From Streptomyces sp. NBC_01304 (GTDB taxonomy: Bacteria; Actinomycetota; Actinomycetes; Streptomycetales; Streptomycetaceae), in assembly GCF_035975855.1 (NCBI RefSeq), contig NZ_CP109055.1, positions 7,192,001 to 7,256,000 of the forward strand: a stretch of DNA of 64,000 nt. Direction: 5' to 3'. The translations under genes and the position numbers were made by a program. Below are positions 1 through 64,000 of this stretch, one piece after another. The notes under the pieces are model-generated. The model was given only the letters and a program-made list of their open reading frames with translations. It searched no databases and was not told where the DNA came from. The stretch's first letter is position 1, and every line of letters starts with the position of its first letter.

Positions 1-51
1 CGCCTTCTCGTTGGTCTTGTTCCGCTTGATCTGGGACTTGATGTTCGCCAC
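1..51 (-). CDS. rpsT: 30S ribosomal protein S20 (N-terminal fragment)
   Basis: The first 17 codons of S20 read on the minus strand from a GTG at 51, giving VANIKSQIKRNKTNEKA, the highly conserved S20 amino end. The rest lies beyond the left edge. S20 binds 16S rRNA early in small-subunit assembly. An AAAGG ribosome-binding site lies shortly upstream of the GTG. The gene is divergent from lepA, the usual actinobacterial arrangement. A six-codon reading frame with a better Shine-Dalgarno ends 12 bases before this start. Confidence 0.93.
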   Translation of the reverse strand, partial: MANIKSQIKRNKTNEKA

Positions 52-63
52 GAAAGAGCCTTT

Positions 64-84
64 TCAGGTTCGATGATTCTTCAT
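64..84 (-). CDS. Possible six-codon leader ORF upstream of rpsT
   Basis: On the minus strand an ATG at 84 opens MKNHRT followed by TGA. It is preceded at 8 bases by a full AGGAGG Shine-Dalgarno, stronger than the one used by rpsT. The stop lies 12 bases before the rpsT GTG. The frame may be a translated leader that couples to or tunes S20 synthesis, or a chance frame next to the real ribosome-binding region. It is too short for any coding statistics; only the Shine-Dalgarno and spacing support it. Confidence 0.3.
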   Translation of the reverse strand: MKNHRT

Positions 85-257
85 TGGGTGTGCCTCCTCG
101 CTGAGAGGGCCAGAAGACACAGCTCACCAGGCTACCAGTGGCCACCCGACCGGCCCAAACCGAGCGCAGTCCGCCGCGCATGGGACGATGGAAGCTACGT
201 ATAGATCCGACCCGAGGCCGCAGAGAGCTGCGGACGTCTCAAGAATCAGGACCCTGC

Positions 258-2123
<1,866 letters not shown>

Positions 2124-2163
2124 CCCGACCGCTCGACCCTCCGCCGGGCCGCCAGGCTCAGCG

Positions 2164-2198
2164 AAAGGCGCCCGTCCCCCACCGGACGGGCGCCTTTT
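2164..2198 (+). terminator. Rho-independent terminator of lepA
   Basis: A 14-base stem (AAAGGCGCCCGTCC pairing with GGACGGGCGCCTTT) with a short loop is followed by a short T tract, about 40 bases after the lepA stop. Confidence 0.85.
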
Positions 2199-2391
2199 GC
2201 GTTGATGTGTCAATTGGAAAAGCGCTTGCGGCATCCGAGTGAATGCCAAAAAAGCCTCAGATTTAGAGTTTCCGCAGGCAGGGGCGTCCCGTTACGAAGG
2301 GTGGCAGCGGCGTTCCGAGCGGCCAGCAAGACGCTCGGGCGGCACGACGGTCGTGACCGTGAAGAACGCCGCTACAGAAAGGGATTTCAAA

Positions 2392-2724
2392 GTGAAGTAC
2401 TCGAAGGCTGCTGCGCTCGTTGCCGGTTCCGTCATGGCCCTTGGTGTTGCCTCGCCCGCCTTCGCGGACGACGTCGACAACGCTCCGGCGAAGGACGACA
2501 ACCAGCTGGCGAAGAGCAGCACGGTCTCGAACACGGACGTCAAGAACCCGCTGAAGGACGTCAACGCCGAGGTCGTCGTGGGTGCGCTCGGCAAGGTCGC
2601 CGACAAGCTCGCCACGAAGAACGACCTGGCGTCGAAGACCAACGCGCTGGCCGGCGCCACCAAGGGTGCCTCCGGCTCCCTCCCGGGCTCGGGCCTGGTC
2701 GGCGGCATGCCGATCGGCGGCTGA
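2392..2724 (+). CDS. Small secreted protein of unknown function
   Basis: A 110-residue protein starting at GTG 2392, preceded by AAAGGGA at good spacing; longer upstream starts lack a ribosome-binding site and put the signal peptide internally. Residues 1-25 form a classical Sec signal peptide (KYSK, a hydrophobic stretch, then SPAFA/DD). The mature part of about 85 residues is rich in Asp, Lys, Asn and Ala, has no cysteine, and ends in a Gly/Pro tail (GSLPGSGLVGGMPIGG). I recognise no domain. It sits between strong terminators, so it is probably monocistronic. It could be a surface or aerial-growth protein, but nothing in the sequence proves that. The mature part does not match rodlins or chaplins. 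Confidence 0.75.
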   Translation: MKYSKAAALVAGSVMALGVASPAFADDVDNAPAKDDNQLAKSSTVSNTDVKNPLKDVNAEVVVGALGKVADKLATKNDLASKTNALAGATKGASGSLPGSGLVGGMPIGG

Positions 2725-2775
2725 ATCACTCAGGCGCATACCCTGCCGTTTCCTCGAGCGGCGGCAAGGTGAATC

Positions 2776-2813
2776 GCGGGCCCGGCGCATTGCGCCGGGC
2801 CCGCATTTTATTT
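2776..2813 (+). terminator. Rho-independent terminator
   Basis: A perfect 14-base stem (GCGGGCCCGGCGCA and its complement) is followed by ATTTTATTT, 50 bases after the stop of the first small secreted protein. Confidence 0.88.
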
Positions 2814-2917
2814 GTATTCCTAATGGGCCCTTGGGGTGTTTTGTGTGTGCAGATGAATTATCGCCGTTAGATTGGCCCAATTCTGGTTACCGTTCCTGTT
2901 TGAAGGAGGTAATTCCC

Positions 2918-3271
2918 ATGAACAAGAACGTGATGATGCGGGCGGCCGGTGTGGTCTGCACGGCGGTTCTGCTGCTCGGCGCCGGTACCTCGGTGGCTTC
3001 CGCGGCCGGGCCGAAGCCGCCCAAGGCGGATGCCACCGCCACGGTCGATGCCGCTGCCGCGGTGGAGAGCAACGTGGACGTCGGCCTCGACGTCGGCGCG
3101 CTGGTCGACATCGGCGTCAACAGCCAAGTCAACGGCGCCAACGCCGACACCGGTGCGAAGGTGAACGGTCCGGCGGGCATCTCGACTTCGCTGACCAACG
3201 AGACCAACGTCGGGCTCGATGTCGACATCCTCGCCGACCTCATCGCCGGGGTCGGAGCCTCGGTCACCTGA
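2918..3271 (+). CDS. Small secreted Val/Asp-rich protein of unknown function
   Basis: A 117-residue protein with ATG 2918 preceded by a textbook GAAGGAGG. The signal peptide covers about residues 1-30 (MNKNVMMRAAG, a hydrophobic core, ASAAG). The mature chain has no cysteine and contains two related segments, NVDVGLDVGALVDIGV near residues 55-70 and NVGLDVDILADLIAGV near the C-terminus. They alternate Val/Leu/Ile with Asp/Gly, a pattern suited to beta strands or self-assembly. I do not recognise the family. It lies between two strong terminators and next to another secreted small protein, so the two may belong to the same surface process, but each appears to be its own transcript. An A/T-rich stretch (2810-2870) upstream could hold its promoter. 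Confidence 0.78.
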   Translation: MNKNVMMRAAGVVCTAVLLLGAGTSVASAAGPKPPKADATATVDAAAAVESNVDVGLDVGALVDIGVNSQVNGANADTGAKVNGPAGISTSLTNETNVGLDVDILADLIAGVGASVT

Positions 3272-3292
3272 GGCACGGCTCTCGCTTCGGGC

Positions 3293-3330
3293 AGAGGCCC
3301 GCCACGCACCTCGCGTGGCGGGCCTCTTCT
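3293..3330 (+). terminator. Rho-independent terminator
   Basis: A perfect 15-base stem (AGAGGCCCGCCACGC ... GCGTGGCGGGCCTCT) with a tiny loop is followed by TCT. It ends the second small secreted gene. Confidence 0.85.
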
Positions 3331-3462
3331 CGTGTCCCGACGTGGCGTGCTTTTTCCCGTGCTCCGACCGGTTGCGACCAGCAACGGTCTCTGTAGGAAG
3401 TGACAGGCCGCCGCCCCTTACGCGCCGGGCCGGAGCGCTCTACTCTGATCACTGCTCGATGG

Positions 3463-3477
3463 TTACTCGCCAGTTAA
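3463..3477. promoter_or_regulatory. Possible TetR-type operator upstream of fadD
   Basis: TTACTCGCCAGTTAA is an imperfect palindrome of TTACT and AGTTAA around CGCC. It resembles operators of TetR-family fatty-acid regulators and lies about 90 bases upstream of the acyl-CoA ligase start. The proposal rests on pattern only. Confidence 0.35.
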
Positions 3478-3478
3478 A

Positions 3479-3540
3479 CAAGCAGCCGCACCAGCAGCCG
3501 CAAGCAGGGCAGCCGCAAGCAAGCCGCAGCAAGCCAGTCG
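3479..3540. repeat. Short CAGCCGCA/AGCAAGCC direct repeats in the fadD leader
   Basis: The roughly 60 bases before fadD consist of repeated CAGCCGCA and GCAAGC(C/A) words, for example CAGCCGCACCAGCAGCCGCA followed by AGCAGGGCAGCCGCAAGCA. This low-complexity, G-poor 5' leader is unlike neighbouring intergenic DNA. Its role is unknown. Confidence 0.6.
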
Positions 3541-3568
3541 CATGCACTGTCGCGGGCCGGAGGATGTC

Positions 3569-5452
3569 GTGAGCGACACACAGACCATGATCGAGAACCG
3601 ACCGCCCTCCGTGGCGAACCTCTTCCTGGAGCGCGTGGCGGCCACGCCGAACGGCGAGGCCTACCGTTATCCGGTGGCCTCGGGCGAGGGGCCCGACGAC
3701 TGGAAGTCGCTGAGCTGGGAACAGGCCTCGACGCGGGTCTTCGCGATCGCAGCCGGACTGATCGACCTGGGCGTACAGGCGGAGCAGCGGGTCGCGCTCG
3801 CCTCCGACACCCGGATCGAGTGGATCCTCGCCGACCTCGGCATCCTGTGCGCGGGCGCGGCCACGACGACCGTCTACTCCTCGACGAACGCCGAGGAATC
3901 CGCGTACATCCTGTCCGACTCGGACAGTCGGGTGCTGATCGCCGAGAACGCCGCGCAGCTGGCCAAGGCGCGGGAGCGCCGGGCCGAACTGCCGGAGCTC
4001 CAGCACGTCGTGGTCATCGACGCGGACGGCGACCTCGCGGCCGAGGGCGACCCCGAGGGCTGGGTGCTCTCGCTCGCCGACCTCGAGGCGCGCGGTGCGG
4101 CCTATCTGGAGAAGAACCCGGACGCGGTCAAGGAGCGGATCGGCGCCATCACCGCCGACCAACTGGCCACGATCATCTACACCTCGGGCACCACGGGTAA
4201 GCCCAAGGGCGTGCGCCTTCCGCACGACAACTGGTCGTACATGGCGAAGGCCATCGCGGCGACGGGCCTGCTCAACTCCGAAGACGTGCAGTACCTGTGG
4301 CTGCCGCTCGCGCACGTCTTCGGCAAGGTGCTCACCAGCGGGCAGATCGAGCTGGGGCACGTGACCGCCGTCGACGGGCGGATCGACAAGATCATCGAGA
4401 ATCTGCCGGTGGTCCAGCCGACCTACATGGCGGCCGTGCCGCGGATCTTCGAGAAGGTCTACAACGGTGTCGCGGCCAAGGCGCGGGCCGCCGGCGGCGC
4501 CAAGTACAAGATCTTCCTGTGGGCGGCCGGGGTCGCCCGCGAGTACGCGAAGGTCAGCCAGGACAACTTCCGCAGGACCGGGACGGCTTCGGTGCCGTTC
4601 GGGCTCGGGGCCAAGCACAAGGTCGCCGACGCCCTCGTCTACAGCAAGCTGCGGGAGGCCTTCGGCGGCCGGATGCGGGCCTGTGTGTCGGGGTCCGCCG
4701 CGCTCGCGCCGGAGATCGGCTACTTCTTCGCCGGTGCCGGCATCCACATCCTCGAGGGGTACGGACTCACCGAGTCCAGTGCCGCTTCCTTCGTCAACCC
4801 CGGTGAGGCGTATCGCACCGGCACCGTCGGCAAGCCGCTGCCCGGCACCGAGGTGCGCATCGCGGACGACGGCGAGATCCTGCTGCGCGGCCCCGGCATC
4901 ATGGAGGGCTACCACGGTCTGCCCGAGAAGACCGCCGAAGTCCTGGAGAGCGACGGGTGGTTCCACACCGGGGACATCGGTGAGCTGTCCGCGGACGGGT
5001 ACCTGAGGATCACGGACCGGAAGAAGGACCTGATCAAGACGTCCGGCGGCAAGTACATCTCGCCCGCCGAGGTCGAGGGCCAGTTCAAGGCCGTCTGCCC
5101 GTACGTCTCCAACGTCCTGGTGCACGGCGCCGACCGGAACTTCTGCACCGCGCTGATCGCCCTCGACGAGCCTGCGATCCTCGGCTGGGCCGAGGAGCAG
5201 GGCATCACCGGGAAGTCCTACGCCGAGGTGGTCGCCGACCAGCGGACCGTCGCGCTCGTCGACGGCTACGTACAGGAGCTGAACCAGGGTCTGCAGCGCT
5301 GGCAGACGATCAAGAAGTTCCGGCTCCTGCCGCGTGATCTCGACGTCGAGCACGGCGAGTTGACGCCCAGCCTGAAGTTGAAGCGGCCGGTCGTCGAGCG
5401 CGCCTACAAGGAGCTCATCGACGACATGTACGCCGGTACCCGCGAGGCGTAG
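3569..5452 (+). CDS. fadD: AMP-dependent long-chain fatty-acid--CoA ligase (FadD-type)
   Basis: A 627-residue adenylate-forming ligase that activates long-chain fatty acids to acyl-AMP and then acyl-CoA in the cytoplasm. The P-loop YTSGTTGKPKG is near residue 203, YGLTESSA near 397, and the C-terminal hinge and lysine region (DGWFHTGDIG, ITDRKKDLIKTSGGKYISP) near 470-500. The length fits the FadD15-like bacterial long-chain group. GTG 3569 has GGAGG just upstream; an earlier ATG at 3542 lacks one. It stands alone between a terminator and a convergent signalling operon. A palindrome in its leader may bind a fatty-acid-responsive repressor. Substrate length cannot be read from sequence. Confidence 0.92.
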   Translation: MSDTQTMIENRPPSVANLFLERVAATPNGEAYRYPVASGEGPDDWKSLSWEQASTRVFAIAAGLIDLGVQAEQRVALASDTRIEWILADLGILCAGAATTTVYSSTNAEESAYILSDSDSRVLIAENAAQLAKARERRAELPELQHVVVIDADGDLAAEGDPEGWVLSLADLEARGAAYLEKNPDAVKERIGAITADQLATIIYTSGTTGKPKGVRLPHDNWSYMAKAIAATGLLNSEDVQYLWLPLAHVFGKVLTSGQIELGHVTAVDGRIDKIIENLPVVQPTYMAAVPRIFEKVYNGVAAKARAAGGAKYKIFLWAAGVAREYAKVSQDNFRRTGTASVPFGLGAKHKVADALVYSKLREAFGGRMRACVSGSAALAPEIGYFFAGAGIHILEGYGLTESSAASFVNPGEAYRTGTVGKPLPGTEVRIADDGEILLRGPGIMEGYHGLPEKTAEVLESDGWFHTGDIGELSADGYLRITDRKKDLIKTSGGKYISPAEVEGQFKAVCPYVSNVLVHGADRNFCTALIALDEPAILGWAEEQGITGKSYAEVVADQRTVALVDGYVQELNQGLQRWQTIKKFRLLPRDLDVEHGELTPSLKLKRPVVERAYKELIDDMYAGTREA

Positions 5453-5482
5453 CAGCGGACCAAGGGCGGCGTGGGTACGGCC

Positions 5483-6073
5483 TCAGTGGCCGGGCCCGCG
5501 CCGCATTTGTGTCAGGACCTCCTCCATGCGCGTCAGATGAGCGCGCATCTCCCGGGCCTCGGCCTCGTCGTCCTCGCGTGCCGCCAGGTGTTCCTCGATC
5601 GCCGTGAGACGTGACGACAGCTCCTCGAACTGGGCCTGCTCGCGGGCGAGCAGGCGCTCCAACTCCTTGTTCTTGCGGTACAGATCGAGGAAGACGGTCA
5701 CCTTGGCGCGCAGCACCCAGGGGTCGAAAGGTTTTGTCAGGTAGTCCGCGGCGCCCGTCGCGTAGCCGCGGAAGGCATAGCCCGTGTCGGCGTCCGTACC
5801 GGTCAGGAAGATGATCGGGACGTCCTTGGTCTGGTCGAGCCGCTTGATGTTCGCGGCGGTCTCGAAGCCGTCCATCCCGGGCATCCGGACGTCCAGGAGG
5901 ACCAGCGCGAAGGGCTGTCGAAGCAGCGCCTTCATCGCCTCCTCGCCGGAACGCGCCCGGATCAGTGGTTCGTTCAATGACCCCAGGACGGCTTCGAGAG
6001 CGATCAAGTTGTCCTCCATGTCGTCGACAAGGAGGATGCTTGCGCGGTCGTCGGTCGAAACCTCAGTGCTCAT
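5483..6073 (-). CDS. Stand-alone response regulator with C-terminal coiled coil
   Basis: A 196-residue protein with a complete receiver domain (about residues 12-130): acidic pair in LVDDME, phospho-acceptor Asp61 in LLDVRMPGMDG, Thr in FLTGTD and Lys114 in LTKPF. There is no DNA-binding output. Residues 135-190 are a charged coiled coil (KNKELERLLAREQAQFEEL onward). It starts 11 bases after the hybrid kinase upstream, so the two are one operon. It probably passes or sinks phosphate from that kinase and acts by protein contact. The arrangement, with a divergent phosphatase, recalls the Streptomyces osmoadaptation OsaABC set, but identity is not shown. Confidence 0.9.
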   Translation of the reverse strand: MSTEVSTDDRASILLVDDMEDNLIALEAVLGSLNEPLIRARSGEEAMKALLRQPFALVLLDVRMPGMDGFETAANIKRLDQTKDVPIIFLTGTDADTGYAFRGYATGAADYLTKPFDPWVLRAKVTVFLDLYRKNKELERLLAREQAQFEELSSRLTAIEEHLAAREDDEAEAREMRAHLTRMEEVLTQMRRGPGH

Positions 6074-6084
6074 GCTGGTAACGC

Positions 6085-9000
6085 CTACTCACTGATCGGC
6101 GGGGAGGCGGCCTCCCCAAGGCTGCCGTCCTGCCCCGGTGCGTTGCTTGCGTCGAGAGGCTGCTCCGATTCCAAGCCCTCGGGGTCCAGGAGAGCGCAGA
6201 CGACGGTGAGCAACCGGTCCACGTCCACTGGCTTGGGTACGTAATCGTTGGCGCCGCTCGCGATGGACTTCTCCCGGTCTCCGGGCATGGCCTTGGCGGT
6301 CAGCGCGATGATCGGGACGTTCGCCCAGCGAGGCGTCCGGCGGATGACGGAAATGGTTTCGTAGCCGTCCATTTCCGGCATCATGATGTCCATCAGTACG
6401 AGCTCGGTGTCGGGATTGCGCTCAAGCGTCTCGATGCCTTCCCTGCCGTTCTCCGCGTACAGGACGGGCATGCCCACGCGGCCGAGGACATGCGTCAGGG
6501 CGAAGACGTTGCGGATGTCGTCGTCGATGATCAGGACCCGGCGGCCCGGCAACACGGTGCCGGCGCGTCCCGTGCGCCACGCCTCCAGCTTGGTCGGTGC
6601 GGGCCAGGCCTCCTCCTGGTCGTAGGCGACGACCGCGTCGTCCACCGACTGTTCGGGCAGCCTCGGCGTCCGTGGCTCGTACTCGGGGCCGTCCGGGCTG
6701 TCGAAAGCGGCGTGCGAGGCGGGGATGTACAGCGTGAAGATGGATCCCTTCCCGGGGTCGCTGGTGGCGATGATGCGGCCGCCGAGGAGGCCGGCGATCT
6801 CGCGGCTGATGGAGAGGCCGAGGCCGGTGCCGCCGTACTTGCGGTTGGTGGTTCCGTCCGCCTGCTGGAACGCCTCGAAGATCACCGGGAGTTTCTCCGG
6901 GGCGATGCCGATCCCGGTGTCCAGGACCTCGAAGGCGAGCAGGTCGTCGTTGTCCGAGACGACCTCCGCGTCGCGGACCCGGGTGACCCGCAGCTCGACC
7001 TTGCCGGACGCGGTGAACTTGACCGCGTTGGACAGCAGGTTGCGCAGGATCTGCTGCAGGCGCTGCTCGTCCGAGTAGATCTCGCGCGGTACTCCTTCGC
7101 CCACTGCCACCTCGAAGGCGAGGCCCCGGTCCAGGGTGAGCGGGCGGAAGGTGGCGTGCACGTAGTCGAGCAGTTTGATCAGCGGGAGCTTCTTCGGGCG
7201 TACGTCCATCCGGCCGGCCTCGATCTTCGACAGGTCGAGGATGTCGTTGATCAGCTGGAGAAGATCCGTGCCCGAGCGGTGGATGGTGGTCGCGAACTGC
7301 ACCTCCTGGTCGTTGAGATGGTTCTCCGGGTTGTCGGAGAGCAGCCGGGCGAGGATCAGCAGGGAGTTCAGCGGGGTGCGCAGCTCGTGCGACATGTTCG
7401 CCAGGAACTCCGACTTGTACTGGGAGCTGGTGGCGAGCAGGGCCGCCTTCTCCTCCAACGCGGCGTTCGAGCGCTGCAGTTCGGCCTGCTGGCGCTGCAG
7501 TTCGTCCGAGCGCTCCTGCAGCTGCAGGGCCAGGCGCTGGGACTCGCCGAGCAGGGATTCCGTACGGGAGTTGGCGATGATGGTGTTGATCGCGACGCCG
7601 ATGGTGTTCACGAACTGGTCGAAGAACGCCAGGTGGACATCGGAGAACCGGGAGAACGTGGCCAGCTCGATCACGCCGAGCAGCCGGTCCTCGAAGAGGA
7701 TCGGGATGATCACGACACTGCTAGGAGAGGCCTCGCCCAGACCTGAGTTGATCTTGATGTAGTCCGGCGGCGCGTCCTCCATCAGGATGCGCTTCTTCTC
7801 CAGCGCCGCCTGCCGCACCAGACCGTGCACCGGCATCCCGCCGGCCTCGACGACCGCGCCCTGCGCCGATCCGTACCCGGCGATGAAGGCGAGTCCCTTG
7901 GACGGAGTCGCCGTACGCAGCGGAGCGCTCTCGTCGTCCGGGTCGGCCAGGAAGAACGCGCCGTACTGCGCGTTCACCAGCGGGGTCAGCTCGCGCAGGA
8001 TCAGGTCGGCGACCTCCATCAGGTCCCGGTGGCCCTGCATCAGGCCCGCCAGACGGGCCAGGTTCGACTCCAGCCAGTCCTTGGCGCGGGTGGTCTCGCG
8101 GAGGTTGGACACCATCAGGTTGATGTTGTCCTTGAGCTCGGCGACCTCGCCCTGGGTCTCCACCGTGATGGCGCGGGACATGTCGCCCTGGGTCACCGCG
8201 GAGGCGACCTCGGCGATGGCGCGGACCTGGGTGGTGAGGTTGGAGGCCAGCTCGTTCACGTTGGTCGTCAGACGCTTCCAGGTGCCGGAGACGCCCTCCA
8301 CCCGGGCCTGGCCGCCCAGTTGGCCCTCGGAGCCCACCTCGCGGGCCACTCGGGTCACCTCGGAGGCGAAGGCGGACAGGGTGTCCACCATGGTGTTGAT
8401 GGTGGACTTGAGCTCCAGGATCTCGCCGCGCGCGTCCACGTCGATCTTCTTCGACAGGTCGCCCTGCGCCACCGACGTGGCGACCTGGGCGATGTTCCGC
8501 ACCTGTGAAGTGAGGTTGTCCGCCATGTAGTTGACGTTGTCGGTCAAGTCGCGCCAGACGCCGGAGACGCCCTCCACCCGGGCCCGGCCGCCGAGCCGGC
8601 CGTCCGTGCCGACCTCGCGGGCGACCCGGGTCACCTCGTCGGCGAAGGCGCGCAACTGCTCCACCATGGTGTTGATGGTGTCCTTGAGCTCCAGGATCTC
8701 GCCCCGGGCATCCACGGTGATCTTCTTGGACAGATCGCCGTTGGCGACGGCCGTGGTGACCTGGGCGACGTTGCGCACCTGGGACGTCAGGTTCAGCGCC
8801 ATGAAGTTGACGTTGTCCGTCAGCTCTTCCCACACGCCCGATACGCCGCGGACCTGGGCCTGGCCGCCGAGGTTGCCCTCGGTGCCGACCTCGCGGGCGA
8901 CCCGGGTGACCTCGTCGGCGAAGGCGGACAGCTGGTCCACCATGGTGTTGATGGTGGTCTTGAGCTCCAGGATCTCGCCCTTGGCCTCGACCGTGATCTT

Positions 9001-10230
9001 CTTCGACAGGTCGCCCTGGGCGACGGCCGTGGAGACGAGGGCGATGTTTCGGACCTGGGAAGTCAGGTTGTCCGCCATGAAGTTGACGTTCTCCGTCAGG
9101 TCCTTCCACACGCCGGAGACGCCCCGGACATGCGCCTGACCGCCCAACTGCCCTTCGGTGCCGACCTCGCGGGCCACGCGGGTGACCTCGTCGGCGAAGG
9201 CGGACAGCTGGTCCACCATCGTGTTCACCGTCGACTTGAGCTCCAGGATCTCGCCCTGGGCGGAGACGGTGATCTTCTGGGACAGGTCGCCGTTGGCGAC
9301 GGCGGTGGTGACCTGCGCGATGTTGCGGACCTGGGACGTCAGGTTCGACGCCATGAAGTTCACGTTGTCCGTGAGGTCCTTCCAGACCCCGGAGGCGCCC
9401 CTGACCTGGGCGCGGCCGCCCAACTGCCCCTCGGTGCCGACCTCGCGGGCCACGCGGGTGACCTCGTCGGCGAAGGCGGACAGCTGGTCCACCATCGTGT
9501 TCACCGTGAGCTTCAGTTCGAGCAGCTCACCGGTCGCCTCGACGGTGACCGTACGCGTCAGGTCACCGCTCGCCACGGCCGTGGTCACCGCGGCGATGTC
9601 CCGGACCTGGGCGGTGAGCCGGGCCGCCATGGTGTTGACGGCCTCCGTTACGTCGCGCCAACTCCCGGACAGGCCCTGGGCCTTGGCCCGGCCCCCGAGC
9701 CGCCCCTGCGTGCCCACCTCGCGCGAGACGCGGGTGACTTCGCTGGTGAAGAGGGAGAGCTGGTCGACCATCTTGTTGACGGCGCGTCCCAAGTGGCGCA
9801 AATCGCCCCTCAGTTGGCGGGTGCCGTCGTGCAGGTCGACCCGCTGGGTGAGGTCGCCGCCGGCCACCGCGTCCAGCACCCGCGTCGCGTTCGCCGCGGG
9901 TGCCACCAGCGCGTCCACCAACGTGTTCGCATCGCGCACCGTCGAGGACCAGGAGCCCTGGCCGGGCGACGCGGCGAGCCGCTCGTCCAGCCTGCCGTGC
10001 CGCACGACCTCGCGGCGCAACCGGGCCAGCTCGGAGGACAGATGCTCGTTCCGGTCGGCGACCTGGTTGAACACCGCTGCAAGCTCGGCCGGGATCCCCG
10101 CCTCGCCTTCCGGCGCGCGGATGCGGAAGTCCCCGTCCCGCAGGGCGGTCATCGCGGCCAGCAGGGGGCGGAGTTCGGAGGCCCGAAACTGACCGTTTGA
10201 AAGCACGGACGTACCACTGTTCTCACTCAT
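6085..10230 (-). CDS. Hybrid sensor histidine kinase with a long HAMP-repeat array
   Basis: A 1381-residue protein starting at ATG 10230 ([10 protein letters not shown]). There is no transmembrane segment, so it is cytosolic. Order: a short N-terminal region; about six near-identical 92-residue HAMP repeats (each with a [19 protein letters not shown] motif and a [20 protein letters not shown] motif); a GAF domain about 730-880; a coiled coil; HisKA with His948 in [11 protein letters not shown]; HATPase with the N box NLLSNAVKF near 1065; and a C-terminal receiver with Asp1281 in [15 protein letters not shown] arrays of this type occur in fungal Nik1/Os-1 osmosensing kinases and in actinobacterial kinases. 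It is co-transcribed with the single-domain receiver and divergent from a SpoIIE phosphatase across 74 bases. The signal may be osmotic or redox; that is inference. Confidence 0.93.
8110..9785 (-). repeat. 276-bp tandem repeats encoding HAMP modules
   Basis: Inside the hybrid kinase gene the same 276-base unit (92 codons) recurs about six times. The word TCCACCATGG, for example, falls at 8384, 8660 and 8936, exactly 276 apart. The units stay very similar at DNA level, which suggests recent expansion or ongoing homogenisation by recombination. Confidence 0.9.
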
Positions 10231-10304
10231 GGCGGCCCACTTCAGTAACTCGGCGCTTATGGGCGAGGCCAGTCTGTCACTCTGTCCGTGTTGCTTGAGA
10301 CGTA

Positions 10305-12236
10305 ATGCCCGAACTGCTCGGGAGCCGCACTGTGGGGTCCATTCCAATGCAGCGGGAGACCGCTTTCAGCCAGCCACTTCCGCTGGCCCGCCGTCATGCC
10401 GGGCGGGCCTGTTCCAGCACTTCCCTGCCCGGGAACCCGCTCGCGCCCGCGGCCGCCCGCCGCTTCGTCCGGGCCGCGCTCGCCGACTGGACCGAGACCG
10501 CGCTGCCCGCGTCGGACGGCTTCACGGACCGGCTCACGGACGACGCGGTGGTCCTCGTCAGTGAACTGGTCACCAACGCCGTGGTGCACGCCGGCACCAA
10601 CGTCGAACTGACCTGCCGGATGGAGTACGCGGACGACTCGCCGGACGGCGAGGGCACCTCCCTCATGCTGGAGGTCACCGACCACCACCCCGCCCGCGCC
10701 GTGCAGGGCGAGACCCTGCCGCCCGAACGGGGCATCTCCATCGCCGAGTACGGCCGCGGCCTCCAGCTCGTCGCCTGCCTCTCCGAGTCCTGGGGCATCA
10801 CCTACCGCACCGGCTCCAAGACCGTCTGGGCCCGCCTCCCCGTAGACGGCGTGCAGGCCGCACGGCAGCTCGAGGCGTACGCGGCCGACCAGGCCCTGGA
10901 ACGCGGTCTCAGGGTCGCCGAGATCCTCGACCCCACGCCCAAGCGGTCCAGGGAGCGGGGCGACTGGGAGCAGCGCGGCGCCCTCGCCTTCCTCGCCGAG
11001 GCCTCCGACCTGCTCGCCGGGCAGCTCGACGAGGACATGGTCGCCGCCCTCGCCGGCCAGCTGATCGTGCCCCGCCTCGCCGACTGGTGCGCGATCTGGC
11101 TCGACAGCGAGTCCGGGCCCGCCGTCGCGCCGCGGCTCTCCCGCGTCTGGCACTACAAGGAGAGCTGCATCGAGGAACTGCGCCGCGTCCTGGAGAAGGA
11201 CCCGCCGCTGTTCACCGGCCTCCCGCACAGCGGCCCGCTGCCCGTGCCCTGGCCCGGCGAGAACGTCGGCGAGTTCACCGGGAGCGCGGTCGCCTACCGC
11301 CTGGTCGCGGGCGGCCGCGGGCTCGGCACCCTGCTGCTCGGCCGGACCGGTCTGCAGCGCTTCCCGGACGAAGTCACCGCCCTGCTCGACGACTTCAGCC
11401 GCCGCGTCGCCCTCGCGATCGGCGCCGCCCGCCAGTACGCCCGGCAGGCCACCATCAGTCGCGTACTGCAGCGCGGACTGCTGCCCAGCGCCGTCGCCGA
11501 GGTCCCAGGACTGGAGACCGCCCTCGTCTACGAACCGCGCGGCGAGGGCCTCGCAGGCGGTGACTTCTACGACGTCTTCCCGGCAGGCGACGGCCGCTGG
11601 TGCTTCGCCCTCGGCGACGTCTGCGGGAACGGCCCGGAGGCCGCCGTCGTCACCGGCCTCGCCCGCCCCTGGCTGCGCCTGCTCGCCCGCGAGGGCTACC
11701 AGGTCGCCGACGTCCTCGACCGCCTCAACCGCCTGCTCCTCGACGACGCCATGGAAGCCGCCGAGTCCGCGGCCCGCGCCGTCGCCGAGGCGGGCGGGGT
11801 CGGGCTGCACGACGACGGCTCACCGACCCGCTTCCTGTCCCTCCTCTACGGCGAGCTGATCCCCACCGACGAGGGCGTGCGCTGCACCCTCGCCAGCGCC
11901 GGACACCCGCTGCCGCTGCTCCTGCGCCCCGACGGCAACGTACGGGCGACGGCCGAACCGCAGGTGCTGCTCGGCGTCCTCGACGGCGCGGAGTACTGCA
12001 GCGACTCCTTCGTCCTGGCCCCCGGCGAGACCCTGCTCTGCGTCACCGACGGCGTCACGGAGCGCCGCTCGGGCCGCCGCCAGCTCGACGACGGGGACGG
12101 CCTCGCCACGGCCCTCGCCGCCTGCGCCGGACTCACCGCGCCCCTCGTCGCCGAGCGCATCCGGCGCCTCGTGCACGACTTCTCCGAGGTCCCGGCCGAC
12201 GACGACATGGCGCTGCTCGTCCTCCAGGCACGGTGA
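10305..12236 (+). CDS. SpoIIE-type PP2C phosphatase with N-terminal HATPase and GAF-like region
   Basis: About 643 residues. Residues 40-185 form an anti-sigma-type (RsbW-like) HATPase (VSELVTNAVVHAG N box, then ISIAEYGRGLQLV). Residues 230-395 look like a GAF domain. Residues 400-643 form a SpoIIE/RsbU PP2C phosphatase with metal ligands in GGDFYDVF (about 418), GDVCGNGPEAA (about 436) and DDDMALLV (about 632). Such proteins control partner-switching of anti-sigma-factor antagonists. It is divergent from the hybrid kinase, pointing to a shared stress-signalling circuit. The start is uncertain: ATG 10305 and ATG 10347 are both possible, and neither has a strong ribosome-binding site. The HATPase/phosphatase fusion resembles OsaC-type regulators, but I cannot show orthology. 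Confidence 0.9.
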   Translation: MPELLGSRTVGSIPMQRETAFSQPLPLARRHAGRACSSTSLPGNPLAPAAARRFVRAALADWTETALPASDGFTDRLTDDAVVLVSELVTNAVVHAGTNVELTCRMEYADDSPDGEGTSLMLEVTDHHPARAVQGETLPPERGISIAEYGRGLQLVACLSESWGITYRTGSKTVWARLPVDGVQAARQLEAYAADQALERGLRVAEILDPTPKRSRERGDWEQRGALAFLAEASDLLAGQLDEDMVAALAGQLIVPRLADWCAIWLDSESGPAVAPRLSRVWHYKESCIEELRRVLEKDPPLFTGLPHSGPLPVPWPGENVGEFTGSAVAYRLVAGGRGLGTLLLGRTGLQRFPDEVTALLDDFSRRVALAIGAARQYARQATISRVLQRGLLPSAVAEVPGLETALVYEPRGEGLAGGDFYDVFPAGDGRWCFALGDVCGNGPEAAVVTGLARPWLRLLAREGYQVADVLDRLNRLLLDDAMEAAESAARAVAEAGGVGLHDDGSPTRFLSLLYGELIPTDEGVRCTLASAGHPLPLLLRPDGNVRATAEPQVLLGVLDGAEYCSDSFVLAPGETLLCVTDGVTERRSGRRQLDDGDGLATALAACAGLTAPLVAERIRRLVHDFSEVPADDDMALLVLQAR

Positions 12237-12263
12237 CCCGGCGGCGTACCGGACAATGGGTGC

Positions 12264-13496
12264 ATGCCTTCCGCACTCCCCGACGGTGAGCCCGTCCCCG
12301 ACGACGGCTCGCTGCCCGCCTCCGCCCTGACCGGGGCGGCCGCGCGCCCGCTCGGGTTCTACCTCCACGTGCCGTACTGCGCGACGCGCTGCGGCTACTG
12401 CGACTTCAACACCTACACCGCGAGCGAGCTGCGCGGGCCGGACGGGGCGCTCGCGTCACGGGACTCGTACGCCGGTCATCTCGTCGAGGAGATCCGGCTG
12501 GCCCGCAAGGTCCTCGGCGACGATCCGCGCGCGGTGCAGACCGTCTTCGTCGGTGGCGGTACGCCGACGCTGCTGCCCGCGGCGGACCTGGTGCGGGTCC
12601 TTGGGGCGGTACGCGACGAGTTCGGCCTCGCCCCGGACGCGGAGGTCACGACCGAGGCCAACCCGGACTCCGTGGACCCCGCGTACCTCGCCGAGCTGCG
12701 CGAGGGCGGGTTCAACCGGGTCTCGTTCGGGATGCAGAGCGCCCGGCAGCACGTGCTTCAGGTGCTCGACCGTACGCATACGCCGGGACGGCCGGAGGCG
12801 TGTGTCGCGGAGGCGCGGGCGGCGGGGTTCGCGCATGTGAACCTTGACCTGATCTATGGCACGCCGGGGGAGTCGGACGACGACTGGCGGGCGTCGCTCT
12901 CCGCCGCCCTGGGCGCGGGGCCGGATCACATCTCCGCCTACGCGTTGATCGTGGAGGAAGGGACGCAGCTCGCTCGCCGTATTCGGCGGGGTGAAGTGCC
13001 GATGACCGATGACGATGTGCATGCGGATCGGTATCTGATCGCCGATTCCGTGCTGGCCGAGGCCGGGTTCTCCTGGTACGAGGTGTCCAATTGGGCGACC
13101 TCGGAGGCCGGGCGGTGTTTGCACAACGAGCTTTACTGGCGGGGGGCCGACTGGTGGGGTGCGGGCCCCGGGGCCCACTCCCATGTGGGTGGGGTGCGGT
13201 GGTGGAACGTCAAGCATCCCGGGGCTTATGCCGGGCGGCTTGCGGCTGGTTCGTCGCCCGGGGCCGGGCGGGAGCTGCTCTCTGCCGAGGACCGGCGGGT
13301 CGAGCGGATTCTGTTGGAGCTTCGGCTCCGGGAGGGTGTTTCGCTTTCGCTGCTTCGGCCGGCGGGGCTTGCGGCGGCTCAGCGTGCGCTGGGCGAAGGG
13401 TTGCTCGAAGGTGAGGCTTTTGCCTCGGGGCAGGCTGTGTTGACCTTGCGGGGGCGGTTGTTGGCTGATGCGGTCGTTCGGGATCTGGTGGACTGA
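12264..13496 (+). CDS. hemW: HemW-like radical SAM protein (heme chaperone, formerly annotated oxygen-independent coproporphyrinogen oxidase)
   Basis: A 410-residue radical-SAM protein with the cluster-binding CxxxCxxC at Cys39, Cys43 and Cys46 (PYCATRCGYCDF), followed by the FVGGGTPT and TTEANPDS motifs of the HemN/HemW family and a C-terminal HemN domain. HemW proteins bind heme and may insert it into respiratory enzymes. True HemN has a fourth cysteine (CxxxCxxCxC), absent here, so HemW fits better. It starts 27 bases after the phosphatase stop and may be read from that transcript. It is followed by the intergenic repeat and then convergent genes. Confidence 0.9.
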   Translation: MPSALPDGEPVPDDGSLPASALTGAAARPLGFYLHVPYCATRCGYCDFNTYTASELRGPDGALASRDSYAGHLVEEIRLARKVLGDDPRAVQTVFVGGGTPTLLPAADLVRVLGAVRDEFGLAPDAEVTTEANPDSVDPAYLAELREGGFNRVSFGMQSARQHVLQVLDRTHTPGRPEACVAEARAAGFAHVNLDLIYGTPGESDDDWRASLSAALGAGPDHISAYALIVEEGTQLARRIRRGEVPMTDDDVHADRYLIADSVLAEAGFSWYEVSNWATSEAGRCLHNELYWRGADWWGAGPGAHSHVGGVRWWNVKHPGAYAGRLAAGSSPGAGRELLSAEDRRVERILLELRLREGVSLSLLRPAGLAAAQRALGEGLLEGEAFASGQAVLTLRGRLLADAVVRDLVD

Positions 13497-13500
13497 TTTT

Positions 13501-13593
13501 CTCCCCGCCCCGCCCCTTCCCGTAAGGCTGCCGCCGGCTTCAAAGACTGTCCTCAAACGCCGGACGGGCTGGTAAACCAGCCCGTCCGGCGTC
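13501..13593. repeat. Intergenic repeat copy 1 (palindromic form) between convergent genes
   Basis: C-rich arm at 13501-13525, then GTCCTCAAACGCCGGACGGG from 13549, then the inverted CCAGCCCGTCCGGCG at 13577-13592. The last two form a hairpin GCCGGACGGGCTGG-TAAA-CCAGCCCGTCCGGC. It lies 4 bases after the hemW stop and 8 bases from the stop of the convergent DUF3097 gene, so it is a likely bidirectional terminator. Confidence 0.85.
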
Positions 13594-13601
13594 GGGGGGG
13601 A

Positions 13602-14411
13602 TCAATCTTGTGGCGCCGTCACGAAGTCGATCAACTCCTCGACGCGGCCAAGGAGTTCCGGCTCCAGGTCTCGGTACGAGTGGACCGAGGACAGGATCCG
13701 CTGCCACGCGGCGCCCGTGTTCTCCGGCCACCCGAGGGACCGGCAGACCCCCGTCTTCCAGTCCTGCCCACGCGGCACCCGGGGCCACCCCGCGATGCCC
13801 ACCGACGAAGGCTTCACCGCTTCCCAGACGTCGATGTACGGGTGGCCCACCACCAGCGCGTACTCGCTCGACACGGCCGCCGCGATGCGGGACTCCTTCG
13901 AACCCGGGACCAGGTGGTCCACCAGGATGCCGAGGCGGGCCTCCGCGTCGGGGGCGAAGTCCGTGACGATCGCGGGGAGGTCGTCGATGCCCTCCAGGTA
14001 TTCGACGACCACGCCCTCGATGCGGAGGTCGTCGCCCCACACCCGCTCCACCAGCTCCGCGTCGTGCCGGCCCTCCACGTAGATGCGGCCCGCGCGGGCG
14101 ACCCGGGCCCTGGCGCCGGGGACCGCCACCGAACCCGAGGCCGTACGAGTGGGACGTGCCGGAGATGCCGCCGAGGGGCGGACCAGGGTGACGACCTTGC
14201 CGTCCAGGAGGAAGCCGCGCGGCTCCAGCGGGAACACCCGGTGCTTGCCGAAGCGGTCCTCGAGCGTGACCGTGCCCGCCTCGCAGCGGATCACCGCCCC
14301 GCAGAAACCGGTGGCGGCCTCCTCGACCACGAGATCGGTCTCCGCCTCCACCGTCGGCACCGGCTTCGGCTTCTTCCAGGGCGGGGTCAGGTCGGGGCTG
14401 TAGCTGCGCAT
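13602..14411 (-). CDS. DUF3097 family protein
   Basis: A 269-residue conserved actinobacterial protein of unknown function, starting at ATG 14411 (MRSYSPDLTPPWKKPKPVP). Recognisable stretches include GTVTLEDRFGKHRVFPLEPR and, in the middle, AGRIYVEGRHDAELVERVWG followed by LGILVDHLVPGSKESRIAA. The glutamate in YVEG and the aspartate in LVDH are spaced somewhat like a Toprim fold, which is my inference. The frame is open further upstream but would overlap the hydrolase gene, so the internal ATG is preferred. It probably shares a transcript with that gene, 35 bases upstream. Confidence 0.82.
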   Translation of the reverse strand: MRSYSPDLTPPWKKPKPVPTVEAETDLVVEEAATGFCGAVIRCEAGTVTLEDRFGKHRVFPLEPRGFLLDGKVVTLVRPSAASPARPTRTASGSVAVPGARARVARAGRIYVEGRHDAELVERVWGDDLRIEGVVVEYLEGIDDLPAIVTDFAPDAEARLGILVDHLVPGSKESRIAAAVSSEYALVVGHPYIDVWEAVKPSSVGIAGWPRVPRGQDWKTGVCRSLGWPENTGAAWQRILSSVHSYRDLEPELLGRVEELIDFVTAPQD

Positions 14412-14446
14412 TCGGCCGACGATAGGAAAAGGGGACGGGAGCGCAA

Positions 14447-15214
14447 CTACGACACGCCGTAACGCGCCGCCAGGCTGTCCCGCTGGGCCCGGACAAAGGC
14501 CGCATCCACCACGGAACCGTGGCCGGGGACGTACAGGGCGTCCTCGCCGCCGAGTTCCAGGAGGCGGTCGAGGGCGCGCGGCCACTGCGACGGCATCGCG
14601 TCCGGGCCGGCCTGTGGCTCGCCCGACTCCTCCACCAAGTCGCCGCAGAAGACGATCTCCGGAGAGCCGGAAGTGCCGGATGTGCCGGATGTGCCGGGGA
14701 CGAGGACCGCCAGGTCGTGGCCCGTGTGGCCAGGGCCGACGTTCGCGAGCAGCACCTGGGTCCCGCCGCCCAGGTCGAGCGTCCACTCGCTGCACACCAG
14801 GTGGTGCGGGTGCACCAGGAGATCCGCTGCCTCGCCCGCGGCCTTCGGCGCGACTCCGTGGCGTACCGCGTCCGCGGCCAGCTCGTCCCGGCCGCGCGCG
14901 AAGACCGTGTCCAGGCCCACCGCGCCGTACACCTCGACCCCCGCGAAGGCGGCCGCGCCCAGGACGTGGTCGAAGTGCGGATGGGTCAGCGCCAGGTGGG
15001 TCACCCGCCGGCCCCCGCCGAGCAGCCGCTGGGCCTGCGCCCGCAGCTCGGAACCCTCACGCAACGTAGAACCCGCATCGATCATGAGGGCCGCGCCCTC
15101 GCCCGCGACGAGCCCGACCGTGCAGTCCCAGCCGGGCAGGCGGCGACGGCCCACTGAGGGGGCGAGCTGCTCCCAGTCGGCCCCGGCGTCCTGCTGGTCC
15201 CAAGTCAACTGCAT
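14447..15214 (-). CDS. Metallo-beta-lactamase-fold hydrolase
   Basis: A 255-residue cytosolic hydrolase with the zinc signature HPHFDH at His78, His80, Asp82 and His83, a further His in GPGHTGHD, the bridging Asp in FCGDLVEE, and a C-terminal VPGHGSVVD. It belongs to the glyoxalase II/quorum-lactonase-like branch; the substrate is unknown. A GTSGTSGTSG run (about 177-186), encoded by a 9-base repeat, lies in a surface loop between strands. It is divergent from hrcA and upstream of the DUF3097 gene on the same strand. Confidence 0.87.
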   Translation of the reverse strand: MQLTWDQQDAGADWEQLAPSVGRRRLPGWDCTVGLVAGEGAALMIDAGSTLREGSELRAQAQRLLGGGRRVTHLALTHPHFDHVLGAAAFAGVEVYGAVGLDTVFARGRDELAADAVRHGVAPKAAGEAADLLVHPHHLVCSEWTLDLGGGTQVLLANVGPGHTGHDLAVLVPGTSGTSGTSGSPEIVFCGDLVEESGEPQAGPDAMPSQWPRALDRLLELGGEDALYVPGHGSVVDAAFVRAQRDSLAARYGVS

Positions 15215-15268
15215 GGAACGAAGCTAACCCCGTGCGCGTGGCCCGGCACGGCATCCCTGCAACCGCCC

Positions 15269-15299
15269 TTGCCGGGGCCGTACCTCACGGCCGTACACT
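15269..15299 (+). promoter_or_regulatory. Candidate promoter of hrcA-dnaJ
   Basis: TTGCCG (15269-15274) and TACACT (15294-15299), with a somewhat long 19-base spacer, lie just before the CIRCE operator. They are good candidates for vegetative -35 and -10 elements. Confidence 0.5.
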
Positions 15300-15313
15300 G
15301 ACACGTGAATGGC

Positions 15314-15338
15314 TGGCACTCACCCGCCGTGAGTGCCA
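15314..15338. promoter_or_regulatory. CIRCE operator (HrcA binding site)
   Basis: TGGCACTC, nine bases, then GAGTGCCA: a perfect inverted repeat matching the CIRCE consensus (GCACTC-N9-GAGTGC). It lies immediately downstream of the proposed -10, so bound HrcA would block transcription of hrcA-dnaJ. This is autoregulation relieved by heat shock. Confidence 0.93.
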
Positions 15339-15386
15339 AAGGGTGGGTGAGTCGCAAGGGACGACGACCGCAGGGAGGTGCGCGCG

Positions 15387-16403
15387 ATGCTCAGTGAACG
15401 CAGGCTCGAGGTGCTGCGCGCCATCGTCCAGGACTACGTGGGCACCGAGGAGCCCGTCGGCTCCAAGGCGCTCACCGAGCGGCACCGGCTGGGGGTCTCC
15501 CCGGCCACCGTGCGCAATGACATGGCGGCGCTGGAGGAGGAAGGGTTCATCGCCCAGCCTCATACGAGTGCCGGGCGGATCCCGACGGACAAGGGCTACC
15601 GGCTCTTCGTCGACAAGATGGCGGGCGTCAAGCCGCTGTCGGCTCCCGAGCGGCGGGCCATTCAGAACTTCCTCGACGGTGCCGTCGATCTCGATGACGT
15701 CGTGGGCCGGACCGTGCGGCTGCTCGCGCAGCTGACGCGGCAGGTCGCCGTCGTGCAGTACCCCTCGCTGACCCGGTCCACGGTGCGGCACGTGGAGCTG
15801 CTCTCGCTGGCTCCGGCGCGGCTGATGCTCGTGGTCATCACGGACACCGGCCGGGTCGAGCAGCGGCACGTCGACTGCCCCGCCCCGTTCGGTGAGACCT
15901 CGCTCGCCGATCTGCGGGCCCGGCTCAACAGCCGGGTCGCCGGGCGGCGCTTCTCCGATGTGCCGCAGCTGGTGCAGGACATGCCGGAGTCGTTCGAGAT
16001 CGAGGACCGCGGCACCGTCTCGACCGTCCTCGCGACGCTGCTCGAGACGCTCGTCGAGGAGAGCGAGGAGCGGCTGATGATCGGCGGTACCGCCAATCTC
16101 ACCCGCTTCGGACATGATTTTCCGCTCGTGATCCGGCCGGTGCTCGAGGCGCTGGAGGAGCAGGTCGTGCTCCTCAAGCTCCTGGGCGAGGCCAAGGACT
16201 CGGGCATGACCGTACGGATCGGGCATGAGAATCCCCACGAGGGGCTCAACTCCACGTCCGTCGTCTCGGTCGGCTACGGTTCGGGCGGCGAGGCAGTCGC
16301 CAAGCTGGGCGTCGTAGGACCGACGCGGATGGATTACCCGGGAACGATGGGAGCGGTACGCGCAGTGGCACGTTACGTCGGACAGATCCTGGCGGAGTCG
16401 TAA
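15387..16403 (+). CDS. hrcA: Heat-inducible transcription repressor HrcA
   Basis: A 338-residue repressor with an N-terminal winged helix ([20 protein letters not shown], then [19 protein letters not shown] and [14 protein letters not shown]) and a C-terminal GAF-like/dimerisation region. It binds CIRCE, here in its own promoter. ATG 15387 is chosen because GGGAGG ends 8 bases before it; the GTG at 15378 overlaps that ribosome-binding site. The stop directly abuts the dnaJ start, so the two are translationally coupled. Confidence 0.95.
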
Positions 16404-17537
16404 GTGGCCACGGACTACTACGCCGTGCTCGGCGTGCGCCGCGACGCTTCCCAGGACGAGATCAAGAAGGCCTTCCGCAGGCTGGCCCGTGAGCTTCACC
16501 CGGATGTGAATCCGGACCCGAAGACCCAGGAGCGGTTCAAGGAGATCAACGCCGCCTACGAGGTGCTCTCCGACCCGCAGAAGAAGCAGGTCTACGACCT
16601 CGGCGGGGACCCGCTGTCCCAGTCGGGCGGCGCGGGCGCCGGCTTCGGCCAGGGCGGCTTCGGGAACTTCTCGGACATCATGGACGCCTTCTTCGGCACG
16701 GCCTCGCAGCGCGGCCCGCGCTCGCGGACCCGCCGGGGCCAGGACGCCATGATCCGGCTCGAGATCGAGCTGGACGAGGCGGCCTTCGGGACCACCAAGG
16801 ACATCCAGGTCGACACCGCGATCGTGTGTACGACCTGTTCCGGCGAGGGCGCCGCGCCGGGCACCACGGCCCAGACCTGTGACATGTGTCGCGGTCGCGG
16901 TGAGGTCTCGCAGGTCACGCGGTCCTTCCTCGGCCAGGTCATGACTTCGCGGCCGTGCCCGCAGTGCCAGGGCTTCGGGACCGTCGTACCGACCCCGTGC
17001 CCGGAGTGTGCGGGTGACGGGCGGGTACGTTCCCGGCGCACGCTCACCGTGAAGATCCCGGCCGGTGTGGACAACGGCACGCGGATCCAGCTCGCCGGTG
17101 AGGGCGAGGTCGGGCCCGGTGGCGGTCCCGCCGGTGACCTGTACGTCGAGATCCACGAGCTGCCGCACACGGTGTTCCAGCGGCGCGGCGACGATCTGCA
17201 CTGCACGGTGACCATCCCGATGACGGCGGCCTCGCTCGGTACGAAGGTGCCGCTCGAGACGCTGGACGGGATGGAGGAGATCGACATCCGTCCCGGGACG
17301 CAGTCCGGGCAGTCCGTGCCGCTGCACCAGCGAGGCGTAACGCATCTGCGTGGTGGTGGCCGGGGTGACCTGATCGTCCACGTCGAGGTGCTGACGCCCT
17401 CGAAGCTCGATCCCGAGCAGGAAGCGTTGCTGCGGCAGCTTGCGCAGCTGCGTGGCGAGGAGCGGCCCACCGGGCAGTTCCAGCCGGGGCAGCAGGGGCT
17501 GTTCTCGCGGTTGAAGGATGCTTTCAACGGGCGCTGA
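16404..17537 (+). CDS. dnaJ: Chaperone DnaJ (DnaJ2 type)
   Basis: A 377-residue type I J-protein. J domain 1-70 with HPD at 32-34; a Gly-rich segment to about 95; a zinc domain with four CxxCxGxG repeats (CTTCSGEG, CDMCRGRG, CPQCQGFG, CPECAGDG); and C-terminal substrate-binding domains. It stimulates DnaK ATPase and delivers unfolded clients. The GTG start is immediately adjacent to the hrcA stop. The coupling to hrcA rather than to dnaK marks it as the second actinobacterial DnaJ, under CIRCE control. Confidence 0.95.
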   Translation: MATDYYAVLGVRRDASQDEIKKAFRRLARELHPDVNPDPKTQERFKEINAAYEVLSDPQKKQVYDLGGDPLSQSGGAGAGFGQGGFGNFSDIMDAFFGTASQRGPRSRTRRGQDAMIRLEIELDEAAFGTTKDIQVDTAIVCTTCSGEGAAPGTTAQTCDMCRGRGEVSQVTRSFLGQVMTSRPCPQCQGFGTVVPTPCPECAGDGRVRSRRTLTVKIPAGVDNGTRIQLAGEGEVGPGGGPAGDLYVEIHELPHTVFQRRGDDLHCTVTIPMTAASLGTKVPLETLDGMEEIDIRPGTQSGQSVPLHQRGVTHLRGGGRGDLIVHVEVLTPSKLDPEQEALLRQLAQLRGEERPTGQFQPGQQGLFSRLKDAFNGR

Positions 17538-17560
17538 GCCCGCCGGTTCTGCCTGCTGGG

Positions 17561-17601
17561 ATCGAGGGTTCCGCCTGCATATGACAGGCGGAACCCTCGA
17601 T
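17561..17601 (+). terminator. Hairpin terminator after dnaJ
   Basis: A perfect 17-base stem, ATCGAGGGTTCCGCCTG and its complement, surrounds a 7-base loop 23 bases after the dnaJ stop. There is no long T tract, which is common in streptomycetes. Confidence 0.75.
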
Positions 17602-17637
17602 TCGAGTACGGCGTGGAGGACATGACACGATGCGTTC

Positions 17638-18714
17638 ATGTCCTCCGCACTGACCGATCTCTGCCCCTACCCGATCGTGCAGGCCCCCATGGCGGGCGGC
17701 GCCTCGTGCCCCTCCCTCGCCGCGGCCGTGTCCGAAGCGGGCGGGCTCGGGTTTCTCGCCGCCGGGTACAAGACCGCCGACGGCATGTACCAGGAGATCA
17801 AGCAGCTGCGCGGGATGACCGGGCAGCCGTTCGGGGTCAATCTGTTCATGCCGCAGCCGACCTGCGCGGACCCGGCCGCCGTCGCCGTGTACGCCGCCCA
17901 GCTCGCCGGTGAGTCCGCCTGGTACGACACCCCGCTCGGCGACCCGGACAGCGGGCGCGACGACGGCTTCGACGCCAAGCTGGCGATCCTGCTCGACGAC
18001 CCGGTGCCGGTCGTCTCCTTCACCTTCGGGTGCCCCAGCCGCGATGTGCTCGACGCCTTCGCGCGCGCGGGGACGCTGACCGTCGTCACCGTCACCACCC
18101 CGGAAGAGGCCCAGGCCGCCCAGTGGGCGGGCGCCGACGCCGTGTGTGTGCAGGGCATCGAGGCCGGCGGCCACCAGGGAACCCACCGGGACAACCCCGA
18201 GGCGGACGGTGCGGGGCTCGGGCTGCTCTCGCTGATCGCGCAGGTCCGCGAGACCGTGCAGCTGCCGATCGTCGCCGCCGGCGGACTGATGCGCGGCGGC
18301 CAGATCGCGGCCGCGCTCGCGGCGGGCGCGGAGCAGGCGCAGTTGGGCACGGCGTTCCTGGTCTGCCCCGAGTCGGGCGCGAACGTGGTGCACAAGCAGG
18401 CCATGACCAACCCGTTGTTCGTACGCACAGAGCTGACGCGGGCCTTCTCCGGACGCCCCGCCCGTGGCCTGGTCAACCGCTTCATGCGCGAGCACGGGCG
18501 CTATGCCCCGGCCGCGTACCCCCAGGTCCACCACATGACGACCGGCCTGCGCAAGGCCGCCGCGAAGGCGGGGGACGCGCAGGGCATGGCGCTGTGGGCG
18601 GGGCAGGGGCACCGGATGGCGCGGGAGCTGCCGGCCGGGCAGCTCGTCGAGGTGCTTGCGGCCGAACTCGACGCGGCCAAGGCGGCGTTGGCCCTCCGGG
18701 GGGCGGGGGCATGA
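17638..18714 (+). CDS. Nitronate monooxygenase family flavoprotein
   Basis: A 358-residue FMN-dependent TIM-barrel enzyme (2-nitropropane dioxygenase/NMO family, related to FabK). It begins with PIVQAPMAGGAS; later come GIEAGGHQGTHR with the conserved His, IVAAGGLMRGGQIAAAL with the FMN phosphate-binding glycine-rich loop, and GAEQAQLGTAFL. Members oxidise alkyl nitronates such as propionate-3-nitronate; the physiological substrate here is unknown. It overlaps the rsmE start by ATGA, so the two are coupled. Confidence 0.88.
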   Translation: MSSALTDLCPYPIVQAPMAGGASCPSLAAAVSEAGGLGFLAAGYKTADGMYQEIKQLRGMTGQPFGVNLFMPQPTCADPAAVAVYAAQLAGESAWYDTPLGDPDSGRDDGFDAKLAILLDDPVPVVSFTFGCPSRDVLDAFARAGTLTVVTVTTPEEAQAAQWAGADAVCVQGIEAGGHQGTHRDNPEADGAGLGLLSLIAQVRETVQLPIVAAGGLMRGGQIAAALAAGAEQAQLGTAFLVCPESGANVVHKQAMTNPLFVRTELTRAFSGRPARGLVNRFMREHGRYAPAAYPQVHHMTTGLRKAAAKAGDAQGMALWAGQGHRMARELPAGQLVEVLAAELDAAKAALALRGAGA

Positions 18715-19442
18715 CGGCTCCGGTCTTCCTCGTCGACAAGGTGGTCGCGGGGCGTGTGACGGTCGACGGGCCCGAGGGACGCCATGCCGTGTCCGTACGA
18801 CGGCTGCAGGTCGGCGAGGAGATCGTCCTCGCGGACGGGGCGGGCGCCGGTGGGTTCGGCGTGGTCGCCGGGACCGAGGGCAAGGACGTCCTGTACGTGG
18901 ATGTCGCCGAGGTCCGGGTGGAGCCCGAGCCCCAGCCGCACATCACCGTCGTGCAGGCCCTGCCCAAGGGCGACCGGGGTGAACTCGCCGTCGAGACCAT
19001 GACGGAGACCGGCGTCGACGCGATCGTGCCGTGGGCCGCGTCGCGCTGCATCACGCAGTGGAAGGGTGAGCGGGGGCTCAAGTCGCTTGCCAAGTGGCGG
19101 GCCACGGCCCGGGAGGCGGGGAAGCAGTCGCGGCGGCTGCGGTTTCCCTCCGTGGGGGAGGCGGCTTCGACCAAGCAGGTTGCGGGGCTTCTTGCTGCTG
19201 CCGACTTTGCGGCGGTGCTGCATGAGGAAGGCAGTGCGCCGCTTGCCTCGGCCTCGCTGCCGGCTGCTGGGTCGATCGTGCTTGTCGTCGGGCCCGAAGG
19301 GGGCGTTTCTCCTTCGGAGTTGGCGGTGTTCGAGGAAGCGGGAGCTTCTCCCTTCCGGCTCGGGGCGAGTGTGTTGCGTACGTCCACTGCGGGGACTGCG
19401 GCTGTGGCGTTGTTGCTCGGGCGCAGCGGGCGTTGGGGCTGA
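18711..19442 (+). CDS. rsmE: 16S rRNA (uracil-1498-N3)-methyltransferase RsmE
   Basis: A 243-residue SPOUT-class methyltransferase that modifies U1498 of 16S rRNA. It has an N-terminal PUA-like region (HAVSVRRLQVGEEI) and the C-terminal trefoil knot with VGPEGGVSPSELAVF and LGASVLRTSTAG. ATG 18711 overlaps the preceding stop by 4 bases. The hrcA-dnaJ-rsmE order is conserved in actinobacteria, here with the nitronate monooxygenase between. Confidence 0.93.
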   Translation: MTAPVFLVDKVVAGRVTVDGPEGRHAVSVRRLQVGEEIVLADGAGAGGFGVVAGTEGKDVLYVDVAEVRVEPEPQPHITVVQALPKGDRGELAVETMTETGVDAIVPWAASRCITQWKGERGLKSLAKWRATAREAGKQSRRLRFPSVGEAASTKQVAGLLAAADFAAVLHEEGSAPLASASLPAAGSIVLVVGPEGGVSPSELAVFEEAGASPFRLGASVLRTSTAGTAAVALLLGRSGRWG

Positions 19443-19451
19443 GGGATTTTT

Positions 19452-19558
19452 TCTTCCCCACCCCGCCCCTTCCCGAAAGTCCTGCGGACGGCCTGGGGCT
19501 TCGCCCCTAGCCCCCGGATCGGCCTTCGGCCTCTGTCCTCAAACGCCGGACGGGCTGA
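19452..19558 (+). repeat. Intergenic repeat copy 2 (single form)
   Basis: C-rich arm at 19452-19478 (CCCCACCCCGCCCCTTCCCG), a small middle module with GGGGCTTCGCCCC, then GTCCTCAAACGCCGGACGGG from 19535. It follows the rsmE stop, and the next gene runs the same way. No mirrored half is present. Confidence 0.8.
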
Positions 19559-19620
19559 TGGGTGCCGGACCGGTTGGTGGGTGCGGGGCTGGTTGATGGA
19601 TGCGGACCGGTTGATTTTGT
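19556..19620. repeat. Imperfect short tandem repeats
   Basis: Three degenerate copies of a unit of about 20 bases (TGGGTGCCGGACCGGTTGG, TGGGTGCGGGGCTGGTTGA, TGGATGCGGACCGGTTGAT) directly follow repeat copy 2 and precede the lipoprotein gene. Confidence 0.6.
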
Positions 19621-19668
19621 CCGCATGATGCCTACCCCTCGCGGGAGCGCAGTGGGAACCTGTCCCCT

Positions 19669-20220
19669 ATGGGGGCATTGAGGCGTGTACGGCGGGTGCT
19701 CTTCGCGGTGGGGCTTGCGGGTGCTGCCGCCATCGGGGTTGCCGCCTGTGAACCCGTCGGGGACGGGCTGAGTTCCGTCGCGGTCGCCGTCACCACCGAT
19801 CAGACCGGGACCAAGGCCCTGGAGCGCGAGGGCTTCGACGTGCAGTGGCTCAGCTGTGTGGCCACGATGGGGGAGGGCGGGAAGACCACGCCCAAGTCGT
19901 CGGGCTCGCCCAGCGTGCGCAGCGTCGCCACCGTGGACTGCCAGGGCGAGACCAAGGACGGGCGCGACATCGACCTCACCGGGAAGGTGACCGAGGAGCG
20001 CGGCGGTCGGTGTGTGCAGGGCGACCTGACCGCGAAGGTGGACGGCAAGCGGGTCTTCCACGCGCATGTGCTCGGCAACTGTTCGGCGGCGACGTCGAGT
20101 TCGGGACCCGCCGATCCGTCACCGGATCCGCCGCCGGACGACCCCGCGCGGCCCACGGTGACGGTCACCGTGACAGTGACGGCCGTGCCGCCCACCTGTG
20201 ACTGCATGCCGGGCAAGTGA
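19669..20220 (+). CDS. Putative lipoprotein of unknown function
   Basis: A 183-residue protein with a type II signal peptide: MGALRRVRRV, hydrophobic core, lipobox IGVAAC with Cys27. The mature part holds a compact region of about 100 residues with two further cysteines in beta-like surroundings, then a Ser/Pro/Asp linker and a Thr-Val repeat (TVTVTVTVTAVPP) ending CDCMPGK. No known domain is recognised. It is probably anchored on the outer face of the membrane. It lies alone between rsmE and the tricorn-like gene. Confidence 0.75.
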   Translation: MGALRRVRRVLFAVGLAGAAAIGVAACEPVGDGLSSVAVAVTTDQTGTKALEREGFDVQWLSCVATMGEGGKTTPKSSGSPSVRSVATVDCQGETKDGRDIDLTGKVTEERGGRCVQGDLTAKVDGKRVFHAHVLGNCSAATSSSGPADPSPDPPPDDPARPTVTVTVTVTAVPPTCDCMPGK

Positions 20221-20265
20221 TCCAAAGCCCTGACCTGGCACTGCCGTCCTGCCTAGGGTGAGCTC

Positions 20266-23200
20266 GTGACGCACCCTGCCTACTTCCGGTACCCCCATCT
20301 CCAGGGCGAGTTGATCGCCTTCACCGCAGAGGACGACGTCTGGGTCGCGCCGCTCGACGGCGGGCGGGCCTGGCGGGTCAGTGCCGACAACATGCCGGTG
20401 AACCATCCACGGATCTCACCCGACGGCACCCAAGTCGCCTGGACCTCGACCAGGGACGGGGCGCCCGAGGTGCATCTCGCGCCGGTGGACGGCGGCCCCT
20501 CCAAGCGGCTCACGTACTGGGGCAGTGCGAAGACCTCCGTACGCGGGTGGACCCCCGGAGGTGAGGTGCTGGCCCTCACCACGCAGGGCCAGGCCTCGCT
20601 GCGCCGCAGCTGGGCGCGTGCCGTGCCGCTCGACGGCGGTCCCGGCCGGGTGCTGCCGTACGGGCCCGTCGGGGACGTGGCGTACGGGCCGGGCGGCGAG
20701 GTGCTGGTCGTGTCCGTGGCCATGGGGCGCGAGGCCAGCTACTGGAAGCGCTACCGGGGCGGCACCGCGGGCAAGTTGTGGATCGACCGGGACAGCGGCG
20801 CGGGGGACGGCACCGGCGAATTCGTCCGCGTACACGAGGAGTTGGACGGGAATCTCGAGTACCCGATGTGGGTGGGGGAGCGGATCGCCTTCCTCTCCGA
20901 TCATGAGGGGGTCGGGGCCGTCTACTCGTCGCTGGCCGACGGGTCGGATCTGCGGCGGCACACGGGAGTCGACGGGTTCTACGCCAGGCATGCCGCCACC
21001 GACGGTGTGCGGGTGGTCTATGCGGCGGGTGGGGAGTTGTGGCTCCTCGACGATCTGGTGGCCGCCGAACCGCGCCGGGTCGAGGTCCGGCTCGGCGGCC
21101 AGCGGACCGACCTGCAGCCGCACCCCGTCAAGGCCGAGCGCCATCTCGGGGATGCCTCACCCGACCACACCGGTCGGGGCAGCGCCGTCTCCGTGCGGGG
21201 CGCCATTCACTGGGTGACCCACCGGGAGGGGCCCGCGCGGGCGCTCACCGCCGAGCCGGGGGTGCGGGCGCGCCTTGCGCGGACCTTCCGGGTCGAGGGC
21301 GAGGAGCACGTGGTGTGGGTGACGGACGCCGAGGGCGACGACGCCCTGGAGTTCGCGCCCGCGGCCGGGGTCGGGCCCGGCGCGTCCGTACGGCGGGTGG
21401 CGGCAGGGCAGTTGGGGCGGGTGCAGGCGCTCGCCATGGCGCCGGACGGCAGCCGCGCCGCCGTCGCCTCGCACGACGGGCGGGTGCTGCTCGTCGAGCG
21501 GGAGTCGGGCGAGGTCAGGGAGGTCGACCGCAGCGAGGACGGGGATGCGCGCGGGCTCGCCTTCTCGCCGGACTCCGGGTGGCTGGCGTGGTCGCACGCC
21601 GGACCCTCGCCGCTGCGGCAGCTCAAGCTCGCCAACACCGGGGACCTGTCCGTCTCCGAGGCCACGCCGCTGCGATTCAGGGACTTCTCGCCCGCCTTCA
21701 CGCTGGACGGCAAGCATCTGGCGTTTCTGTCGGAGCGGTCCTTCGATCCGGTCTACGACGCGCACGTCTTCGACCTGGCCTTCGTGGGCGCGTGCCGGCC
21801 GCATCTGATCACGCTCTCGGCCACCACGCCGTCGCCGTTCGGGCCGCAGCGGCACGGGCGGCCCTTCGAGGCCCCGGAGAAGGACGCCTCCGAGGAGGCG
21901 CCGGCCACGCGGATCGATCTCGACGGGCTCGCCGACCGGATAATCGCCTTCCCCGTCGAGGCCGCCCGCTACTCCACGCTGCGGGCCGCCAAGGACGGGC
22001 TGCTCTGGCTGCGCCACCCGGTGCGCGGCGCGCTCGGCGTCTCGCGGGCCAGGCCGGACGACCCGGACCCCAAGACGCTGCTCGAACGGTACGACCTCGC
22101 CCAACAGCGGATCGAGGAACTCTCCTCCGACGCCGACCACTTCGCCGTCAGCGGCGACGGCAAGCGGGTGGTGCTGCACACCGGGGACGTCCTGAAGGTC
22201 GTCCCCAGCGACCGGCGCGCCTCGGGCGACGACGACAGCGACAGCAACATCACCGTCGATCTGGGCCGGATCCGGCAGACCGTCGACCCCGCGGCCGAGT
22301 GGCGCCAGATGTACGCCGAGACCGGCCGCCTCATGCGCGACCACTTCTGGCGCGAGGACCTGGGCGGAGTCGACTGGGACGGCGTACTCGACCGCTACCG
22401 GCCCGTCCTCGAACGCGTCGCCACGCATGACGACTTGGTGGATCTGCTGTACGAGGTGCACGGCGAGCTCGGCACTTCGCACGCGTACGTCATCCCGCCG
22501 GGCGGGCACGGGCACGCGGACTCCCGGCAGGGGCTGCTCGGCGCGGACATCTCCCGCCACGGGGACGGCAGTTGGCGGATCGACCGCATCCTTCCCTCCG
22601 AGACGTCCGACCCGTACGCGCACGCCCCGCTCGCCGCGCCCGGCGTCGCCGTGCGGGTCGGGGACGCGATCCTCGCGGTGGACGGGCGGGCCGTCGACCC
22701 GGTGACCGGGCCCGGGCCGCTGCTCGTGGGCGCGGCGGGCAAGCCCGTCGAGCTGCTCATCGCGCCCTCGGGCGGCGGCGATCCGCGGCATTCGGTGGTC
22801 GTGCCGCTCGACGACGAGGAGCCGCTGCGGTACCACGCGTGGGTCGCGGACCGGCGGGCCTATGTGCACGCCGTGTCGCGCGGCCGGCTCGGGTATCTGC
22901 ACGTGCCGGACATGCAGGCGCCCGGGTGGGCGCAGATCCACCGAGACCTGCGGGTGGAGGTGGCGAGGGAAGGGCTGATCGTCGACGTACGCGAGAACCG
23001 CGGCGGTCACACCTCCCAGCTCGTGGTGGAGAAGCTGGCCCGGCGGATCGTGGGCTGGGACCTGCCGCGCGGCATGCGGGCGTCGAGCTACCCGGTGGAT
23101 GCGCCCCGGGGGCCCGTGGTGTCGGTCGCCAACGAATTCTCCGGGTCGGACGGGGACATCGTGAACGCGGCGATCAAGGCGCTCGGGATCGGGCCCGTGG

Positions 23201-23478
23201 TGGGTACGCGGACGTGGGGCGGGGTCGTCGGGATCGACAGCCGGTACCGCCTGGTGGACGGGACGCTGGTGACCCAGCCCAAGTACGCGATCTGGCTCGA
23301 GGGCTACGGGTGGGGCGTCGAGAACTACGGCGTCGACCCCGATGTGGAGGTCGTGGTCGCGCCCCACGACCACGCCGCCGGGCGCGATCCGCAGTTGGAC
23401 GAGGCGGTGCGGCTCGCGCTGGCCTCGTTGGACGAGAGTCCGGCGAAGTCGGCGCCGGAGATTCCTCCGCTGTCGTGA
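20266..23478 (+). CDS. Tricorn-type S41 serine protease
   Basis: A 1070-residue cytosolic protease. The N-terminal two-thirds form beta-propeller repeats (for example NHPRISPDGTQVAWTSTRDG); then a tricorn C1 core with a helical bundle, a PDZ domain (about 770-850), and the C2 catalytic domain. Catalytic His739 is in GTSHAY and nucleophile Ser961 in SGSDGD, close to the 746 and 965 numbering of the Thermoplasma enzyme. Tricorn degrades peptides released by the proteasome or Clp. Start GTG 20266. Neighbours give no operon partner. Streptomycetes are known to carry tricorn homologues. Confidence 0.9.
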   Translation: MTHPAYFRYPHLQGELIAFTAEDDVWVAPLDGGRAWRVSADNMPVNHPRISPDGTQVAWTSTRDGAPEVHLAPVDGGPSKRLTYWGSAKTSVRGWTPGGEVLALTTQGQASLRRSWARAVPLDGGPGRVLPYGPVGDVAYGPGGEVLVVSVAMGREASYWKRYRGGTAGKLWIDRDSGAGDGTGEFVRVHEELDGNLEYPMWVGERIAFLSDHEGVGAVYSSLADGSDLRRHTGVDGFYARHAATDGVRVVYAAGGELWLLDDLVAAEPRRVEVRLGGQRTDLQPHPVKAERHLGDASPDHTGRGSAVSVRGAIHWVTHREGPARALTAEPGVRARLARTFRVEGEEHVVWVTDAEGDDALEFAPAAGVGPGASVRRVAAGQLGRVQALAMAPDGSRAAVASHDGRVLLVERESGEVREVDRSEDGDARGLAFSPDSGWLAWSHAGPSPLRQLKLANTGDLSVSEATPLRFRDFSPAFTLDGKHLAFLSERSFDPVYDAHVFDLAFVGACRPHLITLSATTPSPFGPQRHGRPFEAPEKDASEEAPATRIDLDGLADRIIAFPVEAARYSTLRAAKDGLLWLRHPVRGALGVSRARPDDPDPKTLLERYDLAQQRIEELSSDADHFAVSGDGKRVVLHTGDVLKVVPSDRRASGDDDSDSNITVDLGRIRQTVDPAAEWRQMYAETGRLMRDHFWREDLGGVDWDGVLDRYRPVLERVATHDDLVDLLYEVHGELGTSHAYVIPPGGHGHADSRQGLLGADISRHGDGSWRIDRILPSETSDPYAHAPLAAPGVAVRVGDAILAVDGRAVDPVTGPGPLLVGAAGKPVELLIAPSGGGDPRHSVVVPLDDEEPLRYHAWVADRRAYVHAVSRGRLGYLHVPDMQAPGWAQIHRDLRVEVAREGLIVDVRENRGGHTSQLVVEKLARRIVGWDLPRGMRASSYPVDAPRGPVVSVANEFSGSDGDIVNAAIKALGIGPVVGTRTWGGVVGIDSRYRLVDGTLVTQPKYAIWLEGYGWGVENYGVDPDVEVVVAPHDHAAGRDPQLDEAVRLALASLDESPAKSAPEIPPLS

Positions 23479-23535
23479 TCGGGAAGGGAGGGGGGAGGCA
23501 TCCGGGCCGCCGCGTCGCATACGTAAAGTGTGGCC

Positions 23536-24900
23536 ATGTCGGATGACTCCCCCCTGATACAGAGCCTGCGCACGGCCGTTGGTGCCGCGCCCGCCGATGT
23601 GCCGTTGCGCCTGCACCTCGCGGAGCTGCTGCTCGCCGCCGGGCGCGGGGACGAGGCGGTCACCGAGGCCGCTGTCGCGTTGCAGCACGCGCCCGGGGAC
23701 GTACAGGCACGGGAGTTGATGGTGCGGGCGATGGGGATGCCTGCGGCTGCTCCTGCTGCTCCTGCTGCTCCTGCCGCTCCTGCCGCTCCTGCTGCTCCTG
23801 TTCCTTCTGTTTCTCCTGCGGCTTCGGAAGGCGCCCCGGCGGAGGCCAGGCCCGGCTTCGACTGGCGGGCCGCCGAGCAGGAGATCGGTGAGGCGATACC
23901 CCCGCGGTTCGTCGAGAGCCCCGCCGAACAGCCCGCCGACAACGGCGACAACGGCGAGAGCGGCCTCGAACCCCCGCTCGCCGCCGACGGCACCGGCGAC
24001 CCCGGTGACGCCGAGGCCTGGGACGTCGACCGGCCGGGCACCCGGCGCCTCGCCGACGTCGGCGGCATGCAGGACGTCAAGGACCGCATCGAAGCGGCCT
24101 TCCTCGCACCGCTGCGCAACCCCGAACTGCGCAAGCTGTACGGCAAGAGCCTGCGCGGCGGACTGCTCCTCTACGGGCCGCCCGGCTGCGGCAAGACCTT
24201 CATCGCCCGTGCCGTGGCCGGTGAACTGGGCGCGAGCTTCCTGTCCGTGTCGGTCAACGACGTCCTCGACATGTGGATCGGCAACTCGGAACGCAATATG
24301 CACCAGGTCTTCGAGACCGCCCGCCGCAAGGCCCCCTGCGTCGTCTTCCTCGACGAACTCGACGCCCTCGGCGCCAAGCGCAGTCGTACGCAGCACAACG
24401 GCATGCGCAACACCGTCAACCAGCTCCTCACCGAGCTCGACGGCATCGACGCGGCAGCCAACGAGGGCGTCTTCGTCCTGGCCGCCACCAATGTGCCGTG
24501 GGACGTCGACATCGCCCTGCGCCGCCCCGGCCGCCTCGACCGCACCCTCCTTGTGCTGCCCCCGGACGCACCCGCCCGCGAGGCGATCCTCCGCTACCAC
24601 CTGCGTGAACGCCCCATCGAGAACGTCGACTTGGGCAAGCTCGTCAAGGCCACGGACGGCCTCTCCGGCGCCGACCTCGCCCATGTCTGCGAGTCCGCGG
24701 CGGAGACCGCGCTGCTCGACTCGGCGCGCACCGGCACGGTTCGCATGATCGGCATGAAGGACCTGCTCGGCGCGGCCAAGGGGGTCGTGCCGTCCACCGA
24801 GCCGTGGTTCGCGGCAGCCCGCAATGTGGCGATGTTCGCGAACGACGGCGGGATGTACGACGACCTGGTGGCGTATCTGAAGAAGAGGCGGAAGCTGTGA
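23536..24900 (+). CDS. AAA+ ATPase with N-terminal TPR and Ala-Pro linker
   Basis: A 454-residue protein starting at ATG 23536 (MSDDSPLIQ); a GTG two codons earlier is also possible. Residues 1-65 form a TPR-like hairpin pair. Residues 72-95 are an (AAP)n linker. Residues 100-165 are acidic and disordered. Residues 170-420 are a classic AAA module with Walker A GPPGCGKT at 214-221, Walker B VVFLDELD, sensor VLAATN and arginine fingers RRPGRLDR, nearest to FtsH/Cdc48-type modules. There is no protease domain. It overlaps the next gene by ATGA, a TPR protein with membrane segments, so the two probably form one complex that remodels an unknown client at the membrane. Function unknown. Confidence 0.87.
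   Translation: MSDDSPLIQSLRTAVGAAPADVPLRLHLAELLLAAGRGDEAVTEAAVALQHAPGDVQARELMVRAMGMPAAAPAAPAAPAAPAAPAAPVPSVSPAASEGAPAEARPGFDWRAAEQEIGEAIPPRFVESPAEQPADNGDNGESGLEPPLAADGTGDPGDAEAWDVDRPGTRRLADVGGMQDVKDRIEAAFLAPLRNPELRKLYGKSLRGGLLLYGPPGCGKTFIARAVAGELGASFLSVSVNDVLDMWIGNSERNMHQVFETARRKAPCVVFLDELDALGAKRSRTQHNGMRNTVNQLLTELDGIDAAANEGVFVLAATNVPWDVDIALRRPGRLDRTLLVLPPDAPAREAILRYHLRERPIENVDLGKLVKATDGLSGADLAHVCESAAETALLDSARTGTVRMIGMKDLLGAAKGVVPSTEPWFAAARNVAMFANDGGMYDDLVAYLKKRRKL
23740..23817 (+). repeat. GCTCCTGCT microsatellite encoding Ala-Ala-Pro repeats
   Basis: Nine-base units (GCTCCTGCT and variants) repeat about seven times and encode the AAP linker of the AAA+ protein. They use GCT and CCT codons, unusual for this G+C-rich genome, which suggests slippage-driven expansion. 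Confidence 0.8.
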
Positions 24901-26018
24901 CCACGGGGAACACGGATGTGGAGCGGGCCGAGGCGCTGCTCGACATGGGGCGGTACGACGACGGGGTGGCCCTGCTGGCCAAGCGCGTGGCCGAGGACCC
25001 CGACGACGTACGGGCCTGGACGAGCATGGCACGCGGGCACCTGGACGCGGATCGGCCGGACGAGGCAGTCGAGGCGACCGAGGAAGCGCTCAGGAGGGCT
25101 CCGGAGTACGTCTACGCGCTTCTGGTGCACGCGCGAGCGCTGCAGCAGGTGGGTCGTCCCCCGGCTGCCGAGCAGGCGCTGCGCGAGGTGATCCGGATCG
25201 ATCCGGAGTTCTGGCTGGGGTACGCGAGACTGGCCAACATCGCCTGGCGGAACGCCGTCATCCTGAACAGCGCCGGCCGAATAGGCAAGCCGGTGACGCC
25301 CGACGAGATGCGGAATCTCACCCAGGAGTCCACCGCGCTCGCCAAAGAGGCCATTCGGCTCGCCCCGGACGAGGTGTTCGCCTACGAAGTCGCCCTGACT
25401 CTCGCGAAGTACGGCCACAGCGGCGAGGACGTCGGCGAGATCGAGCGCGCCATCCTCCGCCTCGACCCCACCCATGCCGAGGCTCTGGAGAGCCAGACTG
25501 CGAAGGCCGCCGAGACCGACGAAGTCCTCGCGTCCCAGGCCTCCACGATGTACGCCGACGCGCTCGCCGTCGCCCCCGACTCCCGCGAGCTGCGCAGCGG
25601 CCTCGACCGGGCCACGTACCGGCTGCTGCGCGGCACCCGCTGGCTCGCCCTGCTCTGTCTGGTGATCGCGGGCGTGGTGATCGACCTGTTCCACGTGGAC
25701 GGAGAGGTGCAGCGGACGCTGCCCGTGCCGCTCGGCAGCCGCCTGTGGGTGCTCGTCCCGATGGCCGCCGTCTGGGCCTTCGGCGCCTGGCGCATCTACC
25801 GGCGGCTGCGTACCGGCGTCCGGCTGAACGTGGGCTCCCTGCTCCGGCGGCAGCTCTGGGCCCGCATAGTCGTGGCCCAGGCCGGCCTCACCACGCTCTG
25901 CGCGCTCCTGATCGCCGAGATCCCGTGGACCGGCCGGGGCATCCCGCAGTTCCTGTTCTGGACCGGCCTGGTGGTGCCCTGGCTGACCATCAACTCCGAT
26001 CGCAAGCTGGTCAAGTAG
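24897..26018 (+). CDS. TPR-repeat protein with C-terminal membrane segments
   Basis: A 373-residue protein. GTG 24897 overlaps the AAA+ stop. Residues 1-225 contain about five TPR units (AEALLDMGRYDDGVALLAKR, PEYVYALLVHARALQQVGRP and so on). The C-terminal third has about four hydrophobic segments: LALLCLVIAGVVIDLF, LWVLVPMAAVWAFGAW, VVAQAGLTTLCALLIA and FLFWTGLVVPWLTI. The TPR part is probably cytoplasmic and could recruit the AAA+ partner, whose own N-terminus is TPR-like. I recognise no named family. Confidence 0.83.
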   Translation: MTTGNTDVERAEALLDMGRYDDGVALLAKRVAEDPDDVRAWTSMARGHLDADRPDEAVEATEEALRRAPEYVYALLVHARALQQVGRPPAAEQALREVIRIDPEFWLGYARLANIAWRNAVILNSAGRIGKPVTPDEMRNLTQESTALAKEAIRLAPDEVFAYEVALTLAKYGHSGEDVGEIERAILRLDPTHAEALESQTAKAAETDEVLASQASTMYADALAVAPDSRELRSGLDRATYRLLRGTRWLALLCLVIAGVVIDLFHVDGEVQRTLPVPLGSRLWVLVPMAAVWAFGAWRIYRRLRTGVRLNVGSLLRRQLWARIVVAQAGLTTLCALLIAEIPWTGRGIPQFLFWTGLVVPWLTINSDRKLVK

Positions 26019-26080
26019 CCGAGGGCTTCGCCGGATACCATGCGCATCAACTGATCCACAGAGCCGAGGGAGGCCCGCCG

Positions 26081-26434
26081 ATGGCCGGCGAACCGCAGGC
26101 GGACTGCCTGTTCTGCAAGATCGTGGCCAAGGAGATTCCTGCCACGATCGTCCAGGAGACCGAGTCGACGCTCGCCTTCCGGGACATCAATCCGCAGGCC
26201 CCGACCCACGTCCTGGTCATCCCCAAGGTGCACTTCCCGGACGCCGCCTCCCTCGCCGCCGGCGACCCGGAGGCCGCCGCCGAGGTGCTGCGGGCCGCCG
26301 GTGAGGTGGCCGAGGGGGAGGGCGTCGAGAGCTATCGCATCGTGTTCAACACCGGTGCGGGCGCGGGCCAGACCGTCTTCCACGCGCACGCCCACGTCCT
26401 GGCCGGACGCGGCCTCGAATGGCCTCCCGGATAG
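26081..26434 (+). CDS. HIT family nucleotide-binding protein
   Basis: A 117-residue histidine-triad protein of the HINT/PKCI branch. CLFC at Cys9-Cys12, then ALAFRDINPQAPTHVLVIPK-like sequence, and the triad FHAHAHVLAGR with His101, His103 and His105. HINT enzymes hydrolyse AMP-lysine and other nucleoside phosphoramidates. ATG 26081 has GAGGGAGG 8 bases upstream. It lies 18 bases before rnz and is probably co-transcribed with it. Confidence 0.92.
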   Translation: MAGEPQADCLFCKIVAKEIPATIVQETESTLAFRDINPQAPTHVLVIPKVHFPDAASLAAGDPEAAAEVLRAAGEVAEGEGVESYRIVFNTGAGAGQTVFHAHAHVLAGRGLEWPPG

Positions 26435-26452
26435 GTCGCAGGGTAACTCGAC

Positions 26453-27358
26453 GTGTCCGTACGTGAATTGGTGGTGCTCGGCACCGCCAGCCAGGTCCCC
26501 ACCCGGCACCGCAACCACAACGGCTATCTGCTGCGCTGGGACGGCGAGGGCATCCTCTTCGACCCGGGCGAGGGCACCCAGCGTCAGATGCTGCGGGCCG
26601 GGGTCGCCGCGCACGACCTCAACCGGATCTGCGTCACGCACTTCCACGGGGACCACTCGCTCGGCCTCGCCGGGGTGATCCAGCGGATCAACCTCGACCG
26701 GGTGCCGCACGAGATCACCGCGCACTACCCGGCGAGCGGGCAGCAGTTCTTCGACCGGCTCCGGTACGCCACCGCCTACCGCGAGACCGTGCGGCTCACG
26801 CAGGCGCCGGTCGCCGCCGACGGGGAGCTGGCCGCCTCGGCGACGTACCGCCTCGAAACCCACAAGCTGTCGCACCCGGTGGAGTCGTACGGCTATCGCG
26901 TCGTCGAGCCGGACGGGCGCCGGATGCTGCCCGAGCGGCTCAGGGAGCACGGCATCAAGGGGCCCGACGTGGGCGTCCTGCAGCGCGGGGGAGTGCTGAA
27001 CGGCATCGGCCTCGACGACGTGAGCGAGGTGCGGCGCGGGCAGCGGTTCGCGTTCGTCATGGACACCCGGCTGTGTGAGGGCGTGTACGCGCTCGCCGAG
27101 GGTGCCGACATGCTCGTCATCGAGTCGACCTTCCTTGACGAAGACGCTCAACTCGGCGCCGATCACGGTCACTTGACCGCCGGACAGGCGGCCGGAGTGG
27201 CGCGCGACGCCGGCGTACGGCATCTGGTCCTTACGCACTTCTCGCAGCGGTACGCCGATCCCGCGGAGTTCGAGCGGCAGGCGCGGGCCGCCGGGTTCGA
27301 AGGTGAACTGACCGTCGCCGCCGACTTGTTGCGTGTTCCACTGCCCAAGCGCCCCTGA
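26453..27358 (+). CDS. rnz: Ribonuclease Z (tRNA 3'-endonuclease)
   Basis: A 301-residue tRNase Z of the short form. It removes 3' trailers from tRNA precursors. Zinc ligands in [10 protein letters not shown] (His63, His65, Asp67, His68), the flexible-arm region [22 protein letters not shown] and a C-terminal [11 protein letters not shown] start. It follows the HIT gene closely. Confidence 0.93.
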
Positions 27359-27384
27359 TACGAGCCGTTCACGCCCCCTGAAGG

Positions 27385-29205
27385 GTGTGGTCATGCCGGG
27401 TGAACGGCGATATGGCTGGATGTATGGCCGCAATACGCGAAAGTGCAGCAGACGCGTCGGACCCGCCTCCGGACCCATCTTCGGACCCACCTCCGGGCGC
27501 GGCAGGCGCATCGGCGGCCCTCCTGCAGACCATCCGGGACTCCCTCATCGGTGACGACCATCTGCTCGACGGGCCTTACGGGGAACGGCGGATCACCTAC
27601 GCCGACTACGCCGCCTCGGGGCGGGCGCTGACCTTCATCGAGGACTTCATCCGCGGCGCCGTGCTGCCGTACTACGCCAACTCCCATACGGAGGCCTCCG
27701 GGACGGGCCTGCAGACCACCGTCTTCCGTGAGGACGCCCGCGCGATCATCCGCCAGGCCATCGGCGGCGACGAGCGGGTCGCGGTCATCTTCACCGGCTC
27801 GGGCGCGACCGGCGCCATCAACAAACTGATCACCATCCTCGGGCTGCACCGCGCGCCGGCCGGGCGCCGTGCGGTCGTCTTCGTCGGCCCGTACGAGCAC
27901 CACTCCAACGAGCTGCCCTGGCGCGAATCGACCGCCGACGTCGTGCCCATCCGGGAGGACGCCGAAGGGCACATAGACCTCGTGCACCTGGAGGCCGAAC
28001 TCGTCCGGCACCGCGATCGCGAGCTGCGCATAGGCACCTTCTCCGCCGCGTCGAACGTCACCGGGATCATCAGCGACACGGACGCGGTGAGCGATCTGCT
28101 GCACCGTCATGGGGCCCTGGCCTTCTGGGACTTCGCGGCCGCCGGACCGTATCTGGACGTCGCCATGGCGGGGGACGCCGGCCGTTTCGACCAGCCCTGG
28201 AAGGACGCCGTCTTCCTCAGCCCGCACAAGTTCATCGGCGGGCCCGGCACCCCCGGCATCCTCGCCGTCCGCCGCGAGCTGCTGCACAACGCGGTCCCCG
28301 CCGAACCCGGTGGCGGCACCGTCGACTACGTCAACACCGTCGAGCACCACTACATCGCCGACCCGGAGCACCGGGAGGAGGGCGGCACCCCGGCCCTCGT
28401 CGACTCGATCCGGGCCGGCCTGGTCTTCCTGCTCAAGCAGGCCGTGGGCGCGGCCGCCATCCGCGCGGGCGAGGAGGGGATCACCCGCCGGGTGCTCGCC
28501 GCCTGGCGGGACTGCCCGGCGATCGAGATCCTCGGCAGTCCGACGGCCGCCCGGCTGCCGATCGTGTCCTTCCTCGTACGTTCCCCGAGCGGGCGTTCCC
28601 CGAGCGGGGCTTCTCCGAGCGGGCGGGGCTTTCTGCACCACAACTTCGTCGTGGCCGTCCTCAACGACCTGTTCGGAATCCAGTGCCGGGGCGGCTGCTC
28701 CTGCGCGGGCCCGTACGGCCATCGGCTGCTCGCCATCGACCAGGACACCTCGCACCGGTACGAGCGGGAGATCCTGGAGGGGCACGAAGGGCTGAAGCCG
28801 GGGTGGGTGCGGGTCAGCCTCAACTACTTCATGGCGCCGGCCGTCGTGGACTACGTCATCGAGGCGGTCCGGCTCGTGGCGGAGGAGGGGTGGCGGCTGC
28901 TGCCGGAGTACCGGTTCGACCTTCGCACGGGGCTGTGGCGGCATCGCTCCGGCGGGGCGCGGGCGGTGCGGCTCGCGGGGCTCAGCTTCGATGCTGCCGG
29001 GCGGCTCGGGCCCGCGGCGCGGGTGGCGGCGGGGGCCGCGGAGGCCGATCTGGCACGGCAGTTGGCGCAGGCCCGGGCGATTCTGGCGGAGCGGGACGGG
29101 CGCGACGAGGGCGGGGTCGCCGCGGCGGGGGTCTCCGGGTTCGGGGATCTGCAGTGGTTCGAGCTGCCCGACGTATGCCGGTTCACACCAGGGCGTGCGG
29201 GATGA
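27385..29205 (+). CDS. Class V aminotransferase-fold PLP enzyme (cysteine desulfurase-like)
   Basis: Up to 606 residues. Fold-type I PLP enzyme related to SufS/NifS: DYAASGRALTFIEDFI, FTGSGATGAINK, YEHHSNELPWRE, AFWDFAAAGPYLDV, the Schiff-base lysine in LSPHKFIGGPGTPGIL, and a cysteine-rich CRGGCSCAGPYG where desulfurases carry the catalytic Cys. A C-terminal extension of about 120 residues is variable. The start is unclear (GTG 27385, ATG 27412 or ATG 27424; none has a clear ribosome-binding site); the Pro/Ser/Asp-rich first 40 residues look disordered. A PSG(R/A)S triplet repeat breaks the fold near residue 400. Substrate unknown; no Suf genes are nearby. Confidence 0.83.
   Translation: MWSCRVNGDMAGCMAAIRESAADASDPPPDPSSDPPPGAAGASAALLQTIRDSLIGDDHLLDGPYGERRITYADYAASGRALTFIEDFIRGAVLPYYANSHTEASGTGLQTTVFREDARAIIRQAIGGDERVAVIFTGSGATGAINKLITILGLHRAPAGRRAVVFVGPYEHHSNELPWRESTADVVPIREDAEGHIDLVHLEAELVRHRDRELRIGTFSAASNVTGIISDTDAVSDLLHRHGALAFWDFAAAGPYLDVAMAGDAGRFDQPWKDAVFLSPHKFIGGPGTPGILAVRRELLHNAVPAEPGGGTVDYVNTVEHHYIADPEHREEGGTPALVDSIRAGLVFLLKQAVGAAAIRAGEEGITRRVLAAWRDCPAIEILGSPTAARLPIVSFLVRSPSGRSPSGASPSGRGFLHHNFVVAVLNDLFGIQCRGGCSCAGPYGHRLLAIDQDTSHRYEREILEGHEGLKPGWVRVSLNYFMAPAVVDYVIEAVRLVAEEGWRLLPEYRFDLRTGLWRHRSGGARAVRLAGLSFDAAGRLGPAARVAAGAAEADLARQLAQARAILAERDGRDEGGVAAAGVSGFGDLQWFELPDVCRFTPGRAG
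28579..28626 (+). repeat. Three 15-bp tandem repeats within the PLP enzyme gene
   Basis: Units TTCCCCGAGCGGGCG, TTCCCCGAGCGGGGC and TTCTCCGAGCGGGCG encode SPSGR/SPSGA/SPSGR. They form an in-frame loop insertion just before GFLHHNFVVAVLND. Confidence 0.75.
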
Positions 29206-29233
29206 GCACGGCTTGCGTGCCTACGATGGCGCG

Positions 29234-30226
29234 GTGATCCCCAAGGCCGAACTCCACCTGCACATCGAAGGCACCCTCGAACCCGAGCTCGCCTTCGCGC
29301 TCGCCGCCCGCAACGGCATCGAGCTGCCCTTCGCCGACACCGAGGCGCTGCGCCGCGCCTACCTCTTCGAGGACCTGCAGTCCTTCCTCGACCTGTACTA
29401 CGGCCTGATGGCGGTGCTCAGGACGGAGGCGGACTTCGCCGAGCTCGCCGACGCCTATCTGACGCGCGCCGCCGCACAGGGCGTACGCCATGCGGAGATC
29501 TTCTTCGACCCGCAGGCGCACGTCTCGCGCGGCGTCGGCATCGGGGCCGTGATCGAGGGCCTGGGGCGGGCCCTGGACCTGAGCGAGCAGCGGCACGGCA
29601 TCTCCACGCGGCTCATCATGTGCTTCCTGCGGGACGAGTCCGCCGAGTCGGCGCTGCAGACCCTGGAGGCGGCGAAGCCCTATCTGCACCGGATCACCGG
29701 GGTGGGCCTGGACTCGGCGGAGGTCGGGCATCCGCCCGCCAAGTTCCGCGAGGTGTACGAGGCCGCCGCCGAGCTCGGTCTGCGCAGGGTCGCGCACGCC
29801 GGGGAGGAGGGGCCGCCGGCGTACATCAGCGAGGCGCTGGACGTCCTCGGGGTCGAGCGGATCGATCACGGGCTGCGGTGCATGGAGGACCCGGAGCTGG
29901 TCGAGCGCCTGGTCCGGGACCGCATTCCGCTCACGCTCTGCCCGCTGTCCAACGTCCGGCTGCGGGCGGTCGATCTGCTTGAGGATCATCCGCTGCCGGG
30001 GATGATGGCGGCGGGGCTGCTCTGCACGGTCAACTCCGATGATCCGGCGTACTTCGGGGGGTATGTCGGGGATACGTTTCATGCGGTGCATGAGGCGTTG
30101 GGGCTGGGGCCGGAGCGGCTCAGGGAGTTGGCGCGGAACTCGTTCCTGGCCTCGTTCCTGGAGGACGACGAGGCTCGGCGTGCCCGGTATTTGGCCGAGG
30201 TGGAGGCGTACGAGTTCGAGGACTGA
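29234..30226 (+). CDS. Adenosine/adenine deaminase family protein
   Basis: A 330-residue metallo-dependent deaminase. Metal ligands His8 and His10 in AELHLHIEG, His in VAHAGEEGPP with the catalytic Glu, RIDHGLRC, and the late Asp pair in TVNSDDPAYFGG. GTG 29234 puts the HxH at its usual place near the N-terminus. The sequence lies in the adenosine/adenine deaminase family; bacterial relatives include adenine and 6-aminodeoxyfutalosine deaminases, so the exact base is uncertain. It is followed by intergenic repeat copy 3. Confidence 0.87.
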   Translation: MIPKAELHLHIEGTLEPELAFALAARNGIELPFADTEALRRAYLFEDLQSFLDLYYGLMAVLRTEADFAELADAYLTRAAAQGVRHAEIFFDPQAHVSRGVGIGAVIEGLGRALDLSEQRHGISTRLIMCFLRDESAESALQTLEAAKPYLHRITGVGLDSAEVGHPPAKFREVYEAAAELGLRRVAHAGEEGPPAYISEALDVLGVERIDHGLRCMEDPELVERLVRDRIPLTLCPLSNVRLRAVDLLEDHPLPGMMAAGLLCTVNSDDPAYFGGYVGDTFHAVHEALGLGPERLRELARNSFLASFLEDDEARRARYLAEVEAYEFED

Positions 30227-30228
30227 TT

Positions 30229-30414
30229 TCTCCCCACCCCGCCCCTTCCCGTAATCCTCCGGAGGCTGGGGGCTGCGCCCCCGGACCCCCCTTGTCCTCA
30301 AACGCCGGACGGGCTGATTCATCAGCGATGAATCAGCCCGTCCGGCGTTTGAGGACACCGCCCGGAGGGCGGAAGGCGTCGCAGACTTACGGGAAGGGGC
30401 GGGGAGGGGAAGAA
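30229..30414. repeat. Intergenic repeat copy 3 (complete palindrome) between convergent genes
   Basis: C-rich arm 30229-30255; middle GGGGGCTGCGCCCCC; GTCCTCAAACGCCGGACGGG from 30294; then the mirror TCAGCCCGTCCGGCGTTTGA from 30333; and a mirrored G-rich arm 30387-30414. It starts right after the deaminase stop, and its far arm contains the last codons and the stop of the convergent GH4 gene. Confidence 0.9.
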
Positions 30415-31697
30415 ATCCCTGCCAGAATCCGCCCGGCCACCGCAGGCGAATCCACCAACGGGTGCAGGGCCAAGGCCCTGAGCGCCGCATCCCGGTCCTT
30501 GAAGAGGGCCGCCTCGATCGCCGCGCGCTCAACGGCCTTGAGCTGCAGCATCAACCCCAACTCCGCCTCCCCGAGCGGGGAGCAGGGGAGGGGCCGAGCC
30601 CCCTCGGACGACACCTCGCACACCGTCTCGATGATCGCGTCCGCGGGCAGCGCCGGCACCGTCGTCCCATTGCGGACATTGAGAATGAGCCGCGCCCCCT
30701 CGCCGGAGGCGATCGCCCGCATCAGAGCCAGCGCGACCCGGTCGTACCCCCCGCCGTCCAGATCGCAGGAGTCCCGCTCCCAACCCCCGGTCGCCGCCCG
30801 GCTGTCCGCCATGTACGTCGACTCCCGCTCCAGCCGCGTACGCTCCCACAACTCGTACGCCCGCGCCGGTTCCGAGGCGGCGGCCTCGAAGAACCCGCCC
30901 TGCTGGGCGTCCAGGAACTCCCCGCGCGTCTCGTCCGCGGAGCGCACCGCCGCCAGCGTCTCGCGCCGGAAGTAGTAGTAGTGCAGGTACTCGTTGGGAA
31001 GCGAGCCGAGCGCCCGCAGCCACTCGGAACCGAAGAGCTTGCCCTCCTCGAAAGAGTCCAGGGCGGCCGGATCCGCGAGCAGAGCGGGCAGCAGGTCACG
31101 GCCGTCGGCGTCCGTCAACTTCCGCAGCCAGCCGAGGTGGTTGAGGCCCACGTAGTCGTACGTCACCGAGTCCGGGTCCGCACCGGCGGCGCGTGCCGCG
31201 CGGCGCACCAGGCCCACCGGGGAGTCGCAGATGCCGATGACGCGCTCGCCGAGCACCGAGGCCATCGCCTCGGTCACCATGCCCGCCGGATTGGTGAAGT
31301 TGATGACCCACGCGTCCGGCGCCACCGCCGCAACCCGCTCCGCGATGTGCAGCGCGACCGGGATGGTGCGAAGGCCGTACAGCACACCGCCCGCGCCGAC
31401 CGTCTCCTGGCCCAGGACGCCCTCGCCGAGCGGCACGCGCTCGTCCCGCACCCGGCCCGCCGTGCCGCCCACCCGGATCGCGGAGAACACGAAGTCCGCG
31501 CCCCGCAGGGCGTCGTCGAGTTCCGCAGCGATCCGCACGGCGGGACCGCCCTCGAAGTGCTCCAGGACCGAGCGCACGACGCCGACCCGCACCGGATCCG
31601 TGTCGTACAGCGTCAGCTCGGTGATCTCGCTGCCCACCAGTGCGCCGTACACCAGCGGCACCCGGAATCCGCCACCGCCCAGAATCGTCAGCCTCAT
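30387..31697 (-). CDS. GH4 family glycosidase (6-phospho-beta-glucosidase-like)
   Basis: A 436-residue NAD- and metal-dependent glycosidase. It has the N-terminal Rossmann motif LTILGGGGFRVP, FTNPAGMVTEA, the GH4 metal-site cysteine in IGICDSPVGL and histidine in YVGLNHLGWLRKL. GH4 enzymes cleave by an oxidation-elimination route and usually act on 6-phosphorylated sugars; no PTS gene is visible. It is divergent from a PfkB kinase. The last nine residues (ISSPPRPFP) and the stop are encoded by the intergenic repeat, so the original C-terminus appears to have been overwritten. Confidence 0.88.
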   Translation of the reverse strand: MRLTILGGGGFRVPLVYGALVGSEITELTLYDTDPVRVGVVRSVLEHFEGGPAVRIAAELDDALRGADFVFSAIRVGGTAGRVRDERVPLGEGVLGQETVGAGGVLYGLRTIPVALHIAERVAAVAPDAWVINFTNPAGMVTEAMASVLGERVIGICDSPVGLVRRAARAAGADPDSVTYDYVGLNHLGWLRKLTDADGRDLLPALLADPAALDSFEEGKLFGSEWLRALGSLPNEYLHYYYFRRETLAAVRSADETRGEFLDAQQGGFFEAAASEPARAYELWERTRLERESTYMADSRAATGGWERDSCDLDGGGYDRVALALMRAIASGEGARLILNVRNGTTVPALPADAIIETVCEVSSEGARPLPCSPLGEAELGLMLQLKAVERAAIEAALFKDRDAALRALALHPLVDSPAVAGRILAGISSPPRPFP

Positions 31698-31794
31698 GCC
31701 GCGGAACGTACCTCACGACACCGACAACCGGGCATGACAGGAGTGATGAGGCACACTGTCCTGACCTGCACGCACCATGTACGGGGAGCGCGAA

Positions 31795-32928
31795 GTGGCG
31801 ACCGATCCCACGGTGAGAGCCGACCTGTTCGAGCAGCCTGCCAAGAGCGGCTGTCTCGATCCCCTCGCCGCCCTGCGCACGCCCGAGGACCCGCCCTGGG
31901 ACGTCTACCTGACCGGCACGGTCTTCCTCGACATCATCTTCACCGGCCTCGACAGCGCGCCGGTCCGCGGCACCGAGTCCTGGGCGCGCGGCATGGGCTC
32001 CAGCCCCGGCGGCGCCGCCAACATGGCGACGGCGCTCGCCCGGCTCGGCCTGCGTACCTCCCTCGCCGCGGCCTTCGGTGACGACCACTACGGCGAGTAC
32101 TGCTGGGACGCCCTGGAACAGGGCGAGGGCATCGATCTGTCGCCGTCCAGGAAGGTGTCCGGCTGGCACTCGCCGGTCACCGTCTCCATGGCGTACGAGG
32201 GCGAACGGACGATGGTCTCGCACGGCCACGAGCCGCCGCCCGAGGAGCCCGCGCCCCACTGCCCGCCACGCGCGCGTGCCGCCATCGCCTCGCTGACGCC
32301 GGGCACGCGCGCGGAGTGGATCGCGCAGGCCGCGGCCAAGGGCAGCCGGGTCTTCGGCGACGTCGGCTGGGACGAGACCGGGCGCTGGGACCTGGCGGGC
32401 CTCGCCGATCTGGAGCACTGCGAGGCCTTCCTGCCGAACGCCGAGGAGGCCATGCGTTACACCGGCACCTCCTGTCCGCGGGCCGCTGCGCACGCGCTCG
32501 CCGAGAAGGTGCCGCTCGCCGTCGTCACGCTGGGGGCGGAGGGGGCGTACGCCGTGGACGGGCGTACCGGTGAGACCGCCTCGGTCCCCGCCATCGAGGT
32601 CGCGGCCCTCGACCCGACCGGTGCCGGTGATGTCTTCGTGGCGGGGTTCGTCACCGGGACGCTGGCGGGGTGGCCGCTGGCCGATCGGCTGGCCTTTGCC
32701 GGGCTGACCGCTGCGCTGTCGGTGCAGGAGTTCGGCGGGTCTCTGTCGGCGCCCGGGTGGAACGAGGTTGCCGCGTGGTGGCAGGAGGTTGGTCGGCGCT
32801 GTGAGCAGGACCCTGCGGCTCTGCGCCGCTATGCCTTTCTGGCGGGGTTGCTGCCCACGGCTACGCGGGCGTGGCCGCTGGCTCGGGCGGTGCCGACTAT
32901 TGGCTTCCGGGCGGCGTCTGCCGGGTAG
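31795..32928 (+). CDS. PfkB family carbohydrate kinase
   Basis: A 377-residue ribokinase-fold sugar or nucleoside kinase. GTG 31795 follows GGGGAG at good spacing; the frame opens at 31777. Motifs: SPGGAANMATALARLG (substrate site), FLPNAEEAMRYTG, and the anion hole with catalytic Asp in LDPTGAGDVFVAGF. An unusual segment EPPPEEPAPHCPPRARA is inserted mid-protein. It is divergent from the GH4 gene, which suggests use of the same glycoside. Substrate not assignable. Confidence 0.88.
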   Translation: MATDPTVRADLFEQPAKSGCLDPLAALRTPEDPPWDVYLTGTVFLDIIFTGLDSAPVRGTESWARGMGSSPGGAANMATALARLGLRTSLAAAFGDDHYGEYCWDALEQGEGIDLSPSRKVSGWHSPVTVSMAYEGERTMVSHGHEPPPEEPAPHCPPRARAAIASLTPGTRAEWIAQAAAKGSRVFGDVGWDETGRWDLAGLADLEHCEAFLPNAEEAMRYTGTSCPRAAAHALAEKVPLAVVTLGAEGAYAVDGRTGETASVPAIEVAALDPTGAGDVFVAGFVTGTLAGWPLADRLAFAGLTAALSVQEFGGSLSAPGWNEVAAWWQEVGRRCEQDPAALRRYAFLAGLLPTATRAWPLARAVPTIGFRAASAG

Positions 32929-33000
32929 GGGTGGTCTTCGGTCGAGGTCGCGGGGGCGCTGCCCCCGGGCCCCCGGTCCTGGCCGGACGGGCCTTCTTTT

Positions 33001-33079
33001 GCCCCTCCCCGCCCCTTCCCGTAAGGCTGCCGCCGGCTTCACCACCCTCAAAGATGTCCTCAAACGCCGGACGGGCTGA
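33001..33079 (+). repeat. Intergenic repeat copy 4 (single form)
   Basis: C-rich arm 33001-33024 and GTCCTCAAACGCCGGACGGG from 33056, downstream of the PfkB gene and upstream of the codirectional phoH. A GGGGGCGCTGCCCCC hairpin at about 32950-32970 precedes it. The remaining DNA up to phoH shows no other feature I can name. Confidence 0.85.
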
Positions 33080-33223
33080 CTTTGAGCCGCACTCGAGGCC
33101 AGCTCGCAGGGGACGGAAAAAGCCCTCGGTGTTGTCAGTGCTCCGACGTACTCTTGGCAGTGCAAGGCTGTCGAGCGGCGCGAGCCCCGCACGAGGAGAG
33201 TGAGCAGGCCACAGAGCCGGCCC

Positions 33224-34285
33224 ATGACTCAGACACCCACCACAGCTCATACCCCTGCGCAGGAACCCTCCCGAGCCCACTTCACCGTCCCGGCGAACCA
33301 CCCGATGGTGACAGTCCTCGGTTCCGGAGACGCTCTGCTGCGCGTGATCGAGAAGGCCTTCCCGGCGGCCGACATCCATGTCCGGGGCAATGAGATCAGC
33401 GCCGTGGGCGACCGGACCGAAGTCGCCCTGATCCACCGCCTGTTCGACCAGATGATGCTGGTGCTGCGCACCGGACAGCCGATGACGGAGGACTCTGTGG
33501 AACGCTCGATCGCCATGCTCAAGGCGGGCGAGAACGGCGAAGGACCGGAGGAGACCCCGGCCGAGGTGCTCACGCAGAACATCCTCTCCTCGCGCGGCCG
33601 CACCATCCGCCCCAAGACGCTCAACCAGAAGCGGTACGTCGACGCGATCGACAAGCACACGATCGTCTTCGGCATCGGCCCCGCGGGCACCGGCAAGACC
33701 TATCTGGCCATGGCCAAGGCGGTGCAGGCCCTGCAGTCCAAGCAGGTCAGCCGCATCATCCTGACCCGCCCCGCGGTCGAGGCCGGAGAGAGACTCGGAT
33801 TCCTGCCGGGCACGCTCTACGAGAAGATCGACCCGTATCTGCGCCCGCTCTACGACGCGCTACACGACATGCTGGACCCGGACTCGATCCCGCGCCTGAT
33901 GGCGGCGGGGACCATCGAGGTCGCCCCGCTGGCGTACATGCGTGGACGTACGTTGAACGACGCCTTCATCATTCTCGACGAGGCGCAGAACACCAGCGCC
34001 GAGCAGATGAAGATGTTCCTCACCCGCCTCGGCTTCGAGTCGAAGATCGTGGTCACGGGCGACATCACCCAGGTCGACCTGCCGAACGGCACGAAGAGCG
34101 GTCTGCGCCAGGTCCAGGACATCCTGGACGGCGTCGACGACGTGCACTTCTCGCGGCTCACCTCGCACGATGTCGTCCGGCACAAGCTCGTCGGCCGTAT
34201 CGTCGACGCGTACGAGAAGTACGACAACGAGAACGGCACGGAGAACGGCTCCCACAAGGGCCGCCGCGGCGACAAACGGAAGTAG
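33224..34285 (+). CDS. phoH: PhoH family ATPase
   Basis: A 353-residue cytosolic PhoH-like ATPase with an N-terminal KH-like region, Walker A GPAGTGKT at about 152-159, [15 protein letters not shown], Walker [10 protein letters not shown] and [12 protein letters not shown]. It is linked to RNA metabolism through conserved coupling with YbeY. ATG 33224 ([11 protein letters not shown]) is chosen; GTG 33200 is too close to the AGGAG upstream. It starts the phoH-ybeY-corC-yjbR run with short gaps or overlaps. Confidence 0.92.
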
Positions 34286-34299
34286 CGAGAAGCACGCAC

Positions 34300-34797
34300 A
34301 TGTCGATCGACGTCAACAACGAATCCGGAACCGAGGTCGACGAGCAGGCGATCCTCGACATCGCCCGCCACGCACTCGCGCGGATGCGGATCCACCCGCT
34401 CTCCGAGCTCTCGGTGATCGTCGTGGACGCCGAGGCCATGGAGCAGCTGCACATCCAGTGGATGGACCTGCCCGGTCCGACCGATGTCATGTCCTTCCCG
34501 ATGGACGAGCTGCGCCCGCCGATGAAGGACGACGAGGAGCCCCCGCAGGGCCTCCTCGGTGACATCGTGCTCTGCCCCGAGGTCGCCAAGCGGCAGGGCG
34601 AAGAGGCGCCGACCGGGCACTCCATGGACGAGGAGCTGCAGCTGCTCACCGTCCACGGGGTGCTGCACCTGCTCGGTTACGACCACGAGGAGCCGGACGA
34701 GAAGGCCGAGATGTTCGGCCTCCAGCAGGCCATCGTGGACGGCTGGCGCGCCGAGCAGGGCATGACCGGTCCGTCTCCCGCCCCCACGGTCTCGTGA
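34300..34797 (+). CDS. ybeY: Endoribonuclease YbeY (16S rRNA 3' maturation)
   Basis: A 165-residue zinc-dependent endoribonuclease with the signature [11 protein letters not shown] (His119, His123, His129) and DVMSFPMDE. It acts in 16S 3'-end maturation and ribosome quality control. It starts 14 bases after phoH and overlaps the next start by GTGA. Confidence 0.95.
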
Positions 34798-36098
34798 GTA
34801 CGCAACTGATCTTCGGCGTCGTCCTGCTGCTCGTCGTCGCCTGGCTCGCCTCCTGTGCGGAGGCGGGCCTCGCGCGTGTGTCGAGCTTTCGCGCGGAGGA
34901 AGCCGTACGTTCCGGCCGGCGCGGCAGCGCGAAGCTGGCGCAGGTCGCCGCCGACCCGACGCGCTATCTGAACGTGGCCCTCCTGGTGCGGGTGGCCTGC
35001 GAGATGGCGGCCGCCGCGCTGGTGACGTACGCCTGTCTGCGGGAGTTCGACGAGACCTGGCAGGCCTTGGCGGTCGCGATCGCGGTCATGGTGCTCGTCA
35101 GTTACGTCGCCGTTGGAGTGTCGCCCCGGACCATCGGGCGCCAACACCCGTTGAACACCGCCACGGCATCGGCGTACGTCCTGCTGCCACTGGCCCGGAT
35201 CATGGGCCCGATCCCTCCCCTCCTCATCCTCATCGGCAACGCGCTGACCCCCGGAAAGGGCTTCCGGCGCGGCCCGTTCGCGTCCGAGGCGGAGCTGCGG
35301 GCGATGGTGGACCTGGCCGAGAAGGAGTCGCTGATCGAGGACGACGAGCGCCGCATGGTGCACTCCGTCTTCGAGCTCGGTGACACGCTCGTACGTGAAG
35401 TCATGGTGCCGCGCACCGACTTGATCGTCATCGAGCGGTACAAGACGATCCGGCAGGCGCTGACCCTGGCGCTGCGGTCCGGGTTCTCGCGCATTCCGGT
35501 GACCGGGGAGAGCGAGGACGACGTCGTCGGGATCGTGTACCTGAAGGACCTGGCGCGCAAGACGCACATCAGCAGGGACGCCGAGTCCGAGCTGGTGTCG
35601 ACGGCGATGCGGCCCGCGTCGTTCGTGCCCGACACGAAGAACGCGGGCGATCTGCTGCGCGAGATGCAGCAGGAGCGCAACCACGTCGCGGTCGTCATCG
35701 ACGAGTACGGCGGCACGGCCGGCATCGTCACCATCGAGGACATCCTCGAGGAGATCGTCGGCGAGATCACCGACGAGTACGACCGTGAACTGCCGCCCGT
35801 GGAGGAGCTGGAGGGCGGCTGCTACCGGGTCACCGCGCGGCTCGACATCGGGGATCTCGGGGAGCTGTACGGGCTCGAGCAGTTCGACGACGAGGATGTC
35901 GAGACGGTCGGCGGGCTGCTCGCGAAGGCGCTCGGCCGGGTGCCGATCGCCGGGGCGACGACCTCGGTGTCCCTGCCGGACGGGCGAGCGCTGCGGCTGA
36001 CCGCCGAGGCGGCGGCGGGGCGGCGGAACAAGATCGTGACGGTGTTGGTGGAGCCGGTGGAGGTCGCGGCCTCCGTGGAGGGGGATGAGTCGGCGTGA
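34794..36098 (+). CDS. CorC/CNNM (HlyC) family membrane protein with CBS domains
   Basis: A 434-residue protein. A DUF21/CNNM membrane domain spans residues 1-150 with three to four hydrophobic helices; a CBS pair at about 205-330 ([47 protein letters not shown]); and a CorC_HlyC C-terminal domain at 345-425. Relatives transport or regulate Mg2+/Co2+ efflux. GTG start overlaps ybeY; the stop overlaps yjbR. Its place between ybeY and era is conserved in actinobacteria. Confidence 0.92.
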
Positions 36099-36448
36099 CG
36101 CCACGGGAACTGCGGGCGTTCTGCTTGGAGTTCAATGCCTCGGTGGAGGAGTTTCCGTTCAATCCGGAGACGTCTGTCTTCAAGGTGCTCGGCAAGGTTT
36201 TCGCGCTTTCCGCGCTGGATGCTTCGCCGCTGAAGGTTTCGCTCAAGTGTGAGCCTGAGAACGCGGTTCGGCTGCGGGAGCAGCATGCGGGGGTTGTGCC
36301 CGGGTGGCACCTCAATAAGCGGCACTGGAACACCGTGACGGTGGGCGCTTTGCCGGACCAGCTGGTCCGCGAGCTCATTGAGGACTCGTATGACCTGGTG
36401 GTCGCCGGTCTTCCCAAGGCTGAGCGGTTGCGGCTGGATCGGGGCTGA
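36095..36448 (+). CDS. MmcQ/YjbR family protein
   Basis: A 117-residue small protein with the MmcQ/YjbR fold (CyaY-like, putative DNA-binding): FCLEFNASVEEFPF at the start, SLKCEPENAVRLREQ in the middle and GWHLNKRHWNTV near residue 70. The biological role is unknown across the family. GTG 36095 overlaps the corC stop; last gene of the phoH run. Codon use is slightly relaxed (TTT, CTT) at its 3' half. Confidence 0.85.
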   Translation: MTPRELRAFCLEFNASVEEFPFNPETSVFKVLGKVFALSALDASPLKVSLKCEPENAVRLREQHAGVVPGWHLNKRHWNTVTVGALPDQLVRELIEDSYDLVVAGLPKAERLRLDRG

Positions 36449-36453
36449 TTTTT

Positions 36454-36594
36454 ACCCCACCCCGCCCCTTCCCGAAATCCTGCGGAGCTGTGTCCTCAAA
36501 CGCCGGACGGGCTGATTTCATCAGCCCGTCCGGCGTTTGAGGACAGTCTTTTGAAGCCGGCGGCAGCCTTTCGGGAAGGGGCGGGGCGGGGAGG
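36454..36594. repeat. Intergenic repeat copy 5 (complete palindrome) between convergent genes
   Basis: C-rich arm 36454-36475; GTCCTCAAACGCCGGACGGG from 36492; mirror TCAGCCCGTCCGGCGTTTGA from 36521; G-rich arm 36572-36594. It is the compact full palindrome of the family, filling the space between yjbR and the convergent MFS gene. Confidence 0.92.
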
Positions 36595-36600
36595 AAATCT

Positions 36601-38079
36601 CTAGCCGCGACGGACCCGCAGGCCTACGCCCACCAGCACCGCCGCGACCAGCACGATCGCCGAGTCGATGGCCAGCACCGTCCGTGCCCCCGACAGCAGG
36701 TCGGTCGACGTCGTCGCCAGGACTCCGAGCAGCGGGATGCCGATCGTGAGCCCCACCTGCTGGGTGCTCGTGGCGAGGCCCGTCGCCAGGCCCTGCTCGG
36801 AGTTCGGGACACCGGACGTGACGGTCACGTTGTACGCGATGATCGCGCCCAGGTGCCCGATGCAGGCCACGGTCACCCCGACCACCGCGAGCCAGACCGA
36901 CCAGCCCCCGGTCCCGAGACCGAGCAGGCTCGCGGTGAGGACACCCTGCAGCACCAGCGAGCCGACCAGCGTGCGCTGGGCGCCGAAGCGGCCGATTACC
37001 TTCGGGGCCACCGAGCCCGTGACGATGCCCGCGACGCCCACGACGCCGAAGATCAGGCCGGTCTGGAAGGCCGAGAGGCCCAGGATCTCCTGCAGGTACA
37101 GGGTCAGCGCGAAGATGACCGTCGACATCATCGAGAAGGTGACGAGCCCGGCCAGGTTCCCCCACGCCACGGTGCGGCGGCGCAGCATCGGCAGGGAGAC
37201 GAGGGGCTGGGCGGTGCGGGCCTCGATGGCGCCGAACGCGGTGAGCAGGGCGAGGCCGGCGATCAGGGTGACCAGGACCGGGGCGTTGCCGAAGCCGCGT
37301 TCGGCGGCGGTGGAGAGGGCGTAGATCAGGGAGAGCAGTCCGCCGGTGACGGTGATCGCGCCGGGGATGTCGAGGCGCGGCCGCTCGGGGTGGCGGGACT
37401 CGGTCAGCAGGGTCGGGGCCAGGGGCAGCACGAGCAGCGTGAAGAGGGCGAGCAGGCCCATCGTGGAGCGCCAGCCGAGGGTGTCCGTGAGGACTCCGCC
37501 GAGCACCATGCCGACCGTGAAGCCGAGCGAGAGGACGGTGCCGGAGATGGCCAACGCCCGGTCCCGCTGCGGGCCTTCGGGGAAGGTCGTGGTCAGCAGG
37601 GACATGCCGGTCGGCACGATCGCGGCGGCGCCCAGGCCCTGCAGTGCGCGCCCGGTCAGGAACGACGCCGGGTCCCAGGCGAACGTCGCGAGCAGCGAGG
37701 CGGCGCCGAAGAGCGCGAGGCCGGTGAGGAACAGCTTGCGGCGGCCGAAGAGGTCGCCGATCCGTCCGAAGAGGAGCAGGAAGCCGCCGGACGGCAGCGC
37801 GAAGGCCGTCACGCCCCACTGCAGCGCGGACTGGCTCATGCCCAGGTCCTTGCCGAGGACGGGCAGCGCCACGTTCAGGACGGAGAAGTCGAGGGCGACC
37901 ATGAACTGCGCCGCGCAGAGCACGAAGAGGATCAGCTTGGCGCGGACGCCCAGCGGCGCCGGGGCCCCTGTCGCCGAGGACGGAGCCGGGGCCGAGACCT
38001 GGGCCGGGGCCGGGGGAGCGCTGGTGCGGGGAGGAGTGGTCGGGTCGGTGGTCGCGGTTGTCGGGGTGTCGATCGCCAT
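36601..38079 (-). CDS. MFS multidrug exporter (DHA2/EmrB-QacA type)
   Basis: A 492-residue inner-membrane proton antiporter, start ATG 38079. A disordered Pro/Thr/Ala N-terminus of about 45 residues precedes some 13-14 transmembrane helices. Motif A FGRIGDLFGRRKLF, GRALQGLGAAAIVPTGM (motif C region) and LGGVLTDTLGWRST are visible. It is probably a drug or metabolite exporter. It is divergent from an XRE-family regulator with a perfect palindrome between the two, so that regulator likely controls it. Confidence 0.9.
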   Translation of the reverse strand: MAIDTPTTATTDPTTPPRTSAPPAPAQVSAPAPSSATGAPAPLGVRAKLILFVLCAAQFMVALDFSVLNVALPVLGKDLGMSQSALQWGVTAFALPSGGFLLLFGRIGDLFGRRKLFLTGLALFGAASLLATFAWDPASFLTGRALQGLGAAAIVPTGMSLLTTTFPEGPQRDRALAISGTVLSLGFTVGMVLGGVLTDTLGWRSTMGLLALFTLLVLPLAPTLLTESRHPERPRLDIPGAITVTGGLLSLIYALSTAAERGFGNAPVLVTLIAGLALLTAFGAIEARTAQPLVSLPMLRRRTVAWGNLAGLVTFSMMSTVIFALTLYLQEILGLSAFQTGLIFGVVGVAGIVTGSVAPKVIGRFGAQRTLVGSLVLQGVLTASLLGLGTGGWSVWLAVVGVTVACIGHLGAIIAYNVTVTSGVPNSEQGLATGLATSTQQVGLTIGIPLLGVLATTSTDLLSGARTVLAIDSAIVLVAAVLVGVGLRVRRG

Positions 38080-38128
38080 GCACAGCAGCATCGGGGCCCC
38101 GGAATAACAGTGGGGAGCCGGAACTTAT

Positions 38129-38149
38129 GCTGGTGGTCGCACCACCAGC
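38129..38149. promoter_or_regulatory. Perfect palindrome, probable operator between MFS gene and XRE regulator
   Basis: GCTGGTGGT-CGC-ACCACCAGC: nine-base arms with no mismatch in an 85-base divergent intergenic region, next to a -10-like TTATGC. A good candidate site for the adjacent XRE regulator. Confidence 0.65.
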
Positions 38150-38164
38150 CAGGGGGAGACGTAC

Positions 38165-39088
38165 GTGGCCGAGGCAGCCAGGCAGTCGCAGTCCATGCCG
38201 TTCGAGGCGCCCGTGGGGGCCGCCGCGATGAAGGCGCACCGGCTGCAGGAGCTCCGCGAGTTCCTGATGAGCCGCCGGGCCCGGGTCACGCCCGCGCAGG
38301 CGGGTCTGCCGGACGGCGGGGCCCGTCGGCGTACGCCGGGTCTGCGGCGTGAAGAGGTCGCCGTGCTCGCCGGGGTCGGCGCCTCCTGGTACCAGTGGCT
38401 GGAGCAGGGGCGGGACATCTCCGTGTCGCCCCAGGTGCTCGACTCGGTGGCCAGGGTGCTGCGGATGAGCAGCTCCGAGCGCCGCCACCTCTACGTCCTC
38501 GCCGGGCTCAACCCGCCCGCGCCGGAGGTCGAGGAGGCCGACCAGCAGATGTGCGAGGGGCTGCGCCGGCTGATCGACACCTGGATGCCGTATCCGGCGC
38601 ACATCATGGACCAGTACTGGAACTGCGTCATGTACAACGACGCGGCCGCGATGGTGCTCGGCATGCGTCCCGACCGTACGCAGAACTGCCTGGTGAACTT
38701 CTTCACCGACCCCGTGTACCGGTCGCGGGCGAAGAGCTGGGGCGTCAACGCGCCCCAGGTCGTCGCGCAGTACCGGGCGGCCTGCTCCGAGTGCCCGGAC
38801 GACGAGGGCTTCCAGGCCGTGGTGGCCGAGGCCTCGCAGGCCAGCGAGGAGTTCGTCGAGCTGTGGCAGCGGCGGGACATCCAGCCCGGCGGGCAGCTCG
38901 CCAAGGAGATGGAACACCCCCTGGTCGGGGCCCTGTTCTTCGAGTCGACCCAGCTGCGGGTGCCGGCCAGGCCGGACCTCACGATCGTGCTGCACACCCC
39001 GCAGCCGGGCACGGACACGGCCAGCAGGATGGAGTGGCTGTCCTCGCCGGAGGGCCGTAGGGGCTCGATGTATCCCGTGGCGGGGTAG
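38165..39088 (+). CDS. XRE-family transcriptional regulator with MmyB-like ligand domain
   Basis: A 307-residue regulator, GTG 38165 after AGGGGGAGA. The helix-turn-helix is at about 28-105 (LREFLMSRRARVTPAQAGL, RRRTPGLRREEVAVLAGV, SWYQWLEQGRDI); the C-terminal MmyB/PAS-like domain at 125-300 includes WNCVMYNDAAAMVLG, NCLVNFFTDP and HPLVGALFFES. Related proteins often sit divergent from, and repress, exporters or oxidoreductases, as here. It is a paralogue of the regulator ending at 49838. Confidence 0.9.
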   Translation: MAEAARQSQSMPFEAPVGAAAMKAHRLQELREFLMSRRARVTPAQAGLPDGGARRRTPGLRREEVAVLAGVGASWYQWLEQGRDISVSPQVLDSVARVLRMSSSERRHLYVLAGLNPPAPEVEEADQQMCEGLRRLIDTWMPYPAHIMDQYWNCVMYNDAAAMVLGMRPDRTQNCLVNFFTDPVYRSRAKSWGVNAPQVVAQYRAACSECPDDEGFQAVVAEASQASEEFVELWQRRDIQPGGQLAKEMEHPLVGALFFESTQLRVPARPDLTIVLHTPQPGTDTASRMEWLSSPEGRRGSMYPVAG

Positions 39089-39170
39089 CACCTTTCGCCG
39101 GGGAACGCGAGGGGCTAAAGGCGCCCGGCTCAGGTCTAATGGCGGTAATGCGGTCTTTAGGTGCGGCTTA

Positions 39171-39193
39171 GGTTGGTTCATACCAATCCAACC
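39171..39193. promoter_or_regulatory. Overlapping inverted repeats upstream of a lipoprotein gene
   Basis: GGTTGGTTCATACCAATCCAACC contains TTGGT-TCAT-ACCAA and GGTTGG...CCAACC, about 17 bases before the GTG. It could be an operator or a leader hairpin. Confidence 0.4.
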
Positions 39194-39209
39194 CCCACTG
39201 GGAGAACCT

Positions 39210-39938
39210 GTGCGTGCCCGTCCCCTGCGGTTCGCTGCGACCTGCCTCGCCGCCTCGTCCCTGCTCTTCGCCGCCGCCTGCGGGGGTGCCGCGGACGCCA
39301 AGGAGTCCCCGAAGAAGCCGCAAGGGCCGCAGCCGCTGACTGCCGCACAGGCCAAGAGCGTTCTGATCGGCGCCGCCGACCTGCCGGACGGGTGGAAGCT
39401 CCAGAAGGACACCGTCCTGGACCAGGAGGAAGTGAACCAGAGCACCGACTTCGGCAAGGCCGAGCAGGCCGACTGCCAGGTGTTCCTCGATGTCGTCAAC
39501 ACCGGACGGCTGCTCTCGGACTACAAGGTCGGCCGTCAGCAGCTCTTCGCGCGTGACGGGGACACGAGCACGCTGGGCCAGGACGTCAGCGGCTATCCCG
39601 TCGCCGACTCCGAGAGCGCGATGAAGAAGCTCGCGGGCGCGGTGAAGTCGTGCACGACGTTCGACACCACCTATGAGGGCAAGGCCGCGAAGGCCAGGCT
39701 CAAGAAGGTGGACCTGCCCCCGCTCGGTGACGAGGCGGTCGGATACCGGATGCACTTCGAGTCGAACGGCTACGCCATCGACTTCGAGATCGCGACCGTC
39801 CGGGTCGGCGCCAACATCACCACGATCCTCCACAACTGGGGTGAAGACGAGCGGGGCGAGAAGGACTTCCGGCAGGCCTACACCAAGGCCGCGGCCAACC
39901 TGAAGAAGGCGCTCAGCGGCGACTCCGCCGCCAAGTAA
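39210..39938 (+). CDS. Putative lipoprotein of unknown function
   Basis: A 242-residue protein with a lipoprotein signal peptide (lipobox FAAAC, Cys24). A PKKPQGPQPLTAAQAK linker leads to a globular domain (about 45-240) containing LPDGWKLQKD, two cysteines (DCQVFLDV and KSCTTFD) that may pair, and AVGYRMHFESNGYAIDFEIATVRVG. It looks like a secreted alpha/beta sensor-like domain common in streptomycete lipoproteins; I cannot name a function. GTG start with GGGAG upstream. It has its own terminator-like hairpin downstream. Confidence 0.78.
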   Translation: MRARPLRFAATCLAASSLLFAAACGGAADAKESPKKPQGPQPLTAAQAKSVLIGAADLPDGWKLQKDTVLDQEEVNQSTDFGKAEQADCQVFLDVVNTGRLLSDYKVGRQQLFARDGDTSTLGQDVSGYPVADSESAMKKLAGAVKSCTTFDTTYEGKAAKARLKKVDLPPLGDEAVGYRMHFESNGYAIDFEIATVRVGANITTILHNWGEDERGEKDFRQAYTKAAANLKKALSGDSAAK

Positions 39939-39966
39939 CGGGGCATCGGGGGACGCCCGGAGGGGA

Positions 39967-40012
39967 GAGCACCCCGGCACGACCTGTGGGAGCGGGTCGG
40001 GCCGGGGTGCTC
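39967..40012 (+). terminator. Hairpin after the lipoprotein gene
   Basis: A perfect 12-base stem, GAGCACCCCGGC ... GCCGGGGTGCTC, encloses a smaller inner stem (CGACC/GGTCG). It lies 28 bases after the stop, with no T tract. Confidence 0.65.
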
Positions 40013-40047
40013 CGCATGCCCCGCCGCGGCCTACGTATGCTCGGGGC

Positions 40048-40392
40048 ATGACCGAGACGCTTGACCCCGAGGACCGCAAGATCGTCACCCTGGCCCGCTC
40101 GGCGCGGGCCCGCAACGGCGTGCCCGAGGGCGCGGCCGTGCGTGACGAGACGGGGCGTACGTACGTGGCCGGGACCGTCGACCTCGACTCCCTGAAGCTC
40201 AGCGCGCTGCGCACCGCAGTCGCGATGGCCGTGGCGAGCGGGGCGAAGTCGCTGGAGGCGGCGGCGGTGGTCTCCGAGGCCGGGGCCCTGTCCGAGGAGG
40301 ACCTCTCGGCGGTACGCGACCTCGGCGGGGCGGGGACGCCGGTGCTGCTTGCCGGGGCGGACGCGGCGGTGCGCTCCACGGTCGTCGTCTGA
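40048..40392 (+). CDS. Cytidine-deaminase-like protein lacking zinc ligands
   Basis: A 114-residue protein resembling a small cytidine deaminase (AAVRDETGRTYVAGTVD, then a helix ALRTAVAMAVASGA, then AAAVVSEAG). It contains no cysteine and no histidine at all: the usual (C/H)AE motif reads LSALRTA and PCxxC is absent. It therefore cannot bind the catalytic zinc. Short proteins of this kind lie between corC and era in many actinobacteria (as I recall also in M. tuberculosis), so it is a conserved non-catalytic member of that neighbourhood. Role unknown; it may bind a nucleotide or a partner. Here it is separated from both neighbours by insertions. Confidence 0.78.
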   Translation: MTETLDPEDRKIVTLARSARARNGVPEGAAVRDETGRTYVAGTVDLDSLKLSALRTAVAMAVASGAKSLEAAAVVSEAGALSEEDLSAVRDLGGAGTPVLLAGADAAVRSTVVV

Positions 40393-40445
40393 GCGGACGG
40401 AACGGTGCGCTCCGCCGGGACCGCGTGAGCTCGGCACAACGAACG

Positions 40446-40465
40446 TACTGACTTCTAGATCAGTA
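40446..40465. promoter_or_regulatory. Inverted repeat upstream of the secreted WxL-like locus
   Basis: TACTGA-CTTCTAGA-TCAGTA is a perfect 6-base inverted repeat in the gap between the CDA-like gene and the first secreted-protein gene. It is A/T-rich for this genome and a possible operator. Confidence 0.4.
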
Positions 40466-40478
40466 ACATCCACCACTC

Positions 40479-40504
40479 AAGTCCCTTGAAGAATCAAGGG
40501 ACTT
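40479..40504. terminator. Hairpin, terminator or attenuator
   Basis: AAGTCCCTTGA-AGAA-TCAAGGGACTT is a perfect 11-base stem followed by CCTCTT. It lies 90 bases after the CDA-like stop and 175 bases before the next start. It could end the first transcript or sit in the leader of the second. Confidence 0.6.
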
Positions 40505-40530
40505 CCTCTTGCAATCGCTTTCTATCCGCG

Positions 40531-40539
40531 CATCAATGG
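40531..40539. promoter_or_regulatory. Shared motif CATCAATGG, copy 1
   Basis: CCGCGCATCAATGG here and CCGCACATCAATGG at 41365-41378 are nearly identical words upstream of consecutive secreted-protein genes. They are possible shared promoter or regulator elements; distances to the starts differ (about 140 and 56 bases). Confidence 0.4.
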
Positions 40540-40678
40540 ATGACAGTTCTTTCCGACGGACCGTCAGATAAGAGCCGCCGCGCGGCGTGCCGCACCCCCG
40601 CCCGCGGACGGTCCGCGCACACCCCCAAGCAACCCTTGTGGCGATGGTGTGCGCCTTCCTATCGGAAAAGGGGAAGCG

Positions 40679-41158
40679 ATGAAGCACAGCAGGAAGTTCG
40701 GGATCAGCGCTGCCGCCACCGCGGGAGCGCTGGCCCTGGCCGGCCTCGCCTTCGCACCGGCCGCGGCAGCGGTCGCACCGGGCGCGGCCACGGTAAGCGC
40801 CGACTGCGGTATCTACGGCAGCGGTGAGGCGACCCTCACGGCAACCCAGAGCGGCACCACCGCGACCATCACGGTCACCTCGTCCGAGATCACCACGCCG
40901 GTCGCGGTGGAGGCGAACACCGTCAACTCCACGCTCAAGATGTCCAAGGCCGGCGGCGGGACCGTCGAGTTCACGGGCAGCAGCAACCCCGCGATGCCCG
41001 CCGGCGGCGGGGTCAACTCCGGCCCGCTGACCGGGACCGTCGCCTCCGGCGACACGCTCGACGCCTTCCCGGGCTCGGTGACGCTCGTGGTCATGGGCAT
41101 CAACGTGACCTGCAACTCGACCGGGGCGCAGGCGCCTGGCCCGTTCGTGTTCGACTGA
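40679..41158 (+). CDS. Small secreted beta-rich protein, first gene of a WxL-like locus
   Basis: A 159-residue protein; ATG 40679 has GGGGAAG upstream. A Sec signal peptide of about 35 residues (MKHSRKFGISAAATAG ... PAAAAVAPG) precedes a Thr/Ser/Gly/Val-rich mature part of about 120 residues with two cysteines (SADCGIYG and NVTCNSTG) placed to close a disulfide around a beta-sandwich. The GTV...G..T..FPGSV...C layout resembles the N-terminal module of the next protein. No catalytic motif. It is probably a cell-wall or extracellular partner of the two following proteins. Confidence 0.78.
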   Translation: MKHSRKFGISAAATAGALALAGLAFAPAAAAVAPGAATVSADCGIYGSGEATLTATQSGTTATITVTSSEITTPVAVEANTVNSTLKMSKAGGGTVEFTGSSNPAMPAGGGVNSGPLTGTVASGDTLDAFPGSVTLVVMGINVTCNSTGAQAPGPFVFD

Positions 41159-41303
41159 GCAACCGCCGTTCGACCGGGCAAGCGTCGTTCGGCCGAGTGA
41201 CCGCAGTATCGGCATGACGGACCGGTGTCGCCCCGTGCGGCACCGGTCTCCGGGCTGCCCGCACCTTCGGATGCGTACCAACTGACCTGCGGAAATGCGG
41301 ATC

Positions 41304-41331
41304 TTGACAGCATCTGATGGGTCATCAGGTG
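41304..41331 (+). promoter_or_regulatory. TTGACA box with overlapping palindrome
   Basis: TTGACA (41304-41309) is followed at once by CATCTGATG-GGT-CATCAGGTG, an inverted repeat with one mismatch (41311-41331). A regulator bound here would sit in the -35/-10 spacer of the WxL-like gene. The -10 itself is not clear. Confidence 0.45.
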
Positions 41332-41344
41332 AAGTGTTTCGATT

Positions 41345-41378
41345 CCATTGACTTTTCACATACCCCGCACATCAATGG
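41345..41378. promoter_or_regulatory. Inverted repeat CCATTGA...TCAATGG with shared motif copy 2
   Basis: Perfect 7-base arms are separated by 20 bases, 56 bases before the WxL-like start. The right arm is the CATCAATGG word also found at 40531. Confidence 0.45.
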
Positions 41379-41433
41379 CCCCCGTCGGCGCAGAAGAGCC
41401 GCTGCGCCCGGCATTCACCAGGAGGGGGCAAAC

Positions 41434-42765
41434 ATGCCTTCAGCAAGACGAAGACGCCGCTGGATGGCGGCACTAGGGGTGACCGCGCTCGCGGTCGGGG
41501 CAGGCGGGGCGCTGGCCCCGAACGCCACGGCGCTGGCCACCGCGGCCCAGCAGGTCGAGTTCCCGACCCGCTGTGTGCCGCCGCCGATCGCGGGGATCCC
41601 GCCGATCGAAGGCCCGACCACCGCGGACATCACCGTCGACAACATGACGCCCAAGGTGGGCGACACGGTCAACGTGACGTACAAGGTGGTCAAACCCGCG
41701 GCCAGCAACCCCGTCGACCTCGCCCTGCCCGCTGACATCATGCTGCCCACCGGCAAGGTGACCGTCGGCGGAGCCCAGAGCGGGGACGCGACCGTCGCGG
41801 GGCCCAGGAAGAATCCGCCGGTCGATCCCAAGGGAACGTTCCCGGGCTTCGAGATGACGGGAACCCTGACCCTCACCGCGCCCGGTGAGGTCACCCTGTC
41901 GCCCGGCGACTACAACATCAACACCAACTACATCATGTCGCTCGACACCCCGTGCACGGTGCTCAATCCACCGGCACCGGCCTCGCTGACGCTGAACGTG
42001 GCGCCGGCCGGAAACACCAACCCCCGTTCCCTGCAACTGGGTTCGGCCTCGGGCAAGCCCGGCGACAGCGTGACCGTCACCGGGTCGAAGTTCACCGCGG
42101 GGGCCGAGGTCACCGTGGCGGGCCGGGCCGGGGACACCGAGACGGCCGACAAGAAGACCGTGACGGCCGACGCACAGGGCGGCTTCAGCGCGGCGCTGCC
42201 CGTCAGCGACAAGGCGACGACAGGCATCGTCGCGTACGAAGGAAGTGCCTGGTCCACCAAGAAGGGCGCAGGCCCGGCGGCGTATGTCGTGATCGACGAC
42301 ACCCCCCTCCCCGCCGGCAGCCAGAAGCTCAACTCCTCGGTGAAGGCAGGCACGTTGTCGATGACGCAGGCCGGAGACACCGTCGAGATGACGCCGGTCG
42401 ACTTCGGCCAGGGCGGCTTCTCGCGCGGGTCGCTGCAGACGGTGACGGTCAAGGACTTCCGCGGCGGGCCCGCGGGTTGGTCCCTGACCGGCAAGGTCAC
42501 CGACTTCACCGGTCCCGGCGGAGCGAAGGTCGACGCGTCGAAGCTGGGCTGGACACCGGTCTGCCAGACCAAGGCAGGCTCGCCGAGCACCTGTGCGGCG
42601 GGCTCGCCCGGAACGGTCGGCAGCTCGGGGGCGACCCTCGCGTCCACCCCCAACGCGGCACTCACCGGCGGTGAGTTCACCGTCGACGCCCGGGTCTCGC
42701 TGAAGGTGCCGGAGTTCACGCCACCCGGGGCGTACTCCGGGGTGCTGACGCTCACGCTCACCTGA
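41434..42765 (+). CDS. Secreted protein with C-terminal WxL-like domain
   Basis: A 443-residue protein; ATG 41434 follows GGAGGGGG. The signal peptide spans 1-35 with an Arg-rich start (MPSARRRRRW). An N-terminal beta module (about 40-185) carries two cysteines; a middle Ig/IPT-like repeat runs about 190-290 (SGKPGDSVTVTGSKFTAGAE); and residues 300-443 resemble a WxL domain: GDTVEMTPVDFGQGG, GWSLTGKVTDFTG with Trp349-Ser-Leu351, LGWTPVC with Trp373, and the terminal AYSGVLTLTLT strand. WxL domains attach Gram-positive surface proteins to peptidoglycan without sortase. The next gene encodes a DUF916-like partner, as in Firmicute WxL clusters. The call is by pattern and needs a profile search. 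Confidence 0.72.
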   Translation: MPSARRRRRWMAALGVTALAVGAGGALAPNATALATAAQQVEFPTRCVPPPIAGIPPIEGPTTADITVDNMTPKVGDTVNVTYKVVKPAASNPVDLALPADIMLPTGKVTVGGAQSGDATVAGPRKNPPVDPKGTFPGFEMTGTLTLTAPGEVTLSPGDYNINTNYIMSLDTPCTVLNPPAPASLTLNVAPAGNTNPRSLQLGSASGKPGDSVTVTGSKFTAGAEVTVAGRAGDTETADKKTVTADAQGGFSAALPVSDKATTGIVAYEGSAWSTKKGAGPAAYVVIDDTPLPAGSQKLNSSVKAGTLSMTQAGDTVEMTPVDFGQGGFSRGSLQTVTVKDFRGGPAGWSLTGKVTDFTGPGGAKVDASKLGWTPVCQTKAGSPSTCAAGSPGTVGSSGATLASTPNAALTGGEFTVDARVSLKVPEFTPPGAYSGVLTLTLT

Positions 42766-42849
42766 CGTACATCCCTCTCGGGACGTACGAACGCTTCGAT
42801 CACCAGTGGTGGGCCGCGCACCCGGCCCACCTCCCAGCCGGGGGGACCT

Positions 42850-43797
42850 GTGCGTAGATTCATCTGTCTTCTGTACGTCGCCGTGGCCGCGGTCGGCCTC
42901 CAACTGCTCGCCCCGCCCGCCGCGTACGCCGCCGACAACGGGCGCTGGTCCGTGTACCCGGCCGCGTCCAAGCTGGGCGGGCGCCCGTACTTCTACCTCT
43001 CCGCCGACCCCGGCAGCACGCTCAAGGACAAGGTCACCGTCACCAACAAGGCCGACCGGCCCACGACGTTCCGGCTGTACGGCGCCGACGCGTACAACAC
43101 CGCGCGCGACGGGGGCTTCGCGGTGCGGACGCGGGGCGAGAAGCAGCGCGCGGTCGGGGCATGGGTCCGGCTGGCGAAGTCGAAGGTCACGGTGGCGCCG
43201 GGGAAGTCGGTGACCGTGCCGTTCTCCCTGGCCGTGCCCGAGGGGGCCGAGCCGGGGGATCACCCGGGTGCGATCGTCGCCCTCGACGAGCGGGTCTCCG
43301 GCGGTGAGGGGGACGTGGCGGTCGGGATTCGACGTGCGGTCGGGGCGCGGGTGTATCTGCGGGTCGGCGGGCCGACCGTGGCCGCGCTCGCGGTGGAGGA
43401 CATGCGGATGTCGCGTACGCAGCCGCTGGTGCCCGGGGCCGGGGACAGCACTGCCGTGATCACGTACACGCTGCACAACCGGGGGAATGTGACGCTGAAT
43501 CCCAAGGCGACGTTGCGGGCGGAGGGGTTGTTCGGGCGTACGTTGCTGTCGCGGGAGCTCTCCCGGGTGCCCTCGGAGTTGTTGCCCCGGCAGAAGGTGC
43601 GGCTCACTGAGCGGTGGGTCGGGGCTCCGCAGCTCGATTGGGGCGATGTCACGCTGACGGCTACCGCCGCGTCCGTGCGGACCTCGGGGTCCGCGTCCTT
43701 CTTCGCGTTGCCTTGGCTGGCGGCCGGGGTGCTGGTCGTGGTGCTTGGTGGGGGTGGGTGGCTGTGGGTGGTGCGGCGTCGGCGGCGGGCCTCATGA
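42850..43797 (+). CDS. DUF916-like, membrane-anchored WxL-interacting protein
   Basis: A 315-residue protein; GTG 42850 follows a G-rich ribosome site. Signal peptide 1-27 (ending YAADN); a DUF916-like Ig domain 30-170 (GRWSVYPA, YFYLSADPGSTLKDKVTV, TNKADRPTTFRLYGADAY, VTVAPGKSVTVPFSLAVPEG, HPGAIVALDE); a second beta domain 175-275 (YTLHNRGNVTLNP); and a C-terminal transmembrane helix (about 282-305) with RRRRRAS inside. DUF916 proteins bind peptidoglycan and WxL domains at the cell surface. It lies 84 bases downstream of the WxL-like gene and is probably co-transcribed. Confidence 0.8.
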   Translation: MRRFICLLYVAVAAVGLQLLAPPAAYAADNGRWSVYPAASKLGGRPYFYLSADPGSTLKDKVTVTNKADRPTTFRLYGADAYNTARDGGFAVRTRGEKQRAVGAWVRLAKSKVTVAPGKSVTVPFSLAVPEGAEPGDHPGAIVALDERVSGGEGDVAVGIRRAVGARVYLRVGGPTVAALAVEDMRMSRTQPLVPGAGDSTAVITYTLHNRGNVTLNPKATLRAEGLFGRTLLSRELSRVPSELLPRQKVRLTERWVGAPQLDWGDVTLTATAASVRTSGSASFFALPWLAAGVLVVVLGGGGWLWVVRRRRRAS

Positions 43798-43800
43798 ATT

Positions 43801-43889
43801 TCTCCCCGCCCCGCCCCTTCCCGAAATCCTCCGGAGGCTGGGGGCTGCGCCCCCAGACCCCCCTTGTCCTCAAACGCCGGACGGGCTGA
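43801..43889 (+). repeat. Intergenic repeat copy 6 (single form, convergent genes)
   Basis: C-rich arm 43801-43824, GGGGGCTGCGCCCCC middle, and GTCCTCAAACGCCGGACGGG from 43866. It follows the DUF916-like stop directly. The next gene is convergent but no mirrored half is present, the one exception to the orientation rule. Confidence 0.85.
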
Positions 43890-43907
43890 TTTATCGCAAT
43901 GGATCGT

Positions 43908-44384
43908 TCAGACCTCGACCTGGATCTCCACCTCGACCGGCGCGTCCAGCGGCAGCACCGCCACGCCCACCGCGCTGCGCGCATGCACGCCCGCGTCACC
44001 GAAAGCCGTGCCGAGCAGCTCGCTCGCGCCATTGACCACGCCCGGCTGAGCCGTGAAGTCGGGCGCGCTGGCGACGAAGCCGACGACCTTGACGACGCGC
44101 TTGACCGCGGACAGGTCGCCGATCACGGACTTGACCGCCGCAAGGGCGTTGAGCGCGCACTGCTGGGCGAGCTCCTTGGCCTGCTCGGCCGTGACCTCGG
44201 CGCCGACCTTGCCGGTCAGCGGCAACTTGCCCTCCACCATGGGGAGTTGGCCGGAGGTGAAGACGTACGGACCGTTGCGTACGGCGGGGACGTAGACCGC
44301 GACCGGCGCGGGCGTCGGGGGCAGGGACAGGCCGGCCTCGGCGAGGCGCTGTTCAGGGGTGCTCGGGGTGCTCGGGGTGCTCAT
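43908..44384 (-). CDS. RidA family enamine/imine deaminase
   Basis: A 158-residue YjgF/YER057c/UK114 protein. The N-terminal STPSTPSTPEQR is a short repeat tail; core motifs include RNGPYVFTSGQLPMVEGKLP, CALNALAAVKSVIGDLS and FGDAGVHARSAVGVAVLPLD with the substrate-binding Arg. RidA hydrolyses reactive 2-aminoacrylate to pyruvate and ammonia. It lies 33 bases downstream of a cysteine desulfhydrase whose reaction releases aminoacrylate, so the two are a logical pair. It is the last gene of the minus-strand operon. Confidence 0.88.
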   Translation of the reverse strand: MSTPSTPSTPEQRLAEAGLSLPPTPAPVAVYVPAVRNGPYVFTSGQLPMVEGKLPLTGKVGAEVTAEQAKELAQQCALNALAAVKSVIGDLSAVKRVVKVVGFVASAPDFTAQPGVVNGASELLGTAFGDAGVHARSAVGVAVLPLDAPVEVEIQVEV

Positions 44385-44417
44385 CTCAGGATCTCCGGAT
44401 CTCCGTAGGGGTGGGGG

Positions 44418-45572
44418 TCAGGCCAGTTCGCCGGTGAGGAGGAAGCGCTCGACGCGCTCCTCGTACGGCGCGATGTCGATGCCCTGCCCGTCGAGCCAGG
44501 CGTCGGAGTAGTACTTGTCGAGGTAGCGCTCGCCCGGGTCGCACAGCAGCGTCACCACGCTGCCCCGCTCGCCGCGCGCCCGCATCTCGGAGACGAGCTT
44601 GAAGGCGGCCCAGACGTTGGTGCCGGTGGAGGCGCCGCACTTGCGGCCGAGCAGCCGCTCCAGGACCCGGATGGTGGCGATGGACGCGGCGTCCGGCACC
44701 CGCATCATGCGGTCGACCGCGCCCGCGATGAAGCTGGGCTCGACGCGCTGCCGGCCGATGCCCTCGATCCGCGAGCCGACCTGGGTGGCGGCGGCCGGGT
44801 CGTGGTGCAGCCAGCCCTCGAAGAACGCCGAGTTCTCCGGGTCGGCGACGCAGATGCCGGTCGCGCGCTGGGTGTAGTGGACGTAGCGGGCCAGCGTGGC
44901 CGAGGTGCCGCCGGTGCCCGCGGCCGCGACGATCCAGGCCGGCTCGGGGTGCGGCTCCTGGGCGAGCTGGCGGAAGATCGAGTCGGCGATGTTGCTGTTG
45001 CCGCGCCAGTCGGTGGCCCGCTCGGCGTAGGTGAACTGGTCCATGTAGTGGCCGCCGGTCTCGGCCGCGAGGCGCGCGGAGACCTCGTACACCTCGCACG
45101 GGTTGTCCACCAGGTGGCAGGTGCCGCCGTGGAACTCGATCAGGTCGATCTTCGACCGGGCCGTCGTCTTCGCCATCACCGCGATGAACGGCACCCCGAT
45201 GAGCTTCGCGAAGTACGCCTCCGAGACCGCCGTGGAACCGGACGACGCCTCGATGACCGGCTTTCCGGGGCGGACCCAGCCGTTACACAGCGCGTAGAGG
45301 AAGAGCGAGCGGGCGAGGCGGTGCTTGAGGCTGCCCGTCGGGTGTGTCGACTCGTCCTTCAGGTAGAGGTCTATGCCCCACTCGGCGGGCAGCGGCACCG
45401 GCAGCAGGTGGGTGTCGGCGCTGCGGTTTCCGTCGGCCTGCACCTTGCGGACGGCCTCGCGCAGCCAGCCCCGGTACTCGGGGTCGTAGCGGTCGATGTC
45501 CAGCTCCAGGTCACCGGTGCCGAGGGCGGCGGGGCTGGTGAGGGCTGCGTGGTTCTGCGGGGCGATGGTCAT
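44418..45572 (-). CDS. Cds1-type L-cysteine desulfhydrase (PLP-dependent cysteine synthase family)
   Basis: A 384-residue fold-type II PLP enzyme. Schiff-base Lys83 in [34 protein letters not shown]; the PLP phosphate loop [35 protein letters not shown] near the end. It resembles Cds1 of mycobacteria, which splits cysteine to H2S, pyruvate and ammonia, more than a biosynthetic CysK. It lies between azlD (52 bases upstream) and ridA. A cysteine-synthase-like activity cannot be excluded from sequence. Confidence 0.85.
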
Positions 45573-45624
45573 CGGGGGCGTCCTTCCGGGTGGTGCTGTG
45601 CGGGGGATACGTAGGGGGCGCGGC

Positions 45625-45966
45625 TCAGCCGAAGGGGGCGAACCAGCGGAGCAGCGCGACGGCCAGGACGCCGACGCCGACGGTGGCGTACATGTTCTTG
45701 GTGCGCCAGGCGACCAGCACGGTGGGCACGGCGGCCAGCAACAGCGGGTTGTTCAGGCCGAGTTCGAGCGCGTTCGTGTGCGAGTCCGGGGTGATCAGCG
45801 AAGGGAGGACGAGGGTGGCGAGCACCGCCGGCGGCACGTAGTTCATCCAGCGCAGGACCGACTCGGGGATGGTGACGCGGCCCGCGAGGAAGAGCGGCGC
45901 GACGCGCACGCCGTAGGTCACGACGGTCATGCCGATCAGGACGGCGATCAGGGTGCCGGTGCTCAT
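45625..45966 (-). CDS. azlD: AzlD family branched-chain amino acid exporter subunit
   Basis: A 113-residue membrane protein with about four hydrophobic helices ([40 protein letters not shown] and others), the AzlD/YgaH small subunit. With AzlC it forms an exporter of the AzlCD/BrnFE type, known to move branched-chain amino acids and methionine. It overlaps azlC by 4 bases. Confidence 0.9.
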
Positions 45967-46751
45967 GACGTGCTCTCCTCAGCGATTTCGGATTCCGTAC
46001 GTACGTTGCCGACGGGGGACTTGTTCTCCCAGCGCAGCCCCACCGTCGCGGCCACCACGGTCGGCACGATCACCGCCCACAGCGGCAGCCCGGCCGCCGT
46101 CATCAGGACCGCGAGGACACCGGCGAGGACGGCGATGACGAGCTCACGGCTGCCCTTGATCAGGACCGCGAGCAGCGCGATGAACATCGCCGTCTGCGAG
46201 AAGTCGAGACCGAGCGCCTTGCTGTCCGGAATGAGGCCGGCGGCGACCGTGCCGAGTGCGGTGGAACCCGCCCAGGCGAAGTGGATGAGGAAATTGAATT
46301 TCCGGCACTCGCCGGCGCCGCGGGTGCGCTTGGAGAATTCGGTGGAGTGGACCGCGAATGCCTCGTCGGTCAGCTGCCAGGCGAATCCCAGCTTGTCGTG
46401 GGTCTCCCAGCCGCGGGTCTTCGGCGCCATGGTCAGCGAGTAGAGGGCGTGCCTGAGGTTGATCAGGAACGTGGTGAAGACGATCGAGACGGGCGAGGCC
46501 CCGGCCTGCAGCGGGCCGAGCGCCGCGAACTGCGAGGAGCCCGCGAACACGACGCCCGACATGGCGATCGCGGCCCAGGATGGCAGGCCGAAGGTCGGGG
46601 CGAGGACGCCGAAGGCGAAGGAGACCGGCAGATAGCCCAGCATGACCGGGCCCGCGGCGGAGGCGGCGGCGCGCCAGTCGGTCACGCCCGGGCCTGCGGC
46701 AGGCTCGGCCGCCTCGGGGCGCAGCGGCGTGAGGGTCTGAGCGGCAGCCAT
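45963..46751 (-). CDS. azlC: AzlC family amino acid exporter subunit
   Basis: A 262-residue large subunit. ATG 46751 (MAAAQTLTP) has GAGAGG 7 bases upstream. About seven to eight transmembrane segments; conserved PVMLGYLPVSFAFGVLA, FAGSSQFAALGPL and FLINLRHALYSLTMAP. It partners with AzlD; the LysR gene lies upstream on the same strand. The cargo may be branched-chain amino acids, methionine or, given the neighbours, cysteine-derived compounds. Confidence 0.9.
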   Translation of the reverse strand: MAAAQTLTPLRPEAAEPAAGPGVTDWRAAASAAGPVMLGYLPVSFAFGVLAPTFGLPSWAAIAMSGVVFAGSSQFAALGPLQAGASPVSIVFTTFLINLRHALYSLTMAPKTRGWETHDKLGFAWQLTDEAFAVHSTEFSKRTRGAGECRKFNFLIHFAWAGSTALGTVAAGLIPDSKALGLDFSQTAMFIALLAVLIKGSRELVIAVLAGVLAVLMTAAGLPLWAVIVPTVVAATVGLRWENKSPVGNVRTESEIAEESTS

Positions 46752-46900
46752 GATCCAACCTCTCTGTCGGGTCCTTTCGCATTTCATGCTAGAAACCGGA
46801 AAAGAGGCTCAGTAGCCGAAAAGGTCCCTACTTGTGAAGCGATCCGAGAGGGGTGCTGCAAATTCTCCTAATGGACCTCGGTAACCGACCTAAGTCCTTT

Positions 46901-47890
46901 TCATGCGGAATTCTTGGAGGTGGCCAAAGGGCCCCTTTGGGCCGCGGCCAGCTCCGTCATCGACACCGCGAGCCCGAATTGCTGGATCATCGCCGCCACC
47001 GCGGGCACCGCGTCCAGGTCCGGCAGCGTCACCGCGAGCACGCGCCGCTCCTGGGCCGGTGCCACCTCCAGGGCGCGCACCCCGGGCGGCAGCCCGCCGA
47101 GCAGGGCGAGCTGCGGCACCAGGGCGATGCCCAGGCCCTCGGCGACCAGGCCCGCGACGGCCGGGTGGTCGTCCGTGGCGTAGTCGATGTCCGGGTGGAA
47201 CCCGGCCTCCTGGCAGGCGTCCACCAGATGGCCCCGGCACTGCGGGCAGCCCGCGATCCAGCTCTCCTTGGCCAGCTCGGTCAGGTGCAGCGGCTCGGTG
47301 CGGGCGGTGCCGGACAGGCGGTGGCCGGGCGGGAGCAGGACCCGCATCCGCTCCGTGAACAGGGGGTGGGCGCTGAGCTCGGCGAGATCGGCGGCCTTGC
47401 TGTCGCCGGAGCGGCCGGTGGCCGCGTCCTTGACCGCCGGATAGTCGAAGACCAGGGCCACCTCGCAGTCGCCGCCGCGCAGCAGCCCCACGGCCTCCGG
47501 CGGCTCCGCCTCGACGAGGGTGACCCGTAGGTCGGGGTGGGCGCGCCGGGCCAGCGAGATGGCCTTGGGGACCAGCGCGGAGCAGGCGCTGGGAAACGCG
47601 GCGACCCGCACCCGCCCTGCCCGCAGCCCGGCGATGGCCTTGATCTCCGCCTCGGCGGTGTTCATGGCGCCGAGGATGGTCGCGGCATGCCGGCACAGGG
47701 ACTCGCCGGCCTCGGTGAGCTGCATCTGGCGGCCCGAGCGGACGATCAGCGGGGTTCCCAGGGCCCGCTCGATGGCCTTGATCTGCTGGCTGATGGCCGG
47801 CTGGGTGTAGCCCAGCTGGCGGGCGGCCGCGGAGAAGGAGCCCGTACGGGCCACCGTCCTAAAGATGGTCAATTGCCGCATTTCAATCAC
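46901..47890 (-). CDS. LysR family transcriptional regulator
   Basis: A 329-residue LTTR. N-terminal winged HTH (LTIFRTVARTGSFSAAARQL, TQPAISQQIKAIERALG) and a two-lobed effector domain from about residue 90. A CPQCRGHLVDAC cluster in the effector domain has three closely spaced cysteines, unusual for the family and perhaps redox- or sulfide-sensitive (inference). It lies 149 bases upstream of azlC on the same strand and is a likely regulator of azlCD-cds-ridA. Confidence 0.88.
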   Translation of the reverse strand: MIEMRQLTIFRTVARTGSFSAAARQLGYTQPAISQQIKAIERALGTPLIVRSGRQMQLTEAGESLCRHAATILGAMNTAEAEIKAIAGLRAGRVRVAAFPSACSALVPKAISLARRAHPDLRVTLVEAEPPEAVGLLRGGDCEVALVFDYPAVKDAATGRSGDSKAADLAELSAHPLFTERMRVLLPPGHRLSGTARTEPLHLTELAKESWIAGCPQCRGHLVDACQEAGFHPDIDYATDDHPAVAGLVAEGLGIALVPQLALLGGLPPGVRALEVAPAQERRVLAVTLPDLDAVPAVAAMIQQFGLAVSMTELAAAQRGPLATSKNSA

Positions 47891-47952
47891 ATGGTCACGG
47901 TACGGGGGACGCGCGGTCAGCGGCGAACGGCGGATCGGGGAGAATGGGCGCC

Positions 47953-48891
47953 ATGAGCGCTCCTTCCCCGACCCAACCGACTCACCGCGCGGGCTTCGCC
48001 TGCTTCGTCGGCCGACCCAACGCCGGCAAGTCGACCCTCACCAACGCCCTCGTCGGGACGAAGGTCGCCATCACCTCGAACCGCCCGCAGACCACCCGGC
48101 ACACGGTGCGCGGCATCGTGCACCGCCCGGACGCGCAGCTGATCCTGGTGGACACCCCCGGCCTGCACAAGCCGCGCACGCTGCTCGGCCAGCGCCTGAA
48201 CGACGTCGTGCGCACGACGTGGGCCGAGGTCGACGTGATCGGGTTCTGTGTGCCCGCGAACGAGAAGCTGGGCCCCGGTGACAAGTTCATCGCCAAGGAG
48301 CTCGCGGGGATCAAGAAGACCCCCAAGATCGCTCTCGTCACCAAGACGGACCTGGTCGACTCGAAGACCCTCGCCGAGCAGCTCATCGCCCTCGACCAGC
48401 TCGCCACGGAGCTCGGCTTCGAGTGGGCGGAGATCATCCCGGTCTCGGCGGTCGGCAACACCCAGGTCGACCTGGTCGCCGACCTGATCGTCCCGCTCCT
48501 GCCGGAGAGCCCGCCGCTCTACCCGGAGGGCGACCTCACCGACGAGCCCGAGCAGGTCATGGTCGCCGAGCTGATCCGCGAGGCCGCGCTCGAGGGCGTA
48601 CGGGACGAGCTGCCGCACTCCATCGCGGTCGTCGTCGAGGAGATGATCCCGCGCGAGGACCGCCCGGCGGACAAGCCGCTGCTCGACATCCACGCCTTCG
48701 TCTACATCGAGCGCTCCAGCCAGAAGGGCATCATCATCGGCCCGAAGGGCAAGCGCCTGAAGGACGTCGGCACCAAGTCCCGCAAGCAGATCGAGGCACT
48801 GCTGGGTACGCCGGTCTTCCTCGACCTGCACGTCAAGGTCGCCAAGGACTGGCAGCGCGACCCGAAGCAGCTGCGGAAGCTGGGGTTCTGA
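47953..48891 (+). CDS. era: GTPase Era
   Basis: A 312-residue ribosome-assembly GTPase. Start ATG 47953 (MSAPSPTQP); an ATG at 47944 lies too close to GGGGAGA. G1 GRPNAGKST at residues 20-28; DTPGL and TKTD follow; C-terminal KH domain with IIGPKGKRLKDVG. It binds 16S rRNA near the 3' end, working with YbeY in 30S maturation. The stop lies within a 40-base tandem repeat. Confidence 0.95.
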   Translation: MSAPSPTQPTHRAGFACFVGRPNAGKSTLTNALVGTKVAITSNRPQTTRHTVRGIVHRPDAQLILVDTPGLHKPRTLLGQRLNDVVRTTWAEVDVIGFCVPANEKLGPGDKFIAKELAGIKKTPKIALVTKTDLVDSKTLAEQLIALDQLATELGFEWAEIIPVSAVGNTQVDLVADLIVPLLPESPPLYPEGDLTDEPEQVMVAELIREAALEGVRDELPHSIAVVVEEMIPREDRPADKPLLDIHAFVYIERSSQKGIIIGPKGKRLKDVGTKSRKQIEALLGTPVFLDLHVKVAKDWQRDPKQLRKLGF

Positions 48892-48971
48892 GGGCGGGCT
48901 GCGTGGGTCGGGTGTTCGGCTCGGGTTCTGAGCGGGGGCTGCGCGGGCCGGGTGTTCGGCTCGGGTTCTGA
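48883..48971 (+). repeat. 40-bp tandem duplication spanning the era stop codon
   Basis: GGGTTCTGA, containing the era stop, recurs at 48883, 48923 and 48963, exactly 40 bases apart, with the intervening GCGTGGGTCGGGTGTTCGGC / GCGCGGGCCGGGTGTTCGGC nearly identical. Two full units and a partial third. Confidence 0.9.
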
Positions 48972-48992
48972 CCGCCCGGGCCACCGCTGCCG

Positions 48993-49838
48993 CTACGGGG
49001 TCGGCGTCAGGTCCTGCAGGCCCACCACCCGCAGCAGCTCCAGTCGCTCGTACGCCTCCGAACCCGGCCGCGCCGTGTACACGATCAGCATCTGGTCGTG
49101 GCCCGCGCTGAGCAATACCTCGCAGTCCAGCTCGAGCAGTCCCACCAGCGGATGCACGAAGCGCTTGGTACAGGAGCGGCGCAGGGCGACCTCGTGGGCC
49201 TCCCAGAGTTCCCTGAACTCGGCGCTCGTGGCGCGCAGTTCGGCCACCAGGGCGGCCGGTACCGGATCGTCGGGCCGGGCCGCGGTGACCGCGCGGAGGT
49301 TGGCCACGTGGGAGCGGGCGTGGTCGGCGTGGTCCTCGGGCGGGAACAGGGCGCGGCAGTCCGGTTCGGTGAAGTAGCGCCGCATCAGGTTGCGTTCGGC
49401 CGGCGGCCGGGACATGGTGTCGCCGGCCAGCGCCACCGCCATCCGGTTCTGGGCAAGCACCTCGCCGACATCGCTGACGACCTGCGCGGGCGAGTCGTGC
49501 AGCCGGTCCAGGATCAGCAGAAGTCCCGGGCGCACGTGGGGAGATGAGGCCCCGCCGCGAGGTGGTTCCTCGCCCGCCAGATGGAAGAGATGGGCGCTCT
49601 CGTCGTCGGTCAGGCGCAGCGCGCGGGCCAGCGCCGTCAGCATCTGCCGGGACGGGCGCGGCCCGCGCCGCTGCTCCAGGCGGGCGTAGTAGTCCACGGA
49701 CATCCCGGCCAGCTGCGCCACCTCCTCGCGCCGCAGCCCGGGCGTGCGGCGCCGCGCCCCGGGCGGCAGCCCGACATCGGCAGGGTCGAGGCGGCCCCGG
49801 CTGCGGCGCAGGAAGTCGGCGAGTTCGGTTCGGTTCAC
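48993..49838 (-). CDS. XRE-family regulator with MmyB-like domain
   Basis: A 281-residue regulator from GTG 49838, which follows a G-rich ribosome site. HTH at 5-85 (LADFLRRSRGRLDPADVGLP, RRRTPGLRREEVAQLAGMSV, YYARLEQRRGPRPSRQ), then the MmyB/PAS-like ligand domain with EVLAQNRMAVALAG, RYFTEPDCRALFPPE and KRFVHPLVGLLEL. Divergent from an SDR gene with a perfect palindrome between. Same architecture as the regulator at 38165. Confidence 0.9.
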   Translation of the reverse strand: MNRTELADFLRRSRGRLDPADVGLPPGARRRTPGLRREEVAQLAGMSVDYYARLEQRRGPRPSRQMLTALARALRLTDDESAHLFHLAGEEPPRGGASSPHVRPGLLLILDRLHDSPAQVVSDVGEVLAQNRMAVALAGDTMSRPPAERNLMRRYFTEPDCRALFPPEDHADHARSHVANLRAVTAARPDDPVPAALVAELRATSAEFRELWEAHEVALRRSCTKRFVHPLVGLLELDCEVLLSAGHDQMLIVYTARPGSEAYERLELLRVVGLQDLTPTP

Positions 49839-49924
49839 ACCCCCCAGCTTGGCCCGGACCCGGCGGCGTATCCAGGGACCGGCAGTCCCCTGATCAAGAG
49901 GTCTCTCCCGCCGGCCCGCGCCCT

Positions 49925-49939
49925 CCTCAACTCTTGAGG
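49925..49939. promoter_or_regulatory. Perfect palindrome between XRE regulator and SDR gene
   Basis: CCTCAA-CTC-TTGAGG lies 41 bases before the SDR start. A likely operator of the divergent regulator. A second, weaker repeat, GGGAC-CGGCA-GTCCC, lies about 50 bases further toward the regulator. Confidence 0.55.
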
Positions 49940-49979
49940 CACGCAAGGGAGTCACCCGACCGACTGAGGAGAACAGCTC

Positions 49980-50843
49980 ATGCTGACTTTGGTGACAGGC
50001 GCGACCGGAGCCGTCGGAAGCCGCTTCGTGCCCAGGCTGCTGCAGCAGCGCGCACCCGGCGACGAGGTGCGGGTCCTGGTGCGCGACGAGGCCAAGGGCG
50101 AGCCGTTCGCGGCGCTCGGCGCCCAGGTGGCGGCCGGTGATCTGCGGGACGCCGAAACCCTCGGCAAGGCGCTGACCGGCGTGGACGCGGTGGTCAACAT
50201 CGCGGCGTCGTTCCGCGGCGTGCCCGACGAGGAGGCCTGGGCGGTGAACCGCGACGCGGCCCTCGAACTCGGCCGGGCGGCCGTCGCCTCGGGGGCCCGC
50301 CGGTTCGTCCAGGTCAGCACGGGCCTGGTGTACGGCAAGGGCCGCGGCCGCATGCTCACGGAGGACGACGAGACGATTCCGGGCGGGGCCATGTGGGGCG
50401 CGTACCCCCGGGCGAAGGCCGAGGCGGAGCGCGGCCTGCTCGCCCTGCACGCGGCCGAGGGCCTGGACGTCCGGATCGGCCGCCTCTCCTTCGTGTACGG
50501 CGAGGGCGACCCGCACCTGGCGCAGTCCCTGATGTGGGCCGGCCAGTGGGCGGCGGCCCAGCGCCTGCAGATGGTGCACCACGCGGATGTCTCCCAGGCC
50601 CTGCTGCGCCTGCTGTACGCACCCGGCGCGGACGGCCGCATCTACAACATCGCGGACGACGCCCCGATCACCGCGGTGGAGCTGTACCAGCTCAACGGCC
50701 GTGAGATTCCAGGGGAGTTGTACGACCGGGTGGACGACGACCCCTGGTTCGCCTGCACCTCCACCGACCGCATCCGCCGCGAACTGGGCTTCCGTCCGGT
50801 GTACCCGTCGGTGTGGACGGCACGGGACGCCGGCGCGCTGTAA
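49980..50843 (+). CDS. NAD(P)-dependent extended SDR/epimerase-like enzyme
   Basis: A 287-residue Rossmann protein with LVTGATGAVGSRFVPRLL at the start (GxxGxxG), VVNIAASFRG, VQVSTGLVYGKG and the catalytic YPRAKAEAER (YxxxK). NAD-dependent epimerase/dehydratase type. GAGGAG ribosome site before ATG 49980. Divergent from the XRE regulator, a common pairing in which the regulator represses the oxidoreductase. Substrate unknown. Confidence 0.9.
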   Translation: MLTLVTGATGAVGSRFVPRLLQQRAPGDEVRVLVRDEAKGEPFAALGAQVAAGDLRDAETLGKALTGVDAVVNIAASFRGVPDEEAWAVNRDAALELGRAAVASGARRFVQVSTGLVYGKGRGRMLTEDDETIPGGAMWGAYPRAKAEAERGLLALHAAEGLDVRIGRLSFVYGEGDPHLAQSLMWAGQWAAAQRLQMVHHADVSQALLRLLYAPGADGRIYNIADDAPITAVELYQLNGREIPGELYDRVDDDPWFACTSTDRIRRELGFRPVYPSVWTARDAGAL

Positions 50844-50884
50844 GCCCCGGAGGCCCTGAGGGGTCCTGAGGGGCCCTGCGAGGC

Positions 50885-52246
50885 TCAGCCCCGCTGCCCC
50901 CGCAAGGCATCCCGCAGCCACGCGTACGACGCCTTCGGAGTCCGCTCCAGCGTCTCGTAGTCCACGTGCACCAGACCGAACCGCTGCGAATACCCCTCCG
51001 CCCACTCGAAGTTGTCGAGCAGCGACCACACGAAATAGCCGCGTACGTCGACCCCCGCCGCCATCGCCCGGTGCAGCGCCCGCAGATGGGAGTCGAGGTA
51101 CGCGATCCGGTCCTGGTCGTCGAGGCCCTCGTACGAGCAGCCGTTCTCGGTGATCATGATCGGGGGCAGCCGGTCGCCGTAGCGGTCACGGAAGGCGAGG
51201 AGGAGTTCGGTGAGGGCCTCGGGAACCACCGGCCAGCCGAAGTCGGTCACCGGGTAGCCCTCGATGTCCCTTGGTGCGAAGGGCATTTGGGGCGGTATGG
51301 TCACCCCGTTGAAGTCGGTGGGCTCCAGGCCGGGCGCGCCCACCTTGGTCGGCTGGTAGTAGTTCACGCCGTACCAGTCGAGCGGTTCGGAGATCGTCTT
51401 CAGGTCCGCGTCGAGGGACGGTGACGGCATCAGCTCACCGATGGGGTCCGGGTAGCGGCCGAGGAGCAGCGGATCGGAGAAGAGCCGGTTCAGGAGTACG
51501 TCGTAGAAGTCGGCGGCGGCCGTGTCCTCGGGGGCGTCCGAGGCGGCCCAGGTCGGCCCGTGCGAGTTGGCCACCCCGATGCTGCGCGCGCCCGCCGCCC
51601 GCAGGGCCTGCACGGCGAGCCCGTGCGCGAGGAGCTGGTGGTGGGCCACCGGGAGCGCGTCGAAGAGCAGCTCCTTGCCGGGGGCGTGCTCCCCGATGGC
51701 GTACCCCAACAGGGTGTGTTCCGCAGGCTCGTTGAGGGTGATCCACCGCTCGACCCGGTCGCCGATGCGGTCCGCGACCACGGCCGCGTACTCGGCGAAG
51801 CGAGCGGCCGTGTCGCGGTTCAGCCAGCCGCCGCGCTCCTCGACCGCGAGGGGCGTGTCCCAGTGGAAGAGCGTCGGCAGGGGACGTATGCCCGCGGCGC
51901 ACAGCTCGTCCACGAGCCGGTCGTAGAAGCCGAGCCCCTCGGCGCTCACCCGGTCGTCGCCGTGCGGATGCACCCGCGGCCAGGAGACGGAGAAGCGGTA
52001 CGCACCCACCCCCAGGTCGGCGAGGAGCGCGACGTCCTCGCGGTAGCGGTGGAAGTGGTCGCAGGCGACGGTCGCGGTCGAACCGTCCTTGACCTGCCCC
52101 GGCACCGCGCTGAAGGCGTCCCACACGGAAGGACCCCGCTCGCCCGCGGCGCCCTCGATCTGGTGGGCGGACGTGGACACGCCCCACAGGAAGTCGTGGG
52201 GGAAGCGGGGCAGGGGTGCGCGGGTCGGGGCCATGCTCGTGATCAT
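50885..52246 (-). CDS. GH1 family beta-glucosidase
   Basis: A 453-residue cytosolic retaining glycosidase. N-terminal FPHDFLWGVSTSAHQIEGA; acid/base Glu173 in TLNEP; nucleophile Glu367 in ITENG; C-terminal YFVWSLLDNFEWAEGYSQRF. Hydrolyses beta-glucosides such as cellobiose. Start at ATG 52246 or at ATG 52234 (MAPTR); neither has a clear ribosome site. A CTCGTG...CACGAG inverted repeat overlaps the start. No sugar transporter is adjacent. Confidence 0.92.
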   Translation of the reverse strand: MITSMAPTRAPLPRFPHDFLWGVSTSAHQIEGAAGERGPSVWDAFSAVPGQVKDGSTATVACDHFHRYREDVALLADLGVGAYRFSVSWPRVHPHGDDRVSAEGLGFYDRLVDELCAAGIRPLPTLFHWDTPLAVEERGGWLNRDTAARFAEYAAVVADRIGDRVERWITLNEPAEHTLLGYAIGEHAPGKELLFDALPVAHHQLLAHGLAVQALRAAGARSIGVANSHGPTWAASDAPEDTAAADFYDVLLNRLFSDPLLLGRYPDPIGELMPSPSLDADLKTISEPLDWYGVNYYQPTKVGAPGLEPTDFNGVTIPPQMPFAPRDIEGYPVTDFGWPVVPEALTELLLAFRDRYGDRLPPIMITENGCSYEGLDDQDRIAYLDSHLRALHRAMAAGVDVRGYFVWSLLDNFEWAEGYSQRFGLVHVDYETLERTPKASYAWLRDALRGQRG

Positions 52247-52258
52247 GGTAACCACGAG
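52236..52258. promoter_or_regulatory. Inverted repeat over the beta-glucosidase start
   Basis: CTCGTG-11 bases-CACGAG overlaps the translation start. It could be a repressor site; it does not match the CebR/BglR TGGGAGCGCTCCCA consensus. Confidence 0.3.
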
Positions 52259-52278
52259 TACGGGTGTCAACGGGTGGG

Positions 52279-52545
52279 CTAGGCACCTTCCTTGAGGACC
52301 CGCGAGATCAACTTGCGCTGTTCGTCCGTGAGCCTCGGGTCGGAGCAGTACGCCGTCCGCCCGTCGATGGTGATCTGGTAGCTGAACCCGTCCGGAACCC
52401 CTATCGGTGGCGTGCCCCGGCCCGCGGCCACTGCCTGCTCGGCCAGGGCATGCCACTCCTGTGCATCGGCCCGCCCCGAGGTGTCCACCTCGGCATGGCG
52501 GTCGATTCCGGCGAAGCCTCCCGTGCGCCTTACCTGAATACGCAT
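52279..52545 (-). CDS. Emfourin-like inhibitor of the adjacent M4 protease
   Basis: An 88-residue protein from ATG 52545 (MRIQVRRTGGFAGIDRHAEV), with AGGGA upstream. It has the emfourin (protealysin inhibitor, M4in) layout: N-terminal RTGGFAG strand, a central helix with LAEQAVAA, then PDGFSYQITIDG and a C-terminal helix. It directly follows the M4 protease gene on the same strand, as in Serratia protealysin operons. A cytosolic inhibitor guarding against premature protease activity. Confidence 0.85.
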   Translation of the reverse strand: MRIQVRRTGGFAGIDRHAEVDTSGRADAQEWHALAEQAVAAGRGTPPIGVPDGFSYQITIDGRTAYCSDPRLTDEQRKLISRVLKEGA

Positions 52546-52639
52546 GGGTCCCTGTCTAGTACGGGAACGGCCCCGGCGGTAGACCGGATCGGGCGAACCG
52601 GATCGGGCGGTCGGCCCGTCCGGCGGACGGACCCCCGGG

Positions 52640-53713
52640 TCAGCTGGTGGCCACTCCGACCTGGGACCAGGCCTTGAGGACACCCTGGTACTCCTCGCCG
52701 TCGCCGTAGCGCTGCTGCGCGGCGGCCACGGTGGCCTTGGCGAAGGTCTCGAAGTTGGTGTCGACCTTCAGGTCGCCCTTGATCAGGGTGTCGTACCAGA
52801 TCTGGCCGGCCCGCTCCCAGGCGCTGCCGCCGAGGTGCGTGGCGAGCAGGAAGAAGGCGTGGTTGGGGATGCCGGAGTTGATGTGCACCCCGCCGTTGTC
52901 CCGTCCGGTGTAGACGTAGTCGTCCATCGTCGCGGGCTGCGGGTCCTTGCCGAGCACGTCGTCGTCGTACGCGGTGCCGGGTTCCTTCATCGAGCGCAGC
53001 GCCACACCCTGCACGTTCTCGTGCAGCAGGCCCGCACCGATCAGCCAGTCGGCCTGCTCGGAGGTCTGGCCGAGGGCGTGCTGCTTGACCATGGAGCCGA
53101 AGACGTCCGACATCGACTCGTTCAGGGCGCCCGGCTGGCCGAAGTACGTGAAGTTCGCGGTGTACTGCGTGACGCCGTGGGCGAGTTCGTGGCCGATGAC
53201 GTCCACGGGGATGGTGAAGTCGAGGAAGATCTCGTTGTCACCGTCGCCGAACACCATCTGACGGCCGTTCCAGAAGGCGTTCCCGTAGTTCTCGTCGAAG
53301 TGCACGCTGGCGATCAGCGGCAGTCCTTGACCGTCGATCGAGTTCCGCTTGAAGGCCTTCAGATACAGGTCGAAGGTGGCCCCGAGGCCCGCGTACGCTC
53401 GGTTGACGGTCGCGTCCTTACCGGGCTTGTCGCCCTCGCCGCGGACCTTCTTTCCCGGCAGCCTCGTCTTGTGCTGGCAGTCGTAGATCGTCCGGTGGAC
53501 GGTCTCGGCCGCGGCACCCTTGGGCGGGGCGACGGCGGCGGCGCCGAGCACGGTGGTCAGACGGCGGTCGGTACGCAGTGACGCGTCCTGGATCAGGGTC
53601 TTGCGCGCCGGTTCGGCGATCGCGGGGTTCTCGGCCTGGGCGAGCTTGTCGAGAAGGTGCGGCGGCACGATGGTGCAGAAGACAGGCTCGAAGCCTGTTT
53701 GGTTGGCGGTCAT
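52640..53713 (-). CDS. Protealysin-like M4 metallopeptidase
   Basis: A 357-residue thermolysin-family protease. Short propeptide (about 1-55) with the protealysin signature PPHLL and no signal peptide; zinc site HELAHG (His175, Glu176, His179) with Glu199 in GALNESMSD; NGGVHINSGIPNHAF carries the catalytic His. Lacking a secretory signal, it should stay inside or leave by another route, as for protealysin. Co-oriented with the emfourin gene 94 bases downstream. Confidence 0.92.
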   Translation of the reverse strand: MTANQTGFEPVFCTIVPPHLLDKLAQAENPAIAEPARKTLIQDASLRTDRRLTTVLGAAAVAPPKGAAAETVHRTIYDCQHKTRLPGKKVRGEGDKPGKDATVNRAYAGLGATFDLYLKAFKRNSIDGQGLPLIASVHFDENYGNAFWNGRQMVFGDGDNEIFLDFTIPVDVIGHELAHGVTQYTANFTYFGQPGALNESMSDVFGSMVKQHALGQTSEQADWLIGAGLLHENVQGVALRSMKEPGTAYDDDVLGKDPQPATMDDYVYTGRDNGGVHINSGIPNHAFFLLATHLGGSAWERAGQIWYDTLIKGDLKVDTNFETFAKATVAAAQQRYGDGEEYQGVLKAWSQVGVATS

Positions 53714-53855
53714 GGCGAGCAATGTGGCACTGGGTCATGCCTCTGTCACTACTTGCAACCGTGATTGATGAAATAGAGGGATCGAAGAGGTATTGATCAC
53801 GCCATGACCGTTACCTCCCGGTACCTGGCAGTGGTCCCGCATACTGATACGGGTC

Positions 53856-53884
53856 GGCACACGACGTGCCGGCTCCGCTAGTCT
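53856..53884 (+). promoter_or_regulatory. Candidate leuA promoter with GGCAC-ACGAC-GTGCC palindrome
   Basis: TAGTCT at 53879-53884 is a good -10, placing the RNA start just before the leader ATG. No standard -35 is seen; instead a perfect 5-base inverted repeat, GGCAC-N5-GTGCC (53856-53870), occupies that position and may bind an activator or repressor. Confidence 0.5.
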
Positions 53885-53894
53885 CACCGCCATC

Positions 53895-53942
53895 ATGCGT
53901 TTCGGGCTGCTTCTCCTTAGCTGCCGCGGCGAGGGTCTGTAA
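53895..53942 (+). CDS. leuL: leuA leader peptide (leucine attenuator)
   Basis: A 15-codon reading frame, MRFGLLLLSCRGEGL, with four consecutive leucine codons (CTG CTT CTC CTT) including the rare CTT twice. It ends 90 bases before leuA. Paired GC-rich segments follow (GGCCGACC near 53950 and GGTCGG near 53992). This is the known Streptomyces-type ribosome-mediated attenuator: slow leucine decoding would favour read-through into leuA. Confidence 0.85.
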   Translation: MRFGLLLLSCRGEGL

Positions 53943-55763
<1,821 letters not shown>

Positions 55764-55782
55764 TCACCCCTTTTGCGGCTTA

Positions 55783-55816
55783 AGGGCCCTGTCCACCCAT
55801 GTGGTGGGCGGGGCCC
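55783..55816 (+). terminator. Hairpin terminator after leuA
   Basis: AGGGCCCTGTCCACCC-ATGT-GGTGGGCGGGGCCCT forms a near-perfect 15-base stem 20 bases after the leuA stop. Confidence 0.75.
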
Positions 55817-55946
55817 TGCGCTTGTACGGGGCATCGTGTACGTCAGGTCTTGGCCATCTGCGGTCCAAGGTGCTGACGTCGTATCACTGATGTGGCTAAC
55901 ATCACGCCAATGCGGCAATGTTGCCGAAGCGTTACGGAGGTGCGAC

Positions 55947-56648
55947 GTGCTGCCAGCTCGGGGACCGCGAGGGCGGTTTGGCCGGAAACCACGTATCTGC
56001 GGCATCAGCACCGCTTGGACCACCGTCGGCGACGGTGAGTTCTTCTGCCCCGGATGCGGTGGCGACCGCAACTACCGCCGCCGGACCGGGCGTCGGCGCC
56101 TCGTCCTGCTCGGCGTCCCGCTGCTGCCGCGCGGCCAGGCCGGCCCGGTCGTCGAATGCGCCGCGTGCCAGGGGCACTTCGGGCTCGACGTCCTCGACCA
56201 CCCCACGACGGTGCGGTTCTCCGCGATGCTGCGGGACGCGGTGCACACGGTGGCACTGGCCGTGCTCGCGGCCGGGGGTGCGTCGTCGCAGGCCGTGCTC
56301 GGGGTGGCCGTGGGGGCGGTGCGCTCCGCGGGGTTCGAGGAGTGCACGGAGGATCAGCTGGCGACGCTGGTCGATGCGCTGGCCGCGGATACGGGGCGGT
56401 TGGCGGGGGTCGACGACGGGGCCGGGGCCACGCTGGCCATCGAGCTCCATGAGGCCCTGGACCCGTTGGTGGCTCATCTTGCCCCGGTGGGGCGGGAGTC
56501 GCTGCTGTTGCAGGGGGCGCGGATCGCTTTGGCCGATGGGCCGTATTCGCCGGCTGAGCGGGAGGTTTTGACCACGGTCGGTGGGGCGTTGATGATCTGC
56601 GCGGATGACGTCGCCCGTCTGCTGGCGGCTGCGCGTACGCCGTCGTAG
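55947..56648 (+). CDS. TerB-like protein with N-terminal zinc ribbon
   Basis: A 233-residue protein; GTG 55947 has GGAGG 6 bases upstream. Residues 10-75 carry two CxxC pairs (FFCPGCGGDRNY and VVECAACQGHFGLDVLD), a zinc ribbon around a basic RRRTGRRR stretch. Residues 85-230 are helical and resemble a TerB (tellurite-resistance) domain, with IALADGPYSPAEREVLTTVG repeating the acidic TerB metal-site pattern. No other ter genes are nearby. Function unknown. Confidence 0.8.
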   Translation: MLPARGPRGRFGRKPRICGISTAWTTVGDGEFFCPGCGGDRNYRRRTGRRRLVLLGVPLLPRGQAGPVVECAACQGHFGLDVLDHPTTVRFSAMLRDAVHTVALAVLAAGGASSQAVLGVAVGAVRSAGFEECTEDQLATLVDALAADTGRLAGVDDGAGATLAIELHEALDPLVAHLAPVGRESLLLQGARIALADGPYSPAEREVLTTVGGALMICADDVARLLAAARTPS

Positions 56649-56654
56649 GGACCT

Positions 56655-56727
56655 TTCCCCCACCCCGCCCCTTCCCGTAAGACTGCCGTCGGCGTCAAAG
56701 ACTGTCCTCAAACGCCGGACGGGCTGA
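56655..56727 (+). repeat. Intergenic repeat copy 7 (single form)
   Basis: C-rich arm 56655-56680 and GTCCTCAAACGCCGGACGGG from 56704, right after the TerB-like stop; the next gene is codirectional. Confidence 0.85.
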
Positions 56728-56741
56728 TTTGGCGGGGGAAA

Positions 56742-56759
56742 TTACTCCCCCGGGAGTAA
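56742..56759. promoter_or_regulatory. Perfect palindrome upstream of the MMPL exporter
   Basis: TTACTCCC-CC-GGGAGTAA, 8-base arms with no mismatch, 113 bases before the MMPL start. A further half-site, GGGAGTAC, lies 22 bases downstream. A strong operator candidate, perhaps for a TetR/MarR-type regulator encoded elsewhere or for the downstream NarL regulator. Confidence 0.6.
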
Positions 56760-56837
56760 CAGGTCCCCCACCGCACCCGCGGGAGTACCCCCCACCTCGC
56801 CCTTGAGCCCGACGAAGTCGCCCTCCCCGGACGGGAG

Positions 56838-56857
56838 TCTGAGATCACAGTCTCAGA
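56838..56857. promoter_or_regulatory. Second palindrome upstream of the MMPL exporter
   Basis: TCTGAGA-TCACAG-TCTCAGA, perfect 7-base arms ending 14 bases before the MMPL start codon, so it overlaps the leader and lies next to the ribosome-binding site. Operator or translational hairpin. Confidence 0.55.
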
Positions 56858-56871
56858 AGGGGGGCCACCTC

Positions 56872-58947
56872 ATGGCGGCCAAGAAAAGGCGCACCCTGCC
56901 GTGGATCGCGCTTGCGCTGTGGATCGGCGTGCTCGCCCTCGCCGGGCCACTCGCCGGCAAACTCGCCGACGTACAGCAGAACCGCCAGGTCGACTACCTC
57001 CCGGGGAACGCCGACTCCACCCAAGTCGCCAAGATCCAGGACCAGATGCCGGGCGGCGAGGCCACCGAGCTGGTGCTCGTGTACCAGCGCGACGGCGGGC
57101 TGACGGCCAAGGACAAGGCCGAGGCGGCACGGCAGGTCGACAAGGTCGCGGCGGACCACAAGCTCGCCAACGAGCCCAAGGGCATCCCGTCCGAGGACGG
57201 CAGCACCCTGATGTACCCGGTGTCGAGCACCGAGCCCGGCCAGGACGACGAGGCCCTGGCCGCCTTCGTCGACGAGGTGCGGCAAGTCGTCCAGGGGGGC
57301 GACGGGTTGACCGCCGAGGTCGGCGGGCAGGGCGGGCTCACCGCCGATGCGAAGGAGGTCTTCAAGTCCCTCGACGGGCCGCTGCTCTACACGACCGTCG
57401 CCGTCGTCGCGATCCTGCTGATCATCATCTACCGCAGCCCGCTTCTCTGGCTGGTCCCGCTCGTCGTCGCCGGCGTCGCGGACGCCCTGTCGATGGCGGT
57501 GACGTACGGCCTGCATCAGGGCTTCGACATCACCGTCAGCGGACAGAGCCAGGGCGTCATGACGATCCTCGTCTTCGGCGCGGGGACGGACTACGCGCTG
57601 TTGATCATCTCCCGGTACCGGGAGGAACTGCGGCGCAAGGAACGGCCGTACGACGCCATGGCGAGCGCACTGCGCGGCTGCGGCCCCGCCGTCCTCGCCT
57701 CCTCCGGGACGGTCGCCGCCGGCATGCTCTGCCTGCTCGCCGCCGACCTCAACTCCAGCCGGTCGATGGGTCCGATGGCGGCAGTGGGTGTGCTGTGCGC
57801 GCTCGTCGCCATGATGACGCTGCTGCCCGCTCTGCTCGTCCTGTTCGGGCGTCGCGTGTTCTGGCCGCTGATCCCCGCGTTCGGCAGTGCGCCCAAGCAG
57901 CGCAAGTCCCTGTTCGCGGCGATGGGCAGCTCCGCCGGGCGCCGGCCGATCGCGGTGCTCGTCACCGGTGCCGCGGTGCTCGGTGCCCTCGCGCTCGGCT
58001 CGTTCAGCCTGCCGGGGGACCTCAAGCAAGAGGACACCTTCACCTCCAAGCCCGAGTCGGTCACGGCCATGGCGACCCTCGCCGAGGCCTACCCCGAGAA
58101 GTCCAGCCAGCCGATCGTGGTGATCGCGCCGACCGGCGAGGCGAAGAAGGCGCTCGGTACGGCACGTACGACCGAAGGGGTCGTGGGGGCCGAACGCGGC
58201 CGCTCCACCGGCAGCTGGACGGAGATCGCCGTCCTCGCCAAGGGCGCCCCGCAGTCCGCCGCCGAGACCGCCACCATCGAGGCCCTGCGCGAGCGGCTTC
58301 CGGACTCCTACGTCGGCGGGCCCAGCGCCCAGGCGCTCGACCTGGAGACCACCAGCGCACGCGACACCAAGATCATTGTGCCGCTGGTCCTGTTGGCCAT
58401 CCTGGTGATCCTCGTCGCCCTGCTGCGCAGCCTCGTCGCGCCGCTGATGCTGATCGGGGCCGTGGTCGCGGTGTGGGGCGCGTCGGTCGGCATCGGCGGG
58501 CTCGTCTTCGACTCGCTGCTCGGGTTCGAGGGCACGGATCCCGGACTTCCGCTGCTGTCCTTCGTGTTCCTGGTGGCCCTCGGCGTGGACTACGGCATCT
58601 TCCTGATGCACCGCATGCGCGAGGAGTCCCTGGCGGGCGCCGACCCCTCGGCGGCGGCGCTCACCTCGCTGCGTACGACGGGCGGGGTCATCGCCTCGGC
58701 CGGGCTCGTACTGGCCGCGACCTTCGGGGTGTTGATGTCCATGCCGATGGTCGCGCTGGCCGAGCTGGGCTTCGTCATCGCGATCGGCGTACTGCTCGAC
58801 ACCTTCCTGGTGCGTACGTACCTGGTGACGAGCGCGAGTGTGGCGCTCGGCCGCAAGGTGTGGTGGCCGGGACCGCTGTCCAAGGAACCGGCCGCGGGGC
58901 ACGAGGTGTTGCCCGAGCCGGACAAGCAGCCCGCCGGCGCGCACTGA
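56872..58947 (+). CDS. MMPL family (RND-type) membrane transporter
   Basis: A 691-residue inner-membrane exporter of the MmpL/ActII-3 class. ATG 56872 follows AAGGGGGG. Twelve transmembrane helices in two sets of six: one helix at 12-32, an extracytoplasmic domain, then TTVAVVAILLIIIYRSPLLW onward; a second set from about 500 with IVPLVLLAILVILVALLRSL. The RND proton-relay motifs GAGTDYALLIISRYREEL and ALGVDYGIFLMHRMREE are intact. Substrate unknown; often lipids, pigments or antibiotics. Followed by a two-component system. Confidence 0.92.
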   Translation: MAAKKRRTLPWIALALWIGVLALAGPLAGKLADVQQNRQVDYLPGNADSTQVAKIQDQMPGGEATELVLVYQRDGGLTAKDKAEAARQVDKVAADHKLANEPKGIPSEDGSTLMYPVSSTEPGQDDEALAAFVDEVRQVVQGGDGLTAEVGGQGGLTADAKEVFKSLDGPLLYTTVAVVAILLIIIYRSPLLWLVPLVVAGVADALSMAVTYGLHQGFDITVSGQSQGVMTILVFGAGTDYALLIISRYREELRRKERPYDAMASALRGCGPAVLASSGTVAAGMLCLLAADLNSSRSMGPMAAVGVLCALVAMMTLLPALLVLFGRRVFWPLIPAFGSAPKQRKSLFAAMGSSAGRRPIAVLVTGAAVLGALALGSFSLPGDLKQEDTFTSKPESVTAMATLAEAYPEKSSQPIVVIAPTGEAKKALGTARTTEGVVGAERGRSTGSWTEIAVLAKGAPQSAAETATIEALRERLPDSYVGGPSAQALDLETTSARDTKIIVPLVLLAILVILVALLRSLVAPLMLIGAVVAVWGASVGIGGLVFDSLLGFEGTDPGLPLLSFVFLVALGVDYGIFLMHRMREESLAGADPSAAALTSLRTTGGVIASAGLVLAATFGVLMSMPMVALAELGFVIAIGVLLDTFLVRTYLVTSASVALGRKVWWPGPLSKEPAAGHEVLPEPDKQPAGAH

Positions 58948-59023
58948 ACCGCAAGCGGGACCGCCGGCCGGATCCCCGGGCTTTCTCGCCCCGGGGGTCC
59001 GGCCTTCGGCCGTATCGGCGAGG

Positions 59024-60424
59024 ATGGAGGACGTGTTGACCACCAGGGTGCATCCCGGCCGCGGCGACAAGCGGCCCACGCGGCGTGACTGGCTGTTCGC
59101 GGCGGCGATGGGCCTGGCGTCGGTGCCGCTGGCGTTCGTGGCGCAGGGCGACAACGCGCAGACGCCGGACCTGCTCGGCTGGACGCTGTACGGGCTTTCG
59201 GCGCTGACCCTCGCGTGGCGGCGGCACTTCCCGATGGGTGTGCTGCTGACGCTCATCGTCCTTGAGGGCACTTACCACCGACTGGACAACGCCCACTCCG
59301 CGCTGATCCCGGTGACGATGGTCGCCATCTACTCGCTCGCGGTGGCCGGACCGCGGCGGCGGACCCTGATCGTGATGCCGACGCTGCTCGGCCTGAGCGT
59401 GATCATGCTCCTCTCGATCAACCCGCACCAAGGCGTGGAGCTGCTGCGGATCTCCGGCTGGATCCTGCTGTGCGCGATAACGGGTGAAGCGGTCCGCGTG
59501 CACCGCAACTACATCGGCGCCATCGTCGACCGGGCCGAACGCGCCGAACGCACCCGCGAGGAGGAGGCCGCCCGCCGCGTCGCCGAGGAACGGCTGCGCA
59601 TCGCCCGCGATCTGCACGACCTGCTCGCCCACTCCATCACCCTCATCGGCGTCCAGACCTCGGTGGCCTCGCACGTCCTGACCGTCGATCCGGACCGCCT
59701 GGACCGGGCCGCGATCAGCCAGGCCCTGGACGGCATCTCCGAGACGTGCCGCACGGCAAGGGGTGAACTGCGGGCCACGCTGGAGGTGTTGCGGGCCGAT
59801 ACGGAGGAGACGGGGCGCGGCCCGCTGCCGGGGCTCGACGGGTTGGCCGACCTCGCGGAGGCCGCGCGTACGGCGGGGGCCAGGGTCGAGTTGGACGTCG
59901 ACGCGGAGGGGGCGCCGCCCGCGGTGGGCGCCGCCGTGTACCGGATCGTGCAGGAGGGGCTGACCAATGCGGTGCGGCACGCGGGTCCCGCGGTCGGCGT
60001 CCAGGTGACGGTGCGGCGGGCGGCCGGGACGCTCGGGGTCACGGTGGTGGACGACGGGGAGCCGGGCGCGAAGGCGGCGGGCACCCCCGGGTACGGTCTG
60101 GTCGGGATGCGCGAGCGCGTCCGCAGCGTCGGCGGCACCCTGCAGGCGGGGCCGCGCGACGGGGGCGGCTTCGCGGTCACGGCCGTACTCCCGCTGCACG
60201 GCGCGGGCGAGGACGACGACGGCGCAGGCCTGGGCGACGACGGCGCAGGCCTACGCGACGGCGGTGCAGGTGACGGCGGCGCACGCGCAGGGAACGGCGG
60301 CGCAAGCGCAGGGAACGGCGGCGCAAGCGCAGGCGACGGCGGCACACGAGCAGGCAACGACGCCGCAGGCGCAGGCAACGGCGGCGCAAGAGAAGGCAAC
60401 GTACGAGAAGAGGCCGACCGATGA
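59024..60424 (+). CDS. NarL-system sensor histidine kinase (HisKA_3)
   Basis: A 466-residue membrane kinase. About four to five N-terminal helices (LFAAAMGLASVPLAFVA, TLYGLSALTLAW, GVLLTLIVLEG, LIVMPTLLGLSVIMLL) with no large sensor loop; HisKA_3 with phospho-acceptor His in ARDLHDLLAHSITLIG; HATPase with EGLTNAVRHAG and GYGLVGMRERVRSVGG. ATG 59024 is assigned; GTG 59033 or TTG 59036 follow a GGAGG and are possible. A Gly/Ala/Asp/Asn-rich tail of about 70 residues after the ATPase domain is unusual. Overlaps the regulator by ATGA. Confidence 0.9.
   Translation: MEDVLTTRVHPGRGDKRPTRRDWLFAAAMGLASVPLAFVAQGDNAQTPDLLGWTLYGLSALTLAWRRHFPMGVLLTLIVLEGTYHRLDNAHSALIPVTMVAIYSLAVAGPRRRTLIVMPTLLGLSVIMLLSINPHQGVELLRISGWILLCAITGEAVRVHRNYIGAIVDRAERAERTREEEAARRVAEERLRIARDLHDLLAHSITLIGVQTSVASHVLTVDPDRLDRAAISQALDGISETCRTARGELRATLEVLRADTEETGRGPLPGLDGLADLAEAARTAGARVELDVDAEGAPPAVGAAVYRIVQEGLTNAVRHAGPAVGVQVTVRRAAGTLGVTVVDDGEPGAKAAGTPGYGLVGMRERVRSVGGTLQAGPRDGGGFAVTAVLPLHGAGEDDDGAGLGDDGAGLRDGGAGDGGARAGNGGASAGNGGASAGDGGTRAGNDAAGAGNGGAREGNVREEADR
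60200..60410 (+). repeat. Low-complexity repeat encoding the kinase C-terminal tail
   Basis: Units built on GGCGGCGCAAGCGCAGGGAAC (and GACGACGGCGCAGGCCT) repeat about ten times, encoding (DG/NG)GAxAG-like tails. Codon phase is preserved throughout. Absent from typical kinases of this family. Confidence 0.75.
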
Positions 60425-61095
60425 CCATCCGCGTCCTGCTCGCCGACGACCAGACGCTGGTCCGTGCCTCCTTCGCCATGCTCGTCGAATCGGCCCGCGA
60501 CCTGGAGGTCGTCGGCCAGGCCGGCACCGGCCGCGAGGCCGTCGAGCTGGCCCGTTCCGCACGGGCCGACCTCGTCGTCATGGACATCCGGATGCCCGAC
60601 CTCGACGGCATCGAGGCGACCCGGCTGATCGCCGAGGACGACGACCTGGCCGGGGTGAAGGTCCTCATCCTGACCACGTACGACACCGACGAGCACGTGG
60701 TCGAGGCGCTGCGCGCGGGCGCTTCCGGGTTCCTGGTCAAGGACACCAAGCCGGCCGAACTCCTCGACGCCATCCGCACGGTGGCCGCGGGGGAGTCCCT
60801 GCTGTCGCCCGGCCCCACCTCCCGCCTGATCGCCCGCGTCCTGCGCACCCCCGACGCGCCGGACGTCGGCGCGGGCGGGCCCGACGGCCTCTCGGGCCGC
60901 GAGCGGCAGGTCCTCGCCCTGGTCGCGCGGGGCCTCAACAACACGGAGATCGCCGAGACGCTGGGCCTGAGCCCGCTCACCGCGAAGACCCACGTCAGCC
61001 GCATCATGGGCAAGCTGGGCGCCCGGGACAGAGCCCAACTGGTCATCGTGGCCTATGAGTCGGGGCTTGTGGCTCCGGGGGCGGGCTCCGGCTGA
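60421..61095 (+). CDS. NarL/LuxR-type response regulator
   Basis: A 224-residue regulator. Receiver with acidic pair ADDQ, phospho-acceptor Asp55 in VVMDIRMPDLDG and Lys in FLVKDTKPAE; LuxR-type HTH at about 158-205 (LSGRERQVLALVARGLNNTE, then LGLSPLTAKTHVSRIMGKLG). Coupled to the upstream kinase; a candidate controller of the MMPL exporter. Confidence 0.94.
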   Translation: MTIRVLLADDQTLVRASFAMLVESARDLEVVGQAGTGREAVELARSARADLVVMDIRMPDLDGIEATRLIAEDDDLAGVKVLILTTYDTDEHVVEALRAGASGFLVKDTKPAELLDAIRTVAAGESLLSPGPTSRLIARVLRTPDAPDVGAGGPDGLSGRERQVLALVARGLNNTEIAETLGLSPLTAKTHVSRIMGKLGARDRAQLVIVAYESGLVAPGAGSG

Positions 61096-61253
61096 CGCTG
61101 TGACCGATCACTGCTCAAAGCGGATTGCGTGGCTGGTGTGGGTGGGTGGTGCGGGTGGCCTCCGCCTCTTTCGTCGTCGGCTGCGGCGGCTCGGTGGCTG
61201 ACTTTCCCCGATACCGGTCAGTACGCGCCCGAAGAGGGGGCGAGTGAGGCTAC

Positions 61254-61315
61254 GTGGGGGAAAAGGGTCGGCCGTAACGGACATACAGGGCCGAAAAGTG
61301 CCCGTTTCCCCCCAC
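61254..61315. terminator. Large imperfect hairpin between convergent genes
   Basis: GTGGGGGAAAAGGG pairs with CCCGTTTCCCCCCAC (one or two mismatches) and an inner TCGGCC pairs with GGCCGA. It lies between the regulator stop and the convergent DapA-family stop, so it may end transcription both ways. The rest of the 233-base gap shows nothing else I can name. Confidence 0.55.
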
Positions 61316-61328
61316 CTAGCAGCTCTCG

Positions 61329-62264
61329 CTACAGAAGGCCGGCCGCCGCCAGGTACTTCCCCACCCGCTCCACCTCGGACGAGGACAGCGGGATCTGGGG
61401 AGCCGCGGTCGCCGGGCAGGCGATCACCCCGCGCAGGTGCAGCGCCGCCTTGAACGCGCCGAGCGCCGACGAGCTGCGCCCCATCCGGGCCGGATCGCCG
61501 ACCTCGACCATTCCGAACAGGCCGCACAGCCGCTCCTGTTCGGCCCTGGCCCGCTCCCAGTCGCCCGCGCGGCAGGACCGGTACAGGCGTACGTAGCCCT
61601 CCGGGTCCACATTGCCGAGGCCGGGCACCACCCCGTCCGCGCCCATCGCGAGCGCAGAGTCGACGGTCAGCTCCGAGCCGGTGAGCACGCCGAAGCCGCT
61701 GATGTCGGTACGCGCCCGGGCGCCGAGCAGCACCTGCCGGAAGCCACCCTCGTCCCCACTGGAGTCCTTCAGCCCGGCCAGGACCCCCTCGGCGGCCAGC
61801 TCCAACACCAGGTCCGCGCCCAGCTTCAGGGGGACGGACGCGGGTTGGTCGTACGCGAACACCGGCACCCCGGACGCGGCCGCGACCAGGCGGAAGTGCC
61901 GGGCGATCTCGGCGGGGTGGGTGCGCGTGTAGTAGGGCGCGGTGACGACCACCGCGTCCGCCCCCGCCCGCTCGGCCGCCCGCACGTGGTCGAGGACGCG
62001 CAGGGTCGTCATGTCGATCGCGCCTGCGAGGACGGGCAGTTGGCCCGCCACATGACGTACGACCGTCTCCATCACCGTACGACGATGACCGTCCGGCAGG
62101 TACGCGACCTCCGAGGTTGAGCCGAGCACGAACAGGCCGTCCACTCCCGCGCCGACGAGGTGGTCGACCAGTCTGGTGAGGGAGGGGACGTCCACCTCGC
62201 TGTCCGGTGTCAGGGGCGTGCAGACGGGCGGGACGACACCGGTCAGCGGGGTGGGAAGGGTCAT
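61329..62264 (-). CDS. DapA/NanA-family class I aldolase (dihydrodipicolinate synthase family)
   Basis: A 311-residue TIM-barrel lyase. Schiff-base Lys166 in LAGLKDSSGD, Tyr138 in FAYDQP (the family proton-relay tyrosine), and GLFVLGSTSEVAYL replacing the GTTGE phosphate/carboxylate loop. The substitutions (GSTSE, YDQP) argue against true DapA and favour a 2-keto-acid lyase such as N-acetylneuraminate- or KDG-aldolase-like enzymes. ATG 62264 overlaps the stop of an oligopeptide-ABC ATPase, so it belongs to that operon. Confidence 0.88.
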   Translation of the reverse strand: MTLPTPLTGVVPPVCTPLTPDSEVDVPSLTRLVDHLVGAGVDGLFVLGSTSEVAYLPDGHRRTVMETVVRHVAGQLPVLAGAIDMTTLRVLDHVRAAERAGADAVVVTAPYYTRTHPAEIARHFRLVAAASGVPVFAYDQPASVPLKLGADLVLELAAEGVLAGLKDSSGDEGGFRQVLLGARARTDISGFGVLTGSELTVDSALAMGADGVVPGLGNVDPEGYVRLYRSCRAGDWERARAEQERLCGLFGMVEVGDPARMGRSSSALGAFKAALHLRGVIACPATAAPQIPLSSSEVERVGKYLAAAGLL

Positions 62265-63553
62265 GAACGCTCCTCTTCGGCCGTGGCGGCGGCCGTCTCC
62301 GTGCCTGTTTCTGGGGCCGTGGCGGCGGCCTGGTGTGCGCTCGTCGCGGTGTCGGTCGTGGCGGTCGCGGCGGCCTGCGTGACGAGTTCATGGGTCGACT
62401 GGCCGTCGCCCACGGGGTGGTGGCAGCGGTAACGGTGGTCCGTGACGCTCCCGTTCGACGCGAAGTCCGGCATCGTCTCGGCGCACTGTGCGTCCGCCTT
62501 CCAGCACCGGGTGCGGAACGGGCAGCCGCTGGGCGGCCGGGTCGCGGACGGTACGGGGCCGATCAGCGGGATCGGGTCGATCGGGTCGAGCAGCCCGGGC
62601 GTCGCCGAGAACAGCGCCCGCGTGTACGGGTGCCGGGACCGGTCGAGTACCTCCTCGGCCGGCGACTCCTCGACGATGCGGCCCAGGTACATGGTGATGA
62701 CCCGGTCGCTCATGCGCCGCACGGTCTGAATGTCGTGCGAGACGAAGACGAGGGCAAGGCCCAGGCGTTCCTTCAGGTCGAGCAGGAGGTTCAGGATCTG
62801 GGCGCGGACCGACACGTCGAGCGCGCTGGTCGGCTCGTCGGCGATCACCAGGTCGGGCTCCAGGGCGAGCGCGCGGGCGATGGCGACGCGCTGGCGCTGA
62901 CCGCCGGAGAGCTGGCCGGGCAGGCCGTCGGCGAGGGCCTTGGGTAGGCCGACCAGGGACATCAACTCCCGTACCCGCTCGTCCCGTTGCTTGCCCGTCC
63001 CTCTCCTGTGTACGTCGAGGGGGTCGCGCAGGATCTGGCGGACCGGGAGCCTTCGGTTGAGGGCGGTCGACGGGTCCTGGAAGATCATCGCGGTGTGTGA
63101 GCCGATGGCCAGGCGGCGCTCGGCGGGCTTCATCGTCCACAGGTCCTTGCCGCGGAAGGACACCGTGCCCTGCGTCGGTTTCTGCACGCCGACCAGGACC
63201 TTGGCGAGGGTCGACTTCCCGCACCCGGACTCGCCCACGACGCCCACTGTCTCGCCGGGCGCGATGGTGAGGTCGGCGCCGGTGAGCGCGTACACCCGGT
63301 CGCGGGAGAGGAGGCCGCCGGAGCGGGCCTTGTGGACTACGTGGGCGTCCCGCAGAGCGATCAACGGCTCGTCCGGCGCGCTGGACGGCCTGCCCTTCGC
63401 GCTCGATGACCCGCCCTGCGCGCTGGACGGCCTGCCCTTCGCGCTCGATGACCCGCCCTGCGCGCTCGATGACCCGCCCTTCGTGCTCAACGACTCACCT
63501 GGCGCGCCCGACGTCCCGCCCTTCGCGCTCAACGGCTCCTCGGCGGCGCTCAT
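62261..63553 (-). CDS. Oligopeptide/dipeptide ABC transporter ATP-binding protein (OppF/DppF type)
   Basis: A 430-residue ATPase. An N-terminal Ser/Gly/Ala tail of about 65 residues with tandem repeats; ABC domain 68-325 with Walker A GESGCGKST, Q-loop MIFQDPSTALNRR, signature LSGGQRQRVAIARAL, Walker B LVIADEPTSALDV and the switch His in FVSHD; Opp C-terminal region with cysteines (CPFRTRCWKADAQCAE); then an Ala/Thr-rich tail. ATG 63553 overlaps the previous gene by 4 bases. Both tails are longer than usual. Confidence 0.92.
   Translation of the reverse strand: MSAAEEPLSAKGGTSGAPGESLSTKGGSSSAQGGSSSAKGRPSSAQGGSSSAKGRPSSAPDEPLIALRDAHVVHKARSGGLLSRDRVYALTGADLTIAPGETVGVVGESGCGKSTLAKVLVGVQKPTQGTVSFRGKDLWTMKPAERRLAIGSHTAMIFQDPSTALNRRLPVRQILRDPLDVHRRGTGKQRDERVRELMSLVGLPKALADGLPGQLSGGQRQRVAIARALALEPDLVIADEPTSALDVSVRAQILNLLLDLKERLGLALVFVSHDIQTVRRMSDRVITMYLGRIVEESPAEEVLDRSRHPYTRALFSATPGLLDPIDPIPLIGPVPSATRPPSGCPFRTRCWKADAQCAETMPDFASNGSVTDHRYRCHHPVGDGQSTHELVTQAAATATTDTATSAHQAAATAPETGTETAAATAEEERS
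63378..63461 (-). repeat. 42-bp tandem repeat in the ABC ATPase N-terminal tail
   Basis: Two identical 42-base units (63378-63419 and 63420-63461), with a partial third to about 63483, encode repeated GGSSSAKGRPSSAQ. In-frame expansion before the ABC domain. Confidence 0.9.
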
Positions 63554-64000
63554 TTCACGGCCTCGCTTCCCTCGCTCGTACGGGGTCCGGGCACGGCGAG
63601 GACCACCGCCGGATGGTGGCAGGCCACCGCATGCGCCCTCCCGCCCCCGACCAGCTCGGGCGCCCTCGTACGGCACACCTCGCTCGCCATCGGACACCGG
63701 TCCGCGAACCGGCACCCGGCCGGGAAGTCCGCCGGGGAGGGCACAACTCCCTTGATCTGCGTGAGCCGTTCGGCCGCTGCCTCCAGCGAGAGCACCGACC
63801 CGAGCAGCCCCCGCGTGTAGTGGTGCGAGGGCGCCTCGACCAGATCGGCGGTGACACCCGTCTCCACGATCTGCCCGCCGTACATCACCACCACCCGGTC
63901 GGTGACGTCCGCGACGAGCGCCAGGTCGTGCGAGACGAGGATGAGCGCGAACCCCAACTCCTCGCGCAGCCGCAGCAGCAGCTGGATCACCTGCGCCTGC
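63550..64000 (-). CDS. Oligopeptide ABC transporter ATP-binding protein (OppD/DppD type), C-terminal part
   Basis: About 150 C-terminal residues; the gene continues past the right edge. It begins after the Walker B Asp/Glu: QAQVIQLLLRLREELG, LILVSHDLALVAD with the switch His, RVVVMYGGQIVETG, HHYTRGLLGSVLSLE and the Opp-type FPAGCRFADRCPMASEVC cysteine segment. Its stop overlaps the second ATPase start, showing a DppD-DppF operon whose permease and binding-protein genes should lie to the right. Confidence 0.92.
   Translation of the reverse strand, partial: QAQVIQLLLRLREELGFALILVSHDLALVADVTDRVVVMYGGQIVETGVTADLVEAPSHHYTRGLLGSVLSLEAAAERLTQIKGVVPSPADFPAGCRFADRCPMASEVCRTRAPELVGGGRAHAVACHHPAVVLAVPGPRTSEGSEAVK

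Follow-up and report, generated by a model that had tools for sequence, protein, structure and literature searches.

Introduction

WxL proteins have been described almost entirely from Lactobacillales and Bacillales (PMC10599100), and over 91% of 938 WxL sequences belong to Firmicutes (PMC9772566); actinobacteria are named in the main text of neither study. The available part of PMC4449606 places WxL and DUF916 in lactobacilli, and tells of a proposal that the Lactobacillus plantarum csc clusters serve in plant polysaccharide use. The Firmicutes clusters comprise a small WxL protein, a large WxL protein and a WxL-interacting protein (WxLIP) (PMC9772566, PMC10599100), and an Enterococcus WxLIP has been solved in complex with a long WxL protein (PDB 9i25). 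A host-binding role has been published for the WxLIP (PMC10599100), and its insertion into the host membrane has been proposed. Here we analyse a locus within a 64,000-nucleotide stretch of the Streptomyces sp. NBC_01304 genome (the window), which probably encodes a divergent WxL/WxLIP anchoring pair by which a multi-domain protein would be displayed on the wall of the hyphae. No published description of this actinobacterial system was found in the literature searched, in agreement with the initial annotation, which had called it little-studied; a WxL text match in PMC13317193 is a grant number and not a report of such a protein.

Layout and genomic place of the locus

The locus consists of three genes in a row on the + strand, all with N termini that, judged by eye, resemble signal peptides, so that the earlier claim of three consecutive secreted genes was borne out (Table 1). 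The start originally given, 40431, precedes gene 1, for which the tabulated start is the likeliest. Genes 2 and 3 are 84 bp apart, and gene 2 encodes the one WxL-like protein of the locus. CddL, with weak NCBIfam cytidine deaminase matches far under the cut-off, lies upstream in 14 of 15 era-locus copies, and the ribosome-assembly gene era had a match in 25/25 Streptomyces genomes searched; RidA, a PLP-dependent-enzyme gene and more sequence lie between gene 3 and era in the window. Among Streptomyces genomes without the locus, less than 250 bp separate CddL from era in 15/19. The description of the locus as an insertion in a core cluster thus holds in the sense of place, between two genes that otherwise mostly adjoin, which fits gain as well as loss of the locus. 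In-frame DUF916-Era reading frames occur in two strains, and DUF916-Era combinations have been reported without interpretation (PMC10582724).

Table 1 Features of the locus and its flanks (window coordinates)
Feature	Position	Strand	Remarks
CddL, cytidine-deaminase-like core gene	40048..40392	+	left edge of locus
Gene 1	40679..41158	+	159 aa, two Cys, small secreted protein
Palindrome CTGATGGGTCATCAG	41314..41328	+	just behind TTGACA, operator-like, ~106 bp before gene 2 start
Gene 2	41434..42765	+	443 aa, secreted; N-terminal module, neocarzinostatin-fold Ig domain, C-terminal WxL-like domain
Gene 2 N-terminal module, aa 40-190	41551..42003	+	common to sortase-anchored proteins of second locus, same genome
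Gene 2 middle Ig-like domain, neocarzinostatin fold, aa 194-290	42013..42303	+	
Gene 2 C-terminal WxL-like domain, aa 291-443	42304..42762	+	
First WxL motif, Trp349-Ser-Leu351	42478..42486	+	codons of motif
Distal motif Yxxx(L/I/V)T-[W>L]-x-L, Tyr434 to Leu442	42733..42759	+	Trp replaced by Leu440
Gene 3, DUF916 / WxLIP	42850..43797	+	315 aa, C-terminal hydrophobic helix and Arg-rich tail
Gene 3 PGBD / DUF916 domain, aa 45-142	42982..43275	+	
Gene 3 second Ig-like domain, aa 177-287	43378..43710	+	at place of WxLIP host-binding domain
Gene 3 C-terminal helix, presumably transmembrane, Arg-rich tail, aa 288-314	43711..43791	+	
era	47944..48891	+	right edge of locus; P-loop motif

Gene 3 encodes a WxL-interacting protein

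Gene 3 is a WxL-interacting protein. The PF06030 profile matched it with 34.8 bits (cut-off 27.3), many of the database names among its 120 best homologs are taken from WxL or DUF916, and its AF2 model (mean pLDDT 65.6) has two Ig-like domains as in the solved WxLIP, with ten-residue blocks of mean pLDDT 73-91 across aa 181-280. In Foldseek searches of the PDB, Enterococcus faecium WxLIP chains (9i25, 9i1y) took ranks 1, 3 and 4 over both domains, headed by 9i25_C (E 1.3e-10), which aligned across model residues 30-288; however, identity was 13-14%, the TM-score 0.31-0.39, the rmsd 14-15 and the E-value of the sequence profile match 0.054. DUF3324 gave no profile row for gene 3 at E<=1; the fold match nonetheless covers both halves. 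For the second domain, many Ig-like chains score equal to the WxLIP. At the C terminus, DSSP assigned a helix on the model (H288-314, pLDDT 50-69) in which the sequence is hydrophobic. The DUF916 identity that the initial annotation had proposed for this protein therefore stands, the helix is presumably the C-terminal transmembrane anchor it had named, and the match to WxLIP rules out an unrelated fold for this one protein of the locus.

A WxL-like domain with one motif kept and one changed

The WxL-like domain of gene 2 ends an exported protein (signal-like N terminus), and the AF2 model (mean pLDDT 73.4) consists of three beta domains, of which the WxL-like part is moderately confident. A search returned 736 homologs at E<=0.001, and all the named ones among the 120 listed are from Streptomyces; the window protein and 34 of these 120 were aligned (A1, 35 sequences). 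Trp349-Ser-Leu351, Trp373 and the terminal VLTLTLT strand, whose positions had been given exactly, are invariant bar the last residue in 35/35 aligned sequences, the window protein included. The Trp of the first motif is present in 35/35 aligned orthologs and in 31/31 class-wide domains (alignment A6, 31 of the 43 actinobacterial WxL-like domains found), of which 19/31 have the residue corresponding to Leu351. Conversely, at the second Trp-x-Leu motif (YxxxLTWxL, the Firmicutes consensus of the distal motif in the part of PMC5817068 available), Trp occurs in 0/35 orthologs and 0/31 class-wide domains.

Against gene 2 itself, PF13731 scored 16.7 bits at aa 334-376, under its cut-off of 25, in a match that covers the named motif residues. 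However, relatives found with the profile of gene 2 itself pass the PF13731 cut-off. Because these relatives match both profiles, the presence of a WxL-related C-terminal domain in gene 2 is supported at the level of sequence; the proposed assignment holds by way of this bridge to Pfam WxL, with gene 2 alone under the cut-off and the second motif missing. Sequence searches with three profiles gave nothing meaningful for the WxL chains of the PDB, single-sequence PDB searches with genes 2 and 3 gave no matches at E<=1, and no WxL chain was among the best 50 matches listed in either of two Foldseek searches with the whole-protein model of gene 2.

Gene 1, a possible small secreted companion

Gene 1 has no Pfam or NCBIfam match and is present in 10/15 era-locus copies, the window included; among the 120 listed of its 492 homologs, all the named ones are from Streptomyces. 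It is not a small WxL protein, having no Trp, no WxL motif and no profile match. The initial annotation had noted a resemblance to the N-terminal module of gene 2, and this likeness is weak. A profile comparison of gene 1 with the whole gene 2 family aligned the signal peptides alone, and a profile built from gene 2 modules alone found no match among gene 1 proteins (best 4.2 bits). With sortase-anchored copies of the module added, however, hhalign gave a probability of 37%, and with those alone 64%. Of the 26 members of the gene 1 family, 24 scored above 9.9 bits, the highest score among 5200 shuffles that kept the first 33 residues in place; the real scores run from 24.8 down to 6.8. Gene 1 may thus be a small secreted companion that perhaps has a module-like fold in free form.

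An upstream palindrome and a second DUF916 locus

A second DUF916 locus of the same genome (about C1:6532000-6537000) encodes DUF916 together with module-LPxTG proteins and has no WxL domain. The module HMM matched there with 33, 91 and 32 bits, and hhalign of the gene 2 module against the sortase-anchored modules gave a probability of 99.5%. The pattern CTGA-N7-TCAG occurs within 350 bp before the module in 14/15 copies of the era-side locus (simulated mean 0.06, maximum 2), and a scan of all 258 kb of these loci gave those 14 matches and no others. A tighter form of the palindrome has 8 sites in the genome, one of which precedes the second DUF916 locus, and this common element suggests joint control of both loci. 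The titles and opening lines of abstracts in the literature searched describe no such element. Another palindrome, before gene 1 (40448-40463), was dropped, as it was not seen in other copies.

Relatives across actinomycetes

Across 394 actinomycete genomes, a WxL-like profile (A4) was searched that had been built from ten orthologous domains, all taken from the 35 of A1; it overlaps 34 of the 44 PF13731 matches in these genomes. A DUF916 match lies within 5 kb of 83/129 WxL-like matches, where about 1 would be expected, and the remaining 46/129 have none within that distance; conversely, 59/134 DUF916 matches have no match to A4. Adjacency is thus conserved. Of the three results that the initial annotation had named as refuting it, two, the lack of any WxL or DUF916 profile match and the lack of such adjacency, were not seen. 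Elsewhere, the partners of the WxL-like domain beside DUF916 include GH43, metallophosphatase, peptidases, GH18 and HtaA. Since the stretches around DUF916 matches were picked by WxL-like match, the cargo counts do not represent a random selection: three sets of 20 were fetched from the 134 matches, no fewer than 36 of those in the first two sets being picked for a WxL-like match, whereas the last 20 were drawn from the 59 that lacked one. In these last 20, a broader profile found a WxL-like domain within ~1.2 kb of DUF916 in nine (L130, L131, L135, L137, L140, L141, L142, L144 and L146), weakly in L131 (21 bits) and L144 (28 bits); opposite-strand matches of 17-19 bits (L136, L147) were left uncounted. 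A further alignment (A8) held 34 of the 43 proteins listed. Actinobacterial relatives of the gene pair exist, and in them the putative anchoring-type domain is also joined to predicted enzymes.

Proposed arrangement and alternative explanations

If the locus is an anchoring pair, gene 2 would be exported and held non-covalently at the peptidoglycan by its WxL-like domain, in which the first motif is kept and the second Trp absent, leaving its N-terminal module and Ig-like middle domain to point outward. The DUF916 domain of gene 3 would pair with the WxL-like domain of gene 2, and the C-terminal helix of gene 3 would most simply lie in the membrane of the bacterium itself. Gene 1 may act as a small secreted companion of the pair, and the palindrome would place the gene 2 locus under joint control with the second, sortase-anchored DUF916 locus. 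Several observations speak against this arrangement, namely that gene 2 alone stays under the PF13731 cut-off, the second WxL motif is absent, no WxL chain of the PDB was picked up by sequence, the model of the WxL-like part is only moderately confident, gene 3 has no DUF3324 match and its second domain scores equally with many Ig-like chains, DUF916 occurs without a WxL domain in the second locus, and both profiles leave unpaired matches across the actinomycetes (46/129 and 59/134).

Some of the same observations would suit a different explanation, in which the C-terminal domain is a generic Ig-like domain that only looks like WxL, and gene 3, anchored in the membrane, serves the N-terminal module as a chaperone or carrier instead of being a WxL partner. 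The sub-threshold Pfam score and the missing second motif fit this, as does the second locus, where DUF916 accompanies module-LPxTG proteins, the module being found in both loci. However, beside DUF916 elsewhere it is the WxL-like domain that stays while the rest of the protein varies (GH43, metallophosphatase, peptidases, GH18, HtaA), and relatives of gene 2 pass PF13731, so this explanation is unlikely. It is also rather improbable that the pair binds another wall polymer or the aerial-hypha sheath, or forms a surface complex for polysaccharide use, instead of serving general display. The host-binding role published for WxLIP (PMC10599100) ill suits a soil organism, the csc clusters are proposed for plant polysaccharide use in the part of PMC4449606 available, GH43 and GH18 are among the domain partners in relatives, and the palindrome common with the sortase-anchored locus hints at a joint surface programme; yet Pfam and NCBIfam profiles show no enzyme domain in gene 2, and the mixed cargo elsewhere favours general display.

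The database names point in another direction, most of the 120 best gene 2 homologs being called 'beta-xylosidase' by the sources and few 'WxL domain-containing protein'. That gene 2 is a secreted glycosidase is nevertheless very hard to credit, as no glycosidase family was found in it (Pfam, NCBIfam) and the model consists of three beta domains. The same C-terminal domain occurs in a GH43 protein (L074), which suggests how the name may have spread, and a large Streptomyces family is probably misnamed as beta-xylosidase.

Implications

A wider reading, which we put forward tentatively and hold to be somewhat less than even in likelihood, is that actinomycetes have a widespread WxL/WxLIP display parallel to sortase. 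The one-Trp WxL-like domain would tag enzymes, HtaA domains and scaffolds for the wall as a portable C-terminal element, in most cases with a neighbouring membrane-held DUF916 receptor, and the era-side Streptomyces copy would be co-controlled with the sortase-anchored module locus, with covalently and non-covalently attached proteins together forming a single surface complex. If translated, the in-frame DUF916-Era reading frames seen in two strains would put the WxLIP helix into the membrane of the bacterium itself, contrary to the insertion into a host membrane that has been proposed. The actinobacterial branch would also offer an explanation of the reported DUF916-Era combinations (PMC10582724). 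Being frequent, with one of the two defining motifs changed and with enzymes as cargo, it would separate what is essential (first Trp motif, C-terminal strand, DUF916 partner) from what is dispensable (second Trp, small WxL protein, host binding), and Streptomyces is a genetically tractable genus without an animal host in which the anchoring place of WxLIP can be tested.

Comparison with known systems

The best Foldseek match of gene 2 was a putative membrane anchored protein of Corynebacterium diphtheriae (PDB 3lso, E 9.5e-8), aligned over residues 39-443; however, the TM-score was 0.39-0.40 and the rmsd 9-12, the gene 2 profile gave no sequence match, and the relation is unproven. The Ig domain of gene 2 has the fold of the enediyne apoproteins (neocarzinostatin, macromomycin), but their sequence score is under the cut-off and, unlike them, it sits in a surface protein with no sign of a cargo molecule. 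Sortase-anchored (LPxTG/LAxTG) Streptomyces proteins have the same N-terminal module, DUF916 next door and the same upstream palindrome as the gene 2 locus, and carry sortase-type signals instead of a WxL domain.

The locus is also close to the WxL clusters of Firmicutes (PMC9772566, PMC10599100). As in these, adjacent secreted genes encode a large protein with a WxL-type domain C-terminal behind Ig-like domains and a DUF916 protein that carries a second Ig domain followed by a C-terminal helix, accompanied by a small companion gene. In contrast to them, the locus has Leu for Trp in the second motif, a small gene that is not WxL, no DUF3324 sequence match, an origin in another phylum and a place beside era, and its relatives have enzyme and HtaA cargo. 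In combination, these comparisons point to a probable WxL/WxLIP pair of known kind, of which the actinobacterial divergent form with one changed motif appears, from its sequence, to be new in the literature searched.

A conserved WxL/WxLIP-type locus at era

The three consecutive genes in the window, each with an N terminus that resembles a signal peptide as judged by eye, form a real, conserved and divergent WxL/WxLIP-type locus next to era. The gene 2 residues named in the initial annotation (Trp349-Ser-Leu351, Trp373 and the terminal VLTLTLT) are present in the translated sequence. Its middle domain (window 42013-42303) has the fold of the enediyne carrier apoproteins neocarzinostatin and macromomycin, which ranked ahead of the remaining PDB matches.

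Location of the era locus genes and of the second DUF916 locus in the same genome
Feature	Location	Strand	Product
Gene 1	window 40679-41158	+	159 aa, two Cys, no Trp
Gene 2 (WxL-like)	window 41434-42765	+	443 aa
Gene 3 (DUF916)	window 42850-43797	+	315 aa
Second DUF916 locus	fetched stretch L007 5932-12801 = G000:C1 about 6530000-6537000		
DUF916 gene of second locus	C1:6533383		

Among the 40 Streptomyces genomes of the sample, 21 gave a DUF916 match and 19 a WxL-like match, and the order gene 2 to gene 3 is common to 15 copies (the window plus 14 fetched). All 15 have era downstream, and in 14 the cytidine-deaminase-like gene CddL and CorC lie upstream, with YbeY and PhoH as far as the stretch extends; L064 is the one copy rearranged on that side. 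In 15 of the 19 Streptomyces genomes with neither hit the gap between CddL and era is below 250 bp, in one (G269) it is 819 bp, and in three CddL was not found within 1.5 kb of era. Remnants of the locus appear to survive at era in two further genomes, as gene 1 lacking gene 2 (L101, G073) and as a WxL-like domain adjoining era but lacking DUF916 (L109, G332). This comparison of locus-bearing, locus-less and remnant genomes shows that presence or absence of the locus arose by gain or loss, either of which may have taken place.

Gene 1, carried by 10 of the 15 copies (window counted), gave no match to Pfam or NCBIfam family profiles. Its proposed resemblance to the N-terminal module of gene 2 held in part: a weak, composition-controlled likeness connects it to sortase-anchored modules, but a match was absent against a profile of gene 2 modules alone.

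Pairing and cargo across actinomycetes

In 394 actinomycete genomes, DUF916 lies within 5 kb of 83 of the 129 WxL-like hits and within 1 kb of 66, against 0.97 and 0.24 expected under random placement; 76 have a same-strand DUF916 within 5 kb and 71 have DUF916 downstream. Both domains occur in 58 genomes, WxL-like alone in 6, DUF916 alone in 25 and neither in 305 (Fisher p 3e-42, kinship between genomes being ignored). Counting against the pairing are 46 of the 129 WxL-like hits, without DUF916 inside 5 kb, and 59 of 134 DUF916 hits, without a match to A4, a profile of ten gene 2-type domains. A broader profile applied to 20 of those 59 loci placed a WxL-like domain beside DUF916 in nine, two of them weak. 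At L129, L133, L143 and L145, the gene directly 5' of DUF916 looks metallophosphatase-like by eye, lacks a WxL-like hit and has a C-terminal WLQ.

Pfam profiles (E ≤ 0.01) were run on 34 of 43 WxL-like-domain proteins (set A8). The Pfam WxL domain, PF13731, was detected in 18/34 and HtaA in 6/34 (L075, which scores under the HtaA cut-off, and five further A8 members), the latter joined to WxL-like domains at DUF916 loci of several actinomycetes. One protein each carries GH43 with a ricin lectin, a metallophosphatase, peptidase S15, peptidase M64 or GH18; the GH43 protein may explain the "beta-xylosidase" label on gene 2 homologs.

A second DUF916 locus and a shared palindrome

The second DUF916 gene scored 29.3 bits in the genome search and 26.7 as a whole protein, under the cut-off of 27.3. 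Its neighbours encode a module protein ending in LPQTG, an Ig-like protein in which a membrane segment was recognised by eye and a two-module protein ending in an LAETG-type sequence, endings that we take to be sortase signals. The modules correspond to the N-terminal module of gene 2, here on sortase-anchored proteins; the WxL domain is absent from this locus, which adjoins sigma factor, STAS and ATPase (anti-sigma-like) genes.

In all but one (L065) of the 15 era-locus copies, the 350 bp preceding the module contain the palindrome CTGA-N7-TCAG, and these 14 are its only matches in the whole 258 kb that the loci span; in simulations the number of copies carrying it averaged 0.06, with a maximum of 2. 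Before the large gene of L060, L066 and L068, inverted repeats on either side (GCCGCA ... TGCGGC) lengthen the palindrome. The tighter pattern CTGAYGNGTCRTCAG has eight sites in the genome (reversed control, 0), one preceding each DUF916 locus. Judged by eye, the reading frames adjoining the remaining six seem unrelated, and the regulon may be wider than these two loci. Second-locus copies of two other Streptomyces (L077, L080) also carry the palindrome.

Comparison with known systems

No description of an actinobacterial WxL locus was found in the titles, abstract openings and consulted excerpts of open-access articles on WxL, DUF916, WxLIP and Streptomyces beta-xylosidase surface proteins; within that scope, the system can fairly be called little-studied, as suggested initially. 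Many of the best 120 homologs of gene 3 are already labelled as WxL or DUF916 proteins in databases, and PMC12537917 notes DUF916 adjoining its Ang-2 genes.

We infer the function of the era locus: by analogy with the Firmicutes model, as outlined in excerpts of PMC10599100 and PMC9772566, the C-terminal domain of gene 2 together with gene 3 would hold gene 2 at the wall. The idea, put forward in PMC10599100, that the Firmicutes WxLIP helix enters a membrane of the host is unsuited to a genus that lives in soil. In two strains (L070, G293:C48; L072, G143:C16), gene 3 continues into era in the same frame, uninterrupted by a stop codon, giving a DUF916-helix-Era frame; if this is translated, the helix must sit in the membrane of the bacterium itself and Era on its inner side. 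It is possible that Era is made there from an internal start. These two loci are a likely source of the DUF916-Era combinations that an Era review, in the part available (PMC10582724), mentions for certain Streptomyces.
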